Origin: Fidelibacterota bacterium
GTDB taxonomy: Bacteria; Fidelibacterota; UBA8477; JABMPR01
NCBI GenBank assembly: GCA_018673925.1
Contig: JABHBL010000015.1
Span: 1-64,000, forward strand
Direction of reading: 5' to 3'
Length of the DNA: 64,000 nt
Under the pieces are notes generated by a model that searched no databases, was not told where the DNA came from, and saw only the letters and a list, made by a program, of their open reading frames with translations. The translations under genes and the position numbers were made by a program. Positions 1 to 64,000 of the stretch are shown here, piece by piece. The stretch's first letter is position 1, and each line of letters begins with the position of its first letter.

Positions 1-18
1 ACAACTTACTATCATGCT

Positions 19-95
19 CTCAGGATTGTTTTAACTCGATACTTCAGCATCCTGAGCTGGAACTTCAATCGAGGTAATCGTTTGAAGTATCGAGT
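19..95. repeat. Interleaved inverted repeats abutting tRNA-Val
   Basis: Two perfect inverted repeats interlock here. CTCAGGAT (19-26) pairs with ATCCTGAG (49-56), and ACTCGATACTTCA (34-46) pairs with TGAAGTATCGAGT (83-95). Because the arms alternate, both stems together would make a pseudoknot-like fold; otherwise they are mutually exclusive. The block ends one base from the encoded CCA of the tRNA, so on the tRNA strand it would be transcribed directly after the mature 3' end. It could act in 3' processing or termination, or be a palindromic repeat element. The role is inferred; the repeats are read directly. Confidence 0.7.
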
Positions 96-96
96 G

Positions 97-174
97 TGGT
101 GGGCGCTGAGGGATTCGAACCCCCGACCCCCTGCTTGTAAGGCAGGTGTTCTAAACCAACTGAACTAAGCGCCC
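97..174 (-). tRNA. tRNA-Val (anticodon UAC), CCA encoded
   Basis: The reverse strand folds as a complete cloverleaf. The acceptor stem GGGCGCT pairs with AGCGCCC, the D stem GTTC with GAAC, the anticodon stem CCTGC with GCAGG around the loop CTTACAA (anticodon TAC), and the T arm is GGGGG-TTCGAAT-CCCTC. The discriminator base is A and CCA is genomically encoded at 97-99. The body is 75 nt plus CCA. This is the only intact tRNA in the window. Its 5' half is repeated twice more on the upstream side in degenerate form. Confidence 0.96.
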
Positions 175-265
175 CTGTTGTCAAAACTCTTTATCAAAAT
201 AGCGCTTCGGGATTGATGTTCAACCTGATACTCAGGTCTACATCTCTATTCCGCGATGCTCCGTA

Positions 266-360
266 GTCGAACCCCGACTCTCCCGACACTTATGTCGGGA
301 TGTTCTAAACCAACTGGCTTTCCAACGAAATCTTCGATTTCGTTTAGAACTAAGCGCCCC
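266..360 (-). pseudogene. Degenerate tRNA-Val copy with palindromic insertion
   Basis: Read on the minus strand, the acceptor 5' strand and the start of the D arm match the intact tRNA-Val. They are then broken by 31 bp inserted between CAACT and GAACTAAG; this insert carries the perfect hairpin AACGAAATC-TTC-GATTTCGTT. The anticodon arm is replaced by CCCGACA-TAAG-TGTCGGG. A T-loop-like GGGGTTCGA follows, but there is no matching 3' acceptor strand and no CCA. It should not yield a charged tRNA. Confidence 0.75.
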
Positions 361-451
361 TGTTGTCAAAACTCTTTATCAAAATAGCGCTTCGGGATTG
401 ATGTTCAACCTGATACTCAGGTCTTCATCTCTACTCCGCGATGCTCCGTGG

Positions 452-514
452 CCGAACCCCGACTCTCCCGACACCTATGTCGGGATGTTCTAAACCAACT
501 GAACTAAGCGCCCC
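452..514 (-). pseudogene. Degenerate tRNA-Val copy, anticodon arm replaced
   Basis: On the minus strand this copy keeps GGGGCGCTTAGTTCAGTT and the D arm without insertion. The 17 nt anticodon arm of the functional gene is replaced by the 20 nt palindrome TCCCGACATAGGTGTCGGGA, followed by GAGTCGGGGTTCG. The expected 3' acceptor strand is missing, so this is a tRNA relic. The T-rich run CTTTTTT at 513-519 lies on its 5' side. Confidence 0.7.
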
Positions 515-812
515 TTTTTTCAAGTACCTACATTGCTATAGGCGCAGCGAATATACATGCCGCAATACGCCTTGCAAATTATTTCTCGCAGTTCAATTTC
601 ATCCTGCATTTTCTAGCATAATTTGGGACAGTTTACACTTATATCTTTTCAATTTATTTTATAATATTGTTTATAATTTGCCAAGAAATAATATGCATTC
701 TAACCATTTTCAAGACGTTCAGCCCTTCACAATTTTGCAAAAGCCACTTAGATGTGTAACTGACTAAATGATTAAAATAATTTCATCAATCAAAAAGATA
801 GATGAATCTTGA
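515..812. other. Intergenic, no gene seen
   Basis: AT-rich stretch between the tRNA relics and the DMT transporter gene. A short open frame running through the repeats and this region (441-767) has no ribosome binding site and translates across the tRNA relics, so I do not treat it as a gene. No convincing terminator or riboswitch is visible. Confidence 0.6.
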
Positions 813-1736
813 TTATTCTTGAAGCTCACCCTGACGTCGAGTGACACGATAGATTGCTGTGAGCATCAGCAAAGCCCCCATAATCTGACTCCAGGTTAGG
901 GCATGATCAAAAAATACCCAGTCAATGGTCACAGCTGAAATGGGCCAAAACATTTCCAGCAGAGTTGACTGGCTGGCCTGTACTTTTTTTAATCCAAAAT
1001 AATAGATAGATAGTGCCACGGTACCAGAGGACAGGACAATGGCCACCAGGTAGAATAACTGTTCTGAATTCAAGCGGGGAATGGATCCAAGGTCCATAAA
1101 AAGTAGAATATAAGCTCCACTTAATATTGCTGTAAGTCCTAAACGTAATGGAGTTACAATTCTTGAGTCTAGCTCTCGAAGACTGTACTTCCCCATAACC
1201 GTGGATGAGCCCCAGGCAAATGCGGCTCCTACGGCCAACAGTCCAGCCCACACATTTTTCCCACCGTCCTGCCACTGAGGGAGGACATTGGGGAAGGCGA
1301 CAAAATAGCTACCAACTAAAGCAACCCCTGCCCAGAGATAAAATCTACCTTTAAATCGTTCTTTGAGGATAATTCTAGCCAGGATGATGGCAAATATGGG
1401 TTGAAGCTTTTGTAAAAGAACCACAACTGAAAAATGAATGTAATTGATATAACTAAGTGCCCGGGTATAAGCCAAGGTACCCAGCAATCCTCCAAAAACT
1501 GCTATCCAGAATATGGATATCCATGTCTTACGGTTTAAAGTCTTTATTTTGGGCCAAAACTTAATGAGCCAGGGAAGGGTAATAATGAGTCCCAGACTAT
1601 GCTCTGAGAAAACAATGAATATACTGGGTAGACTGTAAAGAGATTGTCTTAGGAGGGCATCAATTGACCACAGAAAAGCTGCAAACACTATAGCCAGCGG
1701 GCCTATATACGGCCATGAGATAAATCGCTTAAACAT
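813..1736 (-). CDS. EamA/DMT-family transporter
   Basis: This 307-residue protein is almost entirely hydrophobic, with about ten membrane helices in two homologous halves, the usual architecture and length of EamA (RhaT/YdcZ-like) drug/metabolite transporters. The second half starts near residue 165 with the typical Leu-Leu-Ala-x-Gly-Ala-Ala-Phe-Ala-Trp pattern. Family members export or exchange amino acids, nucleosides or other metabolites at the inner membrane; the substrate cannot be read from the sequence. No strong Shine-Dalgarno precedes the chosen ATG. The gene appears monocistronic, about 105 bp from the M6 protease gene on its right, which is on the same strand. Confidence 0.88.
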   Translation of the reverse strand: MFKRFISWPYIGPLAIVFAAFLWSIDALLRQSLYSLPSIFIVFSEHSLGLIITLPWLIKFWPKIKTLNRKTWISIFWIAVFGGLLGTLAYTRALSYINYIHFSVVVLLQKLQPIFAIILARIILKERFKGRFYLWAGVALVGSYFVAFPNVLPQWQDGGKNVWAGLLAVGAAFAWGSSTVMGKYSLRELDSRIVTPLRLGLTAILSGAYILLFMDLGSIPRLNSEQLFYLVAIVLSSGTVALSIYYFGLKKVQASQSTLLEMFWPISAVTIDWVFFDHALTWSQIMGALLMLTAIYRVTRRQGELQE

Positions 1737-1841
1737 GATATGAAATATCCATACTCATACGAGGAATATAGTCAGACCATAGGCAATGGCGATGGATACA
1801 TCTATCCTGTTTGAGAAATTATCAGTCGACTAGAGGGGTAC

Positions 1842-4592
1842 TTACTTCAGGTAGGTGATCTTTTCCAGAGTACCCACGCTCTTGCCATTCACTAGTAATC
1901 TGGCAAAATATACACCACCTGCCAGGCTCCCCGAAGGTTCCCAGCTCATACTGCCTGACTGTTGTACCTCGATGGTTTCAACGAGACCACCACGGATATT
2001 CATGATATATAACAGGCCTGTCTCACTGGTTGCCATATCGATGTCAAATTGAATGGCTGGATTAAAAGGATTGGGGTAACTCGAACGAATACCTGAAGTT
2101 TCCGGCACTTCAAGTGAGTTTCCAATATTTGAAGTCGTGGGTGCATTCATCCAGTCCAGTAGCCGTACTATGACTTCCCCGCGGGAAGCGTCAGTTTCGC
2201 TCCCAAAATGAGTTAATGCTTCCAAACCAAATCCTAGCATCACCGAGGAGTAAGTATCATTTTTTACAGATGATCCAGCTGATGCGCCACCCAGGAAGGG
2301 GTACATGAATATGGATGATCCTCCCTCAAGAATATTGTATGAGTCTGATGCAATCTGATTGTTCGCAGCATCCGAACTCCCAATGGCAAAGCGATCATTG
2401 ATATCAAAAAACTCATGTCCTGGATCTCCATATACATTTGGCGTGCTGATATCATCTGCAATTAAATCCACAGCAAAATAGTCGATCAAGAGATTCTCAA
2501 CGGAAAGATCGCCGCTGGCCATATTTTGACCGGTCATCAGGATATTCCCACCCCCATCCAGATAATCGGCTACAAGAATGGTACTATTTTCACCCAGTGG
2601 TGCCGGATTATCACCGCTAAACCAGATAACTGCTGGAAAATCATCCAACCATTCCAAATCAGGCAATGGCCTTTCCTCAAGGTCCCAAACCACATGAACA
2701 AGTTCAGCTGATTCCAGGGCATTGGTGAAGTAGGCCTGGTAATCTGTAGCTCCTTCTAGAACACCATCATCATCAATGAGTACAATTTCAGGAAGACCCA
2801 ATAATAGCTCAATATGTTGTATTTCTGGCTCTGTGATTTCGTCAGATGAAAAACTTATCTCAAAATAAACTGGACCAGGTGACAGCGTGTCGCTGATATT
2901 AAATTCGAAAGCCTGGTTGGATGTGCTGGTTGCCAAAAAATCGATGGGGTTGAATTCAATGACTCCCCCAACGATATCCACTGCATTACCCTCTATCGAC
3001 AAGGTTGCTGTAGCATTGTTGGCCATGGCTCCCGTATTCTCTACGATAAGCCATATCATCACATTTTCTCCAGGAGCAAAAATGTTGTCTCCATTGAAAT
3101 CAGAGACAAGCATGTCAGTGATTCTCAGGTGGGGATTGGATTCATGAACTTCAATATCTGCCCACATGGTATTCTCTGAATCTGAGATGTTAAGAAGGGC
3201 TACTTCAGTATTTACACCTCCCCAGCCAATGGAAGTTGGAATGGTTTCAAAGTCAAAATTCCGGTTATTTGTAGAGCCAGGCCAACTGTCGCCACTATTG
3301 GACCCATTGAAATGTCCATCGGCAGCTTTGACGTCAACCATGCGGTGATTTTCATTGCTGTTGGTAGTTCTGGAGTTGTCTATATGCCAGATAACCAGAC
3401 CCGTACCAGGTAAGTGCTGTTCAGAACCAATTCGTTGTCGATTCTCGATGAGGTAATATTCCTGGCCAACATCCTGCCCATGGCTATAATTTCCAATAAA
3501 TGGATCCAACTCGCCATGAGTCCATAGTTTAACAGCAAAGGAGTTCTCCTCAGCGTTAGGGAATTCAAAATTTTGGATATTCTGGTTAGGCATTATTGGA
3601 ATAGTCCATCCCAGCATTTCCTTACACCAGGCGGATAAATGCACGGGACTGGAAGCAGAACTCCATGAACCACTGGCCATAAGACACCAGCTTCCAACAC
3701 CATCAGATGAATAGTCTGTATCATATAGATCAGGCAAACCTAATGCATGCCCAAATTCGTGCGAAAATACACCAATTTCGATGAGGCCCCCACTTCCCTG
3801 ACTACCGCCAGCGACAGCAGGTTGCATGATGTAGTCCTGAACTTTAATCGGTTGACCATTGAAACCAGTATCATTGGTCGCATATTTTGCGCCTGTACCA
3901 GAAGCAGAGGAATAAACCCATCTATGAGACCAGATTGAAGGTCCACCAGATTCTCCCCCCCGACCAGAATGAACAAAGAAAGCTGCATCTACATCGCCAT
4001 CATCATCACCAGAATTGGGGATTCCATCCGGGCCATCATTATCATATTGTGTGAAATCTATTTCCAGATCAGCCTGATTAAGCGACTCCGTTAAAAAATC
4101 TCCGACTCCGCCAGGGGGCTGAAAGAAACCATTGTCATATTCACCAGGTACTTGAGAACCCTCATAATATTCGCTTTCATGACCTAATTCATACCAGCCA
4201 TAGACCGTTCCTGATAAATGATATTGACCGTATGACATTTGCTCATAATGCTCTGCCATTGTTATTGTGGGCCAGGGACCATCAAACAACTCCTGTTGTA
4301 GTTGTTCAATTACATTCTGATTGTCATCAGAGTCAGTATATGATCCCAAAATAACTGGGAAACTACCATAGACATCTTCTCGAAGGTCTCGAGTACCATT
4401 TGCTGCAGCTTGAATATTGGCCGCCTTTACCCTTTGCATTTTTGCTGCTAAACCACCCTGGGTATAGGACTCAGACATGATTTCGAGTTGCAGTTTCACC
4501 TTTTCAGAAGGAATGACACCGGGTTTTGCTGGGATTGAACCCAGAGCTATTGTGAGTATGAGAATGTGCGCTGAAATGAGTCTGTATATCAT
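1842..4592 (-). CDS. Secreted M6-family metalloprotease with T9SS sorting domain
   Basis: 916 residues with an N-terminal signal peptide (about 1-22). The catalytic region resembles immune inhibitor A (peptidase family M6): the zinc motif HEFGHALGLPD lies at residues 278-288, preceded by an Asp-rich, probably calcium-binding stretch (about 183-203). Beta-rich, CARDB-like and other ancillary domains follow. The last ~80 residues begin with Ser-Tyr-Pro-Asn-Pro-Phe-Asn-Pro and end in a short beta-sandwich, the type A sorting domain used by the type IX secretion system. The protein is therefore probably exported across the outer membrane to degrade extracellular protein. AGGTCAAAC precedes the ATG. 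Family and secretion route are well supported; substrate is unknown. Confidence 0.92.
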   Translation of the reverse strand: MIYRLISAHILILTIALGSIPAKPGVIPSEKVKLQLEIMSESYTQGGLAAKMQRVKAANIQAAANGTRDLREDVYGSFPVILGSYTDSDDNQNVIEQLQQELFDGPWPTITMAEHYEQMSYGQYHLSGTVYGWYELGHESEYYEGSQVPGEYDNGFFQPPGGVGDFLTESLNQADLEIDFTQYDNDGPDGIPNSGDDDGDVDAAFFVHSGRGGESGGPSIWSHRWVYSSASGTGAKYATNDTGFNGQPIKVQDYIMQPAVAGGSQGSGGLIEIGVFSHEFGHALGLPDLYDTDYSSDGVGSWCLMASGSWSSASSPVHLSAWCKEMLGWTIPIMPNQNIQNFEFPNAEENSFAVKLWTHGELDPFIGNYSHGQDVGQEYYLIENRQRIGSEQHLPGTGLVIWHIDNSRTTNSNENHRMVDVKAADGHFNGSNSGDSWPGSTNNRNFDFETIPTSIGWGGVNTEVALLNISDSENTMWADIEVHESNPHLRITDMLVSDFNGDNIFAPGENVMIWLIVENTGAMANNATATLSIEGNAVDIVGGVIEFNPIDFLATSTSNQAFEFNISDTLSPGPVYFEISFSSDEITEPEIQHIELLLGLPEIVLIDDDGVLEGATDYQAYFTNALESAELVHVVWDLEERPLPDLEWLDDFPAVIWFSGDNPAPLGENSTILVADYLDGGGNILMTGQNMASGDLSVENLLIDYFAVDLIADDISTPNVYGDPGHEFFDINDRFAIGSSDAANNQIASDSYNILEGGSSIFMYPFLGGASAGSSVKNDTYSSVMLGFGLEALTHFGSETDASRGEVIVRLLDWMNAPTTSNIGNSLEVPETSGIRSSYPNPFNPAIQFDIDMATSETGLLYIMNIRGGLVETIEVQQSGSMSWEPSGSLAGGVYFARLLVNGKSVGTLEKITYLK

Positions 4593-4718
4593 GTTTGACC
4601 TAACTTTGATATGTTATTTTCCATCTGAATAAATTGCACGGGGATTGAGTGAGAACAATGACTTATGCAAGATGAAATATGGAGTTTTTCTAACGAAAAT
4701 ATGAACGCTTCAGGTGAG

Positions 4719-5387
4719 TCAGCTGGATTGAATGGTCCTGACAAATTCCTCAAAGTTGTGGAAGAGAAAATCTGGTTGTTCTTTTTCAAGCATTTCCACA
4801 GATGAAAAACCATAGCTCAAAGCAATTGAGATGGCGCCGGCTCCTTTTGCTGCAATGGTGTCCACCGGATTGTCACCCAACATGCATACATCCGCAGGCA
4901 GATCTATTCCCAGTTCGTGGATACCATATCGAATCACTTCTGGGTCAGGTTTAGAAACAGGTAAAGTATCTCGACCCCAGCAAAACTTGAAATGCTGATC
5001 AAGATGTAGTTCTCTCAAAACCGCTTTTACCATCTCTTCTGGTTTATTTGATATCACTCCCATCGGTCGTTTTTCATTTCTTAAAAAATCAACCACACCT
5101 GGATAAGGTTGAGCTTCATCAATAATGTGTACTCGATAGAATTCACGAAATTTTTCCCATATTTGTGTGACCAGTTTGTCATCAACTTTGATCTCAGGGG
5201 AATTTATTTGTAAGCACTTCTGTACTAGATAATGTGCACCATAACCAACATGCGATAATATGGTTTCGTGGGATAATTGTGGGTATCCCATTGCTTTAAA
5301 TGCTCTATTTATATTTGAAGTGATATCACGACTGGTATCAACCAGGGTTCCATCTAGATCAAACAATATTCCACGGGGATTTAACAT
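4719..5387 (-). CDS. HAD-family hydrolase, phosphoglycolate phosphatase-like
   Basis: 222 residues. Motif I FDLDGTLVDTS starts at residue 9, with the nucleophile Asp and the general acid Asp two residues later. Motif II is in VISNKPEE (Ser/Thr followed by Asn), the motif III lysine is in SKPDPEV, and motif IV is MLGDNPVD. The helical cap between motifs I and II is the C1 type of Gph/PGMB enzymes. Likely reaction: dephosphorylation of a small phosphometabolite such as 2-phosphoglycolate, a product of DNA 3'-end repair. Specificity cannot be assigned from sequence alone. GAGGAAAA sits just before the ATG. Confidence 0.88.
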   Translation of the reverse strand: MLNPRGILFDLDGTLVDTSRDITSNINRAFKAMGYPQLSHETILSHVGYGAHYLVQKCLQINSPEIKVDDKLVTQIWEKFREFYRVHIIDEAQPYPGVVDFLRNEKRPMGVISNKPEEMVKAVLRELHLDQHFKFCWGRDTLPVSKPDPEVIRYGIHELGIDLPADVCMLGDNPVDTIAAKGAGAISIALSYGFSSVEMLEKEQPDFLFHNFEEFVRTIQSS

Positions 5388-5412
5388 TTTTCCTCATTTC
5401 ATATATTCGTAA

Positions 5413-5773
5413 ACTCTTTACAACGAATTTTACGAAAATAACGAATTTCTTTTTGAACATTTCCTACAGTTGTGAAAGCTGAGTTTAAAACCCATTAAAA
5501 GATTCGTCCCCTTCGTTTCGTTCGTTGTAAAAAAAGTTCTAATAATCATATCGTCCTACAGTAGTTATCTACTCCACAATCTTTACAACGAATCTGTCTA
5601 CACCCTATGGGTTTCGAAAGACAGGTTTTACGAAAAATACGAATTTAATTTTATGTATTTCTCACAATTGTTGAAACTGATTTAAAAACCTACTATAAAA
5701 GGTTCGTCGACTTCGTTCCGTTCGTTGTAGAAAAATTCTAATGATCCTATAGTCAACAGTAACTACCTGCTTC
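5413..5773. repeat. Tandem pair of hairpin-ended intergenic repeats
   Basis: Two diverged copies stand head to tail, about 5413-5578 and 5579-5773. Each starts with CTTTACAACGAA and contains TTTTACGAAAA, later an inverted copy of the start (TTCGTTGTAAA at 5521-5531 and TTCGTTGTAGA at 5721-5731), then a shared tail with TTCTAAT and TACAGTAGTTA-like sequence. The copies could each fold as a long stem-loop. The second copy carries an extra ~33 bp (about 5593-5625), itself palindromic (CTGTCT...AGACAG around ACCCTATGGGT). No coding potential is seen. This explains the 445 bp gap between the HAD and etfA genes. Confidence 0.8.
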
Positions 5774-5778
5774 AAAAT

Positions 5779-5810
5779 AAAAGAGGCCAGCAGAAAGCCA
5801 GCCTCTTTTT
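5779..5810. terminator. Bidirectional intrinsic terminator after etfA
   Basis: AAAAGAGGC (5779-5787) pairs with GCCTCTTTT (5801-5809); the hairpin is flanked by A-rich and T-rich runs. It lies 23 bp beyond the etfA stop codon and would end etfBA transcription leftward. Confidence 0.8.
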
Positions 5811-5832
5811 GGAAATAACAGGGAAAAAGAGT

Positions 5833-6807
5833 TTAAGCGAGAAGTTCCTTGAATGCGGTATTCAGCGCAGGAACAACATCAAACAGATCAGCAACAATCC
5901 CATAGTTGGCAACCTTGAAGATGGGAGCCTCAGGATCTGTGTTGATTGCTACGATACACTTCGATGAATTCATTCCAGCCAGATGCTGAATCGCACCTGA
6001 GATTCCACAGGCGATATATAAATTGGGAGAGACGGTTTTACCCGTTTGACCAACTTGATCGGCATGTGAACGCCATCCTGCATCTACAGTAGCACGTGAG
6101 GCACCAACCGCGGCCCCCAGGCTATCTGCAAGTTCTTCAATAATGCTAAAATTCTCAGGTCCACCTATCCCACGACCACCAGAGACGATAATACTGGCTT
6201 CTGTGAGTTCAGGTCGGGAACTGGCTTTCATAACCGTTTCGGTTACAGTCACCTGTGATTCCGCATCGCCCAGTGCCACAGCAATATTTTCAACTGTTCC
6301 AGCACCAGATTTTTCCTCAGCTGCAAACACATTAGGTCTCAATGTTACAAGAACTGGAGCTTTTTTGGCGGCAACTTTCAGGAAAGCCTTCCCTGCGTAG
6401 ACCGGTCTTTTCACAACAAGATGATCACCATCCCAGGTTGTCTCGACCACATCACTCAAAAGGCTGGCATCAGCTTTGGCGGCCAATATGGCTCCCAATT
6501 CTCGACCCATAGCCGAAGAGCTAAGCAAAACAATTTCTGCAGCGCTGCTGGTGAGGGCGTCCTTTAACAATTTTGCATAGGCACCCGGGCTATAAACTGC
6601 CAGCCCACCATCATCAGCCATGAGAATTTTATCAGCACCATAGTTACCTATTGTAGCACCGAGATCTGCTATTCCGGCACCGATTACACATACTGATAGA
6701 GTTCCCCCTGCTCCATCAGCTAAACGTCTACCTTCAGATATTGCCTCTAGGGCATATGATTTTAATTGTCCGTCACGTTGTTCGGCAAAAACTAGAATAT
6801 TACTCAT
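5833..6807 (-). CDS. etfA: Electron transfer flavoprotein, alpha subunit
   Basis: 324 residues, typical for EtfA/FixB. The N-terminal ETF domain begins Met-Ser-Asn-Ile-Leu-Val-Phe-Ala-Glu. The C-terminal FAD-binding domain carries the signature region: Ser-Arg-Ala-x-Val-Asp-Ala-Gly-Trp, GQTGKTVSP, LYIACGISGAIQH and IVAINTDPEAPIF. With EtfB it forms a soluble heterodimer that takes electrons from acyl-CoA dehydrogenases and passes them to the quinone pool or to a bifurcating partner. Nine bases separate it from etfB upstream, so the two form one operon. Two acyl-CoA dehydrogenases elsewhere in the window (near 17.4 and 27.9 kb) are plausible electron donors. Confidence 0.97.
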   Translation of the reverse strand: MSNILVFAEQRDGQLKSYALEAISEGRRLADGAGGTLSVCVIGAGIADLGATIGNYGADKILMADDGGLAVYSPGAYAKLLKDALTSSAAEIVLLSSSAMGRELGAILAAKADASLLSDVVETTWDGDHLVVKRPVYAGKAFLKVAAKKAPVLVTLRPNVFAAEEKSGAGTVENIAVALGDAESQVTVTETVMKASSRPELTEASIIVSGGRGIGGPENFSIIEELADSLGAAVGASRATVDAGWRSHADQVGQTGKTVSPNLYIACGISGAIQHLAGMNSSKCIVAINTDPEAPIFKVANYGIVADLFDVVPALNTAFKELLA

Positions 6808-6816
6808 GAGGACCTC

Positions 6817-7572
6817 CTATATGACCTGAGCTTCATCACGAAGCAATTTGACCAGTTCAGCTGCTGCTTCTGGACCCTCACCCACAATACGACCTTCAGG
6901 CTTCTTGGCTGGATAGGTCATTTCCAGAATTTCAATCCCACCGGTATCAATTTCAATATCCTTGATCTCAAGTGGTTTGCGTTTGGCTTGCATAATGCCT
7001 TTTAAGGCTGGATAACGCGGATCATTTAAACCCTTTTCAGCGGTGATAACACAGGGAGTCTTTGCAATAACTGTTTCCTTGCCGCCCTCAATGTCTCTGT
7101 GAATCGTGGCAACGCCATCAGCAATTTCCAAAGTCTTGGCAGTGGGCAACACTGGCATACCTAGCAATTCACCCAACATACTGGCTACTTGATGACCATA
7201 TCCATCAATTGCAATTTTTCCGGTCAGGATAAGATCTGCTTCAAGTGTTTTTATCTCATCAGCCAGGGCTTTGGCAACAGATAAGCCATCGGCGAGTGCA
7301 GCGTTTTCTGCCTTGAGAAGGATCCCGCTATCTGCACCCATAGCCATGGCAGTCCGCATGACAGGCTGTGCTTCTTCACTGCCAAGTGTGAGAACAATGA
7401 CTTCCCCTTCACCTGCAGCTTCTTTAAGCTTGAGTGCTTCTTCAACAGCGAACTCGTCATATGGATTCATGACATATTTAACATCAGCTGGTTCAATGGA
7501 TAATCCATCACCACCAATGACCACTTTTGTTTCAGTATCAGGCACCTGCTTGACACATACAACAATCTTCAT
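6817..7572 (-). CDS. etfB: Electron transfer flavoprotein, beta subunit
   Basis: 251 residues from the chosen start MKIVVCVKQVPDTE. The frame extends 10 codons further upstream, but AAGGAG lies seven bases before this ATG and family proteins begin exactly here. The ETF beta signature is in the segment GLNDPRYPALKGIMQAKR. AMP-binding and dimerisation regions are intact. It is the first gene of the etfBA operon. A promoter with a palindromic operator lies 110-160 bp upstream, suggesting repression by a TetR-type regulator that responds to an acyl-CoA-like ligand (inference). Confidence 0.96.
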   Translation of the reverse strand: MKIVVCVKQVPDTETKVVIGGDGLSIEPADVKYVMNPYDEFAVEEALKLKEAAGEGEVIVLTLGSEEAQPVMRTAMAMGADSGILLKAENAALADGLSVAKALADEIKTLEADLILTGKIAIDGYGHQVASMLGELLGMPVLPTAKTLEIADGVATIHRDIEGGKETVIAKTPCVITAEKGLNDPRYPALKGIMQAKRKPLEIKDIEIDTGGIEILEMTYPAKKPEGRIVGEGPEAAAELVKLLRDEAQVI

Positions 7573-7683
7573 TCTTAGCTCCTTCTCAATTGATCTAAAC
7601 ATCTATTGAAATCAAATAATCAACAATTACGTGTTATTCTTCAAAATATAATCTTGAGGTCAATAAGCAAAATGATTCAACAT

Positions 7684-7729
7684 ACCGACTGGTCGGTTTG
7701 TAATATATAGTTTGTTTTTCAAAATTCAA
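7684..7729 (-). promoter_or_regulatory. etfBA promoter with TetR-type operator
   Basis: On the minus strand a -35-like TTGAAT (7729-7724) and a -10-like TATATT (7707-7702) are separated by 16 bp. Immediately downstream, over the expected start point, is the perfect 14 bp palindrome ACCGACTGGTCGGT (7684-7697), which extends to 18 of 20 matching positions at 7681-7700. Such compact palindromes are typical of TetR/AcrR operators, including those controlling fatty-acid and branched-chain catabolism. No TetR gene is present in the window. Confidence 0.6.
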
Positions 7730-7839
7730 TAACTGCTTTCAGCTTCCACAGTTTTTCTAGCTCAAACACAATTTGCAACAAAGAAAATAGCCATCCCTCC
7801 TGTAATAATTAGTTTAGGGCATGGAAAAGGATGGAAGAT

Positions 7840-10461
7840 ATGAAATATAGATTTATCTCGCTTATTAGCCTGCTCTTGGCCCTACTCACGTGTTGTGATC
7901 GCAGTGACTCACCATTTAAGATTGATTCAAAATCCGTTGAAGAAGGTGAATACCTGGCTCGTGCCCTGAGTCCCACTCAAATGATATCCAATTATCCCAT
8001 GGAGCTGGATACATCAATCCCACAACCCATCCTTTTTAAACTCAGCCTGAATGGTGATGACAACGAGGCTGGATTTGGTCAGGATCATTATCTCATCGTT
8101 CCTGAAGGCATTACTGAGTTCTACGCACCCACGCTAAAGTTTGGAGTCCAGTCTCCCATGCCTCCTGGAACCCCCTCAACAATTCAACAAGCGACCAATG
8201 TTTATTTCCGTGTGGATATGCGTCCCGTCCTGGAATCCTTTGAAGCTCAAAATTATTTTATCACTGCCACCAATGATACTGTCACTGAAAAAGAGTTTAC
8301 CGGATTATACCTGGCCGGAGGGACCGCTCCCCTTCAATGGATTTGGGATTATCCTCAACCTCCCGAACATCTTCGTTTCCAGGATCTTGACCAGGATTCC
8401 ATCTATGAATTGACTTTAAGTTTCGAGCCCGCTGACCCTAAAATAGTGGATCGAAGCTGGACTCTCAGTCAGGACATCTCACATTTACCAATATTTTCAA
8501 GTCCTGAAGCGCCCCTGTTAGAAGCACTCACCAATCTTGCTTTGGAAGAAGCTGTTTTGAATATCCGTGATGATGGTGCTTTCTCAGCTGGTAAAGAGTG
8601 GGCAGGTGTGTGGACCCGTGATCTCTCTTTCGCCGGTCAGCTTTCCCTGGCCTATCTTTTTCCTGAAAACATGAAAACCAGCCTCCGTGCAAAACTCAGC
8701 AATTCAGGTAGAATAATTCAGGATACTGGTACGGGTGGATCATGGCCAGTTTCAAGTGATCGCCATATCTGGACCATAGCAGCCTGGGAAGTCTTCCTGA
8801 CAACTGGAGATGAGGATTGGCTCAATGAAATCAGAGAACCTGTTATACAGGCCCTCCAGGAGGATCTGCTCTGGAATAGAGATCCGGTTTCGGGGATGCT
8901 TCAGGGTGAAACAAGTTTTGAAGATTGGAGAGAACAGACCTATCCTACCTGGATGACGCCCTCAAATATTCATTCCTCACATGCCCTTTCCACAAACATC
9001 ATTTTCAAAAGAGCCCTGGAGATTGGCCTGGCACTGTCAGAAAACCACCAGGACATTGTTCGGTCCTGGCCTGAGCTTATTCAACGTCTTGATCACAATA
9101 TTCTGAGACATTTTTGGAGTCCAGATCTCAATGCCCCCGCCAGCTACATAATGGCCACACCGACATGGATTCCGGCCTCTCATCGTGATATTTTGGGAGA
9201 ATCTCTAGGTATTCTATATCTGAATTCATTCACGAACCTGGACTCGCAACTTGTGGCCAGTTACCCGCGTACTCAATTTGGAACACCCATTATCTCACAT
9301 CAGCTCCCCCATGCCCCTCCCTATCACAATAAAGCGATATGGCCATTTGTAGAAACCTATGGACTCCTGGCGGCAAAGCAGGCTGAAAATAACCAGGCCT
9401 ATGTCCATGGGTTTAATAGTCTGATCCGATCCGCCACATTGTTCATGTCACACCGTGAGAATTTTGAATACAATTCTGGCCGACCAGATGAAACACAAAT
9501 CAATTCAGATCGACAGCTCTGGAGCGTCGCAGGTTGGCTGGGAGCGATTTATAAAGGTCTATTTGGAATTACCATCAATTATGATTTTGATCGAAAGAGT
9601 TTTGACCTACTGCTTGAACCAAACAACCCCTTTGAGTGGGATAGATTCTCACTTTCAAATCTCACCCTCCATCATACACCCATCACCATATTGATTAATG
9701 GTTCAGGGTCACACATTCTCTCCATGACGATTAATGGCAACCCTCACGAAGTTGGCAATCCGATTCACCTGGATGGTGAAGCATTGGATATTCGCATCGA
9801 ATTGGAAAAGGTCGTCACACCATCAGAGCCTGGGATCGAATTGGCGGATCATCTGTTGCCAGATGCCCCTGATATATTCTGGTCAAATGACACCCTAACC
9901 TGGACCTCAAATTCTGGTCAGGGCATCATTGAGCTCAACGGCCGATATCTTGACACACTCAACCAGCCCACAATCATGATCTCTGACTCCCTAAATGGTT
10001 TCTTTACAACACGGTCAATCGATTCAACAGGTCAGATGAGCTTGCCAACCAAGCCCCATTACCTGGGACCCTCAGCAACATTGATGCTGAGCGCGAAGGA
10101 ACCCTATTACATTGAGATAGGAGAGGAAAATGCCTTCATTGATATGGATTTTGAGGTTCCCTCAGAAGGGAACTATCTAATCCGGTTTGTATACAGCAAT
10201 GGTTCCGGACCTATAAATACTGGCAATACTTGTGGCTTGGCTAAGCTGGTGATTAACAATTGGTGGCTGGAACAAATGATCAGTTTTCCCCATACGGCAG
10301 GCTGGGATAGACTTTCCACCACTTCATGGGCAAAAGCTCATTTCAAGCAGGGAAAAAACTCACTCATGCTCAATCAGGAAACACTTCCTGTTACTAACAT
10401 GAATGTAGAGCAGAATCTTTTCAGAGTGTTTAGCGTAGAGATTATTCCACTACAGAATTAA
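7840..10461 (+). CDS. Lipoprotein glycoside hydrolase, (alpha/alpha)6 barrel type
   Basis: 873 residues from the second in-frame ATG, chosen because AAGGA lies eight bases before it while the ATG at 7831 touches that AAGG. The signal peptide ends in a Leu-Leu-Thr-Cys-Cys lipobox. A beta-rich N-terminal region (to about residue 215) precedes an alpha-helical region (about 220-600) with GVWTRDLSFAGQ and ETSFEDWREQTYPTW, patterns seen in six-hairpin glycosidases such as MGH1-like, GH63 and trehalase-like enzymes. The two acidic patches are candidate catalytic residues. The C-terminus (about 760-870) looks like a carbohydrate-binding beta-sandwich. Exact GH family and substrate are uncertain. It ends four bases into the convergent acid phosphatase gene. 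Confidence 0.75.
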   Translation: MKYRFISLISLLLALLTCCDRSDSPFKIDSKSVEEGEYLARALSPTQMISNYPMELDTSIPQPILFKLSLNGDDNEAGFGQDHYLIVPEGITEFYAPTLKFGVQSPMPPGTPSTIQQATNVYFRVDMRPVLESFEAQNYFITATNDTVTEKEFTGLYLAGGTAPLQWIWDYPQPPEHLRFQDLDQDSIYELTLSFEPADPKIVDRSWTLSQDISHLPIFSSPEAPLLEALTNLALEEAVLNIRDDGAFSAGKEWAGVWTRDLSFAGQLSLAYLFPENMKTSLRAKLSNSGRIIQDTGTGGSWPVSSDRHIWTIAAWEVFLTTGDEDWLNEIREPVIQALQEDLLWNRDPVSGMLQGETSFEDWREQTYPTWMTPSNIHSSHALSTNIIFKRALEIGLALSENHQDIVRSWPELIQRLDHNILRHFWSPDLNAPASYIMATPTWIPASHRDILGESLGILYLNSFTNLDSQLVASYPRTQFGTPIISHQLPHAPPYHNKAIWPFVETYGLLAAKQAENNQAYVHGFNSLIRSATLFMSHRENFEYNSGRPDETQINSDRQLWSVAGWLGAIYKGLFGITINYDFDRKSFDLLLEPNNPFEWDRFSLSNLTLHHTPITILINGSGSHILSMTINGNPHEVGNPIHLDGEALDIRIELEKVVTPSEPGIELADHLLPDAPDIFWSNDTLTWTSNSGQGIIELNGRYLDTLNQPTIMISDSLNGFFTTRSIDSTGQMSLPTKPHYLGPSATLMLSAKEPYYIEIGEENAFIDMDFEVPSEGNYLIRFVYSNGSGPINTGNTCGLAKLVINNWWLEQMISFPHTAGWDRLSTTSWAKAHFKQGKNSLMLNQETLPVTNMNVEQNLFRVFSVEIIPLQN

Positions 10462-11180
10462 TCAGATACTGCAGGCTCTGCAAAATATATGGGGTAAATG
10501 GTTTCCCCATAGGGTCCCACGCCAGAAGATAAAAATTGCTGATAAGTTTTCTCAGAATATGGTGCTTTTGGTGCTGGAGCGGACCGAGTATCTCCAAAAT
10601 AATTCTTACTATAGGCTTCTACAGAACGTGCATCCCTGACCACTCTTACTCCGCGAACACCAGCGATACTTGCCGCGATCATATCTGTATCTGAATCACC
10701 GTAAAATATATGTAATCCCAGCTTTGAGATGAGCTCATGCTTGGTAGTGAATCTGTGTCCGCTCACAGGATCTTTCTTTTTGGCAGAAAAAAACAAGTTT
10801 TCACCCAGTACGACAGGAAAACCCAATTTCAGACTTAGAAATCGACCCACTGCTTCCCCATTGGTTCCTGGGCGAGCTGTGATGAAGTACACCTCATGGC
10901 CACCAGCATGTAAGAAGCCAATTAAGTCAGCGGTTGGTTGAATAACAACAGAATACAGACTGTCATGCATATTTACCCACCCAAAGTCCACATGATCGGG
11001 ATCATCACTCATATGAGGAGCTTTGAGGAAATTGTCACGGGAAAACAGTATTGTATCATCGATGTCAAACCCAACTTTTAATTGACCTATGACAGGTGGT
11101 GGATCACTTGGTACTTCCTGAGGAGCACAAGCAATTAAAAATACTGTTACCATTAACACTAATAGGTTAAAAGATTTCAT
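10458..11180 (-). CDS. HAD-type acid phosphatase lipoprotein (AphA-like)
   Basis: 240 residues from MKSFNLL, chosen because GGAGG lies just upstream and a lipoprotein signal follows directly (Phe-Leu-Ile-Ala-Cys); the frame runs 14 codons further. The catalytic motif is VGFDIDDTILFS, as in class B/DDDD acid phosphatases. Phe-Ile-Thr-Ala-Arg (motif II), a motif III lysine and YGDSDTDM (motif IV) complete the HAD active site. It probably hydrolyses phosphomonoesters, for example nucleotides, in the periplasm from a membrane anchor. Its stop codon overlaps that of the converging glycoside hydrolase in the tetranucleotide TTAA. Confidence 0.87.
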   Translation of the reverse strand: MKSFNLLVLMVTVFLIACAPQEVPSDPPPVIGQLKVGFDIDDTILFSRDNFLKAPHMSDDPDHVDFGWVNMHDSLYSVVIQPTADLIGFLHAGGHEVYFITARPGTNGEAVGRFLSLKLGFPVVLGENLFFSAKKKDPVSGHRFTTKHELISKLGLHIFYGDSDTDMIAASIAGVRGVRVVRDARSVEAYSKNYFGDTRSAPAPKAPYSEKTYQQFLSSGVGPYGETIYPIYFAEPAVSD

Positions 11181-11300
11181 TGTCACTTCCTCCACCACAT
11201 TTATTCCTGGCTTACTAATCATATTTCGTCTTCGGTTAATCCGTTTCCGGTGAGGTATAAATTAGTAGCAATTCCGTGTGGGAGTATTCATTTTTAAAGC

Positions 11301-11852
11301 ATGCTTAAACTTCCTGTATCCAAAGCAGAACTGAACCTCACATATCTCATTGCAAGCAAGTGGTCGATGGGCTATTCAGATAAAATCATGATCACTATCT
11401 CCAACCCCTATAGGTGGCTTGTTCCCACACTTAGCTTGGCCATGGCGCTCATTTATCTTGATTGGAAGGCAGGTGTTTCCGCCCTTGTTTTAGGGAGCTT
11501 GAGTGCCAGCGTCGCAGATGCTATCAATTCTAGGTTGCTGAAAAAGAAAACTGATCGCGTGAGACCGGGGAAGCAATTTGAAGACATCAGATCCTTAGGG
11601 GTGATGAATCATGGTAAGAAATCCTTTCCTTCAAATCATGCTTCAAATACGATGGCTTTTGCCATCTCATTCAGTTTTATGTTTTCCTGGACAGCCTGGC
11701 TATTGATTCCGCTCTCTCTGCTTGTGGGATATTCAAGAATCTATTGCGGTGCTCACTTTCCCTTGGATGTTATAGCGGGATGGCTGTTTGGAGCCACATG
11801 GAGCTTGATATTTTACAATATCATATCCCTTCTATGGACTTTTCAATATTAG
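11301..11852 (+). CDS. PAP2-family membrane phosphatase
   Basis: 183 residues with about five membrane helices. All three PAP2 motifs are present: Lys-x6-Arg-Pro (KKTDRVRP), FPSNHAS and SRIYCGAHFPLD. Family members dephosphorylate phosphatidate, phosphatidylglycerophosphate or undecaprenyl pyrophosphate at the membrane. The short length and motif spacing resemble bacterial UppP2/PgpB-type proteins, but the substrate is not determinable. The Shine-Dalgarno GGGAG is rather distant from the ATG, so the start is less certain. A strong terminator follows. Confidence 0.88.
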   Translation: MLKLPVSKAELNLTYLIASKWSMGYSDKIMITISNPYRWLVPTLSLAMALIYLDWKAGVSALVLGSLSASVADAINSRLLKKKTDRVRPGKQFEDIRSLGVMNHGKKSFPSNHASNTMAFAISFSFMFSWTAWLLIPLSLLVGYSRIYCGAHFPLDVIAGWLFGATWSLIFYNIISLLWTFQY

Positions 11853-11887
11853 CCTTCTTACTTCCAGATTTTTAAGTTCGTATAAAT

Positions 11888-11918
11888 AAAAAAGAGGTAA
11901 GCTAACTTACCTCTTTTT
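11888..11918. terminator. Bidirectional intrinsic terminator
   Basis: AAAAAGAGGTAAG pairs with CTTACCTCTTTTT around CTAA, with A and T runs on either side. It separates the converging PAP2 gene and the HTH-protein gene and can serve both. Confidence 0.92.
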
Positions 11919-11951
11919 AAACTATTTTGCCTCAAGTGAGGCTTGAAGTGA

Positions 11952-12314
11952 CTATAGTTTTTTCTTTAGCCCATCGTATTCTTTTTCAAGCTTATGGATC
12001 TCAGAACGAATTGCCTGTAAACGGCTTAGTATTGCCTCTGGACTATCAGCAACAACCTTAGTGGATGCTACAGCAGTTTTAATAGCTTTCCTTGCGGCAA
12101 CTTTCTTAACTTTTGCTTTCTTTTTCTTGGGACCCTTATCTTTTTTCTTCCAATTACTCAGGGTGACTACGGAGACTCCGTATTTATCACTGGCGGCTTT
12201 CATACCACCTCGTTTATTCTCAGCGTCAAAAGCAAGGATAAATGCTACTATCTCAGCCTTCTCTTCTGCAGAATAACGTTTCCCCTGTTTACCTGTTGCT
12301 GATTTGTCAGCCAT
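11952..12314 (-). CDS. Lysine-rich HTH protein, transposase-OrfA-like DNA-binding domain
   Basis: 120 residues. Residues 13-57 form a homeodomain-like helix-turn-helix of the IS3-OrfA/HTH_Tnp_1 kind (Tyr-Ser-Ala-Glu-Glu-Lys, then GVSVVTLSNWKKK). Residues 57-80 are lysine/alanine-rich, and 91-119 look like a short coiled coil. There is no DDE catalytic partner, no terminal inverted repeat and no frameshift signal beside it. An excellent AGGAGG site precedes the ATG. It looks like a stand-alone, probably domesticated DNA-binding protein rather than a live transposon; a nucleoid or regulatory role is inference. It is isolated by a terminator on its left. Confidence 0.65.
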   Translation of the reverse strand: MADKSATGKQGKRYSAEEKAEIVAFILAFDAENKRGGMKAASDKYGVSVVTLSNWKKKDKGPKKKKAKVKKVAARKAIKTAVASTKVVADSPEAILSRLQAIRSEIHKLEKEYDGLKKKL

Positions 12315-12476
12315 TAAAAAACCTCCTGGATTGTGTGATTGAATAAATCTGAGCTAAACTATAGTTTTAAGTTGCTATTAACAAGTGATAAATTCAACAT
12401 GAAATGAGCTTTAATTATTAAACTCAAATATTAATCTTAATGTATAAATGAAGTTATAAGTTTGGGGTGGGCGGGA

Positions 12477-13283
12477 TTATTTACGAAAGTCTACACTATG
12501 TTTTATGCGGTCCCAGACTTCATCCATCTCTTCAAGGGTTGCAGCTTCAATATCGCGTTTTTCAACCTCAAACACTTTTTCCAAAGCTCGAAAACGGGCA
12601 TCGAATTTATCGATTGCCTGGCGCATTGAAGTTTCGCTATCGAGCTTCATCAATCTTCCCACATTTACGATACTGAAGAGCACATCACCAAATTCCTCCT
12701 TCGATCGTTCCTGATTCCCTTCAAGCCACACTTCTAATAATTCATCAATCTCTTCATGTGATTTTGCTAGAGCAGGAGCAACATCATCCCAATCGAAACC
12801 TACAGTTGAAGCTTTTTCTTGAACGCGTTGTGCACGGATTAATCCTGGAAGATTTTTCGGCACCCCATCAATCCAACTTTTCCGCCCTTCGGCTTTCTTC
12901 GTTTTTTCCCATTTTTCCTTGGCATCTTCCAGGCGTTTTGTTTTACTGTTATCGTCACCAAAAACATGAGGGTGGCGTCGGATGAGTTTTTCATTTATTG
13001 AGCGGATTGAATCTCTTAGTTCAAAATTATTATTCTCTTCAGCCATTTGAGCTTGCATGACAATATGCAATAGCAGGTCTCCTAACTCAGCAAGTATATC
13101 CTCCTGATTGCCATCCTCAATGCTCTCTACAACCTCGTAGGCCTCCTCAAGGAGGAAAGGAATCATACTCTCTGGTGTCTGTTCTATATCCCAGGGGCAA
13201 CCCTCAGGACTACGGAGCGTGGAAACAATATCGATGAGACGGCGAAGCTCTTGTTCAGGAGAGGTCTTTAATTCTTCGGACAT
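12477..13283 (-). CDS. mazG: Nucleoside triphosphate pyrophosphohydrolase MazG
   Basis: 268 residues, the full two-domain length of MazG. The first domain has LRSPEGCPWDIEQT and the metal-binding EEAYEVVESIE followed by ELGDLLLHIVMQAQMAEE. The second, degenerate repeat has EEFGDVLFSIVNVGRL. MazG hydrolyses NTPs and dNTPs to monophosphates and pyrophosphate, cleaning the nucleotide pool. It starts one base after the stop of the CorC-like gene and is the last gene of the leftward recJ-to-mazG cluster. Confidence 0.95.
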   Translation of the reverse strand: MSEELKTSPEQELRRLIDIVSTLRSPEGCPWDIEQTPESMIPFLLEEAYEVVESIEDGNQEDILAELGDLLLHIVMQAQMAEENNNFELRDSIRSINEKLIRRHPHVFGDDNSKTKRLEDAKEKWEKTKKAEGRKSWIDGVPKNLPGLIRAQRVQEKASTVGFDWDDVAPALAKSHEEIDELLEVWLEGNQERSKEEFGDVLFSIVNVGRLMKLDSETSMRQAIDKFDARFRALEKVFEVEKRDIEAATLEEMDEVWDRIKHSVDFRK

Positions 13284-14582
13284 TTATCTGTTCCCAACGT
13301 TAGTCACTTTTACTTTTTCTATACGGTTCTTCTCAACAGATAAAACTTCAAACTTAAAGTTTTCGTATTCTATTACTTCACCTGGTTCAGGAATGGTTCC
13401 CAGACTAGAATAGATAAAGCCTCCAATTGAATCAAAATCGCGATCTTCAACGAATTCAATTCCTAAGACTTCAGCCACATCATCTAGGTGCGTTGTCGCC
13501 TCAATCATGTAGACATGTTTTTCGAGTTCCACAATTTCAGTTTCTTCTTCTGAATCGTCAATCTCATCTTTAAGATCACCCAGGACTTCTTCAATGATAT
13601 CCTCAACAGCAATCATCCCAGAAAAGCCACCATATTCATCAACTACTACGGCTAACTTTTGTTTTTCCCGTTGCATCTCGCGCAAGAGATCATCAACAGG
13701 CTGATGTTCAGGAACAAACATTGCCTGTCTTGCAAGACGTTCAAGATTGATGCGATGTGAGCTACTGTGTAGATATGGCAGAATGTCCTTTATGAAGACG
13801 ATACCCCTGATCTGATCAATTTGGTCTTTATAAAGTGGATATTTAGAGTAGCCACTTTCTCTAATGAGAGTTAAAACTTCATCACGACTCATCTCAGTAT
13901 GAAACATCATCACATCTGGTCGCGGAATCATGATCTCTTTGGCTTGAGTATCACCAAACTCAATAATGGAATGGATCATCTCTTTTTCCTCTTCCCCGAT
14001 GACTCCCTGATCCTGTCCCAATTCTACCAATTCTTTAATCTCTTCATCTGAGGTAAAGTTTTCCTCTGGTTGAATTCCAGTAATGTTCACCATCTTTTCA
14101 ACCAAATTGTAAACAACCTGCGCTATGGGAGAGAATAATTTGAATATGATAGACAGTGTTCCGATGATTCTGGAAGCAAAACCCAAAGAGTGACGCATTG
14201 CCAGTACTTTTGGGGTAATCTCACCTAGAATAACTAAAATGATGGTGAGGACTATGGTTTCTATAACGAGGGCTAAAACTTGATTCACACCGCTCTGGCT
14301 GGCGATCTCGGCAGTAATTAAGGCTGCCATGGATGCCAGGGCCACATTTACGATGGTATTCCCAGTCAATATGGTGATGAGCAACCTTTTTGGGGTTGCT
14401 AATAAACGGACTATGAGTCTGGAAGATGGGGCTAGGTCATGTTTTAATTTCTCAACATCATTTCTTTTCAGGTTGAATAATGCGGTTTCAGATCCTGAAA
14501 AGAAGGCGGAAATTCCCAATAAGAGCACAAAACCAACTACTTGCCATATCAATGTGGATTCAAGAAATTCAGACAATTCCAT
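13284..14582 (-). CDS. CNNM/CBS/CorC-domain membrane protein (hemolysin C family)
   Basis: 432 residues. An N-terminal DUF21/CNNM membrane domain with three to four helices (about residues 10-190) is followed by two CBS motifs (about 205-330; IMIPRPDVMMF opens the first) and a CorC_HlyC domain ending the protein. In FCB bacteria proteins of this layout are often called GldE or TlyC/CorC-like. Relatives take part in magnesium or cobalt export. Its ATG overlaps the ybeY stop codon by one base, so translation is probably coupled. Confidence 0.9.
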   Translation of the reverse strand: MELSEFLESTLIWQVVGFVLLLGISAFFSGSETALFNLKRNDVEKLKHDLAPSSRLIVRLLATPKRLLITILTGNTIVNVALASMAALITAEIASQSGVNQVLALVIETIVLTIILVILGEITPKVLAMRHSLGFASRIIGTLSIIFKLFSPIAQVVYNLVEKMVNITGIQPEENFTSDEEIKELVELGQDQGVIGEEEKEMIHSIIEFGDTQAKEIMIPRPDVMMFHTEMSRDEVLTLIRESGYSKYPLYKDQIDQIRGIVFIKDILPYLHSSSHRINLERLARQAMFVPEHQPVDDLLREMQREKQKLAVVVDEYGGFSGMIAVEDIIEEVLGDLKDEIDDSEEETEIVELEKHVYMIEATTHLDDVAEVLGIEFVEDRDFDSIGGFIYSSLGTIPEPGEVIEYENFKFEVLSVEKNRIEKVKVTNVGNR

Positions 14583-15004
14583 TAGTAGTTCAAACCCTTA
14601 AGTTTTTCCATATACTGATTCTCTATATCCGTCATTTGATCCTTCAAAGCTTGTGTATCATCTTCATATCCACATAAATGTAAACACCCATGAATGAGAA
14701 CTCTTATTAACTCATCCTCCGGTCTTGTGCTAAACGATTTTGCATTTTCGATGATCTGCTCATGTGAGAGATAAATCTCACCTTCAATACTTTCATCTGG
14801 ATCATTCAGATTAAAAGCGATCACATCAGTATATACATCCATCTCAAAATATTCTTTTTTCATGAGACGAAGATCATCAATGCTCAGAAATATGATGTTT
14901 ACATATTCAGAGGTTTTATCCTCACCTGAAAATACTTCACGCACGCATGCCTCGAATTGAGAGGCGTCAACACCAGCAGGCGGATCGATGATATCAATTT
15001 TCAT
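14582..15004 (-). CDS. ybeY: rRNA maturation endoribonuclease YbeY
   Basis: 140 residues, typical of YbeY. The zinc-binding motif HGCLHLCGYEDD matches the family pattern H-G-x-L-H-L-x-G-Y-D-H, except that the third metal ligand His is replaced by Asp, as in some lineages. DVIAFNL also fits. It acts in 16S rRNA 3'-end maturation and ribosome quality control. Its place between a PgpH-type HD protein and a CorC-type protein is a conserved neighbourhood in many bacteria. Confidence 0.95.
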   Translation of the reverse strand: MKIDIIDPPAGVDASQFEACVREVFSGEDKTSEYVNIIFLSIDDLRLMKKEYFEMDVYTDVIAFNLNDPDESIEGEIYLSHEQIIENAKSFSTRPEDELIRVLIHGCLHLCGYEDDTQALKDQMTDIENQYMEKLKGLNY

Positions 15005-15046
15005 GTGAGGTTGAGTTTTTCGTGAGGTGATTTGCGTTGTGGTTGA

Positions 15047-17350
15047 TCAGTCTTCATCATCCATCATATGCAATTTTTCCCGCTGACCTGGGTATTCAAT
15101 TCGTTCGTGCATGCTTCCAGTGAGAACTGGCATCATGGCGCCTTTAATAATCTCAAGATCTCTAAATGTAAGTGGGCAATTGATCAACTCCCCACCTTTG
15201 ATTCTGCTTTCAATTATAGTATCCATAAGCGATTCGATACGTTGGGGATTGGGGTTTTTTAAACTGCGTGAGGCCGCTTCAACAGCTTCAGCAATCATTA
15301 AGATACCTGTTTCCTTGGTATTGGGGCGAGGTCCAGGATATCTAAAATCTGCTTCATTTATTTCTGAGTCAGTTTCCTTTGCTCGTTCCAGAGCCTGTTG
15401 ATAAAAGAATTCGACTCTCGTCCTACCGTGATGCATTGGAATAAAATCGGCTACAATAGAGGGCAATCGATTCTCATCGGCCAGCTTAATACCATCTTTT
15501 ACATGAGCAACAATTACGGTGGCACTTAATCGAGGTGAGAGTTTTTCGTGTTTGTTGGTACCCCGCAATTGGTTTTCAATAAAATATTCTGGTTTTTCTG
15601 CTTTCCCAATATCATGATAATAAGCACCCACACGTGCCAGTAGTGAATTTGCTCCGACTGCCTCAGAAGCGGCCACAGCTAAATTACCAACATCGATACT
15701 ATGTTTAAACGTCCCTGGAGCTTTCATTGCCAACTTACTTAATAGCTTGTTGTTAAAATCCAACAGTTCAAGTAAAGTTAAATTGGTTGTGATTTTGAAA
15801 ACTCTCTCTATCAGAACCAAAAGCCCATATGATAGGAGTGGAGATAACATGCCATTGGCTGTAGCAAAAACCATATGCTCCATGACAGATTCCCAGCTAC
15901 TAAACTTAATCATTTCGAAAACCGCAATTACAGCCACGTATCCTGAAGTGACAGCTAGAATACTCCATAATATTTGTGTTCGTGATCTTAAGCGCCGAAC
16001 CGTATAGATAGCCAGAGAAGAAACAAACAAGTTTGCTACGATAAACGGAATATTATTGCTAAGAATTATGCCGGTGAGCAGGGTCAACGTCACCATTATT
16101 ATAAATGCAATTCTACCATCAAATACTACAGTAAATATCATGGCAGCAATGGTCATGGGGACAAAAAACTCCGACCACCCAAGTTTATAAACGATGAGAT
16201 GCGCAAGAGCGAGATGCATGATAAAAATAACACCAACCAGAGCGATGAGTTTTATATCATTGTATATCTGGCTCCGATAAGTCTGCAAGTATGCAAAAAA
16301 GAAAAAGAGTAAAAATGCTGAAAGCATAATCTTACCCATGAAAGTGGTCACCTTATTGGCTGCTGACTCACCATATCCCTTGCGAATATATTCCTTTTCC
16401 AGTGAATTCAGTTTTTGCTTAATCTGTGGAGTTACCCGAGTGTTGGCATCTACAATACGCTCGTTCTTAAATACTTTTCCTACACTGATAGGTACCAGAT
16501 TGCGAGCCTCGGCAATACGGTTATCAGTCAACTCAGCTGAATAGTTTAGGTTCGATATCATAACAGCCTGGGCAACGTCTTCAGCAAGTTGTTGTAAACT
16601 CGGATTACGGTCAAAGTAGTTAGAGCTAAGTACCTTCTGAACGCCTTCCCATGATTGTTCCATGTTTCTAAAGTCTTTGGGGTTCCGGCTTGATTCTTTC
16701 CCTCGCATGATCATGGTAATCCGTGCGACATCAATATCTGGAGGTAGGTCACCAATAATACCCAGCATGTACTGAGGTAGTAGGGCTTGCTTGACTGAAT
16801 TAGCAAGTTGCCGAGTGGACGGACCTTTTTCTAAGAAATAGTCCCAACGCGGTGTGCCTAAATTTTTGAGACCTCTATTCTGCAGTTCTAATTTAATGTT
16901 TAAAACATGTAATGAGTCTTCTTGTAGCTTCAAAACCATGGAGTCTGCAGCCACTGTATCAGTAATAGTGCTCCAATAGTTTTTCTTGGCTGCCAAATCC
17001 TTTTCAGCTTGATACCAAAGGGCAAGTTGCTCACGCATCTCATCGACAGCAGTATTGACCTTGTCACGACTTGTATTATCCCAGATAAACACGGGTTGTA
17101 CAGTACTCTCACGAGCGTTGCGGTCAGTCTCAAGTGCTTCGCTTGTTTTTAATATGTCAAAATCAAAAGGAGCTATGATCGTCTCGGTTGTAATCTGGTC
17201 AACTGCATAGTTGAATTGAAACATCTTGCCGCGAGGGAAGAATAGAGCTGTAACAACGAGAAGTAGAGCTATCAGTGTTATCTGGCTCACCCTTAGCCAG
17301 AGGTGATATTTCTTTTCGTCACTGACGACCTTTTTTGATTGTGTTAACAT
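15047..17350 (-). CDS. 7TM receptor with intracellular HD phosphodiesterase (PgpH-like)
   Basis: 767 residues. After one N-terminal helix (about 20-40) comes a ~280-residue extracytoplasmic 7TMR-HDED domain, then seven membrane helices (about 335-520), then an HD domain. The metal motif HDIGK starts near residue 579 and further metal ligands lie in MHHG. Listeria PgpH with the same architecture hydrolyses cyclic di-AMP; the same activity is likely but unproven here. It lies 42 bp upstream of ybeY and 7 bp downstream of the acyl-CoA dehydrogenase gene in the same operon. Confidence 0.92.
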   Translation of the reverse strand: MLTQSKKVVSDEKKYHLWLRVSQITLIALLLVVTALFFPRGKMFQFNYAVDQITTETIIAPFDFDILKTSEALETDRNARESTVQPVFIWDNTSRDKVNTAVDEMREQLALWYQAEKDLAAKKNYWSTITDTVAADSMVLKLQEDSLHVLNIKLELQNRGLKNLGTPRWDYFLEKGPSTRQLANSVKQALLPQYMLGIIGDLPPDIDVARITMIMRGKESSRNPKDFRNMEQSWEGVQKVLSSNYFDRNPSLQQLAEDVAQAVMISNLNYSAELTDNRIAEARNLVPISVGKVFKNERIVDANTRVTPQIKQKLNSLEKEYIRKGYGESAANKVTTFMGKIMLSAFLLFFFFAYLQTYRSQIYNDIKLIALVGVIFIMHLALAHLIVYKLGWSEFFVPMTIAAMIFTVVFDGRIAFIIMVTLTLLTGIILSNNIPFIVANLFVSSLAIYTVRRLRSRTQILWSILAVTSGYVAVIAVFEMIKFSSWESVMEHMVFATANGMLSPLLSYGLLVLIERVFKITTNLTLLELLDFNNKLLSKLAMKAPGTFKHSIDVGNLAVAASEAVGANSLLARVGAYYHDIGKAEKPEYFIENQLRGTNKHEKLSPRLSATVIVAHVKDGIKLADENRLPSIVADFIPMHHGRTRVEFFYQQALERAKETDSEINEADFRYPGPRPNTKETGILMIAEAVEAASRSLKNPNPQRIESLMDTIIESRIKGGELINCPLTFRDLEIIKGAMMPVLTGSMHERIEYPGQREKLHMMDDED

Positions 17351-17357
17351 GCAGTAA

Positions 17358-18506
17358 TTATAACCCTTTCATAAGCTGCTTCAAAATCACAAGTTTTTGA
17401 ACTTCAGATGTCCCCTCACCGATGGTGAGTACTTTTGCATCGCGGAAGAATCTTTCAACCTGAAATTCTTTTATGTATCCATAACCACCATGCACTTGAA
17501 CGGCCATGTTGGCCGCACGTACTGCAGTCTCAGAAGCCTTTAATTTAGCCATGGCTGCTGCTTTTACTACATTTCCACCATGATCTTTCACATAACTAGC
17601 CTGGTAAACCAAATGTCGCGCTGCTTCGATCTCCGTGGCGATCTCTGCCAACTGCATTCCCACTCCCTGAAAACGATAAATCTTTTTTCCAAAGGCTTCG
17701 CGTTCATCAGCATATTTTAGCGCAGCCTGCAAGGCACCTTCAGCCAACCCAAGCGACAGAGCAGCCACACTGATGCGCCCCCCGACCAGTGCAGTCATCA
17801 TTTGGCTAAATCCGACATCCAGTTCTCCAAGTAAAGCTCCAGCAGGGACCCTCAAATTTTCGAATGTCAATGCTCTCGTATCAGAGCCACGCCATCCCAT
17901 TTTCTTTTCAGGAGGGCTTATAATGAAACCAGGTGTTTTTGGGTCAACCATGAAAACAGAAACCCCACCAGGTCGTTTTGCCTCAGGATCCGTTACAGCT
18001 GTTAGATTGCATACCCCTGAGAAACCAGCATTGGTGATAAAATTTTTCGATCCATTGATGACCCATTCATCTCCATCTCGAACTGCAGTTGTTTTTGTGC
18101 CACCTGCATCAGATCCAGCCTCTGGTTCAGTTAAACCAAAACATGCAAGATATTTTCCTGAGATCAGGTTGGCCAAATGGGCATTTTTCTGCTCTTCGTT
18201 TCCAAACAGATAAATCGGACTCGTACCTAGTGAAATATGTGCTGCCACCGTAATAGCAACTGATGAATCAACCTTAGCCAACTCCTCGATAACGAGAGTA
18301 TAGGCCAAAGTATCCATCCCTGCTCCACCGTATTCTTCTGGAAAGGGAATCCCTAGTAGCCCCAGCTCCGCCAGCTTTGGAATCAGCTCAAGCGGAAAAC
18401 GTTCTTCCTTATCCAGAGCTTCTGCAATTGGAGCAATCTCATTGGCCGCAAAGTCCCGAACCATATCCTGGAGCATATAATGCTCGTCTTGAAAGTATTG
18501 TTTCAC
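17358..18506 (-). CDS. Acyl-CoA dehydrogenase (short-chain/butyryl type)
   Basis: 382 residues, full length for a soluble acyl-CoA dehydrogenase. FAD-contacting signatures are present: CFGLTEPEAGSDAGG, INGSKNFITNAG and QVHGGYGYIKEF. The catalytic glutamate lies in GEGTSEVQ near the C-terminus, the position used by short-chain and butyryl-CoA dehydrogenases. It oxidises acyl-CoA to 2-enoyl-CoA and passes electrons to ETF (etfBA at 5.8-7.6 kb). It sits in the recJ-fabH-acd-pgpH run; chain-length preference is inferred from similarity only. Confidence 0.93.
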   Translation of the reverse strand: MKQYFQDEHYMLQDMVRDFAANEIAPIAEALDKEERFPLELIPKLAELGLLGIPFPEEYGGAGMDTLAYTLVIEELAKVDSSVAITVAAHISLGTSPIYLFGNEEQKNAHLANLISGKYLACFGLTEPEAGSDAGGTKTTAVRDGDEWVINGSKNFITNAGFSGVCNLTAVTDPEAKRPGGVSVFMVDPKTPGFIISPPEKKMGWRGSDTRALTFENLRVPAGALLGELDVGFSQMMTALVGGRISVAALSLGLAEGALQAALKYADEREAFGKKIYRFQGVGMQLAEIATEIEAARHLVYQASYVKDHGGNVVKAAAMAKLKASETAVRAANMAVQVHGGYGYIKEFQVERFFRDAKVLTIGEGTSEVQKLVILKQLMKGL

Positions 18507-18541
18507 TTTATATCCCCCTGTCTTTGAATAGAATGATTAAT

Positions 18542-19534
18542 CTACCACCTCATTACAGAAGCACCCCAAGTAAATCCAGCTCCAAACGAGGCCACCACTA
18601 TGGTATCACCGCGGTTAATCTTACCCTCCTGCATAGCTTCATAAAGGGCGATTGGGATAGAAGCTGATGTGGTGTTGCCATATTTATGAATATTGGAATA
18701 TACCACTTTATGCATTTCGAGGTCTAAGCGATTGGCTACTGCTTCGGTAATTCGCAGGTTGGCCTGGTGAGGTACAACCAATTTCACTTCCGATTTATCC
18801 ACACCGGCGGCTTCCAATGCCTCAGCTATCACTTGAGGAAATTTTGTGACGGCATGTTTGAACACCGTTCGACCATTCATCACGACATGACCATAACCTT
18901 TCTCCAGCAATTCCTTTGTCAAAAACGGGTTATCTAGAGTTGAAGGTGTACGCAACATCAGATCTTCAGCATAACGACCATCTGAGTGGGTCTTTACAGC
19001 TAACAAACCTCTATCCTCATCTGTTGCCTTAATAACAGTTGCTGCAGCGCCATCTCCAAAGAGGACTGCTGTATCGCGACCTCGGGTGGTAAAATCAAGG
19101 GCCACAGACTGAACTTCAGAGGTAATCAGCAGGATATTGTTGTATGCGCCGGATTCAATAAATGCCTTCGAAACTGAAAGCCCGTATAGAAATCCTGAGC
19201 AAGCCATACGGATGTCAAGTGCAGGTGTTCCAGGAATTCCCAGACGTCGCGTCATCATAGGTCCGCCACCGGGAGCGAAATAGTCACTTGCCATAGTTGA
19301 GAAGATGATATGTTCCACATCCTCAGCTTGCATTCCAGCCTTCTCCAGGGCCTCTTCAGCAGCCTTTAATGCCAGATCTGTAGTGCATTCCCCATCAACA
19401 TGATGACGCTCCTTGATACCGCTTCGTTCACGAATCCACTCATCGGAGGTATCCATCAGTTTTTCTAAATCCTGGTTGGTTACTACATTCTCAGGGACAT
19501 ACATTCCGATCGCATCGATGTAAGCTTTTCGCAT
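18542..19534 (-). CDS. fabH: 3-oxoacyl-ACP synthase III
   Basis: 330 residues with the FabH catalytic triad: Cys in DIRMACSGFLYGL, His in VPHQANLRI and Asn in HKYGNTTSASIP. The Gly-rich C-terminus AGFTWGASVMRW is typical. It condenses acetyl-CoA (or another primer) with malonyl-ACP to begin fatty-acid synthesis. It follows recJ by nine bases and precedes the acyl-CoA dehydrogenase by 35 bases. The plsX-fabD-fabG neighbours common in other phyla are not present. Confidence 0.96.
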   Translation of the reverse strand: MRKAYIDAIGMYVPENVVTNQDLEKLMDTSDEWIRERSGIKERHHVDGECTTDLALKAAEEALEKAGMQAEDVEHIIFSTMASDYFAPGGGPMMTRRLGIPGTPALDIRMACSGFLYGLSVSKAFIESGAYNNILLITSEVQSVALDFTTRGRDTAVLFGDGAAATVIKATDEDRGLLAVKTHSDGRYAEDLMLRTPSTLDNPFLTKELLEKGYGHVVMNGRTVFKHAVTKFPQVIAEALEAAGVDKSEVKLVVPHQANLRITEAVANRLDLEMHKVVYSNIHKYGNTTSASIPIALYEAMQEGKINRGDTIVVASFGAGFTWGASVMRW

Positions 19535-19543
19535 TGTGAACTC

Positions 19544-21250
19544 CTAATCCATTACTCTTATATCTTTTAATTCTAATTGGATAGTTTTCCGACCCTGCCA
19601 TTCATTTTCAGCCAGGACATAAGCCATTTCCAGACTCTTCTTAGAGTACAGCAATTCCAGAGATTCGGCCATTCCAAACCCAATAGCATCCAGAACGGTC
19701 CTGCCTTGACGAACCTTAAATTTTAAATGATTTTTGCCGACAATCTTTGGTCGGGGATAGCCGATAACTTCCAGATTTTGACTGGCGAACAGCGGACGCA
19801 TATTTCCAGGTCCATAGGGAGCTAGCCGTCGTAGTGTCTCCATTAATTGGGAATTAATATCGGAAAATTCTATGATAGACTCGATTTTTAAGCGAGGTCG
19901 CATCATTTCTTCTGTTACCTGAGCCATAGCCACTTCTTGGAACCGTTTCTCAAATGCTTCCAGATTCGCTGGATCAATAGACATTCCTGCTGCCATTGTA
20001 TGTCCGCCAAAGCTAAGGAGCAGATCAGCACATTCTGAGAAGGCGGCATGAAGATCAAAACCGCTGATACTTCTGGCAGAAGCTTTACCCACACCATCAT
20101 TTACGGCAATGATCACAGTTGGGACGAAATATCGCTCTTTTAACTTTGAAGCGACGATCCCAATTACTCCATGATGCCAGCCCTCGTGATAGAGTACTAG
20201 TGACCGTTTTTCCCTCGGATCATATTTGGCATTAGAAAGTCGAACGGCTTCATCAAATATTTTACCCTCAACCGTCTTACGAGCCTCATTTTCGGAGTTG
20301 AGAACTGCAGACAATTCTTTGGCCTCTGACTGTGTGGTAGAAGTCATAAGTCGAACGGCGCGCATGGCTTCACCCAATCGACCTACAGCATTAATACGAG
20401 GTCCTAGTCCAAAGAGAACATCGGAGACAGTGACTTCATCTCGAGTGATACCAGCCACCTTCTTCAAGGCTATAATTCCGGGACGACTTCCCTTGCTAAT
20501 TAATTTTAGTCCTTCACCAACTATAATTCTGTTTTCCCCAGTGACTTTAACGATATCCGCAGCGGTACCGATAGCAGCGAGATCAAGAAATTGTAGCGCT
20601 TGCTCGGCTGAGTGGTTGCGATTCTTTGCAATAGCCTGTGTGAGTTTGAATGCTACGCCAGCACCACATAAATTCTTGTTGGGATATTCACAATCTGCTT
20701 GTTTAGGATTCAAGATTGCTACGGCATCAGGCAGTTTTGCATCTGGAATATGATGATCTGTAATCATCATGTTTACACCGAGTGTCTTAGCGTATTCAAC
20801 CTGTTCGACCGCAGTGATACCACAGTCACAGGTGATAATCAATTTCGCTCCAATCTCAGCAGCATAATCAATACCTTTGTGAGAAACGCCGTATCCCTCT
20901 GTATTTCTGTCAGGAATGTAAAATTCCGATTTTGCACCTATAGATTGCAAAAACAAGTGCAACAGAGATGCAGCAGTCGTACCGTCCACATCATAATCCC
21001 CATAAACCAGAATAGGAGCATGTTCATCGAGGCATTTAGAAATCACCTCTACGGCTGTATCCATATTCAACATGAGGAATGGATCAAGCAAAAGAGATAT
21101 AGAAGGATTGAAGAATTCACGTGCCTCATCAAGCGTACGTAAATCACGGCGCCAGAGCATTCCACCAACCACAGGTGAAACGCCTAGAGAATTAGTGAGA
21201 TTCTCTATTTCCCCTTGGGGACTGTCTTGAATGATCCAGATTTTTTCCAT
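19544..21250 (-). CDS. recJ: Single-stranded-DNA exonuclease RecJ
   Basis: 568 residues, the usual length. DHH-family motifs are visible: VYGDYDVDGTTA (motif I), ITCDCGITA (motif II) and ITDHHIPD (motif III). The DHHA1 domain follows with GGHTMAAGMSI, then an OB-like C-terminal domain. It is a 5'-3' exonuclease on single-stranded DNA for recombination and base-excision or mismatch repair. It is the first gene of the leftward cluster and lies 117 bp from the RNase P RNA gene. Confidence 0.96.
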   Translation of the reverse strand: MEKIWIIQDSPQGEIENLTNSLGVSPVVGGMLWRRDLRTLDEAREFFNPSISLLLDPFLMLNMDTAVEVISKCLDEHAPILVYGDYDVDGTTAASLLHLFLQSIGAKSEFYIPDRNTEGYGVSHKGIDYAAEIGAKLIITCDCGITAVEQVEYAKTLGVNMMITDHHIPDAKLPDAVAILNPKQADCEYPNKNLCGAGVAFKLTQAIAKNRNHSAEQALQFLDLAAIGTAADIVKVTGENRIIVGEGLKLISKGSRPGIIALKKVAGITRDEVTVSDVLFGLGPRINAVGRLGEAMRAVRLMTSTTQSEAKELSAVLNSENEARKTVEGKIFDEAVRLSNAKYDPREKRSLVLYHEGWHHGVIGIVASKLKERYFVPTVIIAVNDGVGKASARSISGFDLHAAFSECADLLLSFGGHTMAAGMSIDPANLEAFEKRFQEVAMAQVTEEMMRPRLKIESIIEFSDINSQLMETLRRLAPYGPGNMRPLFASQNLEVIGYPRPKIVGKNHLKFKVRQGRTVLDAIGFGMAESLELLYSKKSLEMAYVLAENEWQGRKTIQLELKDIRVMD

Positions 21251-21367
21251 AATAAATTGGTCTATAGTATAAGCTTCAGATTGGTTTAATTCACGGTAAA
21301 AACGTCGCTGTTTTGACCTGATATCACATCATGTTTGAATGACTGGTGCCAATGGTAGGCAAATAAA

Positions 21368-21827
21368 TGGGTGGATCTATAAGCCGGATTCTGTCTTACC
21401 CTCCAAGGAGGATGAGGCAGCCATTGATCTGGATCTCCATTTGCATGGAGATACTAGCTTTCTACCCGAAGAGTTTCATCTTGCAATGAATGGCGGACCA
21501 CCATGCTCTTCTGCTTGAAATTGCTCCAATTGGGGTTTACCCCCAGCATCAGTTACCTGACACCGGCGTGAGCTCTTACCTCACGTTTTCACCCTTACCA
21601 GCCTACGCTAAAGCTTCGGCTGGCAGGCCCGATAATAAATTATGGCCTGCCGACCGAAGGCTATTTTTCTGCTTTGCTGAAAAATAGCGTAGGTTGGCGG
21701 TATCTTTTCTGCGGCACTTTCCATCTCTACCCAAAGGTAAAGTCCCATGCTCCTAACATGGGCAACCTGTCCTGCGGAGTCCGGACTTTCCTCCCAGCTA
21801 ATGCCAGGTGACTGCCCAATCCACCCA
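21368..21827 (-). ncRNA. rnpB: RNase P RNA (class A), enlarged P12
   Basis: On the minus strand the RNA opens with TGGGTGGATTGGGCAGTCACC and has the conserved GGAGGAAAGTCCGGAC (P3/P4 region). It then shows CTGCCCATGTTAGG-type helix elements, ATACCGCC before P12, GGTAAGGGTGAAA after it, and GACAGAATCCGGCTTATAGATCC closing P4/P1. This is the catalytic RNA that cleaves pre-tRNA 5' leaders. At about 460 nt it is long, mainly because P12 carries ~92 extra bases (see separate entry). No obvious terminator is seen to its left. Confidence 0.96.
21602..21693. repeat. Nested palindromic insertion in RNase P RNA helix P12
   Basis: CCTACGCT (21602-21609) pairs with AGCGTAGG (21686-21693). AGCTTCGGCTGGCAGGCC pairs, with one mismatch region, with GGCCTGCCGACCGAAGGCT. 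One arm carries an additional inner palindrome ATTTTTCTGCTTTGCTGAAAAAT (21663-21685). The whole replaces the short P12 stem-loop between ATACCGCC and GGTAAGGGTGAAA. P12 varies in length between species, so function should be kept, but the sharply palindromic, GC-rich, nested make-up suggests insertion of mobile palindromic repeats. Confidence 0.75.
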
Positions 21828-21876
21828 TTTAAAAAAGCGATATTAAACTAAGTCATTGTATGTGGACTAAAAGAAA

Positions 21877-21900
21877 AATGATCCGATTTCTCGGATCATT
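21877..21900 (-). terminator. Intrinsic terminator after zinc-ribbon gene
   Basis: AATGATCCGA (21877-21886) pairs with TCGGATCATT (21891-21900) around a four-base loop. On the minus strand the hairpin is followed by TTTCTTTT. It lies 35 bp past the stop codon of the zinc-ribbon protein and upstream of rnpB. Confidence 0.85.
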
Positions 21901-21935
21901 TCACTAAAATTTATCTGTGTTAAAATTGAGTGAGT

Positions 21936-22649
21936 CTAGTCATCGTCTCCAGGTAAAACGACTAGAATCCTGCCACAATTTTCGCATTCAATAAAAGCAT
22001 CCATTTGTTGAATTTCATAAATGGTCTGCGGATTAAGCTGTTTATGACACCCCGTACAGGATCCACGCTCAATCGGAACTACAGCACGACGACGTGCTTT
22101 TAGAATTCTATCATATTTACGCAAGTAACGTTGGCCAATATTTTTGATCAGCTCAACTCTTTTTGCTTCAAGCTCTTCCTGGCGAGCATCAGTGAGATCT
22201 GATTTTTCTTTCAACTCGTCGCGGTTTGCATCTAGTTGTTCAACAAAAGCTGTGCTTTGTTCTTCTGATGTGGCGATAATCTCTTCTAATTTCTCAATTT
22301 CGGAATCAAGATATAATTGTCGCCCCTCACCCTCGGTCATATCAGCTTTAACTGTTTCAATCTCATTGGTTAAAGCATCGTATTCACGATTGGTGGTCAC
22401 CAGATATAGTTGATCCTGGTATTTCTTAACTTTTTCTTCAGAATCCATGAGAGCACCCTTGATGCTCACTAACTCTTTCTGATTCTCTTCCAGTGTTGAT
22501 CGAGTTGTCTCTAATTCGGACTTAACGCTTTCAGCCTGAGATTCCAGTTTTTCTACTTGTTGAGGAAGACTCCCCTTTTTTTCATCAATTTCAAAGAGCT
22601 GACGATCTATCTCCTGAAGTTCAATCAAAAATTTTAACGTGTTGTTCAT
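21936..22649 (-). CDS. Coiled-coil protein with C-terminal zinc ribbon (CdsZ/DUF164-like)
   Basis: 237 residues. About residues 5-180 are a long heptad-rich coiled coil, mostly Glu, Lys and Leu. The C-terminus holds a C4 zinc ribbon, CTGCHKQ...CENCGRILV. This arrangement is that of the widespread DUF164/CdsZ family, some members of which bind nucleic acid or act at the cell envelope; the function here is not known. It stands alone between two terminators. A perfect palindrome sits 34 bp before its ATG. Confidence 0.88.
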   Translation of the reverse strand: MNNTLKFLIELQEIDRQLFEIDEKKGSLPQQVEKLESQAESVKSELETTRSTLEENQKELVSIKGALMDSEEKVKKYQDQLYLVTTNREYDALTNEIETVKADMTEGEGRQLYLDSEIEKLEEIIATSEEQSTAFVEQLDANRDELKEKSDLTDARQEELEAKRVELIKNIGQRYLRKYDRILKARRRAVVPIERGSCTGCHKQLNPQTIYEIQQMDAFIECENCGRILVVLPGDDD

Positions 22650-22682
22650 TCACACCTACTCTCTGGGTATATCATATGAAAA

Positions 22683-22700
22683 GTGCACCTTGAGGTGCAC
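22683..22700. promoter_or_regulatory. 18 bp palindrome upstream of zinc-ribbon gene
   Basis: GTGCACC-TTGA-GGTGCAC is a perfect inverted repeat 34 bp upstream of the ATG at 22649. There is no U-run on the gene's strand after it, so an operator or 5'-leader hairpin is more likely than a terminator. Confidence 0.45.
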
Positions 22701-22861
22701 ATATTAATTTTATTCGAAGTGGATCAGAAAATTGCTGTTTAAAAAAGAATGGTTGCTTTGATACTCGCCTAATCACGTCACACAATATAAATAGCTTAGG
22801 AGGGACAGCAAGCGGCTATAAATAGATTGTGTTATTTTTTTACAAATGGCTCTTGAATGCA

Positions 22862-22893
22862 AAACAGGCTGGGGATGAACCCACAGCCTGTTT
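22862..22893 (-). terminator. Intrinsic terminator after glyRS gene
   Basis: AAACAGGCTG (22862-22871) pairs with CAGCCTGTTT (22884-22893). On the minus strand it is followed by a short T run. It ends the topA-glyS unit, 43 bp past the glycyl-tRNA synthetase stop. Confidence 0.8.
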
Positions 22894-22935
22894 AAATCAA
22901 ATTCCAGCTGACCCACTTGAAGTCGTTCTATAAAT

Positions 22936-24261
22936 TTAATGAATCAGAATACGTTCTGCCAACCAGGCTTGTAGCTCCCCGATAGGTACGCGAATCTGTT
23001 CCATGGAATCCCGATCGCGAACAGTGACTGCCTTGTCCTCAAGCGTATCAAAATCGATGGTCACGCAATAAGGTGTACCGGCTTCATCCATGCGACGATA
23101 ACGGCGACCAATGGCCCCTTTTTCATCATAAAACACATTAAAATGATGCTTGAGATCATCCTTAATCTCAGTTGCCAACTCCTTCAAACCACCCTTCTTC
23201 ACGAGTGGTAGTATGGCCACCTTAATCGGAGCTAGTCTGGGATGGAAGTGCATGACGGTTCGCACCGAACCATCTTCCAGTGTCTCTTCTTCATATGCTT
23301 CACACATGACTGCCAGAGTTGTGCGATCACATCCTGCGGAGGTCTCAATGATAAATGGAGTATAAACCTCATTCGTCTGGGGGTCTCGATAACTCATGTT
23401 CTTACCTGAGAATTCAGCGTGTTGTTTCAAATCAAAGTCTGAACGATTGTGAATTCCTTCTAACTCACTCCATCCAATTGGGAACTTGTACTCCACATCA
23501 AAGGCAGCTCGGGCATAATGGGCCAGCTCATCTGGACCATGCTCATGAAAACGAAGGTTATCAGGATCAATTCCAATGGTATCATAAAAAGCCTTGCGAC
23601 GTTCTTTCCAGGTTTCGAACCATTCATCTGACTCATCAGGATTCACAAAAAATTGCATTTCCATCTGCTCAAATTCACGAGTTCTAAAGATGAAGTTTCC
23701 GGGAGTAATCTCATTTCGGAAGGCTTTACCAATCTGGGCGATCCCAAAGGGGATCTGCTGGCGTGAGGTATCAACTACATTGGGAAAGTTTACAAAGATA
23801 CCCTGGGCAGTTTCTGGACGAAGATATATGGTTGAAGCCGACTCCTCTACAGCACCCATCTGAGTTTTGAACATGAGGTTGAATTGCCTTGAATCAGTTA
23901 ACTCACCACCACATTCTGGACATTCCTTGTCATTCATGTTTGCTTCAGGAAGCGTATCCTCACGAAACCGTGTCTTACACTTTTTGCAGTCCACCAGAGG
24001 ATCGGTAAACCCCCCAACATGACCACTGGCTTCCCAAACTTTCGGATGCATCAGAATGGCAGCATCAAGACCGACAATATTATCATGTTCCCGGGTCATG
24101 GCATTCCACCATGTCTGTTTTACATTTCTTTTGAGTTCAACCCCCAAAGGTCCATAGTCATAACAGGCATTTATCCCGCCATAAATCTCACTCGATTGGA
24201 AGATGAATCCCCGTCGCTTGGACAGTGATACGAGTTTATCAAAACTTTCTAAACGTGCCAT
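22936..24261 (-). CDS. glyS: Glycyl-tRNA synthetase, single-chain (alpha2) type
   Basis: 441 residues. It is the homodimeric class II GlyRS found in archaea, eukaryotes and many bacteria, not the GlyQ/GlyS tetramer. Motifs include [18 protein letters not shown] near the N-terminus, a Cys4 zinc insertion (CKKC...CPECGG), motif 2 FRNEI and motif 3 within [12 protein letters not shown]. The C-terminal anticodon-binding domain begins with [11 protein letters not shown]. It charges tRNA-Gly. It lies 21 bp downstream of topA in the same direction, probably one transcript. Confidence 0.96.
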
Positions 24262-24282
24262 TTTGTTCTCTCAATTTTATAA

Positions 24283-26532
24283 CTAGGAAGCTTCCGTCTC
24301 ATTGACGTTTACTTCATGCTTACAATTTGGGCAAAGGGCATAATCACCCTTCTTCTTGGTTGACTTGGCCACCATGTATGGATTTTCACAGGCTGGACAT
24401 TTGTGAGCAATGGGTGGATCCCAACTAACAAAGTCACAATCTGGATATTTTGTACAACCATAAAAAGTTCTACCCCGCTTGGATCGTCTTGGAGAAATAT
24501 CTCCCTTACAATCTGGTTTGGGACAGGGCATCAAAATGGTGAATGGTTTGGTGAATTTGCATTTGGGGTATGCTGAACAAGCGTAAAATTTTCCATATCT
24601 ACCATCTCGGAGGACTAGTGGAGACTCACATTTCTCACACTTCCCATGATCCTCAACAACTTTTTCTTCACCATTTTCATCTTTGGTTGGTGAATCCAGG
24701 GGTCGTGCATTTTTACAGGTCGGGAACCCTGAGCAAGCCATGAATCGCCCATTTTTACTCCATTTAATGACCATGGGTTTGCCACACTTGTCACAGGCTT
24801 CACCACTATCTTCCTGGAGAGATTTTTTAAGTTCACTATAGGATTTTGAAGATTCTTCCAGCCATTTTTCCAGATGTGACCAAAACTCCGTCATCACTTC
24901 CAGATATGTGCTCTCACCTTCTTCTACTTTATCAAGATTTAGCTCCATTTCTCTGGTAAAGGTCTTGTTCACTAATTCAGAGAAATTTTCAACCAGCAGC
25001 TTATTGGTCACTTTACCCAATTCAGTGGGGAAAAGTTTGCGCTTTTCTGATTGAACATAATTTCTGGTCTGCACCACGGAGATGATATTGGCATAAGTGG
25101 ATGGACGACCGATGCCTTCTTTATCAAGAATTTTAACCAGGCTACTTTCAGTATAGGGTGCTGGAGGTTTTGTAAAATGTTGATCTGCTTTAACCTCAAG
25201 TGGTTGAAGTTTCTCACTCTCTTCTAAATCTGAGGGAAGGTGGCTATCCTGTTCTTCAACATTCTCAAAATAAACCACTCGATATCCATCAAACACCAGA
25301 TCAGAACCAGATGCCCGTAAATCAAACCGAGTACCGGCTTTGACATCAACTGTGGACTGATCGAAAACAGCTACCGCCATTTGTGAAGCCACAAAGCGTC
25401 TCCATATAAGATCATAGAGCTTGGCTTGGGGTGCAGTTAATGAGGCTTTTATAACATCTGGCGTTAGGTCAGGGTTTGCTGGACGAATGGCTTCGTGAGC
25501 ATCTTGAATCTTTCCACTTTTTTTTCCGAACTGACGAGGCGTCGCTGGTAAATAATCTGAACCATATTTTGCCTCAATTTGGGTTCGAGCTGTTTCAACA
25601 GCAGATTCTGCAACACGGGTCGAATCTGTTCGCATATAGGTAATCAGACCAGTTGCTTCCCCATCAGCCAGAGTAACACCTTCATACAACTGCTGAGCCA
25701 GCGTCATGGTACGCTTAGTCGTAAACCCTAGTTTTTGAAAGGCTGCCTGTTGAAGGGTTGAGGTGGTAAATGGTGCGTGAGGATTTCTACGAACCCGTTT
25801 TTTAGTAACTTTTGAAACTAGATATTGCTCATTCTTTAGAGTATTCCGGAGTTCCATGGCAATAGCTTCATTAGGGATGTAAGCCTTTTTGCCATCAACT
25901 TTTTGGAGTTCAGCCTCAAATGATTTCTTTTTGGTAGTTTCTACATCAGCCTTGATGGTCCAATATTCTTGAGGTTCAAACCGATCAATCTCCTCCTGAC
26001 GTTCACAAATAAGCCGCAAAGCTACGGATTGCACACGACCGGCACTCAGACCGGAATAGAGAACCCGCCATAAAAATGGACTCACCTTAAATCCTACAAG
26101 ACGATCAATAATTCGTCTGGCCTGCTGAGCGTTGACCATGTTCATGTCAAGTTCAGTTGCCTTACGCATTCCCTCCAGGACCCCTGCCTTGGTAATTTCA
26201 AAAAACATGACACGCGAAATTGGTTTATTAAGATTTTTTAGGATGCGCGTGACATGCCAGCCGATAGCTTCCCCCTCGCGATCAGGGTCAGTTGCCACAA
26301 ATATATGGGCCGCCTGTTTGGCAGCTTCTCGCAATGCTTCCACATTTTTTTTCTTACCTGGAATAGTGACATAGAGAGGTTTGAATTTGTCCTTTAGGTC
26401 TACACCCAGCTGAGTCCGAGGTAAATCTCGTATATGTCCAACGGTAGAAAGAACCTTATACTCTTCCCCCAAATATTTTTTGATTGTTCCTGCTTTAGAG
26501 GGTGATTCGACGATGACGAGGTATTGTGACAT
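24283..26532 (-). CDS. topA: DNA topoisomerase I
   Basis: 749 residues. The N-terminal TOPRIM domain starts LVIVESPSKAGTIKKYL and contains ATDPDREGEAIGWH. The catalytic Tyr lies in GLITYMRTDSTR. The C-terminal third has four CxxC zinc ribbons (CDKCGK, CEKCES, CPKPDC, CPACEN). It relaxes negative supercoils (type IA). AAAGGA precedes the ATG. It is followed directly by glyS. Confidence 0.97.
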   Translation of the reverse strand: MSQYLVIVESPSKAGTIKKYLGEEYKVLSTVGHIRDLPRTQLGVDLKDKFKPLYVTIPGKKKNVEALREAAKQAAHIFVATDPDREGEAIGWHVTRILKNLNKPISRVMFFEITKAGVLEGMRKATELDMNMVNAQQARRIIDRLVGFKVSPFLWRVLYSGLSAGRVQSVALRLICERQEEIDRFEPQEYWTIKADVETTKKKSFEAELQKVDGKKAYIPNEAIAMELRNTLKNEQYLVSKVTKKRVRRNPHAPFTTSTLQQAAFQKLGFTTKRTMTLAQQLYEGVTLADGEATGLITYMRTDSTRVAESAVETARTQIEAKYGSDYLPATPRQFGKKSGKIQDAHEAIRPANPDLTPDVIKASLTAPQAKLYDLIWRRFVASQMAVAVFDQSTVDVKAGTRFDLRASGSDLVFDGYRVVYFENVEEQDSHLPSDLEESEKLQPLEVKADQHFTKPPAPYTESSLVKILDKEGIGRPSTYANIISVVQTRNYVQSEKRKLFPTELGKVTNKLLVENFSELVNKTFTREMELNLDKVEEGESTYLEVMTEFWSHLEKWLEESSKSYSELKKSLQEDSGEACDKCGKPMVIKWSKNGRFMACSGFPTCKNARPLDSPTKDENGEEKVVEDHGKCEKCESPLVLRDGRYGKFYACSAYPKCKFTKPFTILMPCPKPDCKGDISPRRSKRGRTFYGCTKYPDCDFVSWDPPIAHKCPACENPYMVAKSTKKKGDYALCPNCKHEVNVNETEAS

Positions 26533-26770
26533 ACTATTCCTTTAGTGTTCCATTATTTCAAGTCGCGAATAATATTCAGCTACCCACCAAAATGCAACAC
26601 CTCGTATAAGCGTGTCTTCGCATTTATTCTGCAGTCCTTTTCCCTTATAGACTACGTCTATTATTTTGAGAGGTATTATTGGAGCAAAAAAGAATTCAAA
26701 AATTTAGAACGGAATAGACTTTTTTCAAACATGGTCAGCCTAGGCGAGTGTGTTTAGCTGAGAAGTCCTA

Positions 26771-27787
26771 TCACTCAATATATCCATGTGGATTGTTGGA
26801 TTGCCAGCGCCAGGCATCAATGCACATTTCTTTAAGTCCTTTGGTGGCTTTCCAGCCAAGAACATCAGCTGCTTTTTGGGTATCAGCATAACATTCGGCA
26901 ATATCACCTGCGCGTCGATCAACAATCTGATATGGCACAGCCTGACCAGAAGCTGATTCAAAGGCTTTAACCATCTCGAGGACGCTGTACCCCTGACCCG
27001 TACCCAAATTTACAGTCACAAGTCCCGGTTTTGTCATCAAGTGGTCCAGGGCTTTTAGATGTCCCTTAGCCAGATCTACGACATGGATATAGTCTCGCAC
27101 ACCTGTCCCATCACGGGTTTGGTAGTCATCTCCGTATATGGATAACTTTTCTAACTTGCCTACTGCGACCTGGGAAATGTAGGGCATGAGATTATTTGGG
27201 GTCCCATTGGGATCTTCACCAATTTGCCCGCTTCCATGGGCACCGACTGGATTAAAATATCTTAAAAGTGCAATATCCCACCCTGCATCGGAGACATACA
27301 GATCACCCAACATTTCTTCAATGATCAATTTTGAACGCCCATAAGGATTGGTGGCTGAAACGGGAAAATCTTCCGTAATTGGAACTGAGCTTGGATCCCC
27401 GTACACCGTCGCGGAAGATGAAAACACCAGACGTTTTACGCCGTTTGCTTCCATTTCTTCCAACAAGTTCAGGGTTCCAGCAAGATTGTTCTGATAATAC
27501 TTCAACGGAATTTCCACCGATTCGCCCACAGCCTTCAGGCCAGCAAAATGGATAACCGCATCAATATGATGATTTAGGAAGGGGGTTGATAAAGCCTCTC
27601 TATCCAGGAGATCTAATTCGTAAAAAACCGGCAATTTCCCCGTGAGTGCTTCTACACGGCGGAGTGACTCCAGACTGCTATTGGAAAGATTATCAACAAC
27701 AATAACCTCATCTCCTTGTGTGAGTAATTCCAGGACCGTGTGACTACCGATATAACCTGCTCCACCAGTTACGAGGATTGTAGACAT
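26771..27787 (-). CDS. galE: UDP-glucose 4-epimerase
   Basis: 338 residues, the standard GalE length. The NAD-binding [10 protein letters not shown] at the N-terminus, the catalytic Tyr-x3-Lys in NPYGRSK, Ser in FSSSATVYG, and RYFNPVGAH are all present. It interconverts UDP-glucose and UDP-galactose (or the N-acetyl forms) for polysaccharide synthesis. No other gal genes are adjacent; it stands alone between topA and an acyl-CoA dehydrogenase. Confidence 0.96.
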
Positions 27788-27851
27788 AGATTTTCTTTCT
27801 CTCTAAAATTCAACATGTATATGTTTCAAACAACTCTGAGGATATAATGTT

Positions 27852-29027
27852 TCAACGATATGCAGGGATGCCGGTAATACTTTCACCAACAACCAGCGTG
27901 TGCATCTCATGAGTACCCTCATATGTGAGCACAGATTCGAGATTGGCTGCATGTCTCATGGAAACATACTCGTCAGTTATGCCACTGGCACCTAAAATGC
28001 TGCGAGCCGAGCGGGCAATCTCAATGGCCATACGGACATTGTTCATTTTAACCAGACTCACCTGTTTATGATTCAAGGTCTCTCTATCTTTGAGGCGACC
28101 AAGTTGGAGCGTTAAAAATTGTGCCTTGGTAATTTCATTCAGCATTTCAGCCAATTTTTGCTGAGTCAGTTGAAAGGCGGCAATTGGTTTATCAAATTGA
28201 ATTCTGGTTTTAGCATATTCCACGGCTTCTTCATAACAGGCAATAGCTGACCCCATGACACCCCAGTTTATTCCATAGCGAGCTTGAGTCAGACAGCTGA
28301 GCGGTGCTCTAAGTCCATCTGCTTCAGGTAGTTGATTTTCCAGTGGAATCTCACAGTTGTTTAATACAATTTCTCCTGTTACTGAAGCTCTCAGTGACAA
28401 TTTACCTTTTATTTCTGGGGTCTCAAATCCGGGTGTCCCTCGTTCAACCAGGAATCCTCTAACCTCTCCTGCCTCATCTTTGGCCCAGATTATCGCGACA
28501 TCAGCAACCGGTGAGTTGGTAATCCACATCTTGGTGCCATTTAGGATGAATTTATCAGCCTCTTGCTTTACGCGAGTAATCATTCCACCTGGATTTGAGC
28601 CATAATCCGGCTCTGTGAGTCCAAAGCATCCAATTATTTCACCTGACGCAAGCAAGGGGAGCCATTTCTCTTTCTGTTCATCTGAACCATACTTCCAGAT
28701 AGGCCACATGACCAGAGAACCCTGGACAGAAGCAAAACTGCGCAATCCGGAATCACCGCGTTCCAGTTCCTGCATCATGAGACCGTAGGCCACACCATTG
28801 ATTCCTGCAGTACCGTATTTTTCAGGTAGCGTGGAACCAAAGAAACCCATTTCTCCCATTTCTTTTTGCAATTCGAAAGGGAAAGTACCTTCTCTATAGT
28901 GGCTTGAAATAAGGGGGTAAAATCGATTCTTCACCCAATCATTGGTCATATTTTGGATAGCAATCTCTTCTTCAGAGAGCAATGCTGATAAATCAAAAAA
29001 ATCCGGGCCAACTAATTTTAATGCCAT
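27852..29027 (-). CDS. Glutaryl-CoA dehydrogenase-like acyl-CoA dehydrogenase
   Basis: 391 residues from MALKLVG, chosen because TTGGAGAG lies just before it and family members start near this point; the frame runs 41 codons further into the divergent promoter region. FGLTEPDYGSNPGGM, MWITNSP and the C-terminal block ILGASGITDEY, NLESVLTYEGTHEMH and ITGIPAY match glutaryl-CoA dehydrogenases, with the catalytic Glu in TYEGTHE. It would oxidise (and possibly decarboxylate) glutaryl-CoA from lysine or aromatic degradation, with ETF as acceptor. Whether it decarboxylates cannot be told from sequence. Confidence 0.88.
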   Translation of the reverse strand: MALKLVGPDFFDLSALLSEEEIAIQNMTNDWVKNRFYPLISSHYREGTFPFELQKEMGEMGFFGSTLPEKYGTAGINGVAYGLMMQELERGDSGLRSFASVQGSLVMWPIWKYGSDEQKEKWLPLLASGEIIGCFGLTEPDYGSNPGGMITRVKQEADKFILNGTKMWITNSPVADVAIIWAKDEAGEVRGFLVERGTPGFETPEIKGKLSLRASVTGEIVLNNCEIPLENQLPEADGLRAPLSCLTQARYGINWGVMGSAIACYEEAVEYAKTRIQFDKPIAAFQLTQQKLAEMLNEITKAQFLTLQLGRLKDRETLNHKQVSLVKMNNVRMAIEIARSARSILGASGITDEYVSMRHAANLESVLTYEGTHEMHTLVVGESITGIPAYR

Positions 29028-29101
29028 GAAGGCTCTCCAATTCCAGCCGCAAAGGTAAACGCTGTAAAAATCAGGCAAACAAAAAACAGCCCTGCGTATT
29101 A

Positions 29102-29139
29102 TGTCATATATCATTTCTTTCTGCTTGTGCGTCATATAT
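29102..29139. promoter_or_regulatory. Direct repeat in divergent promoter region
   Basis: GTCATATAT occurs at 29103-29111 and again near 29131-29139, in the 121 bp between the glutaryl-CoA-dehydrogenase-like gene and the divergent ABC transporter gene. It could be a regulator site or part of facing promoters. The evidence is only the repetition and position. Confidence 0.3.
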
Positions 29140-29148
29140 AATTGGTCC

Positions 29149-29886
29149 ATGGAAAATGACGTGCTGTTTCAGTTTAAAAACGTGCACCTGAGGGTTGATG
29201 ATAATCATATCCTCCAGGGACTTGAATTCAATATCTCTAAGGGTGAGTTTGTTTCTGTTATTGGCGCTTCAGGTGCTGGGAAAAGTTCCCTACTCAGGAT
29301 GTTTAATGCCCTGACCAGCCCCAGTGAGGGCTACATCACTTTTCGGGGTATTGAAATTGATTCAGATATACAAGCACTCAGGAAAAATGTGGGGGTTCTC
29401 TTTCAAAACCCAGTGGTTTTTGAAGGTACAGTTAGGGAAAATTTATTGATCGCAGGCCGCTGGGATCAGACTATCTCTCAAACCTTGGATCATGAAATCC
29501 AGACCGCTCTGGATCAAGTCGGTCTGGTCAATATCAAATTGACCCATCACGCCAAGGATCTATCAGGTGGAGAGCAGCAAAGACTGGCACTTGCCCGGAC
29601 CCTCCTGAACCACCCCCAGGTTCTTCTTCTGGATGAACCTACCTCAAACCTGGACCCCAAACTTGCTCGGGAAATCATGGACCAGATCGAAGAACTCAGG
29701 GAAGCTTTAAATTTAACGGTAATTGCAGTTTCCCATGATCATATGCTCATGCGTCGATATGCCAAACGAGTCATCATTCTATCACACGGAAAAATTATCG
29801 GTGATGGTGATTTTAAAACACTGGATAAATCACACGCCTTTGAAGATGCTGGTTTGTTAAAAAATGAGGTCAATGATGCGACCTGA
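29149..29886 (+). CDS. fetA: ABC transporter ATPase, FetA/YbbL-like
   Basis: 245 residues from MENDVLFQF. Codons further upstream are open but overlap the promoter region. Walker A is GASGAGKSS, the signature LSGGEQQRLALA, Walker B LLLDEPTSNLD, and the switch His is in AVSHDH. The partner permease overlapping its 3' end is of the FetB (UPF0014) family, so the pair resembles E. coli FetAB, reported to export iron and protect against oxidative stress. The Shine-Dalgarno is weak. Confidence 0.87.
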   Translation: MENDVLFQFKNVHLRVDDNHILQGLEFNISKGEFVSVIGASGAGKSSLLRMFNALTSPSEGYITFRGIEIDSDIQALRKNVGVLFQNPVVFEGTVRENLLIAGRWDQTISQTLDHEIQTALDQVGLVNIKLTHHAKDLSGGEQQRLALARTLLNHPQVLLLDEPTSNLDPKLAREIMDQIEELREALNLTVIAVSHDHMLMRRYAKRVIILSHGKIIGDGDFKTLDKSHAFEDAGLLKNEVNDAT

Positions 29887-30679
29887 TTTTTACGTCTTGA
29901 GTTGGAATGATTTACTGGTATCGCTCCTGTTTATTGCATTTTCGCTATTTCTAATCAAAAAATGGAAACTGGGTCTGGAGAACACGCTCCTGATTGGTAC
30001 GTTGCGTACGTTTGTTCAGTTGACCCTCATGGGTTATGTACTCACCTGGTTTTTTGACCAACAGCATTGGGCATTCATGCTCATGTTGCTTTTTCTCATG
30101 ATCTTGATTGCCAGTTATGAGGGGACCAGACGACAGAAGCAGGTAATCCCTCACTTCTTCCCGGCCATGTTGGTGGCCCTACTGGGTTCGGCCATCCTCA
30201 TTTTGGGGACAATCCTACTCTTTATTCTGGATGTTGAGCCTTGGTTTTCACCATATGCTGCCATTCCTATTGGCGGAATGATTATTGGTAATGGACTCAA
30301 TTCAACTGCTTTGACTGCAAATCGGTTTGTAGGTGAGATGAAACACCGGGAGAAGGAGATTGAAACCCTGCTGGCCCTTGGTGCCACTCCAAAACTGGCT
30401 GTCTATGATGCCATGAAGGCTTCAATTCATGCCGCATTAATCCCCAACATCAATGCCATGATGACGGTGGGATTGGTACAACTCCCCGGTGTGATGACAG
30501 GTCAAATTCTGGCTGGAATTGATCCCATTATTGCCGTGCGGTATCAGATCATGATTATGTATATGTGGTTCACAACAGCAACCCTGGCCAACATGATCAT
30601 GCTGGCCATTGTATACCGTCAATATTTTACATCAAAATTACAGCTCAGGCGCGAGCTGCTGAGGGAAAATAAGGCTTAG
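29876..30679 (+). CDS. fetB: ABC transporter permease, FetB/YbbM (UPF0014) family
   Basis: 267 residues from MRPDFYV, chosen because GAGG lies six bases upstream inside fetA; ATGs three and twelve bases earlier are possible. About seven membrane helices. The UPF0014 signatures are IPIGGMIIGNGLNSTAL, ETLLALGATP and IPNINAMMTVGLVQLPGVM. It forms an inner-membrane iron-efflux-type transporter with FetA (family knowledge; metal inferred). The gene overlaps fetA by 11 bp, and its stop codon overlaps that of the converging PC4-like gene. Confidence 0.9.
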   Translation: MRPDFYVLSWNDLLVSLLFIAFSLFLIKKWKLGLENTLLIGTLRTFVQLTLMGYVLTWFFDQQHWAFMLMLLFLMILIASYEGTRRQKQVIPHFFPAMLVALLGSAILILGTILLFILDVEPWFSPYAAIPIGGMIIGNGLNSTALTANRFVGEMKHREKEIETLLALGATPKLAVYDAMKASIHAALIPNINAMMTVGLVQLPGVMTGQILAGIDPIIAVRYQIMIMYMWFTTATLANMIMLAIVYRQYFTSKLQLRRELLRENKA

Positions 30680-30906
30680 ATTAAACCTTCTTCACCGAGA
30701 AATTTGTTGGCTTCTTCAACATGCTTTTTGAAATCTTCCCACAAAGCAGGGGCAACTGTGATACCCTTCTGAGTTGGACGCCACTCATCTTCGTCAGCCA
30801 GGTAATGAATTCTAAAATCAACATAGGTACGGCCCTTGAATTCTTTTACCTGAATAAGAATTTTTTCTGTTTCACTACGCTCTACTTCACCAATAATCTT
30901 TTCCAT
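30676..30906 (-). CDS. PC4/p15-like single-stranded DNA-binding protein
   Basis: 76 residues. The stretch KILIQVKEFKGRTYVDFRIHY followed by WRPTQKGITV resembles the beta-sheet of the PC4 transcriptional coactivator fold, which occurs in bacteria as small homodimers that bind single-stranded nucleic acid. AAGGAT precedes the ATG. The stop overlaps that of fetB. A role in transcription or DNA repair is inferred from fold only. Confidence 0.82.
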   Translation of the reverse strand: MEKIIGEVERSETEKILIQVKEFKGRTYVDFRIHYLADEDEWRPTQKGITVAPALWEDFKKHVEEANKFLGEEGLI

Positions 30907-30933
30907 TTATTTATCCTTTTCTTAGTTCCAAAT

Positions 30934-31290
30934 TTACTTACTTGATGTTCCCCATTTTTCATCGAATTCGTTTGGAGTGAAACCAAATGAACCAACATCT
31001 CCCTTCACGATAAAAGGTCTTTTGATAAGGTTGGAATCTTGAAGCATCAGCTCAATCGCTCTGGCCTTATCTGGAAGATTTTTTCCTAACTTTAACTCAC
31101 GATAAATAGCTGATCGAGAGTTCAAATGGGGTTTGACATCGTTGGCATCTATGAATTTTTCCAAAAGTTCGCGACTAGGAGGGCTATTTATGATATCCAC
31201 CTTCTCAAACTCAACCTTACTTTCATTCAGATAAATCTGTGCCTTTTTACAGGTGCCACATGTTTTTTTATCAAAGAATGTTGGCTTCAT
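30934..31290 (-). CDS. ArsC/Spx-family thioredoxin-like protein
   Basis: 118 residues with CGTC near residue 11 and the ArsC-family regions LNSRSAIYRELKLG and LIKRPFIVKGD. The two-cysteine motif matches Spx/MgsR/YffB proteins; the Arg in KRPF is the conserved ArsC/Spx arginine. It could be a glutathione- or thioredoxin-linked reductase or an RNA-polymerase-binding stress regulator. It has no ars neighbours here. AAAGGGA precedes the ATG. Confidence 0.85.
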   Translation of the reverse strand: MKPTFFDKKTCGTCKKAQIYLNESKVEFEKVDIINSPPSRELLEKFIDANDVKPHLNSRSAIYRELKLGKNLPDKARAIELMLQDSNLIKRPFIVKGDVGSFGFTPNEFDEKWGTSSK

Positions 31291-31343
31291 AGCATGTCCC
31301 TTTCCAAATCTTCATCATAAATAATTATAGCCCACACACTTTC

Positions 31344-31619
31344 CTAATACCGAATTTCGAAACTTTTATATTCCCCGCTGTATGAATGAGGCTCATTCTC
31401 GACCCCTTCAACCTGGGACCATCGGTTGCCCACTTTGAGTTCTTTCAAGAAGGAAACGATCAAGCCATAATCTCCTTCGGCAAGTCCCACGACTGAACCA
31501 TCGGAGTTGTTCTTAACCCAACCCGTAAGCCCCAAGTGCTGTGCCGCGGTTCTGACAAAATACCTGAAACCTACCCCTTGAACTTTACCTGATATTCTAA
31601 AGGCAGTCGCTGTATCCAT
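31344..31619 (-). CDS. acyP: Acylphosphatase
   Basis: 91 residues with the diagnostic GKVQGVGFRYFVR (catalytic Arg) and GWVKNNSDGSV (catalytic Asn). It hydrolyses acyl phosphates such as acetyl- or carbamoyl-phosphate. It starts two bases after the nth stop codon, at the end of a polX-nth-acyP operon. Confidence 0.94.
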   Translation of the reverse strand: MDTATAFRISGKVQGVGFRYFVRTAAQHLGLTGWVKNNSDGSVVGLAEGDYGLIVSFLKELKVGNRWSQVEGVENEPHSYSGEYKSFEIRY

Positions 31620-31621
31620 GG

Positions 31622-32290
31622 CTATTTCTTTCTGTTAATCGCTTCATCTGGCAGAACGCTGGGACAAAATTCAGCCAGCACGCAAGCGTGGCATTGGGGA
31701 CGGCGAGCAATGCAAACTGCCCGGCCATGATCAATGACCAGATGAGTGAACATGACCCAGTGTTCCTTTTCAATGATCTTCTGGAGCTCCATTTCAATTT
31801 TTACTGCATCTTTCTGATTGGTCATTCTTAAAAGATTAGCAATACGAATGACATGAGTATCTACTACCAGACCTGGGATATGGAATCCTGTACCCAAAAC
31901 CACATTCGCAGTCTTACGACCCACCCCAGGGAGCTTTACCAGTGCATCCAGGTCTGCTGGGACTTCACCTTGATGCTCCTGCATGAGGGTTTGTACACAG
32001 GCACTCATATTTCTTGATTTGCTATTGAAAAATCCTGTGGATCGCACCAGCTCAGCTAGATGCTCTACCGGTGCACTGGCCATGCTTTGGGCGGTGGGAT
32101 AGTGTTTAAATAAATTGGGGGTAACCTTGTTTACTCTCTCGTCAGTGCACTGGGCTGAAAGCATGGTGGAGATGAGGAGTTGGAAGGGTGATCGATGCTC
32201 GAGACTACATTTTGAATCAGGATAAGTTTCGTATAGGGTCGTGATAATTCGCTGCATCCGGAGCTGTTTGTTTTTCAATGATTCTCTCAT
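31622..32290 (-). CDS. nth: Endonuclease III
   Basis: 222 residues. The helix-hairpin-helix LPGVGRKTANVVL carries the catalytic Lys, VVDTHVIRI the catalytic Asp, and the C-terminal Cys cluster CIARRPQCHACVLAEFC binds a 4Fe-4S cluster. It is a DNA glycosylase and AP lyase for oxidised pyrimidines. Its ATG overlaps the polX stop by four bases. Confidence 0.97.
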   Translation of the reverse strand: MRESLKNKQLRMQRIITTLYETYPDSKCSLEHRSPFQLLISTMLSAQCTDERVNKVTPNLFKHYPTAQSMASAPVEHLAELVRSTGFFNSKSRNMSACVQTLMQEHQGEVPADLDALVKLPGVGRKTANVVLGTGFHIPGLVVDTHVIRIANLLRMTNQKDAVKIEMELQKIIEKEHWVMFTHLVIDHGRAVCIARRPQCHACVLAEFCPSVLPDEAINRKK

Positions 32291-33975
32291 GAGGCTCTCC
32301 GTGTCTGTAAATATTTTTTCATTTCATCCACACCCTTGGCATTGATTACTTCGCCTGATGTAAAACCACCTTTGCGAGCCATACGAACACCAAGCGCGAT
32401 TGAGTCAAGGCCTTTAAGACTATGAGCATCAGGATTAATAGAGATTTTGACACCTTTTTCTCTGGCATATTTCAGATGTTGCCAATCCAAATCAAGTCGC
32501 TTGGGGGTCGTGTTTATCTCAATCAGTTTATCATTTTCAGCAGCCACATCTATGATGGTTGGCATATCTGGGTTGTAGCCAGGTCTGGCCATGAGCATTC
32601 TGCCAGTTGGATGTCCAAGCATGGTGGTAAATGGACTCTGCATAGCTCGGACAATGCGCTCGGTTTGCTTTACAGGATCCAGCTGAAAATGACTGTGGAT
32701 TGAAGCAATCACAAAATCAAAACCCGATAAGAGTTCCTCGTCATAATCCAGACTTCCATCACTCAGAATATCGGCCTCAATACCTTTAAAAATGTGGAAA
32801 TCAGTAAAAGCATCATTGAGTTGATCGATGAGATCCCATTGAGCTTTAACCCGGTCAGGTTTTAAACCATTGGCATAGTACGCTGCTTGTGAATGCTCGC
32901 TGATACCGAGATATTGATATCCTATGATTCTAGCCGCCTCGGCCATTTCCTCAAGAGAGTTGCGACCATCACTCCAGGTGGAATGGGCATGAAAGACACC
33001 TTTTATATCTCCTTGGGCAACCAGCTCAAGATCTTCAGGAAAAGTTGCGTAGACATCTCTCAGCTCAGGTTCAATCCATTGAATACCAATTGATTTACAA
33101 AGGGTTTGTTCAGTTGAAAGCGAGGCATCCCCAGCCTGAGTGAGTGTTTGAATGCTAGCTTCCGCCTCAGTGCCATATTTTTTCTGCAACTGCTGCGCAT
33201 AGACCTCCCCACCAGTTCGAATGAGTTGTTGAGCGTTGAAAGATTCTCGGGCAGATACCCACAGGTGGACGGGCATACCTGAAATGTCCTTAATGATTAG
33301 AGGATGTGAATCAGACACACTACAATCCAATTTATCATTTAATTCATTTATGAGTTCTGATGAATTTGCCAGGACAAGCAGTTCTACGGATTGGATGAGT
33401 TTGTCACCTCTTCTCAGTGTACCCGTCGGTTCAATTCGAGAGATACTTTGCAAGGCTGTTAATTTTTCGATCCAAGTCTGAGCTACGGATAAAGCAGTAT
33501 CTAGATAAAAATCTCTGGCGTGTTTAGTCTGAAAGGTAATAGCATCCAACAGTTTCAGTTGCAGCTTGGGACCAAAACCCTTCATGGCAGTTAATGCATC
33601 AGCTTCACAGGCTAGTTTTAGAGCTTCAACACTGGTGATATCAAATTTTTTCCAGAGCAATTGAACCTTCTTCATGCCCAGACCAGGGAGATCCAACAGA
33701 TCTGTTAATCCTTCAGGAAGTTGTGCTTCCAGCTCCTTTTCCATACCCACAGTTCCTGCCTTGGCAAAATACATGATCACATAGGCTAACTTGGGACCAA
33801 TACCTGGTACATCCTTCAGGCGATCTTCATCAACAAGCACACCCATGTCTTCGTCATGATCTCTGACGATACGCGCCGCCTTCTCAAAACTGCGAATCTT
33901 GAAGGGGTTCTCTTCGAGTAGTGACATCATTGAAGCGAGACGATTTATTTTAACACTGATTTGAGAATTATTCAT
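32287..33975 (-). CDS. polX: PolX-family protein: degenerate polymerase domain plus PHP nuclease
   Basis: 562 residues from MNNSQIS, the usual PolX N-terminus; an ATG 30 bases upstream is also open, and both have weak ribosome sites. Helix-hairpin-helix repeats (DVPGIGPKLA, DLPGLGMKKV) precede the nucleotidyltransferase core. In that core GTLRRGDKLIQSVELLV aligns with the family G-S-x-R-R-G...D-I-D, so both catalytic Asp are Ser and Glu; the third (V-D-L-R-V) is His in VHLWV. The C-terminal PHP domain keeps HAHSTWSDG, SEHS, GIEADIL, SIHSHF, GHPTGR and NPDAH. So polymerase activity is probably lost while the 3'-5' exonuclease/AP-processing domain is likely active. It is co-transcribed with nth. 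Confidence 0.9.
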   Translation of the reverse strand: MNNSQISVKINRLASMMSLLEENPFKIRSFEKAARIVRDHDEDMGVLVDEDRLKDVPGIGPKLAYVIMYFAKAGTVGMEKELEAQLPEGLTDLLDLPGLGMKKVQLLWKKFDITSVEALKLACEADALTAMKGFGPKLQLKLLDAITFQTKHARDFYLDTALSVAQTWIEKLTALQSISRIEPTGTLRRGDKLIQSVELLVLANSSELINELNDKLDCSVSDSHPLIIKDISGMPVHLWVSARESFNAQQLIRTGGEVYAQQLQKKYGTEAEASIQTLTQAGDASLSTEQTLCKSIGIQWIEPELRDVYATFPEDLELVAQGDIKGVFHAHSTWSDGRNSLEEMAEAARIIGYQYLGISEHSQAAYYANGLKPDRVKAQWDLIDQLNDAFTDFHIFKGIEADILSDGSLDYDEELLSGFDFVIASIHSHFQLDPVKQTERIVRAMQSPFTTMLGHPTGRMLMARPGYNPDMPTIIDVAAENDKLIEINTTPKRLDLDWQHLKYAREKGVKISINPDAHSLKGLDSIALGVRMARKGGFTSGEVINAKGVDEMKKYLQTRRAS

Positions 33976-34079
33976 TTCCCAAAATAAATCAGATATGCCA
34001 TTCACGAAGAAAAATTACAGGCAATCTTTTTCAGCTCATGTATGTTTGAAATTGAAGGACCAATAGACATATTGCCAGC

Positions 34080-35075
34080 ATGAACCAACTGAGAATTCAA
34101 CAGAAACGCAAACTTATTAATCTGATCCGTAAATTTTTTACAGATCAGGGATTTTTTGAGTTAGAAACACCCCTCTTGGTACCTTCCCCTGGAATGGAAG
34201 TCCATCTGCACAGTTTCACAACTAAATATGTCAGACATGATGGTACTGAGGAATTCTTACACCTGCCCACTTCACCTGAATTCGCTATCAAAAAGGCTCT
34301 TGGATCCGGCTTTGAGAAAGTATTTGAAATCGCCCGCGTCTTTCGCAATAATGGAGAGCTGGGTCCACAACATCATCCTGAATTCAACATGTTAGAATGG
34401 TATCGGCCAGGCACATATACAGATATCATGGACGATGTAGAGTCTTTGCTTCACTATCTGCATATGCGGTTTGATCCTGAGTTGGATGATTCTGGGTATT
34501 CGTGGTCGACTGTAAAGAGGACATCAATCCAATCTTGTTTTCTGAAGCATGCAGATATTGATCTGAAAAGAGGTATACGTGATCAAACTTATTGGAGCTC
34601 TACTGCAGCAAAAGCATTGGGAGAAGTTGTACCCGAGGATGACAGATTTGAAGATATTTTCTTTCGTCTATGGCTCAAATTAGTTGAGCCACAGCTCGGC
34701 TTGCTCCAACCAGAAATAGTATTTGCCTATCCCGCCACCATGGCTGCCTTATCAAAACTCAAAGCTCCTGAAAATTTCTGGGCGGAGCGGTTTGAACTTT
34801 ACATAAAGGGCATTGAAATTGGAAATGCATTCAGCGAGCTCACTGATCCTGAAGAGCAGTTCAGGCGATTTGAGAGTGCAAATAAGGAACGCAAGGTTTT
34901 GGGTTACCCCCCCCATCCCATCGATCATGATTTGATTGATGCAATTGGAAAAATGCCTCCAACTGGAGGTATTGCAATAGGCGTGGAGCGTTTATTAATG
35001 GTACTTGCTAATGTAAGTGATATCCGAGAATTCTATTTCAGTGCATTTGGAGGAGCCAGTCTCAAAAAGAATTGA
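34080..35075 (+). CDS. epmA: EF-P beta-lysylation-type enzyme EpmA (LysRS paralogue)
   Basis: 331 residues, a class II lysyl-tRNA synthetase catalytic core without the N-terminal anticodon-binding domain, as in EpmA/GenX/PoxA. Motif 2 FRNNGELGPQHHPEFNMLEWY and motif 3 GGIAIGVERLLMV are intact. In E. coli EpmA attaches (R)-beta-lysine to elongation factor P to ease polyproline translation. Neither efp nor epmB is in the window. The last 43 bp overlap the convergent lipoprotein gene. Confidence 0.92.
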   Translation: MNQLRIQQKRKLINLIRKFFTDQGFFELETPLLVPSPGMEVHLHSFTTKYVRHDGTEEFLHLPTSPEFAIKKALGSGFEKVFEIARVFRNNGELGPQHHPEFNMLEWYRPGTYTDIMDDVESLLHYLHMRFDPELDDSGYSWSTVKRTSIQSCFLKHADIDLKRGIRDQTYWSSTAAKALGEVVPEDDRFEDIFFRLWLKLVEPQLGLLQPEIVFAYPATMAALSKLKAPENFWAERFELYIKGIEIGNAFSELTDPEEQFRRFESANKERKVLGYPPHPIDHDLIDAIGKMPPTGGIAIGVERLLMVLANVSDIREFYFSAFGGASLKKN

Positions 35076-36163
35076 ATTGAAGCTCTGGATCCTAAGTTAC
35101 CCAAAACGACATTACCCGCCTCATCACGCCAGTTAGAAACTTCTCGATCCCTGATAGGTAAACTTGACCACACATAGCTACCATAACTATCATTATAAGT
35201 ATTGAGTGTTATTCTGTAGAGTCCTAAAGGAAAGCCCACAGTAAAGTTTTCTTGAAACAAGGGTAGTTCTGAATTTTCATCCAATTGAAAAGCCACTCTA
35301 CTGAAATGATAGAAATCTTTTATTGAATCAGGTCCAAAATATAGCTCTATCTCTACACTGCCAAAGTTTGATTCGATGGGATTGTTCCATGTCAGCAGGG
35401 AGTAATTATTTGAAGGGGACAGGAGTGTATCAGCATCCCAACTAGTATTCTCCCAGGATAAATTTGTAGGTGCCGAAATAATATCAGTTGTTGCTGAGAT
35501 GGTTTGACCATCAGCAGTGGTAATTTCCACCGTATAGGTTTTGTCCGAATCCAATTGGACCGATGCAAATCCAGCGCTTGGAGAATAAGCCCCAAAATAA
35601 TAAGTATTGTATGGATTGGTGGCGGCAACAGAAGGTGGCCCACCAGGTCCGTAACTCTCGTCGAAACTCGCTGCTTTGGATGCCCATTCAAATTCAGCCA
35701 CAAGCAGATGACTATCAGATTCTCGCAGCACTACAGCAGTCATCGTTGAATCATGTATCTGAGGGAGCACCTCATTGTAGTCGTCTACACCAGGCTCGCC
35801 TGGATCCGGGATTCCGTTTCCGCGTCCTTCTGGCTCCTCATCCGGACCTCCAAAACTAATTCCGATATCATCATTCAGCGGCTCACCTTCATCCCACTTA
35901 CCATTCCCGTTAAGGTCAGAGAAAGATTGCCAATCTCCATCGTCGTCTCTATCGTTAAACAGTGATGTATCAGTAACCAGGATAGTTTGATCGACCCGTA
36001 TGATGGAAAGAGAGAAATCCGTAAAATTTAACATGCCCTCAATGCGATATTCCACCTCGTAGTCCTCAAAGTCATCTTTAAAATCGGCAATACTTAATTC
36101 CTGAGTACATCCATAGATTAGAAGACTGAGTGAGAAAATGATGATATGAGAGATTAGTTTCAT
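35033..36163 (-). CDS. Outer-membrane lipoprotein partnered with TonB receptor (DUF4249-like)
   Basis: 376 residues from MKLISHI, chosen because AGGTGA, overlapping the upstream stop, lies five bases before the ATG; a GTG three codons earlier is possible. The signal ends Leu-Ile-Tyr-Gly-Cys. An Asp/Gly-rich stretch (DLNGNGKWDEGEP and similar) resembles EF-hand-like calcium-binding repeats. The rest is beta-rich. Gene order and lipoprotein nature resemble the DUF4249 partners of TonB receptors in Bacteroidota; I am not sure of the family. It is translationally coupled to the receptor gene. Confidence 0.7.
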   Translation of the reverse strand: MKLISHIIIFSLSLLIYGCTQELSIADFKDDFEDYEVEYRIEGMLNFTDFSLSIIRVDQTILVTDTSLFNDRDDDGDWQSFSDLNGNGKWDEGEPLNDDIGISFGGPDEEPEGRGNGIPDPGEPGVDDYNEVLPQIHDSTMTAVVLRESDSHLLVAEFEWASKAASFDESYGPGGPPSVAATNPYNTYYFGAYSPSAGFASVQLDSDKTYTVEITTADGQTISATTDIISAPTNLSWENTSWDADTLLSPSNNYSLLTWNNPIESNFGSVEIELYFGPDSIKDFYHFSRVAFQLDENSELPLFQENFTVGFPLGLYRITLNTYNDSYGSYVWSSLPIRDREVSNWRDEAGNVVLGNLGSRASIQFFLRLAPPNALK

Positions 36164-36172
36164 GACGATCAC

Positions 36173-38533
36173 CTAAATTTTGAATTCTACGCCAAATGTG
36201 GGTAGAAAGGGAAACATTCCAATACCTTCGACCGTTCCTGCTGAAAGATCCCAGTTGTAAATAAAGGTGTTGAAATGGTTGGTTGCATTGATGATTTGGA
36301 TTTTAAATAGTCCATCAATATTGAACGGGCTGATCTTTCTTGAGTAGCTCAGATCTACACGAAAGTAATCAGGATAACGTACTGAATTACGGGCACCTTT
36401 AATTTCCTGAAGATCAGAATACGGGTTTGTAAAATTGAAACCTGAATTATGCTGAGTATATGTGTATCCAACGGTGGGAGTATAAAGATTCGAGCTACTC
36501 CCTGTCACTGTTAATCCAAATGAGTTTTTCTTGGAGGCGGCATAGTTCAGGACAAGGTTTGCGGAGTAAGGTTGATCAAATTTAGACTTATATATTTCGC
36601 CATCGCTGGCGACAATGTTTCCATCACTATTAAAATCGAATTCTTGTTGGCTATCCATATAGGAAATGCCCAACCACCCCGTGACCTTTCCTGTATTTTT
36701 TTTGACCAATAGTTCTGTGCCGTAGACCACCGCAGTGCCTTCAGTATAATCATCAGTAGGATCTGCAAAGTCTTGATCGGGATTTATAACAAGTGTGTTA
36801 CTATAGGGTTTGTAGTAACCTTCAATACTGGTGAACCAGCCCTCACCAAGCCACTGCTCCAAGCCGAGGATAAAATGTTGAACTCGCTTTGCTCCATAAT
36901 TCTCAGGGATGGGGTTCCAAAAGTCGACAATGCTGAGAATGGCATCCTCGTCCTGGGCTGTAAAAATAAACTGGTTATAGATTCCCCAGGCACCTTTTAG
37001 CGCCAAATCTTTGTTCAAGAGATATTTAAAACCGAATCTGGGTTCGTAATAGAGATTATCATGCGCAGAGTATTTGGTAAGACGTAAACCCCCCTGAAGC
37101 ATGATGACCGGGTTAGGCTGCCACTTATCCTGAAGGATAGCGCTGAAGATCCTATTGTCCTCTTGCTCATCAATGAAGTTAATATTGCCATCTCCAATAT
37201 TAAAATTTACTCCCAGACCTTTGACTTCGAGACCCGTTGTTGCCATATGTTCCGAAGAGATGTACCAATCCAATTCCTCCTTGATTGTCCAATCATTTAT
37301 TTCATTAAAAACAATAAATTCCGCCGCGGCTTCGGTACCAGATGTATCTGTTGCAGAATATTGAAGATTTACATCAAATTGGTAATTCGTATTCGCCATG
37401 GATAGAGTTGATACAATTTTTGTGTTGGGTACCCAGCGCCACTCTACACTTTTGGTAGAATTACCCCAATCCCAGCGAAAGTTTACATCTGAGCTTGCTT
37501 GTTCAAGCTGGAATTCGATTCGGTCGCGACCCTGGTACTGCGAATAACTTAGGCGGTTGGTCGGATTGATATTCTGAATCACCTTACCCTGGAAATCATA
37601 AAAATAATATGACCAATCCATGGGCTCATCTTTGGCCCAGTAATATAATCTGGCGAGTTGATCAAAATAGGTGCGTCTCCCCGAAAACATCCATGATCCT
37701 TTGCCAACTGGTCCTTCGAGCAAAAGTTTTGAGCTGAGTAAGTTAACCTCCCCGGCTACTTGACTCACATCGAAGTATTCCCCTAACTTTTTTCCAGCAA
37801 ATAATTTGTTATGCCTCGAATCACCTTCTCTGCCTGTAATACTGAGGACTGATGAAATGCGATTCCCATATTTTGCAGGGAAACCTCCTGCTATAAACTC
37901 AGCATCCGCTATGGCGTCTGCATTAAAAGTTGAAAAAACACCACCCAGATGAAAGGGGTTGTAGATCTCTATTCCATCCAACATAATCAAATTTTCATCT
38001 GGACTACCGCCACGCACGACCAGTGCTGATGAAAAATCACTAGACGACTGAACACCTGGTAGGAGTTGCAAAGTTCTGAAAATATCTGCTTCGACAAATG
38101 CAGGCATAAGTTTGACATCGCGCATGGAAAGACTGACAGCGCTCACTTCGACTTGCCTTTCAAAGCGTTGCCTCTCGCCTGTGACAACGACCTCTTGACC
38201 TTCTATATCTGCTGGTTGAATTTCAAAATCTTGCCTCTGTTCAATCCCCGCAACCACGGATATCTCTCGTTCAGAACGTTCGTGTCCGATGATGGTCACT
38301 ATCATCGTATAATTGCCAGTGGGTACGTTCGCTATGTTGTAGTAACCAGCGATATTGCTTGCAGCGCCAATATTCGTGTCCTTGATGGTTACATTGGCGT
38401 ACATGAGTGGCTCGCCTGTATCAGCATGCCGAAGCAGTCCATTTATTCTACCATATCTAGACTGAGCATTACCCGGATCTGGCATCATAATCGCCAGGAT
38501 GAGGGTTAGACTCAGTAGGGTGTATCTTTTCAT
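36173..38533 (-). CDS. TonB-dependent receptor with carboxypeptidase-regulatory-like domain
   Basis: 786 residues. Signal peptide 1-23, then a CarboxypepD_reg-like beta-sandwich (about 28-110, GRINGLLRHADTGEPLMYAN). A plug domain follows (about 120-230; LPGVQSSSDFSSALVVRGGSPDENL), then a 22-strand-type barrel ending in a Phe/aromatic-rich strand (FGVEFKI). It imports a large substrate (siderophore, vitamin, peptide or glycan) through the outer membrane using TonB energy. It is not the large SusC type and has no SusD neighbour. The lipoprotein gene follows nine bases on. Confidence 0.93.
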   Translation of the reverse strand: MKRYTLLSLTLILAIMMPDPGNAQSRYGRINGLLRHADTGEPLMYANVTIKDTNIGAASNIAGYYNIANVPTGNYTMIVTIIGHERSEREISVVAGIEQRQDFEIQPADIEGQEVVVTGERQRFERQVEVSAVSLSMRDVKLMPAFVEADIFRTLQLLPGVQSSSDFSSALVVRGGSPDENLIMLDGIEIYNPFHLGGVFSTFNADAIADAEFIAGGFPAKYGNRISSVLSITGREGDSRHNKLFAGKKLGEYFDVSQVAGEVNLLSSKLLLEGPVGKGSWMFSGRRTYFDQLARLYYWAKDEPMDWSYYFYDFQGKVIQNINPTNRLSYSQYQGRDRIEFQLEQASSDVNFRWDWGNSTKSVEWRWVPNTKIVSTLSMANTNYQFDVNLQYSATDTSGTEAAAEFIVFNEINDWTIKEELDWYISSEHMATTGLEVKGLGVNFNIGDGNINFIDEQEDNRIFSAILQDKWQPNPVIMLQGGLRLTKYSAHDNLYYEPRFGFKYLLNKDLALKGAWGIYNQFIFTAQDEDAILSIVDFWNPIPENYGAKRVQHFILGLEQWLGEGWFTSIEGYYKPYSNTLVINPDQDFADPTDDYTEGTAVVYGTELLVKKNTGKVTGWLGISYMDSQQEFDFNSDGNIVASDGEIYKSKFDQPYSANLVLNYAASKKNSFGLTVTGSSSNLYTPTVGYTYTQHNSGFNFTNPYSDLQEIKGARNSVRYPDYFRVDLSYSRKISPFNIDGLFKIQIINATNHFNTFIYNWDLSAGTVEGIGMFPFLPTFGVEFKI

Positions 38534-38768
38534 TCGATCTTCTTTCTATTTCAGCTACTACCAATCAGGGCTGTTTCCTCAGGCTACATTATAAATACTA
38601 AATCTAAAGAATCAAATTATAACTGCGCGTTATGCGCGTTTATTGTTAAGTATTTCTTACCTTACTGAGAATGGGGGAATGTAATCGGTAACGCGTGGGG
38701 TGTAGGTTATTAATCGATGAATGTTCATGTTGAGGGGTTTATCTTGCATAATTACAAGATAAAAAAAA

Positions 38769-38790
38769 GAAGGCAGGACCCCCTGCCTTC
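38769..38790 (-). terminator. Intrinsic terminator after DUF6249 gene
   Basis: GAAGGCAGG (38769-38777) pairs with CCTGCCTTC (38782-38790). On the minus strand it is followed by eight T residues, 34 bp past the stop of the small membrane protein gene. Confidence 0.9.
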
Positions 38791-38824
38791 TTCTTGTATG
38801 AAAAGGACACTATCTGAGAGGTGA

Positions 38825-39169
38825 CTATTCCTCTTCAGAACCTGCCTTTTGTTCATCGATTCGATATACAATAAGATAAGCTGCACCCACCGCTACCGGG
38901 ATTAAGCCCCAGACCCACATACCTGCGGGTGCATCATTGGGAATAGCCAACGCCATTCCCAGCGTCATAACAATTCCCAGAAAGAGCCATACCAAGCCAG
39001 GCAAGAGGCGATTCCTGTTTACTTCAGGAAACTTCACCTCAACGCCCTTTTCAATGGCGGCGAGAATTTCACTACTCTCGATTTTTCGTCTCTGATTTTT
39101 CAAGATCATGGCTGCGATTGCAACTGCTGCGAATGATAAAAACATTGTGATAGGTATAAAGGCGTCCAT
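38825..39169 (-). CDS. DUF6249-like small membrane protein
   Basis: 114 residues with an N-terminal membrane helix (about 5-22), a charged cytoplasmic loop (RRKIESSEILAAIEKGVEVKFPE) and two further helices (about 57-100). The layout matches DUF6249 proteins, which in FCB bacteria commonly lie beside ECF sigma factor genes. AAGGAG precedes the ATG. It is divergent from the sigma factor gene, with which it may share regulation. Function unknown. Confidence 0.72.
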   Translation of the reverse strand: MDAFIPITMFLSFAAVAIAAMILKNQRRKIESSEILAAIEKGVEVKFPEVNRNRLLPGLVWLFLGIVMTLGMALAIPNDAPAGMWVWGLIPVAVGAAYLIVYRIDEQKAGSEEE

Positions 39170-39230
39170 TATATTCTCCTTTTAATAGATTTTTGCTTCA
39201 TCGTGGTATTAGACCAAGTCCAGTTTGAAT

Positions 39231-39290
39231 TTGTTGCAGCATCCTGATCTTTTTTTTAAAAAAAGAAATCTTTTCTGGAAACTGCAACAA
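39231..39290. promoter_or_regulatory. Long hairpin between sigma factor and DUF6249 genes
   Basis: TTGTTGCAG (39231-39239) and CTGCAACAA (39282-39290) form a perfect inverted repeat. Inside it TTTTTTTT and AAAAAAA (39251-39264) with flanking GAT/ATC can extend the stem. It lies upstream of the probable sigma factor start and would be in its leader or promoter. Confidence 0.5.
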
Positions 39291-39320
39291 AATGACATCT
39301 TGGAGGGTCTAAGTATTAAT

Positions 39321-39872
39321 ATGATCAGTATGATTACCACGAGTCGCCGTAAACCACAAGAGACTTTTCCAGAGATTGTCAAAAATCATGGTGAACGAAT
39401 TTATAATCTGGCCCTCATGAAATGTAACCAAGTAGAGCTGGCTGAAGATATTTGTCAAGAAACCTTTATTCGAGTTTATAAAGGGCTGGAAAAGTTTAGA
39501 GATGAAGCCCAACTGGGGACCTGGATATATAGGATTGCTCTAAATGTATGTCATACTATGATCAAAAGGGAATCTCAGCTCTCCTCAAGATTAATCCCCC
39601 TGGAGGATAGAGCGGATCTTGAACCTGAAGAGCTCAATAGCGATGTTCAGGATATTTTTATCAAGGATGTGGAGAAGGAGCAAATCAGAGAAGCCATTGC
39701 AGCCCTATCACACAGCCAATCTGATGCCATCACACTTTACTACTTGAAAGAATTCCAATACACTGAAGTGGCAAATATCATGGATCTACCAATAAATACG
39801 GTGAAATCCCATATTCGTCGTGCCAAAACAAATTTAAAACTACTATTAATGGAGGTCTATGATGAGACCTAA
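39321..39872 (+). CDS. ECF-type RNA polymerase sigma factor
   Basis: 183 residues from MISMITT. The frame is open 32 codons earlier, but that part translates a hairpin and homology begins near residue 15. A GGAGGG lies upstream, somewhat far (13 bases). Region 2 includes AEDICQETFIRVYKGLEKFR and TWIYRIALNVCHTMIKR; region 4 has LSHSQSDAITLYYLKEFQYTE-like sequence and the HTH PINTVKSHIRRAK. It should direct stress or envelope genes. The next gene overlaps its end and probably encodes its membrane-bound antagonist. Confidence 0.88.
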   Translation: MISMITTSRRKPQETFPEIVKNHGERIYNLALMKCNQVELAEDICQETFIRVYKGLEKFRDEAQLGTWIYRIALNVCHTMIKRESQLSSRLIPLEDRADLEPEELNSDVQDIFIKDVEKEQIREAIAALSHSQSDAITLYYLKEFQYTEVANIMDLPINTVKSHIRRAKTNLKLLLMEVYDET

Positions 39873-40239
39873 TAATTCTAAAAGGCTAGATGACATTGAT
39901 AAACTACTTGAAAACTCCTGGGAGAATCCACCAGCGCAGTTTGAACAGCAACTAATGGCAATTCCATCGCAACTCGCTTTGGCCCAAAATCGCAAGTTGG
40001 ATCGAATCTCGTTATTCCTAAATGCTATTCTCATGGTATGGGGCGCAGGGCTGGTCATGTTTTTCTGGACGCCAGTAAATAGGATGATTGTCACCCTGTC
40101 ACAAGGAGTGCTTGGGATCAGTGTTTTGTCACCCCAACTACTAATGAACCCCGTCGTTGGATTAATTGCCTTGACCTGTTTAATGCTTGGATGGGTTTGG
40201 ATGGATATGGAAAAACATCCCGGGGTTACTAAGGCTTAA
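39862..40239 (+). CDS. Small membrane protein, candidate anti-sigma factor
   Basis: 125 residues from MRPNNSK, with GGAGG six bases upstream; an ATG directly before it is possible. A soluble N-terminal part (about 1-55, KRLDDIDKLLENSWENPPAQFEQQL) is followed by two membrane helices (about 58-75 and 95-115). It overlaps the ECF sigma gene by 11 bp, the usual position of an anti-sigma factor. No zinc-binding ZAS motif is seen, so the assignment rests on context. A terminator follows at once. Confidence 0.6.
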   Translation: MRPNNSKRLDDIDKLLENSWENPPAQFEQQLMAIPSQLALAQNRKLDRISLFLNAILMVWGAGLVMFFWTPVNRMIVTLSQGVLGISVLSPQLLMNPVVGLIALTCLMLGWVWMDMEKHPGVTKA

Positions 40240-40241
40240 AA

Positions 40242-40270
40242 AAAAGAGCCCTCAAAAAGAGGGCTCTTTT
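40242..40270. terminator. Bidirectional intrinsic terminator
   Basis: AAAAGAGCCCTC pairs with GAGGGCTCTTTT around AAAAA. It lies between the converging sigma-factor unit and the rubrerythrin gene and can serve both. Confidence 0.93.
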
Positions 40271-40290
40271 AATATCACTTGAGTTTGAGT

Positions 40291-40869
40291 TTACCAGTTT
40301 TCTCCTAAGAGCTCAAAGTATTCCTGTGGATGTAGGCAAGCTGGACAGGCTTTAGGAGCATCTTCACCTTCGTGGAGGTAGCCACAGTTGATGCAACGCC
40401 AGACAACTTTACCATTACGTTTGAAAACCCTACCTTCTTCAAGATTCTTAGCGAGGTCTGCATAGCGTTTGCCATGTTGCTTCTCAGCTATGGCGATGGT
40501 CTCAAAGGCAATAGCCACTGCCTTAAAGCCTTCTTCGCGGGCAATTTTAGCGAATTCAGGATACATGGTGGTCCATTCGTATTCCTCACCTGTCGCTGCG
40601 GCCTTCAGGTTTTCAAGAGTGGTACCAATTTTACCTGCAGGAAATGTCTCAGTTATTTCCAGGTCGCCACCTTCCAAGAATTTAAAGAAGCGTTTGGCAT
40701 GTTCTTTTTCCTGGTTAGCTGTTTCTTCAAAAATCTGTGAAATTTGAACCAGACCTTCTTTTTTTGCAGCACTTGCAAAGTATGTGTATCTATTTCTTGC
40801 TTGCGATTCACCAGCAAACGCAATTAATAAATTTTTCTCAGTTTGAGTACCCTTAATACTACTAGCCAT
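40291..40869 (-). CDS. rbr: Rubrerythrin
   Basis: 192 residues. A four-helix diiron domain (Glu in FAGESQARNRY and FEETANQEKEHAKRF, Glu/His in FETIAIAEKQHGKRY) is followed by a C-terminal rubredoxin domain (CINCGYLHEG...CPACLHP). It reduces hydrogen peroxide in anaerobes and microaerophiles. AAGGAG precedes the ATG. It appears monocistronic. Confidence 0.96.
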   Translation of the reverse strand: MASSIKGTQTEKNLLIAFAGESQARNRYTYFASAAKKEGLVQISQIFEETANQEKEHAKRFFKFLEGGDLEITETFPAGKIGTTLENLKAAATGEEYEWTTMYPEFAKIAREEGFKAVAIAFETIAIAEKQHGKRYADLAKNLEEGRVFKRNGKVVWRCINCGYLHEGEDAPKACPACLHPQEYFELLGENW

Positions 40870-41121
40870 TTTAATTCTCCTTAAATGTTATGAAATGAGT
40901 CATGCATAAAATTTGCCAAAGTGGTTTATTCTGCCATGAAATGACGGTCTCTAAATCTAGGTCATATTTATTGGGTTCATACTCCAGAATAGAAACATTT
41001 TGTTCAGGATTAATTCAGACTAGATTCAGCACTGACACTGGTAAAAGCTGCTATCCGTGTGGATGAGTAGTTTGAAATAAAAGCTTCATTTAATTGAGGT
41101 CCACTTATTCTCTCAGCTGCC

Positions 41122-41194
41122 AGACCTACGTTTATTAATAAATATGGTCTCAAGCCGACACGGTTTTCTTGGAAATGAGGAAATCTGCTCCCGT
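41122..41194 (+). promoter_or_regulatory. Structured leader, two hairpins upstream of the fusion gene
   Basis: AGACC (41122-41126) pairs with GGTCT (41146-41150), enclosing TTTATT/AATAAA. ACGG (41160-41163) pairs with CCGT (41191-41194), enclosing TTTTC/GGAAA around TTGGAAATGA. The hairpins lie 56-128 bp before the start codon within a 380 bp non-coding region. They could form a riboswitch or attenuator; I cannot match a known class with confidence (a weak resemblance to the Moco motif was considered). The remainder of 40870-41249 shows nothing else. Confidence 0.4.
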
Positions 41195-41245
41195 ATTTGG
41201 AAAGAGAAGATATGTTGTTTATAAAGATTTATCCACATCTGGTTA

Positions 41246-41264
41246 ACCGATGAGCTTTATCGGT
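41246..41264 (+). promoter_or_regulatory. Hairpin containing the start codon of the fusion gene
   Basis: ACCGAT (41246-41251) pairs with ATCGGT (41259-41264) across a seven-base loop. The ATG at 41250-41252 lies within the stem, and no Shine-Dalgarno precedes it. This would hide the start codon in the mRNA, allowing translational control or pointing to a leaderless-type start. Confidence 0.5.
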
Positions 41265-42977
41265 AACAAAAACCTTTCGCAAACTGATGCAAAGGTACTC
41301 CCTGATATCTGGCTCAAAGCCGCCATGCTTGGCAGTCTCTGGGCATCCATAGAAATCATTCTAGGTAGCTTTCTCCACAATTTGCATATCCCGTTTTCAG
41401 GGACATTCCTGGCATCTGTGGGTCTGATCCTTATGATCAATGGTTACAAGTTATGGCCAGTCAAAGGGCTCTTCTGGCGGACTGCTCTTGTGACCGCTGC
41501 CATGAAGTCAATCTCGCCTTCAGCTATCATTTTTGGACCCATGATCGGCATCTTTATGGAAGGTATCATCCTGGAAGTTATGGTGCGTCTTTTCCGCCGT
41601 AATTGGCTTGGTTTTGTTCTAGGTGGGGCTCTGGCAGTTTCCTGGAGTCTGTTTCAAAAAATATTTGTGCTTCTTATGACCTATGGCCCCGATTTCGTCA
41701 AGCTGTATGAACAACTCTATTTCATGGCATCCAGGAGTTTTGGTTTTGAAGGAGATGCACCCTTTGATCTTGTGCGAGCAATATTCATTATTGATTTAAG
41801 TTTTGGTGCACTGGTGGCTGGCTTGTCCTACAGGAAAATCCGTTCTCAGAGTTCAATCTCATTTCCAGAATCGAAATTTGAGGCTGCCCCAAAGAAAGAG
41901 AATCTCTTAGTAGCATCCGCAACACAGTCATATTCAGTTCTCCTTTTCCTGGTGAATTTGATCGTCCTCATCCTGGGTCTTGCCTATCTAAGTGATATAT
42001 CAATCTCTATAGGTGGTGTTTTGGTTCTCACATATGTCACCGTCAATATTTTCAGGTATAACCGCTCTTTAAAACGCTTGAAACGACCCCAACTCTGGAT
42101 CCAACTCATTGCCATGATGGGATTATCTGGTCTTCTTTTGGGGGGTTGGGATAGCACGGCTTCACTTCTGATTGGACTTGAAACCGGTATTGCCATGGCG
42201 ATTAGAGCCTTATTGGTGATTTTTGCCTTTTCCGCCCTGAGCATTGAGATGAGAAATCCTGCCATAATTGGCTGGTTTACACGGCTGGGGATGGGAGTGC
42301 TCTTCGATTCAATATCTCTGGCTTTTGAAGTCTTACCACGTCTATTGAAACGAGTGTCCGAAATCGACCGCATCTGGAGGCACCCATTTCGCACTTTAAG
42401 CCAGCTACTAGCTGCACTAGAAGATCTGCGTGTGGAGCACCATTCAGAAAATCCCAGAGTCATCATTTTAACAGGCAATCCAGGTGATGGGAAAACCAAT
42501 ATGATTCAAGCCCTGATCAGGAATGAGAGCTTGAGGGAAATTGATTTTCATGGTTTTTATTCCAGGGGTGATTGGGTAGAGAATGAAAGAGATGCCTATC
42601 ATATCGTAGATATTCAAAGCCATGCATCTGAAACTCTGTGTGAGCGTAAAGCGCCAGCCTCAGAATGGCAGGCAGGACCCTTTAATTTTCGACGTCCCGG
42701 GCTTGAATTTGGCTGTAAAGTTCTAAACTCAATTCCCCCGCAGAATTCAGGAAGTATTGTAGTAATTGATGAAATCGGTCACCTCGAGTTGAAAGATCAA
42801 GGTTGGGGTCATTGTATGAGTGACCTGGTCAAGAATAAGACACGGATGATTTGGACGGTTCGCCCCAGCCTTCTCGATGCCGTCATTGCCAAATGGGGTT
42901 TAGACTACAAAGTCTTTGATGTTAAAAAATTTACGGAAGCACAAATAAGTAACTCTATCAGATCATTTCTGATCTAG
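41250..42977 (+). CDS. ECF-transporter-like membrane protein fused to THEP1-type NTPase
   Basis: 575 residues. Residues about 20-195 hold five to six membrane helices and resemble an ECF-transporter substrate-binding (S) component. Residues about 225-370 hold four or five more helices and then a basic/hydrophobic segment (LPRLLKRVSEIDRIWRHPF) that resembles the coupling helices of an ECF T component. Residues 401-575 are a P-loop domain of the THEP1/NTPase_1 family: Walker A TGNPGDGKT and Walker B IVVIDEIGHLEL. All three are in one open frame without frameshift. The natural reading is a vitamin or cofactor uptake protein with a built-in NTPase; the substrate is unknown. Domain assignments to S and T components are by helix pattern, not by firm motif. 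Confidence 0.65.
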   Translation: MSFIGNKNLSQTDAKVLPDIWLKAAMLGSLWASIEIILGSFLHNLHIPFSGTFLASVGLILMINGYKLWPVKGLFWRTALVTAAMKSISPSAIIFGPMIGIFMEGIILEVMVRLFRRNWLGFVLGGALAVSWSLFQKIFVLLMTYGPDFVKLYEQLYFMASRSFGFEGDAPFDLVRAIFIIDLSFGALVAGLSYRKIRSQSSISFPESKFEAAPKKENLLVASATQSYSVLLFLVNLIVLILGLAYLSDISISIGGVLVLTYVTVNIFRYNRSLKRLKRPQLWIQLIAMMGLSGLLLGGWDSTASLLIGLETGIAMAIRALLVIFAFSALSIEMRNPAIIGWFTRLGMGVLFDSISLAFEVLPRLLKRVSEIDRIWRHPFRTLSQLLAALEDLRVEHHSENPRVIILTGNPGDGKTNMIQALIRNESLREIDFHGFYSRGDWVENERDAYHIVDIQSHASETLCERKAPASEWQAGPFNFRRPGLEFGCKVLNSIPPQNSGSIVVIDEIGHLELKDQGWGHCMSDLVKNKTRMIWTVRPSLLDAVIAKWGLDYKVFDVKKFTEAQISNSIRSFLI

Positions 42978-43132
42978 TATTCCTCATTCTGTTTCATTCT
43001 ACTCCCCTGCTTTAGTTGCGTAACAATAAATATTAATGCCGTCATGAGTTGGTAATGAAACTTTTGGCGCATTGTTTGCACATGTCAAAGAAGTCAAATA
43101 TTATCTTGAAAAATGATTATAAGGGGTTCGAA

Positions 43133-45073
43133 ATGAGTGAGGTGAAAAAATTTAATCCTGCTGCTGAATTCACAGCCAATGCACACATCAAGTCAATGGA
43201 ACAATATCAGGAAATGTATGATCGCTCCGTTAATGATGAAGATGGCTTTTGGGCTGAGCAAGCAGAACGCTTGACATGGTTTAAAAAATGGGACACGGTA
43301 GCCAATTATGATATCGCCAATGCTGATATCAAATGGTTTGAAGGTGGTAAACTCAATGTGAGTTATAACTGTCTTGACCGTCATGTCGAAGATGGTTATG
43401 GTGAGAGAACCGCATTGATCTGGGAAGGTAATAATCCCAGTGAAGACAAAACTTTTACCTACAATGAACTCCTGGGAGATGTACAGAAATTTGCCAATGT
43501 CCTCAAAGCCCACGGTGTTGAAAAAGGTGATCGTGTCTGTATTTATATGCAGATGATCCCCGAGTTATCCGTTGCCATGCTCGCATGTTCTCGTATTGGC
43601 GCTATTCACTCAATTGTTTTTGGAGCCTTTAGTCCAGAATCTCTACGTGATCGTATAAACGATTCAGAATGTAAAGTCCTCATCACCCAGGATACGGGTG
43701 TTCGTGGTACCAAACTTGATATCCCCATGAAATCCAACGCTGATAAAGCGCTGGCCGAAACACCCTCTATTCAGACCTGTGTTGTGGTCAAAAGAACAGG
43801 TGCTGAAGTAAGCATGGATTCTGGTCGTGACATCTGGTGGCATGAAGGTATGGCCAAGGTTGATGCAATATGCGCTCCTGAAGAAATGGATGCTGAAGAT
43901 CCATTGTTCATTCTTTACACCTCAGGTTCCACAGGTAAACCAAAGGGTGTTCTCCATACTACTGGTGGATATTTAGTCTATGCATCAATGACACATGAAT
44001 TGGTCTTTGATTATCATGAAGATGATGTCTACTGGTGTACAGCTGATATTGGTTGGGTAACTGGTCACTCCTATATCGTTTATGGACCATTGGCTAACCG
44101 TGCCATCACCATGATGTTTGAAGGTGTGCCAAATTATCCTGATTTTGGTCGTTTCTGGGATGTGGTTGATAAGCATAAAGTTAATCTTTTCTATACAGCT
44201 CCTACTGCACTTCGTGCGTTGATGCGTGAAGGAAATGAATGGGTAGAATCCCGTGACCTTTCCACATTGAGGTTATTGGGTACGGTTGGTGAGACTATCA
44301 AATCCCCTGAATGGAACTGGTACTATAACATCGTTGGAAAGGGCAAGTGTCCTATCGTTGATACATGGTGGCAAACTGAGACAGGTGGAATTCTGATAAC
44401 TCCCCTGCCCGGTGTCACTCCTTTGAAACCAGGTAGTGCTACCATTCCTTTCTTTGGTGTTCAACCAGTACTGCTTACTGAAGATGGCAAAGAGATCGAA
44501 GGTAACGACAAGTCTGGTTTGCTGGCCATGAAAGCAGCCTGGCCAGGTATGATGAGAACGCTTTATGGCGATCATGAACGATTCAAACTAGCATATTTTT
44601 CTATGTACCCCGGTTACTATTTTAGTGGTGATGGTGCTCGTCGTGATATTGATGGTGATTACTGGATTACCGGTCGTGTCGATGATGTATTGAACATTTC
44701 AGGACATAGAATTGGAACCGCTGAAGTTGAAGGCGCTATAGGTAAAGCTGATGGTGTTGCTGAGGCAGCTGTTGTTGGATACCCCCATGATATCAAGGGA
44801 CAGGGAATTTATGCCTATGTCACCTTAATGGCAGGTATTGAAGGTTCAGACGAAATTCTGGCAAGCATTGCTGCTTCTGTTAAAAAGGAAATTGGACCAC
44901 ACGCTAAACCAGATAAGGTTCAGTTTACACCAGCATTACCAAAGACACGTTCAGGCAAAATTATGCGTCGAATTCTACGTAAGATTGCCGAGAATGAAGT
45001 TGATAGTCTTGGGGACATCTCCACACTGGCAGATCCATCTGTTGTGGATAGTCTGGTTGCTGAGAGAAAATAA
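43133..45073 (+). CDS. acs: Acetyl-CoA synthetase
   Basis: 646 residues from MSEVKKFN, selected because AAGGGG lies seven bases upstream; the frame is open 28 codons earlier. AMP-forming signatures are [32 protein letters not shown] and, at the C-terminus, [14 protein letters not shown] with the acetylatable Lys. It converts acetate, ATP and CoA to acetyl-CoA. A strong terminator follows. Confidence 0.97.
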
Positions 45074-45091
45074 GACTAATTCTATCCAAAT

Positions 45092-45122
45092 AAAAAAGGG
45101 CTCAATTCTGAGCCCTTTTTTT
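45092..45122. terminator. Bidirectional intrinsic terminator
   Basis: AAAAAAGGGCTCA pairs with TGAGCCCTTTTTT around ATTC. It separates the converging acs and hsp20 genes. Confidence 0.95.
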
Positions 45123-45169
45123 GTGGTTTGACCTTTTACGTGAATACCCCTTAGTCGTATTCACGCGTT

Positions 45170-45601
45170 TTATTTGACTGTGACTGCAATCTCCTTGGGA
45201 AGAGCTTCCTTGGTCTTAGGTATGCTCAAGGTCAGAATGCCGCTCTTGTATTCGGCAGCGATCTTGTCAGTGTTCACATTTTCCGGAAGTTCTATATCTC
45301 TTTCATAACTTCCTCGTGCGATTTCACGTGTCAGGTACTTCGGACCCTCATCCTCTTTGACCTCTGCCTTTGTTGCTTTGAGGTTGAGCGTGTTGTTTTT
45401 CACTGAAACAGTGATATCATCCTTTTCAAAACCAGGTAGTGAGAAGGACAATTCGAAGTTCTTATCTGCTTCTACGGCATCCATTGCTGGACGCCAGAGG
45501 CTACTTCTTTTGTTGTCAAAATTCATATCTTCAAAAAAGTTGTTCAACATGTGGTCGAAACTTCTATTGATTCTTGGGCGGGCTACTTTTACGAGTGTCA
45601 T
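45170..45601 (-). CDS. Hsp20/alpha-crystallin small heat-shock protein
   Basis: 143 residues. The alpha-crystallin domain covers about 35-135 (FSLPGFEKDDITVSV, the ELPENVNTDKIAAEYKSGIL block, then LSIPKTK). It is an ATP-independent holdase chaperone that forms oligomers in the cytoplasm. AAAGGAG precedes the ATG. The 275 bp upstream gap holds no CIRCE element that I can see. Confidence 0.94.
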   Translation of the reverse strand: MTLVKVARPRINRSFDHMLNNFFEDMNFDNKRSSLWRPAMDAVEADKNFELSFSLPGFEKDDITVSVKNNTLNLKATKAEVKEDEGPKYLTREIARGSYERDIELPENVNTDKIAAEYKSGILTLSIPKTKEALPKEIAVTVK

Positions 45602-45876
45602 GGTGTTATCTCCTTTTATTATTTAATTCTTGTCAATCACTCAAACACGGCATTTCTATATTCGAATCCCGTGCCATAGAGATATATGAGCCATAATGGC
45701 GCATTCATAAATATTAGGAGTATTATTTTTGACACAGAACTGCCATATTGACCTATATTTATTTACTGCTAATGAGGTGATGGTCGGAATGGCAGACTTT
45801 TTAATCAATAAATAATAAGGCAATCTGACTGCAAATACTTGATAGTTTTCATAAACTCGTCTAGTTTCATGCCCTC

Positions 45877-47034
45877 ATGAATCGACACTATACGCTCTCA
45901 ACTCTTTCAAAGGTGACAGTCCAATTTGTGCTGCTAGTTCTTTTTGCCCTGGGTGCCAATGGCCAATCACAAGCTCCGCCTGATTCACTTGATCCCATTG
46001 CTCTCGAACAGAAAATCGGTCAAATGATTATGGTAGGTATTCGAGGTACCCACTTGAATGCTGATGCCATGGAAATGACACGGTCACAAATTCTAAATGG
46101 TGGTATTGGTGGAATTATTTTTTTTAAGCACAATATCAAAAACAGTCGGCAGTTTAGAATATTCGTAAAAAGTCTTAAAGCTCTCCCCGTTGACCAGCCT
46201 CTCCTTCTGGCTGTGGATGAAGAAGGCGGTCTGGTGAGAAGACTTCGCAAAAACCAGGGTTTTGACGAATTCCCTTCAGCTGCCCACGTTGGTGCAAATC
46301 TAAGTACTGATGAATCTTATGATCTTTATTCCCGTATGGCGGATCAAATTCATCAGGCTGGACTCAATTTGAACCTGGCGCCCGTCGTCGATGTGAACAT
46401 TAATCGAATATCACCAGCCATTGGACAACTCAATCGTAGTTTCTCAAGAAATCCGGGAGATGTGTTTGATTATAGTGAAGCTTTCATTCGAGCTCACAAT
46501 GATGCCGGCGTATTATCAACCCTCAAGCACTATCCTGGGCATGGAAGTTCGAGAGAAGATTCGCACAATGGCATAACTGATATCACCAGCACCTGGAGAT
46601 CATCCGAGCAGGTACCCTTCCAACGCTTAATTGATTCAGCCAAAGTTGATATGATTATGGCAGGACATCTCATGGATAAAGGTGTTGATTCAAAATATCC
46701 TGCATCAATTTCAAATTCACACATACAGATTACCCTGAGGGGCGAAATGGGTTTCACCGGTGTGGTCATTACAGATGACCTGCAGATGGGTGCAGTCATC
46801 AAGCGTTTTGAGCTGGAAGAGATTGTCATCGCCGCCGTCAATGCTGGCTGTGATATTCTTCAGTTCTCCGATCCACTGGATCTTGATGAAAATCTTTCCC
46901 AGAGAATTAAAGAGATTATTCTTCAAGCAATCGAGAGCGGTCAGGTGGATCCCCAGCGTATTCATGAGTCCTATGCTCGTATCATTGATCTCAAAAGCAG
47001 GCTATCTCCCAGCCTGAATCCAACCTCAGATTAA
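45877..47034 (+). CDS. Exported GH3-family beta-N-acetylhexosaminidase (NagZ-like)
   Basis: 385 residues with a signal peptide (about 1-30, ending Ala-Asn-Gly). The NagZ-type GH3 markers are LLLAVDEEGGLVRRL, LNLAPVVDVN, KHYPGHGSSREDSH (His general acid/base loop) and VVITDDLQMGA (Asp nucleophile). There is no C-terminal GH3 domain, as in NagZ. It removes N-acetylglucosamine from muropeptides or chitooligomers, here outside the cytoplasm. No good Shine-Dalgarno is visible. The carbonic-anhydrase-like gene follows after 10 bp. Confidence 0.9.
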   Translation: MNRHYTLSTLSKVTVQFVLLVLFALGANGQSQAPPDSLDPIALEQKIGQMIMVGIRGTHLNADAMEMTRSQILNGGIGGIIFFKHNIKNSRQFRIFVKSLKALPVDQPLLLAVDEEGGLVRRLRKNQGFDEFPSAAHVGANLSTDESYDLYSRMADQIHQAGLNLNLAPVVDVNINRISPAIGQLNRSFSRNPGDVFDYSEAFIRAHNDAGVLSTLKHYPGHGSSREDSHNGITDITSTWRSSEQVPFQRLIDSAKVDMIMAGHLMDKGVDSKYPASISNSHIQITLRGEMGFTGVVITDDLQMGAVIKRFELEEIVIAAVNAGCDILQFSDPLDLDENLSQRIKEIILQAIESGQVDPQRIHESYARIIDLKSRLSPSLNPTSD

Positions 47035-47044
47035 GGAAAATCAA

Positions 47045-47431
47045 ATGAAGCCCAAGTTTGCCGCTGTCATTAATTGCATGGATGGCCGCGTTCAAGACCC
47101 GGTAAATGAGTGGATGAAGAGCTACACCGGAGCTACGTATATTGACGTCATCACTGAAGCCGGTCCAGACAAAATTATGTCATCTACTGCCACTGCCTCC
47201 CGTCTCATTCTGAAAAGGATTCTGGTATCACGGGATAAACATCATTCCAATCACCTCGCCCTGGTAGCCCACTACGATTGTGCTGGCAATCCGGTTTCCA
47301 AAGAGAAACATTTGGATCACCTCGAACAATCTGCCAAGATTATGGCAACCTGGAATTTAGGTATGACCATTCTTATGCTATGGGTGGATGAAAATTGGAA
47401 AGTTGAACTTATTTCGTCGATTGATGCCTGA
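47045..47431 (+). CDS. Short beta-carbonic-anhydrase-like protein
   Basis: 128 residues, about two thirds of a normal beta-carbonic anhydrase. Cys11 with Asp13 and Arg15 (NCMDGRV) and His76 with Cys79 (AHYDCAGN) reproduce the zinc ligands and Asp-Arg dyad, C-x-D-x-R and H-x-x-C. The N- and C-terminal helices of the classical enzyme are missing or shortened. AAGGA precedes the ATG. Its last 23 bp overlap the convergent queG gene. Activity as a carbonic anhydrase is possible but not certain. Confidence 0.7.
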   Translation: MKPKFAAVINCMDGRVQDPVNEWMKSYTGATYIDVITEAGPDKIMSSTATASRLILKRILVSRDKHHSNHLALVAHYDCAGNPVSKEKHLDHLEQSAKIMATWNLGMTILMLWVDENWKVELISSIDA

Positions 47432-48356
47432 CGGTCTGGTTGCGTTTTAAACCCTTCAAACCTGGACGGTCAAGAGGGGTAGATACAAATATATTCTTGA
47501 ATGTATCGTCGTCCATTTCATTAAAATCTGGAACACCCCCTTCTCTCAATTCCTTTATGGGTAAAAATGCTTGAACATCTGATGGTTTTGCAAAACGATT
47601 CCAGGGACATACATCCTGACATATGTCGCATCCAAAAATCCAGTCGTCCATGCTTGCCTTTAAATCATCAGGAATTGTTATTGCAGCATCAAGCTCTATG
47701 GTAGCATAGGAGATACATTTCGAGCCATCGACAACATAGGGTTCGTTAATGGCCTGGGTTGGACAGGCATCAATACAGGCCGTGCAGGTTCCACATAAAT
47801 CAGGAACCTCCAAACTATAGCGATCAAATGCTTCAACCGTAATGATTTCCCCTAAAAAGCCCCAACTGCCGTACTCTCGGGTAATGATATTACTGTGTTT
47901 CCCCTGCCATCCAAGGCCAGCAACCGTGGCCCAATGCTTTTCCATGACCGGTGCAGAGTCAACAAATACTCGAAACATTTGGGCTCGTTGCTTCCTTGTG
48001 AGACCTTCTGCTTGTTGTGCATGCAACTGATTTGCCAACTCATGAAGCATATCTTTCAACACTGTATGGTAATCCACACTCCTGGCATACTTGGAAATAA
48101 CTCCATCCAGCTCGGGCTGCTTTTCGTCCTGATGGTAATTCACAAAAATAGAAATGATGGAGCTTGCTCCTGGGAGGAGCTCAGCTGGATTCAACCGCTT
48201 CTCCTGGTTCCGTTCCATATAGGACATCTTTCCATGATAGCCACGATTGAGCCATTCATTTAGCCGACCAGAGGCAATGCCATCAACAGCAGCTACTCCA
48301 AGTTTATGAATGCCTAGTTTTAAACCAAATTGCTGAAGATCATCGTACTTTAACAT
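47409..48356 (-). CDS. queG: Epoxyqueuosine reductase
   Basis: 315 residues. Two 4Fe-4S motifs (CGTCTACIDACPTQAI and CDICQDVCPWN) follow a cobalamin-binding N-terminal domain (YHDLLK-like region; IISIFVNYHQDEKQ). It performs the last step of queuosine synthesis in tRNA wobble position 34, in the cytoplasm. It lies 10 bp downstream of the MBL-fold gene, in an ACR3-MBL-queG run. Confidence 0.93.
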   Translation of the reverse strand: MLKYDDLQQFGLKLGIHKLGVAAVDGIASGRLNEWLNRGYHGKMSYMERNQEKRLNPAELLPGASSIISIFVNYHQDEKQPELDGVISKYARSVDYHTVLKDMLHELANQLHAQQAEGLTRKQRAQMFRVFVDSAPVMEKHWATVAGLGWQGKHSNIITREYGSWGFLGEIITVEAFDRYSLEVPDLCGTCTACIDACPTQAINEPYVVDGSKCISYATIELDAAITIPDDLKASMDDWIFGCDICQDVCPWNRFAKPSDVQAFLPIKELREGGVPDFNEMDDDTFKNIFVSTPLDRPGLKGLKRNQTVRHQSTK

Positions 48357-48366
48357 GACAAATCAC

Positions 48367-49209
48367 TTAGATTACAATGTCCTCACCGCCGAAGATTCCC
48401 CTTTCAGATGAGGTCAGCTTGCAGGCGATGGTTCGGGGATCATGTTCAAAAAATATCATGGCATCTTTCTCAAGGAGGTCAGGCAAAATCCGCTTTTTCT
48501 CGGCGATGCTGCGCATGGGTTCATTGTCATACGCCATGACCCAGGGAATTGGAATATGAGCCTTCATTGGGAAAAGATCGGCTCCATAAATGAGGGTTGA
48601 GGTACCGTCTGAAATAATTGGCAACTGCTGACCCAACGTGTGCCCATCTACGATTTCCAGCTTGATATCATCAAACAATTCGCGCTCTGAATTCAATATC
48701 TGAAGCATACCATTTTCAGCGAGAACCGACCAGTTTTCCGCTAAATAACTGGCTCGATCCTTCTCTGAAGGACTATTAGCCAATTTCCAGTTTTCGGATT
48801 GGATCCAATATTTTGCATTTGGAAAGACGGGAACCACTTTTCCATCTTCTATTTTGGTGTTTCCACCGACATGATCAAAATGTAGATGGGTACAAATAAC
48901 ATCTGTTATATCGTCCACACTGATCCCATGGGTAGCCAGGCTCTGTGGCAGGATATATGAATCCAGCTCAATCTTGAAGATTTCCTTGTGCCGTGGTTTC
49001 CACTTATCACCATTACCAGTATCAATGAGAATTTTTCTATCTTTGGACTCTAACAACAAGGTTCGGGTCACCATATCGATGCGATTCAAATCATCTACTT
49101 CAACCTGTTTTGACCACAAAGTTTTGGGGACAACACCGAACATGGCCCCTCCATCAAGTGCGAATGTGGATGTCACTAGGGATGTTAACTTATACCCACC
49201 TATCTGCAT
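48367..49209 (-). CDS. MBL-fold metallohydrolase
   Basis: 280 residues with the metallo-beta-lactamase zinc motif CTHLHFDHVGGN. Further ligands are in VDGHTLGQQ, YGADLFP and FFEHDP. Length and layout fit quorum-quenching lactonase-like or similar MBL hydrolases; the substrate cannot be assigned. AAAGGA precedes the ATG. It lies between ACR3 and queG in one direction (21 bp and 10 bp gaps). Confidence 0.88.
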   Translation of the reverse strand: MQIGGYKLTSLVTSTFALDGGAMFGVVPKTLWSKQVEVDDLNRIDMVTRTLLLESKDRKILIDTGNGDKWKPRHKEIFKIELDSYILPQSLATHGISVDDITDVICTHLHFDHVGGNTKIEDGKVVPVFPNAKYWIQSENWKLANSPSEKDRASYLAENWSVLAENGMLQILNSERELFDDIKLEIVDGHTLGQQLPIISDGTSTLIYGADLFPMKAHIPIPWVMAYDNEPMRSIAEKKRILPDLLEKDAMIFFEHDPRTIACKLTSSERGIFGGEDIVI

Positions 49210-49230
49210 GGAATTCCTTTCAATATCAAT

Positions 49231-50274
49231 CTAGTGCGTCTTAAACGAGGACTTGAAACGCAGCGAAACATTCACCAGAGCTATGAGAACAGGAACCTCA
49301 ACCAGTGGTCCAATGACAGCGGCAAAGGCCTCCCCTGAGTTGATTCCAAATACCGCTACTGCGACGGCGATAGCCAATTCAAAATTATTGCTGGCTGCAG
49401 TAAAAGCCAGGGAGGTTACTTTCTCATATGAATTGCTAATTTTTCTACCCATGTAAAAGGATACAAAGAACATGATGAGAAAGTAAATGACTAGGGGTAG
49501 AGCAATTCGTAAAACATCAAGTGGGATTTCTACAATGAGTTCGCCTTTGAGAGAAAACATCACGAAAATTGTAAAAAGCAGGGCGACCAGAGTAAGAGGG
49601 CTGATGGTCTTGATAAATACTTTATTGTACCATTGCTCCCCCTTTATTCGCATGAGGACCAAACGCGAAATGAGGCCAGCTAAAAAGGGAATCCCCAGAT
49701 AAATCCCCACACTTTTGGCAATTTCCACCATAGATATACTGGCAGCTTCCAGTTCAAATCCAAACCAACCCGGAAAAACAGTTAAATAGAGATACGCAAA
49801 CAATGAGAAGAAAAGAATCTGAAAAATTGAATTAAGGGCAACCAGTCCCGCAGTATACTCTCTATCACCTCCTGCCAAATCACTCCAGACTATCACCATG
49901 GCAATACAACGTGCCAAACCAATCAAGATCAATCCCGTCATGTAGTGGGGATATCCCTGGAGGAATGTGATGGCCAAAACAAACATCAACAAGGGTCCAA
50001 TAATCCAATTCAATAAGAGTGAGAAGCTTAATACCGGGACATCTTTGAATAAACTACCAAGACGCTCATAGCGAACCTTGGCCAGGGGTGGATACATCAT
50101 GATGATGAGACCGATGGCAATGGGAATATTGGTAGTACCGGACTGCATACTATTCCAAAAATCACTCAAACCAGGCATGGCATATCCAGCAAGGACGCCG
50201 GCTGCCATAAACAGGAGTATCCAGAGTGTTAGATATCGATCGAGGAAACTGAGTTTTTTCCCGGTTTTTTCCAT
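49231..50274 (-). CDS. acr3: ACR3-type arsenite efflux/bile acid:sodium symporter-fold transporter
   Basis: 347 residues from the ATG (MEKTGKK), with GAGGAG nine bases upstream; a GTG two codons earlier is also possible. About ten membrane helices. Signatures resemble ACR3: [30 protein letters not shown] (the conserved Cys is in ARC) and [20 protein letters not shown]. It exports arsenite or antimonite at the inner membrane. No arsR gene is next to it. Confidence 0.9.
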
Positions 50275-50465
50275 GTGCACAATCTCCTCTATTGTTGACT
50301 GACCCCCGTCGCTAGCATGTTAACCCATAATTACACCCACCAAAGTGAGATATTGGTAAGCTCAGCCTCTCTCCCTGCTCATTGGCATAGAAAATGCCCT
50401 TGCTTCAGGGAGGGACACGTGTAACATGCCCACAGTTTGAACGATTTCACAATGAGGAGCCACAT

Positions 50466-52172
50466 ATGTATCAACCAACTAATTTTATTCCCACAGACCT
50501 AACCATAAATTCCTGGGCAGATTTAAAGCCCTATTTTGATGCTCTCATCAGTAGCGAGGTCAATGACAGTGAAGCTTTAGGCCAACTGATCGTGCATTAC
50601 AGCGAGACCTTGAGTGTTTTTCACGAGCAGAATGCCTGGTCATATATCAATATGTCCCGGGAAACCACAAACCAAGAATACCTGGACAGGCACGAACTGT
50701 TTGCGACAAAGATTTCTCCTGAATTGGAAAAAGCCGCCAATGTCGTGGAGAAGATGATCGTGAATCATCCATCATTCTCTGATTTACCTGACACACGTTT
50801 TGGTCAACTCAAGAAAAAGCTGAGACGTGAACTTGAACTGTTCCGTGAAGAAAATGTTGAGTTATCAGCGGAAATTTCAAAGCTGAGTACACAGTATGAT
50901 CAGCTGACAGGTGGACTCACCGTCACATTAGATGGTGAAGAGATGCCCATGCCCAAAGCTTCAGTCAGATTACAATCTTCTGACCGAGATATTCGCAAGG
51001 AAGCCTGGCTGGCCATTAGCGAGAAACGATATTCCGTCAAAGAGGAAGCTGACCGGATTTATAATGACATGTTGAAGCTAAGAGTTCAATCTGCAAAAAA
51101 TGCAGGATATGAAAATTATCGTGATTTCAGTCATGACCAGCACCAACGATTTGACTATACACCACAAGATGCCGTCGATTTCCAAAATGCCATTGAAGAA
51201 CATATTGTTCCTCTTGCAAAAAAGATTGGGGAATCTCATCGCGATAAACTGGGGCTGGCGAAAGATGATTATCGTCCCTGGGATGGAGCAGGTGAGCCAG
51301 AAGGCCAGGAAGCATTAAAACCTTTCGAGACTGGGTCAGAGCTACTTGAACATGCCGTAAATATTTTTAGTGAAATTCATCCCCAATTTGGTGAAAATCT
51401 AAAAGCTATGAAGTCAGCAGAGCTGTTTGATCTTGAATCCCGCAAGGGCAAAGCTCCAGGTGGTTATAATTATGGCCTGGAAACCACAGGCATGCCCTTT
51501 ATCTTTATGAATGCTGCAGGCACCCATCGTGATGTCGTTACCATGTGCCACGAAGGCGGGCATGCTATGCATACCTTCCTTACCAATGATGAGCCCATGA
51601 TTCACTATCGCGATACCCCTTCTGAAATGGCCGAAACTGCATCCATGAGTATGGAGCTGCTGACTGCAGAATTATGGGACAAGTTTTATGACCAAAAGGA
51701 TCATATCAGAGCTCGTCGCGAACACCTCGAAGGCATCATCTCATTTTTTCCCTGGTGTGCCACAGTGGATGCATTCCAGCACTGGGTGTATTTGAATCCT
51801 AACCATACATCTGAAGAACGCGATGCCTATTTTGATGAATTGAATGGTCGCTTCACTTCCGGGCTGGTTAAATGGGATGGCTATGACCATTTCAGACGCA
51901 ATAGCTGGCAGCGTCAACTCCATATCTTTGGCATGCCTTTTTATTATGTAGAATATGGAATAGCCCAACTAGGAGCTCTCCAGGTTTATCGCCTTTATAA
52001 ACAAGATCCAGAAGCTGCCTTGAAGGGCTACATCAAGGGCTTGAGTCTCGGAAGTTCCAAACCTTTACCTGAAGTCTGGGAGGCCATGGGTATCAAATTT
52101 GATTTCTCAGCGGATACCCTGAAAGAACTGGTAGAATTTGTACAACAAGAATTGAATGATCTACAGGACTAA
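50466..52172 (+). CDS. M3-family oligoendopeptidase
   Basis: 568 residues from MYQPTNF, chosen because GAGGAG lies just upstream; the frame is open 24 codons earlier. The zinc motif is MCHEGGHAMHTF (H-E-x-x-H), and the downstream Glu is in ETASMSMELL. It resembles PepF-like oligoendopeptidases, cytosolic enzymes that break peptides of roughly 5-17 residues. It is three bases from the dipeptidase gene, which it probably shares a transcript with. Confidence 0.94.
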   Translation: MYQPTNFIPTDLTINSWADLKPYFDALISSEVNDSEALGQLIVHYSETLSVFHEQNAWSYINMSRETTNQEYLDRHELFATKISPELEKAANVVEKMIVNHPSFSDLPDTRFGQLKKKLRRELELFREENVELSAEISKLSTQYDQLTGGLTVTLDGEEMPMPKASVRLQSSDRDIRKEAWLAISEKRYSVKEEADRIYNDMLKLRVQSAKNAGYENYRDFSHDQHQRFDYTPQDAVDFQNAIEEHIVPLAKKIGESHRDKLGLAKDDYRPWDGAGEPEGQEALKPFETGSELLEHAVNIFSEIHPQFGENLKAMKSAELFDLESRKGKAPGGYNYGLETTGMPFIFMNAAGTHRDVVTMCHEGGHAMHTFLTNDEPMIHYRDTPSEMAETASMSMELLTAELWDKFYDQKDHIRARREHLEGIISFFPWCATVDAFQHWVYLNPNHTSEERDAYFDELNGRFTSGLVKWDGYDHFRRNSWQRQLHIFGMPFYYVEYGIAQLGALQVYRLYKQDPEAALKGYIKGLSLGSSKPLPEVWEAMGIKFDFSADTLKELVEFVQQELNDLQD

Positions 52173-52175
52173 GCT

Positions 52176-53546
52176 ATGAAGAAGACACTGGACTTTTTGG
52201 GACAACATCATGACAGATATGAAGAGGAATTGATTGACATTCTAAAGATTCCCAGCATCAGTTCAAATCCTGATAATATTGCTGATATGCGCGATATGGC
52301 TGAGCTACTGAAAAAGGAAATGCGCAGCATCGGTATGGATGAGGTGACCATCTTTGAAACCGATGGACATCCTGTCGTTTACTCTGAATGGCTTGGGGCA
52401 GTTGGAGCACCCACACTGCTCATCTATGGGCATTACGATGTCCAACCTGTTGATCCCGTGGATTTATGGAGCTCACCGCCCTTCGAGCCTGTCATTAAAG
52501 ATCGTAAAATATTCGCCCGTGGGTCTGCAGACGACAAAGGTCAGATATATATCCACCTCAAAGCTATTGAAGCATGGCTGGCAACCAAGGGCACGCTTCC
52601 CGTAAATGTAAAGTTGCTTTTCGAGGGTGAGGAGGAAGTTGGCTCCGCCCATCTGGAAGACTTTATCAGGGAACACGAGGAAATGTTGGCTGCTGATTAT
52701 GTGGTCATCTCTGATACTCCGATGTTTAGAGAAGGGTATCCTGGAATCACCTATGGCCTCCGCGGTCTGGCATACCTTCAGGTCAACCTGCGCGGTACAT
52801 CCACAGATCTTCATTCTGGTTCCTTTGGCGGTCTTGTTAAGAATCCAATCAATGCTCTGGTTGAAATTCTAGCCCAGATGAAAGACGAAGATGGACGTAT
52901 CCTTATCCCGGGATTCTACGATGATGTCTTACCCATCACTGAGAATGAACATGACAAACTCAGCAATCTCCCTTTCAATGCAAAAGATTTTGCTAGCAGC
53001 ATTGATGCTCCTGCTCTATTTGGCGAAGCAGGTTATGATGATTTAGAAAGGCTTTGGGCACGACCAACATTTGACATTAATGGTATCTGGGGTGGGTTCC
53101 AGGGTGAAGGAGCTAAAACCGTTATCCCAGCTGAGGCTCATGCAAAAGTATCCATGCGGCTGGTAGCGGATCAGGACCCTAACGATATTGCCGATAAATT
53201 CACTGCCTATGTCAAATCTCTTATCCCTGAAAGCATGGAAGCCGATATTGAAGCCATGCATGGTGGCTTTGGATATGTAACTGATCTGGACAATCCTGGA
53301 CTTCAAGCCGGAGTACGAGCCTTGAAAAAAGCATTTGGGAAAGAAGTAGATTTTCTCCGTGAGGGTGGTTCAATACCCATAGTGAAAGTATTCGCAGATA
53401 TCATCAAAGCGCCAGTACTCCTCATGGGGTATGGTCTTCCTGATCAAAATGCCCACGCACCAAATGAAAATTTCAGTCTCTACAATTTTCACAAAGGCAT
53501 AGAAAGTATTGTTTATTTCTTCGAGGAAATTGGAAATCTAAAATGA
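52176..53546 (+). CDS. M20-family dipeptidase
   Basis: 456 residues. Zinc ligands lie in LIYGHYDVQPVDP, RGSADDKGQ, FEGEEEVGSAHLED and, near the C-terminus, GLPDQNAHAPNEN. The dimerisation domain spans about 200-330. It cleaves dipeptides or N-acyl amino acids and would finish the work of the M3 peptidase upstream. AGGA precedes the ATG by seven bases. The stop overlaps the next start. Confidence 0.94.
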   Translation: MKKTLDFLGQHHDRYEEELIDILKIPSISSNPDNIADMRDMAELLKKEMRSIGMDEVTIFETDGHPVVYSEWLGAVGAPTLLIYGHYDVQPVDPVDLWSSPPFEPVIKDRKIFARGSADDKGQIYIHLKAIEAWLATKGTLPVNVKLLFEGEEEVGSAHLEDFIREHEEMLAADYVVISDTPMFREGYPGITYGLRGLAYLQVNLRGTSTDLHSGSFGGLVKNPINALVEILAQMKDEDGRILIPGFYDDVLPITENEHDKLSNLPFNAKDFASSIDAPALFGEAGYDDLERLWARPTFDINGIWGGFQGEGAKTVIPAEAHAKVSMRLVADQDPNDIADKFTAYVKSLIPESMEADIEAMHGGFGYVTDLDNPGLQAGVRALKKAFGKEVDFLREGGSIPIVKVFADIIKAPVLLMGYGLPDQNAHAPNENFSLYNFHKGIESIVYFFEEIGNLK

Positions 53547-54184
53547 GACGATCACGAGCAGACTACGAAGAGGTAGCCAACACCATAACTCATGGCATAG
53601 GTGTTGGCCTTAGCATCACTGGACTTGTCCTATTGGTCGTCAGAGCTGCTCTCTATGGAAATGCATGGCATGTGGTAAGTTTCAGTATTTATGGTACATC
53701 ATTAATCCTGTTATATCTGGCATCCACTCTCTATCATGGTTTCCAATCACCCCGCATCAAAGAAATGTTACGCATATTTGATCACTCAGCGATTTATCTG
53801 CTGATTGCCGGTTCCTACACTCCCTTTTTGTTGGTCACCTTGAGAGGACCCTGGGGCTGGAGTCTATTCGGTACCATCTGGGGGTTAGCGATTCTGGGAA
53901 TCACTTTTAAACTTATCTTTGGTCCAAAATACGACATTCTCAGTACGATATTCTATCTACTCATGGGGTGGGTGGTCATCATAGCCATCAAACCGCTTAT
54001 AGCAGCCCTGCCAATGGGTGGTCTGATGTGGCTTATAGCCGGGGGTCTGGCTTATTCTCTAGGTGTGATTTTTTATGCCTGGGAAAAATTGCCTTACAAC
54101 CATGCGATCTGGCATGGGTTTGTACTAGCTGGAAGCTTTTTTCACTTCTTTGCGGTCTTCTTCCATATTGCTCCAGTAGCTTAA
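53543..54184 (+). CDS. Hemolysin III (PAQR-family) membrane protein
   Basis: 213 residues with seven membrane helices. Family motifs are EVANTITHGIGVGLS, STLYHGFQ, FDHSAIYLLIAGSYTPF and HGFVLAGSFFHFF; the Ser/His/Asp residues form the PAQR zinc site. Function in bacteria is not settled. It overlaps the dipeptidase gene by four bases (ATGA) and shares the tetranucleotide TTAA with the converging TPR gene. Confidence 0.93.
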   Translation: MRRSRADYEEVANTITHGIGVGLSITGLVLLVVRAALYGNAWHVVSFSIYGTSLILLYLASTLYHGFQSPRIKEMLRIFDHSAIYLLIAGSYTPFLLVTLRGPWGWSLFGTIWGLAILGITFKLIFGPKYDILSTIFYLLMGWVVIIAIKPLIAALPMGGLMWLIAGGLAYSLGVIFYAWEKLPYNHAIWHGFVLAGSFFHFFAVFFHIAPVA

Positions 54185-55656
54185 GAGGGGCTTTTGAGAA
54201 ACTTCGTTTTACTCAATACGACGGCCTGATCCATACTGTTCAAAACGTTCAATTCTTCAGCTCGCAAGATGTAGCTAGCTGCCTTTTCGTTTTCTCCAAG
54301 CGCATCGTAGGCCTGTCCAATTCGGAAGAGATTGTAGGGATTGAGCTGATTGGCCTCTTGAAATTCAGTGATGGCGGTTTGATAATTGCCCTCATGCATG
54401 GCGATGATCCCCTTCAACTGGGCGATCAGCTTGACCTGGATGGGGTTATTTCTGATCCCCACTTGCTCGGCAAATAGATCAGATGTCTCTTTCGCCTTTT
54501 CAATTTCGCCTTGCACAGCAAAAACTCGCGATAGATTAAACAGATGCGTGGTGTGGCCGTTGACTTTGACAGCTTGCGGAAGGTTTGACTTATCAATCAC
54601 TTCAATGGATTGATTGAAGCTGGTCAGTGCCTTAGAGGGTTGGTTCAATTCTAGATACAGATTACCTAAAATAACCAAATCATTGGCCATATTGCCAACG
54701 TCCTGCTGCCCTTCAGCCAGTTTAAAATTTGACAATATGACCTGCACAGCCTGAGAGATATTCCCCTCACAGACATGAGTTAATGCTTCAGTAAAAATTG
54801 CTCGTCTTGTATCAATAACATTCCGGGCAATTTCCTTTAATAATTCTAATTGAATTCGGGCTCTACCAGGTTCACCTAAAAAGGCGTAATTACAGGCAAT
54901 TCCAATATGACTCGCAACAAAATTTGGATCCTGTTCCAATGCTTTAGCATAAAATTCTATGGACTCATTAAAGCGACCCATCTCCATGAGCAGTTCAGCA
55001 TATGAATCATAGGCGTTGGGATTTTCTGAGTTCAATTTGATATAGAATTTGAAAGCTTTTTCAGCCTCTCCATAATTCCCCAATGCCCTTTGTGAATAGC
55101 CCAATTGATTGTGAAGAATTGCCAGATTATTATTCACCAGGGTTGCCTGATGATAGGATTGAATGGCTTGACGATATTGCCTCAATCCAAAGTAATAGTT
55201 TCCCAGAAGTAGAAGAGCATTTTCATCACCAGGGAACAACTCAACCAATTTCTGCAAGGACTTCTCTTGCTTCGTATTGTTACCCTCAAAACCATATTTC
55301 GCAGCTAGGATGATGAGTTGTTCACCCTCACTGGCTTTGGAAGCATGAGCCTTGGCTGAATCTAAGTATGAAACAAATAGTGCTGTCCCAGGCGAAACAT
55401 AAGCCAGATTGAGCCAGGCTGAGGCAAAGGTGGGATCAGCATCCAGGGCCAGACGAAAATGGGTTGCAGCCTCCACGGTTTGCAGGGTGTTTGCATAGGC
55501 CATCCCCCGTTGAAACTCCTCTGCAGCCAAACTAGAGTTGGTAGTAACTGGAATCTTAGCCAGAGACACCGTTGCCAGTTCCTCCTTGGCACAATGCGTG
55601 AGGGCTAAAAACATCCCAAATGCCAGAATTATGATACTTCGTCGTGATCGGTTCAT
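54181..55656 (-). CDS. TPR-repeat lipoprotein
   Basis: 491 residues. The signal peptide ends Phe-Leu-Ala-Leu-Thr-His-Cys, a plausible lipobox. The rest is tetratricopeptide repeats (helical pairs such as AWLNLAYVSPG, AIQSYHQATLV, AYDSYAELLMEMG, SFNQSIEVI), ending without a catalytic domain. A scaffold for protein interactions in the periplasm is likely. GAGGG precedes the ATG. Confidence 0.88.
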   Translation of the reverse strand: MNRSRRSIIILAFGMFLALTHCAKEELATVSLAKIPVTTNSSLAAEEFQRGMAYANTLQTVEAATHFRLALDADPTFASAWLNLAYVSPGTALFVSYLDSAKAHASKASEGEQLIILAAKYGFEGNNTKQEKSLQKLVELFPGDENALLLLGNYYFGLRQYRQAIQSYHQATLVNNNLAILHNQLGYSQRALGNYGEAEKAFKFYIKLNSENPNAYDSYAELLMEMGRFNESIEFYAKALEQDPNFVASHIGIACNYAFLGEPGRARIQLELLKEIARNVIDTRRAIFTEALTHVCEGNISQAVQVILSNFKLAEGQQDVGNMANDLVILGNLYLELNQPSKALTSFNQSIEVIDKSNLPQAVKVNGHTTHLFNLSRVFAVQGEIEKAKETSDLFAEQVGIRNNPIQVKLIAQLKGIIAMHEGNYQTAITEFQEANQLNPYNLFRIGQAYDALGENEKAASYILRAEELNVLNSMDQAVVLSKTKFLKSPS

Positions 55657-55748
55657 GGCTAATCCCTCGATTCATTTCCAATTTTACTTTAACGGGCTAA
55701 TATTTCTTAATCTACGCCCACATCTCAAGCTGGTTCCTGTAATAATTC

Positions 55749-56885
55749 TCAGGAAGACCCTTTCAAAAGAGCAAGAATCTGATCCACTTCATCTGATGTA
55801 TTGTAGTAATGGGGTGCCAGACGCAAGCCACCACCACGTAAGGAGATATTTACACCAGATGCTGAAAGTGATTGAAAAATGGCTTCATTTCTGGATGCAT
55901 CGTTGTGGGAAAACATGCAGATACTGCTCTGTTCATTCTCTTCAAATTGATACATGGTTTTAAAGGGGAGTTCATCCAGACCCCATTCAAATTGACCGAT
56001 AAGTTTTCGAACATGGCGAAAAATGCTATCAATGCCACATTCCAAAAGCAATTCAGTTGCTTTTTCAGCCCCGACCATCCCTGAAGCATTAAAAGCACCC
56101 AGCTCGAAGCGTTGTGCATTAGGGCTGAGCTCCTGGTCAAAATTTCCAAAATCTATAGGATTTACGTGACCCATATAGCCACGATGGACTAATTTTAGTC
56201 GTGATTGAAGTTCTTCAGTGACATACAAGAATCCCGTTCCAAGAGGTGACATCATCCATTTGTGACCCCCAACTGCCATAAAATCAACACCGGAAGCGAT
56301 GACATCGGTAGGGACAACGCCAACAGATTGAATGGCATCAACTGAGAAAATAATATTCCTGGAATGACATAATTCTGAGAGATTTTTTAAATCAGCTCGA
56401 AAGCCAGTTAAATATTGAACACTACTGATTGAAATCAACCTGGTCTGGGGTTTCAAGGCTGCTTCAAATAATTCGGGTGTTACTCTGCCATCTCCTGCGC
56501 TAATGAATTCAACCTCCACCCCTCTATCTTTCAAATTCAGAAAGGGCATCACATTTGATGGAAATTCATCCACATATAGCAGGATATGATCACCAGCTTT
56601 CCAATCCAACCCGTTGGCCAGCACATTGACACCTGAAACCGTATTCGCCATGTGAGCAATCCGCTCTGCAGGTGCTCCCACAAGCTTTCCATAGTTGGAT
56701 CTGAGACCCTCCATATGATCTACTGCAATATTCCAGGCAAGGGGATTCCCCATTTGGCGATGCTCAAAAAATTCATTGATGGCATTCACAACGGGTCGGG
56801 AAATAGGGCTGTAGGCAGCATGGTTGAAAAAAAGACGTTTCCCGGCTACGTCAAAGTTGGATCTGAATTGCTCTTGAGTTATCAT
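55749..56885 (-). CDS. Class V aminotransferase (PLP-dependent)
   Basis: 378 residues from MITQEQF, chosen because AGGA lies six bases upstream; the frame is open 20 codons earlier. The PLP Lys is in GGHKWMMSPLGTGF. The fold markers FFNHAAYSPIS, SVDAIQSVGVV and GLRLAPHYYN indicate a fold-type I enzyme similar to isopenicillin-N epimerase or cysteine desulfurase relatives. The exact reaction is unknown. It lies directly downstream of the HMA-like gene. Confidence 0.9.
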   Translation of the reverse strand: MITQEQFRSNFDVAGKRLFFNHAAYSPISRPVVNAINEFFEHRQMGNPLAWNIAVDHMEGLRSNYGKLVGAPAERIAHMANTVSGVNVLANGLDWKAGDHILLYVDEFPSNVMPFLNLKDRGVEVEFISAGDGRVTPELFEAALKPQTRLISISSVQYLTGFRADLKNLSELCHSRNIIFSVDAIQSVGVVPTDVIASGVDFMAVGGHKWMMSPLGTGFLYVTEELQSRLKLVHRGYMGHVNPIDFGNFDQELSPNAQRFELGAFNASGMVGAEKATELLLECGIDSIFRHVRKLIGQFEWGLDELPFKTMYQFEENEQSSICMFSHNDASRNEAIFQSLSASGVNISLRGGGLRLAPHYYNTSDEVDQILALLKGSS

Positions 56886-56898
56886 AAAATTCCTAATA

Positions 56899-57279
56899 TC
56901 ACTTAAGTGTCTGTTGGCTGAAGCAACATTGGGGGAGACGACCACGAGCTACAACATTGCCAGGTACATCATCAATGGTAAAACCATAGTCCCCAAGATG
57001 GGTTTGAATTTCAGCTGCGGAGACCTGATTTTCCCGATAGCGAATTTGTGCTTTGTGGGCTTGAATATTAGCAGAAACAGCCTTGATACCCTCTAGTTCA
57101 AGGATACGACCTTCAAATATTTTTTGACCATCCATACAAACCAGCTCAGCGATATCCAGTTCCAGCACAAGAATCTTTGCTTCCTTCTCACAGGAAATGA
57201 GGACTAGTGCAATTAAAATTGCAAATAATTGAATCCTATTTTTCAGATTCAACCTCCTGGAGACGTTTTTCCAGACCAC
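56899..57279 (-). CDS. HMA-like lipoprotein with one metal-site cysteine
   Basis: Up to 126 residues. A lipobox Leu-Ile-Ser-Cys follows a hydrophobic helix. The next ~70 residues resemble a heavy-metal-associated (ferredoxin-like) domain (GIKAVSANIQAHKAQIRYR...LGDYGFTIDD), but the M-x-C-x-x-C loop has only one Cys (LVCMDG), with a second pair (CC) near the C-terminus. The start is unclear: a GTG at 57279 opens the frame, while a perfect AGGAGG at 57258-57253 is followed six bases later by CTG (57246). It overlaps the M1 aminopeptidase end by 44 bp. Function unknown; a periplasmic metal chaperone is possible. Confidence 0.6.
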   Translation of the reverse strand: MVWKNVSRRLNLKNRIQLFAILIALVLISCEKEAKILVLELDIAELVCMDGQKIFEGRILELEGIKAVSANIQAHKAQIRYRENQVSAAEIQTHLGDYGFTIDDVPGNVVARGRLPQCCFSQQTLK

Positions 57280-59782
57280 CTAACTTCTCGGTGAGTTCAT
57301 CGAGTTGCTTTTGTAGTTTCTTTGTCTCTGTTCCATCACTTGAGGCTTGTATGGCCTGAAGTTGACGTTTCACCAGTGGATGATCCTGCACAGCCAGGCG
57401 AGACTGAAGGGCCACCAGGAATGGAATTCCGGCGTTCTCTTTCACCGCACCCAGACCTCTGGCGGCAGTGATCTGAACAGGGTAGCTAGGATCTTCTGTG
57501 GCAGCACAAATTGCCTGTGTAATTTGCTTTTGAAGGTGTGGGGCCATCCATTCCTTCATCGATGATAGAGCCAAAACTCTGGCTAGTTTCTCATCATAAA
57601 AATGCACTGGTACTTCTATGCCATCCAGAAGTGCTTCGAGAGCTGCCTCACTTCGGTTGGCAGCCAAACCTAGAAAAGCACCTGCCCGCACCAAATTTCT
57701 CCAGCCATCTTTTTTAGTATAGGCTGTTAATAAAGGAGTGTCCTCTGCATTACGTTGCTTGCCGAGACTTTCTAAAAGAGCCATTTCTCCTCGATACGGT
57801 AGATCCTTTGCTTTCAATTTCGAGAGAATGGAATCCCTCATGGCATCATTTCTATGATTACCGCAGGCCCTGGCAGCTTCCTCAATCACCATTGGATCTG
57901 TTTCAGCAGACAGAAGTTCGGCGAGATGCGCATAGGCATATGCATTCCCTACGGAACCCAGAACGCGAAAAGCATGGATTCTGAGACCCCAGCGCTTTTC
58001 TTGCTTTAGATATTCCCTGATGGCCTGGAGATTTTTACGTTTACCGGTCTTGGCTAATTCACTCATGGCCTGCATCAGTCCGCGAACCGTCTTCCCATTT
58101 TCAAGGAGGTGGCGCAGCTTATCATCACCAGGGTTAAATTCTGCCTCAAAAAGCGCTTTCATATTCGGATCAAGCAGGATGTGAGCGGGTTCATCCATTT
58201 TGATATTTATAATCTGGGTTCCTTTGGTGAGGTGAACCGTATCAACATGGTCACCACCCCTGGTATCCTGCCAACCAATCTCAAGATCCATTTCAAACAG
58301 CTCGATACCCTTTTTTTTGTCTACTTGGGTCTGCTCAAAAGTAAATTTACCGAGTCCCTTTTTCTTATCATACTCAAAGCTGGCTTTGAGTATTGGATAA
58401 CCCTTTGAACGGAACCACATATCAAAGAAACTATCCAGATTCAAACCGGAATGATTTTCTATACATCGCTGAAAATCAAGAGATTTGACAGTACGTGCAG
58501 CGTAGGTATTGACATATTCCTGAACACCCGTCCAAAACTTATCATCACCCACGAGCTGACGCAGCATATGCAATCGCCAGGCACCTCCGGGATAGAGGTG
58601 CATATCAAACATGTTCCAACTATGATCGTATTCTCTGGTAATAATGGGACGCACATATTTATTCTTGGCCTCACCAATATAGCTGCTGGCTTCTTCAGCG
58701 AGTTGCCAATGCATGGCATCGATTCCCTCAGAATCTTCTAGCCAGACTGATTCGATGTAGGTCGCCCAGCTCTCTTTAAGCCAGACATGGGCAAAATCAT
58801 AGGAGACAACAGCATCACCGAAGTAAGAATGGGACATTTCATGGACATTGATCAGATCCATGATGTACTTCCATTCCTTCGCCATGGTCTCATCAAGCAT
58901 GAATTTATCATCCCAGGATACGAGAGAAATATTTTCCATAGCGCCACCCACTTCTCTACCAGCAATCTGGAAATATTTGGGATATGGAAAGGCCATATCC
59001 AGTTTTTTCTCCATCCAAATCAGCATTTTGCGGGTGGGCTCAAAGGTGCGTTGAAGCTGCTCTGGTGTGTAGGACTTATCGGCAAAGTATGCGATGGGCA
59101 TATCTCTCAACGGTTTGTCCTGGTAAACGGAAAATTCGCCGATGGCAAAACAGGCCAGATAGCTGGCACAAGGATAATCCAACTTCCAATGAGAGGTCTT
59201 CATTCCATCTTTGGTTTCCTCGGATACCAGGGCACCATTTGCCAGAATAGTTAATTTTTCGTCTGCAGTGAGGTGATAATCCATCTTTGATCGAACTGTG
59301 GGGAAATCCACACAGGGGAACCAATATCTCGCACGCTCCGTCTCATTGTCTGTTATGGCATAATAGGGAAAGTCAGGGCGCTTTTCATCTGGCGCTGAAA
59401 ACTGGAGCCCCGAGATAGGATCCTGAATACGGTAATCCACCCTGATGACACATTCTTCATTTGCAGCAAAGGATTTATCAAAATTTAAATTAATAGTTAA
59501 ATCATCATAAGTATAGTCCAGACCTATAGTGCTGAGATCCTGAACTTTTACTTCCTCAAAATCTACTGCATCCAGTTTAATTGAATGCTCCCCCGCCACA
59601 TTGGCTCTTAGGGTGATCAATGCATACCCGACTGCTGATTTCTGTTTCAGGTCAACTGAAAGATGGACCTCAGTATGAACTGGTTCGAGCTGTAGATCAG
59701 GAGCATAATTTTTAATGGCTCCACTTAGTGCAAAATCACCAGATTTGTACTGTGAGCGATGAGACAAATGTTCGTATTTCAT
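57236..59782 (-). CDS. M1-family aminopeptidase with C-terminal HEAT-like repeats
   Basis: 848 residues, no signal peptide. The exopeptidase motif GGAMEN is at 279-284. The zinc motif HEMSH (314-318) has its third ligand Glu337 in LKESWA, the H-E-x-x-H-x18-E pattern. About 560-810 are alpha-helical HEAT-like repeats, and the last ~30 residues form a coiled coil. It releases N-terminal amino acids from peptides in the cytoplasm. AAGGAT precedes the ATG. It completes the peptide-degrading set of this region. Confidence 0.95.
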   Translation of the reverse strand: MKYEHLSHRSQYKSGDFALSGAIKNYAPDLQLEPVHTEVHLSVDLKQKSAVGYALITLRANVAGEHSIKLDAVDFEEVKVQDLSTIGLDYTYDDLTINLNFDKSFAANEECVIRVDYRIQDPISGLQFSAPDEKRPDFPYYAITDNETERARYWFPCVDFPTVRSKMDYHLTADEKLTILANGALVSEETKDGMKTSHWKLDYPCASYLACFAIGEFSVYQDKPLRDMPIAYFADKSYTPEQLQRTFEPTRKMLIWMEKKLDMAFPYPKYFQIAGREVGGAMENISLVSWDDKFMLDETMAKEWKYIMDLINVHEMSHSYFGDAVVSYDFAHVWLKESWATYIESVWLEDSEGIDAMHWQLAEEASSYIGEAKNKYVRPIITREYDHSWNMFDMHLYPGGAWRLHMLRQLVGDDKFWTGVQEYVNTYAARTVKSLDFQRCIENHSGLNLDSFFDMWFRSKGYPILKASFEYDKKKGLGKFTFEQTQVDKKKGIELFEMDLEIGWQDTRGGDHVDTVHLTKGTQIINIKMDEPAHILLDPNMKALFEAEFNPGDDKLRHLLENGKTVRGLMQAMSELAKTGKRKNLQAIREYLKQEKRWGLRIHAFRVLGSVGNAYAYAHLAELLSAETDPMVIEEAARACGNHRNDAMRDSILSKLKAKDLPYRGEMALLESLGKQRNAEDTPLLTAYTKKDGWRNLVRAGAFLGLAANRSEAALEALLDGIEVPVHFYDEKLARVLALSSMKEWMAPHLQKQITQAICAATEDPSYPVQITAARGLGAVKENAGIPFLVALQSRLAVQDHPLVKRQLQAIQASSDGTETKKLQKQLDELTEKLGGLEKRLQEVESEK

Positions 59783-59800
59783 TTAGTATCCTTGAAAATT

Positions 59801-60718
59801 CTATTTACTAAAAGCCGAGAGTGGTATTTCAAACCATTCCCGTTGTTCGTTGGTTACAATAATAGTTTGGGGATCCTTAAAGCAAACTCCTTCAGCCTGG
59901 TCTGCCTTAACAAGGCTATAGGATCTGGGTGTTTGAGCTAAAAAATCATCACCCCGTTTGGGTTTAGGGAAATACCAGATGATAGTTGCCAGTGGGTTTT
60001 GGGCTATTAAAACCATGGCAGATTCATCCTGTGCCATACTGGCATCCGTTACCCAGCCACCCAGGTCATCTTTGCGGTTGATCAATTTTAGCACATTGAC
60101 CTTATTGGTAAAACGTGTATCCATTCTATAAAGCTTGGTTCCTGAAGCGGGTTTTCTGATATGCCGATCCGCACGGTGCTTGGTAAGGAAATATATTTTC
60201 CCCTGAAAAGTGAAAATGGACTCACAATCAAATTCCCATTCATCAGCAGGATATTTGGATTGATCCTCATACCGGACAGGCAACCACAGTAGAGGTCGGG
60301 TTTCGTAGGTCGCACGAGGATTGGGCTCGGGAATGATATATACACCCATATCTCGTCTTGTATTGCCATTGTTGCCTACATCGGCAATTACCAGGGTATC
60401 CTTTAATACAGCGAGTGCTTCCCAGTCGATGAGGCTGGCGTTTTTAATTTTTATCCCTGGATAGTTATCAATCTTATCACCGAGATACCGTTTTTTCATA
60501 AAATCTGGTACAATCATTTCGCCTAGCTCAGTTACAGGAAACACAAATGGTTTATCACCTGAGTCATTACATAGCCAATAGACATTATCATAGGTTTGAC
60601 TCTTAATGATAGCGCTCTGCTCATCAATATCTTTATGCTTTACATCAAGGATTTTGTCCTGACCACTCAGTTGCATAATCATGATAAAAACAAAAACTAC
60701 TCGGTGTGTTAATGTCAT
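59801..60718 (-). CDS. Secreted protein, possible beta-propeller, family unknown
   Basis: 305 residues with a cleavable signal peptide (about 1-20, ending Leu-Ser-Gly). Repeating beta-strand-like segments with Trp and Asp (YWLCNDSGDKPFVFP, IDWEALAVLKDTLVIADVGNNGN, CESIFTFQGKIYFLT) suggest a beta-propeller. IADVGNNGNTRRD and AEGVC resemble motifs of esterase-like or NHL-type propellers, but I do not recognise the family. GGGAG precedes the ATG. It is 18 bp upstream of the M1 aminopeptidase gene, in the same direction. Confidence 0.75.
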   Translation of the reverse strand: MTLTHRVVFVFIMIMQLSGQDKILDVKHKDIDEQSAIIKSQTYDNVYWLCNDSGDKPFVFPVTELGEMIVPDFMKKRYLGDKIDNYPGIKIKNASLIDWEALAVLKDTLVIADVGNNGNTRRDMGVYIIPEPNPRATYETRPLLWLPVRYEDQSKYPADEWEFDCESIFTFQGKIYFLTKHRADRHIRKPASGTKLYRMDTRFTNKVNVLKLINRKDDLGGWVTDASMAQDESAMVLIAQNPLATIIWYFPKPKRGDDFLAQTPRSYSLVKADQAEGVCFKDPQTIIVTNEQREWFEIPLSAFSK

Positions 60719-60805
60719 GAAGCATTACTCCCGGTGCTTGTAAATTCCATCAATCTCCTCTTGAAAAAAAGTACTGATATGTAGTGATCAGGGTTAAATA
60801 GTAAC

Positions 60806-61762
60806 ATGAGTGCAAATTCAACAACTGATGCGGGAAATCAAGTAAAAATCTGGTTAAACAGACGTTACCATAACTATAATTATTACCTTCAAAATACCTA
60901 TGGTGAAAAAATCCGTAAGGTTTCACTTCATGGAGGATTCACTTGCCCCAACCGTGATGGATCAAAAGGTCGCGGTGGTTGTGTATACTGCAACAATGAT
61001 AGTTTTGTCCCTCACTACATCAATAAAGACATGTCCATTCCTTTGCAAATGGAAGCCTCCATCCCCTTCATGATCGATCGCTATGATGTCCAGAAGTACA
61101 TCGCTTATTTCCAGGCTTATTCCAATACTTATGATGAGTTGGATAAGTTGAAACGTATGTATGAAGAGGCTGTTGGGTATCCCAATGTCATCGGGTTGGA
61201 TATAGGAACTCGCAGTGACTGTGTTGATGAGCCCTTGCTTGAGTATCTCGCCAAATTGAATGAGCGGGTGAATGTTACCCTTGAGTACGGCATTGAATCC
61301 ATCCACGACAAAACCCTGGATTGGATGAATCGTGGTCATGATTATGAGTCCGTGATCAAGGCAGTTGAATTAACCAAACAGTATGGAATAAAAGTCGCTG
61401 GACACATCATTTTAGGCTTTCCGGTTGAATCAAAGGAAATGATGCTTGAAACTGGGGTAGCCGCCAATGATCTTGGACTTGATTTCCTGAAAATTCATCA
61501 GCTGCACATTGTGAAGGGAACTGTTTTGGCCAAGCGTTACAATGATGAACCCTTTCCTCTTTTCCAGGCTGATGAGTATATCGAGCTGGTGGCAGATATT
61601 CTGGAAAGACTAGATTCCAGAATTGTTATACAGAGACTATTTGGGGATGCGCCTGATGATATCCTGATTGCCCCGCGCTGGGGGTATAATATTCCTAAAC
61701 TGACGCATCTCATGGATCTGGAATTGAATCATCGAGATACCTGGCAGGGAAAGTTGTTTTAG
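60806..61762 (+). CDS. Radical SAM protein, YhcC (TIGR01212) family
   Basis: 318 residues. The 4Fe-4S motif is spread as Cys-x14-Cys-x2-Cys with FTCPNRDGSKGRGGCVYC. Further markers are IGTRSDCV, EYGIESIHDKTLDWMNRGH and HIILGFPVESKE. This is the layout of the YhcC/TIGR01212 family, whose biochemical role is not established. It is divergent from the secreted-protein gene. Confidence 0.91.
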   Translation: MSANSTTDAGNQVKIWLNRRYHNYNYYLQNTYGEKIRKVSLHGGFTCPNRDGSKGRGGCVYCNNDSFVPHYINKDMSIPLQMEASIPFMIDRYDVQKYIAYFQAYSNTYDELDKLKRMYEEAVGYPNVIGLDIGTRSDCVDEPLLEYLAKLNERVNVTLEYGIESIHDKTLDWMNRGHDYESVIKAVELTKQYGIKVAGHIILGFPVESKEMMLETGVAANDLGLDFLKIHQLHIVKGTVLAKRYNDEPFPLFQADEYIELVADILERLDSRIVIQRLFGDAPDDILIAPRWGYNIPKLTHLMDLELNHRDTWQGKLF

Positions 61763-61854
61763 CTACGAATTAAATATTGGGAATTACGAATGTTATGTAA
61801 GACTACTCTCGACGGCTCTGAGTTTTCCCCATCCGGGTCAATGAACATTCGAGT

Positions 61855-62274
61855 TTACTCATCTGATTCGAGCCGTTTACCAAAACTAATCACATCATCT
61901 ATTTGATATCTTAATTTCTGATAGAATTTTATAGCCTCAGTATTTGAATCTCTTAATTGCAAATTGAGTTTTGGACAACCCACCTGTCTAAGTAATTGCT
62001 CAGCTTCAGCCATCATTTTCTGGCCAAACCCCAATTTTTGATGTTCAGGGGCTACCGCCAGGTAGTTTACCCATCCCCGATGACCATCATATCCAGCCAT
62101 GACAGATGCCATGATTTCATCATCAATTGTTCCAACCAGAAACCACTCTCCCTGGACTTTTAGTTTTCGTTTGATATCCTTTTCCGGATCATTCCAGGAA
62201 CGAATCAAATCACATTTATGCCACAGATCTATGACTGATGATTCATCCGATGGTCGATATGATCTAATTTGCAT
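61855..62274 (-). CDS. GNAT-family N-acetyltransferase (YpeA-like)
   Basis: 139 residues from the ATG at 62274; a TTG one codon earlier is also possible. The acetyl-CoA loop VAPEHQKLGFGQKMM (Q/R-x-x-G-x-G/A) and the C-terminal NTEAIKFYQKLRY are typical of YpeA/RimI-type GNAT enzymes. It transfers acetyl groups to an unknown amine. No Shine-Dalgarno is obvious. Confidence 0.9.
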   Translation of the reverse strand: MQIRSYRPSDESSVIDLWHKCDLIRSWNDPEKDIKRKLKVQGEWFLVGTIDDEIMASVMAGYDGHRGWVNYLAVAPEHQKLGFGQKMMAEAEQLLRQVGCPKLNLQLRDSNTEAIKFYQKLRYQIDDVISFGKRLESDE

Positions 62275-62803
62275 CAAATTGTCTGTGGTCGTGTTATTCG
62301 TAAGTGAGCTTTCATGTATCCCTTATAATTAAATGATTCAGATCATCCTAAGTTCGAATTGCTTCACCTTGATAATGGGAAGTTATCGTTTTAGTGCATG
62401 ATGACAAAGAGTTATTGAGTTTGGATGTTTGAGAGTCTGAAGCATGACTCTAAAAGTAAGTGACTCCATGTATAGTTCCATCCATTCTTCATGTCTCCTA
62501 TATGCTTCATAGTGTATCTATACGTAGCTATTTAGTTATTCTTACGGGTAGCTATGGAACCATTAAAGTCGCATCTATATTTTCAATTCTACAACGATAT
62601 ATAATTAATAATATTTTATTTAACTTTCTACTATATAGTTTTACTGTTAGAGGCTAGAGACTATCTACAGCATTTAGTTGATAACCTTTATGGATGTTCC
62701 CAAGGTACTGTTGGAGTGATGAATAATGGATATACTGCTTTACATGCCTGGATTCAAATCTATATTCTCCGCAAGTTAACGGGGGCTGATGAAAGGAATG
62801 ATT
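62275..62803. other. AT-rich intergenic region, no gene recognised
   Basis: This 529 bp stretch contains short open frames only. A frame from about 62604 to 62881 is open on the plus strand and translates to a protein-like segment (including LVDNLYGCSQGTVGVMNNG), but it has no good start and runs into the reductase gene in another frame. No intrinsic terminator or riboswitch was found. The reductase Shine-Dalgarno AAAGGA is at 62792-62797. Confidence 0.5.
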
Positions 62804-63589
62804 ATGCAGAAATGGGCCTTAATTTTAGGCGCTTCAAGTGGGTTTGGTGGAGCTATCTCCAGAAAACTGGCTGCCAATGGATATAATATTTTCGGGGTTC
62901 ACCTCGATCGCAAAGCAACCATGCACAATGTTGAGGCTATTCAGGCTGACATTGAAGCCGCAGGTGCAAAATCTCTATTCTTCAATATTAATGCCGCTGA
63001 TACTCGTGCTAGAAAAGAAGCCATCAGGGTTATGGAAGAAACTTTTTCCAATGAAGCAGGGACAGTCCAGGTACTGATTCACTCCCTTGCTTTTGGTACC
63101 CTCCTTCCTGTTGTTTTCAATCCGGGTCAAGGTGGTGTAGTTCACAAAAACCAAATGGATATGACCCTGGATGTCATGGGGCACTCACTGGTATACTGGA
63201 CTCAGGATGTGGTTGGTCACAAACTGATGAAAGAGGGTGGTCACATTTTCTGTATGACCAGCTCAGGAGGACACACAGCATGGCCAAACTATGGAGCCGT
63301 TTCAGCTGCTAAAGCTGCCCTGGAAGCTCATACCCGTCAGATTGCATTTGAGCTTGCCCCCAAAAATATTGCAGCCAATGCGTTGAGAGCTGGTGTAACC
63401 GATACCCCTGCCTTGAGAAAAATTCCAGGCAACGAGCAAATGATTGCCAGGGCTTTACAGGTGAATCCAGGTGGTCGTCTGACTACTCCAGAAGATGTTG
63501 CTGAAGCCGTCCTTACCTTTTCAAGTATGAGTACCTGGATTACAGGCAATGTGATTGGAATTGATGGTGGTGAGGACAACGCGGGGTAA
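62804..63589 (+). CDS. Enoyl-ACP-reductase-like SDR (FabL-like)
   Basis: 261 residues from MQKWALI, chosen because AAAGGA lies six bases upstream. The NADPH-binding GASSGFGGAI is at the N-terminus. The active site has SLAFG and Tyr-x6-Lys (YGAVSAAK), the spacing found in enoyl-ACP reductases rather than in ordinary SDRs (Tyr-x3-Lys). The C-terminal ITGNVIGIDGGEDN is typical. It probably reduces trans-2-enoyl-ACP in fatty-acid synthesis, complementing fabH; another SDR role is possible. Confidence 0.85.
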   Translation: MQKWALILGASSGFGGAISRKLAANGYNIFGVHLDRKATMHNVEAIQADIEAAGAKSLFFNINAADTRARKEAIRVMEETFSNEAGTVQVLIHSLAFGTLLPVVFNPGQGGVVHKNQMDMTLDVMGHSLVYWTQDVVGHKLMKEGGHIFCMTSSGGHTAWPNYGAVSAAKAALEAHTRQIAFELAPKNIAANALRAGVTDTPALRKIPGNEQMIARALQVNPGGRLTTPEDVAEAVLTFSSMSTWITGNVIGIDGGEDNAG

Positions 63590-63656
63590 ATCCAGGTCTC
63601 TTTTATTAGAGCCATAACCACTCCAGCGTTTCTTAGCTAATCCAAGCGGTTCTATT

Positions 63657-64000
63657 TTGATTGAGTATACCGATTTACTGATCTTTTCAGCGGGTTTTCT
63701 CATTGTATCCCTTGCTGCCAAGGAGATTGGTATTGTTTTCTCAAAAATCCATTTCCCCTTAATAAGCGGATTTCTTTTCACCGGAATCATAGTTGGACCT
63801 TACGTCCTAAACCTGGTTCCCATTGAAGCTATTCCTCATTTAAGCTTTATAGACAAAACAGCTCTGGCCTTTATAGCCTTCTCAGCTGGTGGTGAATTCT
63901 ATATCAAGGATTTCCGTGATCGTGTAAAGAGCATGGTGTGGATCACTGCTGGACTTGTGAGCTTAACCTTTACTTTGGGCAGCTTAGCCTTCGCTCTCAT
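63657..64000 (+). CDS. Cation:proton antiporter, N-terminal part (cut by window end)
   Basis: A frame open from 63618 to the window end encodes membrane helices typical of CPA2/Na-H exchanger proteins: LLIFSAGFLIVSLAAKEIG, FPLISGFLFTGIIVGPYVL, then IAFSAGGEFYIKDF. No ATG is available near the start; TTG at 63657 is the most plausible start and lacks a clear Shine-Dalgarno. The rest lies outside the window, so ion specificity and any C-terminal domain cannot be judged. Confidence 0.75.
   Translation, partial: MIEYTDLLIFSAGFLIVSLAAKEIGIVFSKIHFPLISGFLFTGIIVGPYVLNLVPIEAIPHLSFIDKTALAFIAFSAGGEFYIKDFRDRVKSMVWITAGLVSLTFTLGSLAFAL

Follow-up and report, generated by a model that had tools for sequence, protein, structure and literature searches.

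A likely ECF-derived uptake system for Mo/W-pterin cofactor, fused to a THEP1 NTPase, in bacteria with molybdoenzymes and without Moco synthesis genes

We analyzed a 64,000-nucleotide stretch of DNA from a Fidelibacterota bacterium (contig JABHBL010000015.1), referred to as the window, in which a single gene joins two membrane regions related to the S and T components of ECF transporters with a C-terminal THEP1 NTPase domain. We consider it likely that the product of this gene is an inner-membrane uptake system, derived from ECF transporters, that brings a Mo/W-pterin cofactor (Moco or Tuco, or else metal-free molybdopterin) into a Moco auxotroph. The cofactor is the likely substrate because a Moco riboswitch lies directly 5' of the gene and Moco synthesis has been lost, two features that the initial annotation had overlooked. 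We name the substrate a Mo/W-pterin cofactor, and not Moco alone, because the riboswitch is of the type without a P3 stem, which has been linked with the tungsten cofactor (Regulski et al., 2008, PMC2408646).

The fused frame and its three parts

The initial annotation had described a single 575-codon frame with three parts, S-like, T-like and a THEP1-type domain with its Walker motifs, and the frame was found exactly so. The features of the locus, all on the forward strand, are listed below.

41098-41222, forward strand: Moco/Tuco riboswitch aptamer (RF01055), type without the P3 stem, found with cmscan
41250-42977, forward strand: one open reading frame of 575 aa, S + T + THEP1
41304-41831, forward strand: S-component region, residues 19-194, six helices (AlphaFold; Foldseek, and weak PF09819 matches in relatives)
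41937-42443, forward strand: T-component-like region, residues 230-398, coupling motifs degenerate (hhalign, and TIGR02454 in split relatives)
42456-42974, forward strand: THEP1 NTPase domain, residues 403-575 (PF03266; Foldseek matches 2i3b and 1ye8)
42471-42497, forward strand: Walker A motif TGNPGDGKT, residues 408-416
42762-42791, forward strand: Walker B motif VIDEIGHLEL, residues 505-514

Within the genus, 18 other genomes were searched and 15 of them have the three-part fusion at full length (57-91% identity); in the four same-genus loci that were read the fusion is flanked by a rubrerythrin gene and an acetyl-CoA synthetase gene. Recurrence at full length between constant flanks rules out both a chance reading frame and an assembly join, the latter also by the 15 independent fusions; the earlier proposal of a natural fusion is upheld. 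Relatives (G001, G019 and G020-G022) divide the parts between two genes that adjoin or overlap, one S-like with about 200 codons and one for T-THEP1 with 370-385, and this split arrangement recurs in about a dozen more distant genomes, usually with overlap. Because the same parts are two genes in relatives, with S directly 5' of T-THEP1 in the split loci read, the two-gene arrangement is, judging from the sequences, probably the older form and the window frame a further fusion. A T-domain profile search of 245 genomes of the phylum (Candidatus Neomarinimicrobiota/Marinimicrobia) detected the domain in 33 genomes from 11 genera, and every intact T frame was long enough to include THEP1. A plasmid search for relatives of S and T found none.

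The AlphaFold model of the 575-aa fusion (mean pLDDT 84.8, pTM 0.73) consists of six helices at residues 19-194, a helical block at 230-398 and an alpha/beta NTPase at 403-575. When the entire model was used as the Foldseek query, THEP1 alone was recovered; the remaining hits, to large membrane proteins, were fortuitous. Pfam and NCBIfam likewise gave no usable match to the membrane region of the window protein, and the families to which its two parts are related were visible only in the split relatives.

For the S region, a split homologue was modeled from a 30-row alignment (pLDDT 94.3, six helices), and the best four PDB matches of this model in Foldseek were all ECF S components, with YkoE at the top (5edl, probability 1.00, TM 0.61), followed by TmRibU, a folate ECF chain and the S component of 4huq. 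YkoE is an S component of the thiamine pathway. The YkoE-type family PF09819 gave weak matches in 4 of 15 members of the S family, none reaching the cut-off; the best of these (E 1.7e-4) is far from the window protein, which itself gave no match. A PDB profile search with the S alignments returned nothing meaningful, and only the fold search worked. By this model and these matches, the S region has the ECF S-component fold and is distantly related to ECF S components. A second S-like paralogue of about 198 aa, here S', was observed right after a TonB-dependent receptor at L086:5561-6142, L146:6174-6770 and L151:5909-6511, behind a Moco riboswitch and once followed by MobA; it may act as a partner S for this cofactor.

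For the T region, the split T family was aligned by hhalign with the canonical CbiQ of a Chloroflexi locus, L168 (E 3.2e-10, probability 96.7), itself a member of PF02361 (E 4.3e-13), whereas the S family, used as a control, gave E 0.34 against the same protein. The fused T matched the split T at E 6e-10 and gave no match when compared directly with CbiQ; the split T matched the CbiQ of the phylum weakly (E 6.5e-4), the firm link coming through L168. TIGR02454 (CbiQ) matched 5 of 14 split T members (best E 2.9e-4) and PF02361 matched two (best E 9.2e-4). By these profile comparisons the T region is a distant CbiQ/EcfT relative, and the S-like and T-like assignments of the initial annotation both hold as distant ECF kinship, through Foldseek for S, hhalign for T and weak family matches. 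An ECF T component requires two x-R-x coupling motifs, which the window T does not provide: in the alignment, the first is kept in most split T proteins (AR-Y) and lost in the window T, and the second is absent from the T family at the point where THEP1 starts. The window genome has a single CbiQ-type gene (L174:7916-8755), which has unrelated genes on both sides and no EcfA beside it.

The THEP1 assignment was reached directly. Pfam NTPase_1/THEP1 (PF03266) matched residues 405-569 with E 1.4e-15 (58 bits against a cut-off of 23.9), and the fold in the fusion model matched 2i3b and 1ye8. The Walker A residues G409, G412, G414, K415 and T416 and the Walker B residues D507 and E508 are invariant in 15 fusions. 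The C-terminal domain is thus a THEP1 domain with intact Walker motifs, which may hydrolyze NTP.

The riboswitch and the absence of Moco synthesis genes

The RF01055 aptamer scored 41.6 bits (gathering score 36; cmscan E 1.9e-7, or 1.7e-6 over the whole window) and is the one riboswitch found in the window with Rfam. It lies in the 5' leader and ends 27 nt 5' of the ATG at 41250. At the same place it exceeded the gathering score in 15 of the 16 same-genus fused loci, the sixteenth (L017) scoring 32.2 bits (E 9.5e-4), and unguided RNAalifold folding of 15 leaders recovered the riboswitch stems, with compensatory changes in 9 of 30 pairs. RF01055 also precedes operons with a TonB receptor and S', with or without a following S-T-THEP1, in G077, G014 and G081, as well as the S-T-TonB-THEP1 operon of Gemmatimonadetes and the Chloroflexi operon; the P3 stem is missing from all these riboswitches except the Chloroflexi copy. 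A permissive search of seven split loci (L032, L035, L036, L084, L085, L089 and L092) found no riboswitch.

Longer ORFs at L003-L016 begin about 30 codons before the start used here, with a conserved N-terminus, MEMRKSAPVFGKR, that arises from translating the riboswitch RNA; the likely start is therefore the ATG at 41250. Such read-through is a trap for gene callers. Elsewhere in the window, at 21364-21827 on the reverse strand, lies a class A RNase P RNA with a long insertion (239.5 bits). Riboswitches of the RF01055 class act by repression. The aptamer is predicted from its position to control the gene, and from the known mode of its class we infer that the protein would be made when the cofactor pool is low.

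The S family was found in 57 of the 245 genomes, 56 of which have genes for PF20256, the Mo subunit of the XDH family. Any of the synthesis proteins MoaA (PF06463), MoaE (PF02391) and MoeA (PF03453) was found in 3 of these 57 genomes (G015, G018 and G072), in contrast to the PF20256 genomes without S, where 66 of 86 have at least one. Fisher's test of S against the synthesis genes gave 3.9e-5 by genus and 1.9e-18 by genome, the latter value ignoring kinship, which inflates genome-level statistics since genomes of one lineage are not independent. The same opposition appears within genus g76, where G224 and G225 have S-T-THEP1 and no MoaA, whereas G222 and G223 have MoaA and no S. Across the phylum, then, S tracks the loss of Moco synthesis. 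The window genome shows the pattern of a Moco auxotroph, enzymes present and synthesis absent: it has four PF20256 and three PF01568 matches, with XDH-type enzymes in two operons, and a search with PF06463, PF02391 and PF03453 found no MoaA, MoaE or MoeA. Its completeness of 90% is not the explanation because the absence of synthesis genes is common to the whole genus.

Neither S nor synthesis genes were found in 20 PF20256 genomes, 17 of them among the 121 with a strong match. These seventeen, which include G013, G030, G043, G048, G058 and G239, may have another route or be incomplete assemblies. In G015 and G072, S occurs together with MoaA and MoeA, and a cluster of MoaA and a MOT1-like transporter (L154:7514-11897, L156) is kept alongside S-T-THEP1; G015 has 6% contamination.

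Genomic neighborhoods, the role of THEP1 and the substrate

Within the phylum, S and/or T-THEP1 adjoin MobA (G020-G022, G080 and G081), MocA and XDH (G224 and G225), Mo-pterin oxidoreductases and a two-component system (G001, G071 and G079) or a TonB receptor (G077 and G221). The S gene of families f6, f9 and f13, whose product has an extra C-terminal helix, lies between the XDH FAD subunit and a DUF364-XdhC-THEP1 block. These are purine-breakdown operons (L037-L043 and L147-L149) with XDH, MocA, XdhC, 8-oxoguanine deaminase, a PLP enzyme and DUF364; they carry S and a free THEP1, with no T gene detected in the operons, nor anywhere in the f6 and f9 genomes. In other phyla, the Chloroflexi locus L168 has the order THEP1, double ABC ATPase, S, PF00174 lipoprotein, CbiQ, MobB (E 1.4e-39), MoeA. 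The Elusimicrobia locus L171 has a TonB receptor, a TsaA-like gene, a double ABC ATPase, S, T-THEP1 and a methyltransferase, followed by XDH genes; Gemmatimonadetes L169 has S, T, a TonB receptor and THEP1; and in Bacilli L173 S lies beside XdhC. The L168 lipoprotein (3779-4225) carries a stand-alone molybdopterin-binding domain of the sulfite-oxidase type (PF00174, E 1.9e-10) inside an ECF operon, and is a candidate extracellular Moco-binding protein.

No ABC ATPase adjoins the gene in the window, as had been noted initially, or in the phylum loci read. In L171 and L168, a double ABC ATPase (EcfA-A' type) adjoins the same S and T alongside THEP1. Since a full ABC ATPase is present there as well, THEP1 is unlikely to have begun as a motor, and it is unlikely that it replaces the ATPase in Elusimicrobia and Chloroflexi. 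The earlier suggestion of a self-contained cofactor transporter therefore stands in part: cofactor transport is the best reading, whereas THEP1 is only one candidate for its motor. For this phylum, three arrangements are conceivable: energy coupling passed to THEP1, an EcfA supplies it in trans, or the S-T unit functions with no ATPase. That THEP1 replaced the ABC ATPase in the phylum, giving a one-chain, ABC-free ECF importer with THEP1-driven Mo/W-pterin uptake that was fused where T lost its second ABC-coupling motif, we regard as doubtful. MobB-like handling of the arriving cofactor is a better guess for THEP1 than a motor, and a more tentative proposal than cofactor uptake itself. Two related ideas were set aside: T-THEP1 as MobB, given that profile matches to MobB (PF03205) and DUF2478 were weak and below cut-off, and MobB loss as an explanation for THEP1, which was uninformative because few genomes anywhere in the phylum set have MobB.

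If the gene is a cofactor importer, a shortage of cofactor would leave the riboswitch at 41098-41222 empty and permit expression. In loci with a TonB receptor, that receptor would carry the cofactor across the outer membrane. The cofactor would then be bound by S and passed inwards, with T holding S and coupling its movement. On the cytosolic side, at the exit, THEP1 would bind NTP and most likely receive or process the cofactor like the P-loop protein MobB. With the cofactor pool full, the riboswitch would close.

A different substrate, inorganic molybdate or tungstate taken up by an ECF system of the metal type that Moco regulates by feedback, is in our view unlikely. CbiQ-type T components serve Co/Ni uptake, in keeping with a metal-type system. 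Moco riboswitches are, moreover, known before molybdate transporters as well as Mo enzymes (PMC2408646). However, 54 of the 57 S-bearing genomes lack MoaA, MoaE and MoeA, and the oxyanion alone could therefore not become cofactor. The S fold, too, is nearest to YkoE, which belongs to the thiamine pathway, and then to RibU and the folate-ECF chain, while the TonB receptor, the molybdopterin-binding lipoprotein and the XdhC, MocA and MobA neighbors point to a pterin. Uptake of a purine (xanthine, urate or a relative) to feed the XDH pathway, as the place of S in the purine-breakdown operons of f6, f9 and f13 might suggest, is very improbable: the window gene and the split loci as a rule lie outside purine operons, with MobA, Mo oxidoreductases or a TonB receptor nearby, the riboswitch class senses cofactor, and S is missing from XDH genomes that make Moco. 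The slow NTPase activity of THEP1, the degenerate coupling motifs and the lack of an adjacent ABC ATPase would suit a membrane-bound sensor or chaperone, dependent on NTP and inactive in transport, that supplies cell-made or stored Moco, but this hardly fits the kinship of S and T to ECF parts, the double ABC ATPase adjacent to them in two other phyla, or the absence of synthesis genes, which leaves no cell-made Moco to deliver.

Comparison with known systems

According to the prevailing view, cells that need Moco must make it themselves (PMC9793310). For 305 bacteria, Peng et al. (2018, PMC6147048) found molybdoenzymes but no Moco pathway and left this unexplained, suggesting unknown synthesis parts or Mo-independent forms; Marinimicrobia were listed as not using Mo. 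Our search of the open-access literature found no bacterial Moco importer and nothing on a THEP1-ECF system or an ECF transporter of molybdopterin or Moco. The gene described here is probably the missing importer of the molybdenum cofactor in bacteria that lost its synthesis. If so, it would explain hundreds of bacteria with molybdoenzymes and without the pathway (PMC6147048), make Moco a shared 'vitamin' of microbial communities, provide the first clear pathway for THEP1 proteins, and possibly represent a new way of powering ECF transport.

The gene resembles ECF transporters in its six-helix S fold, its CbiQ/EcfT-related T, the adjacency or fusion of the two and, as we infer, a cofactor-type substrate; it differs in having S, T and THEP1 in one chain with no ABC ATPase beside it, in a T without the second coupling motif, and in S and T regions that exceed no sequence-family cut-off. 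It shares with THEP1/NTPCR proteins (PF03266; 1ye8, 2i3b) a whole domain with Walker A and B, which is fused to a transporter T in every intact T frame seen in the phylum, whereas it is free-standing in Chloroflexi, Gemmatimonadetes and f6/f9. Like MobB (PF03205) and DUF2478 proteins, T-THEP1 contains a P-loop NTPase adjoining Moco genes, but its matches to those families fall below cut-off. As in the known RF01055 regulon, the aptamer is above threshold, sits in the 5' leader and has covarying stems. The known members control molybdopterin (MPT)/Moco synthesis, Mo/W uptake or Mo/W enzymes (PMC2408646), whereas the window riboswitch, in which P3 is absent, precedes an ECF-like fusion found in genomes that lack the synthesis genes. 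With the orphan-molybdoprotein organisms of PMC6147048 the window genome shares molybdoenzyme genes in the absence of the Moco pathway; what distinguishes the present case is that an import route for the cofactor can be proposed.
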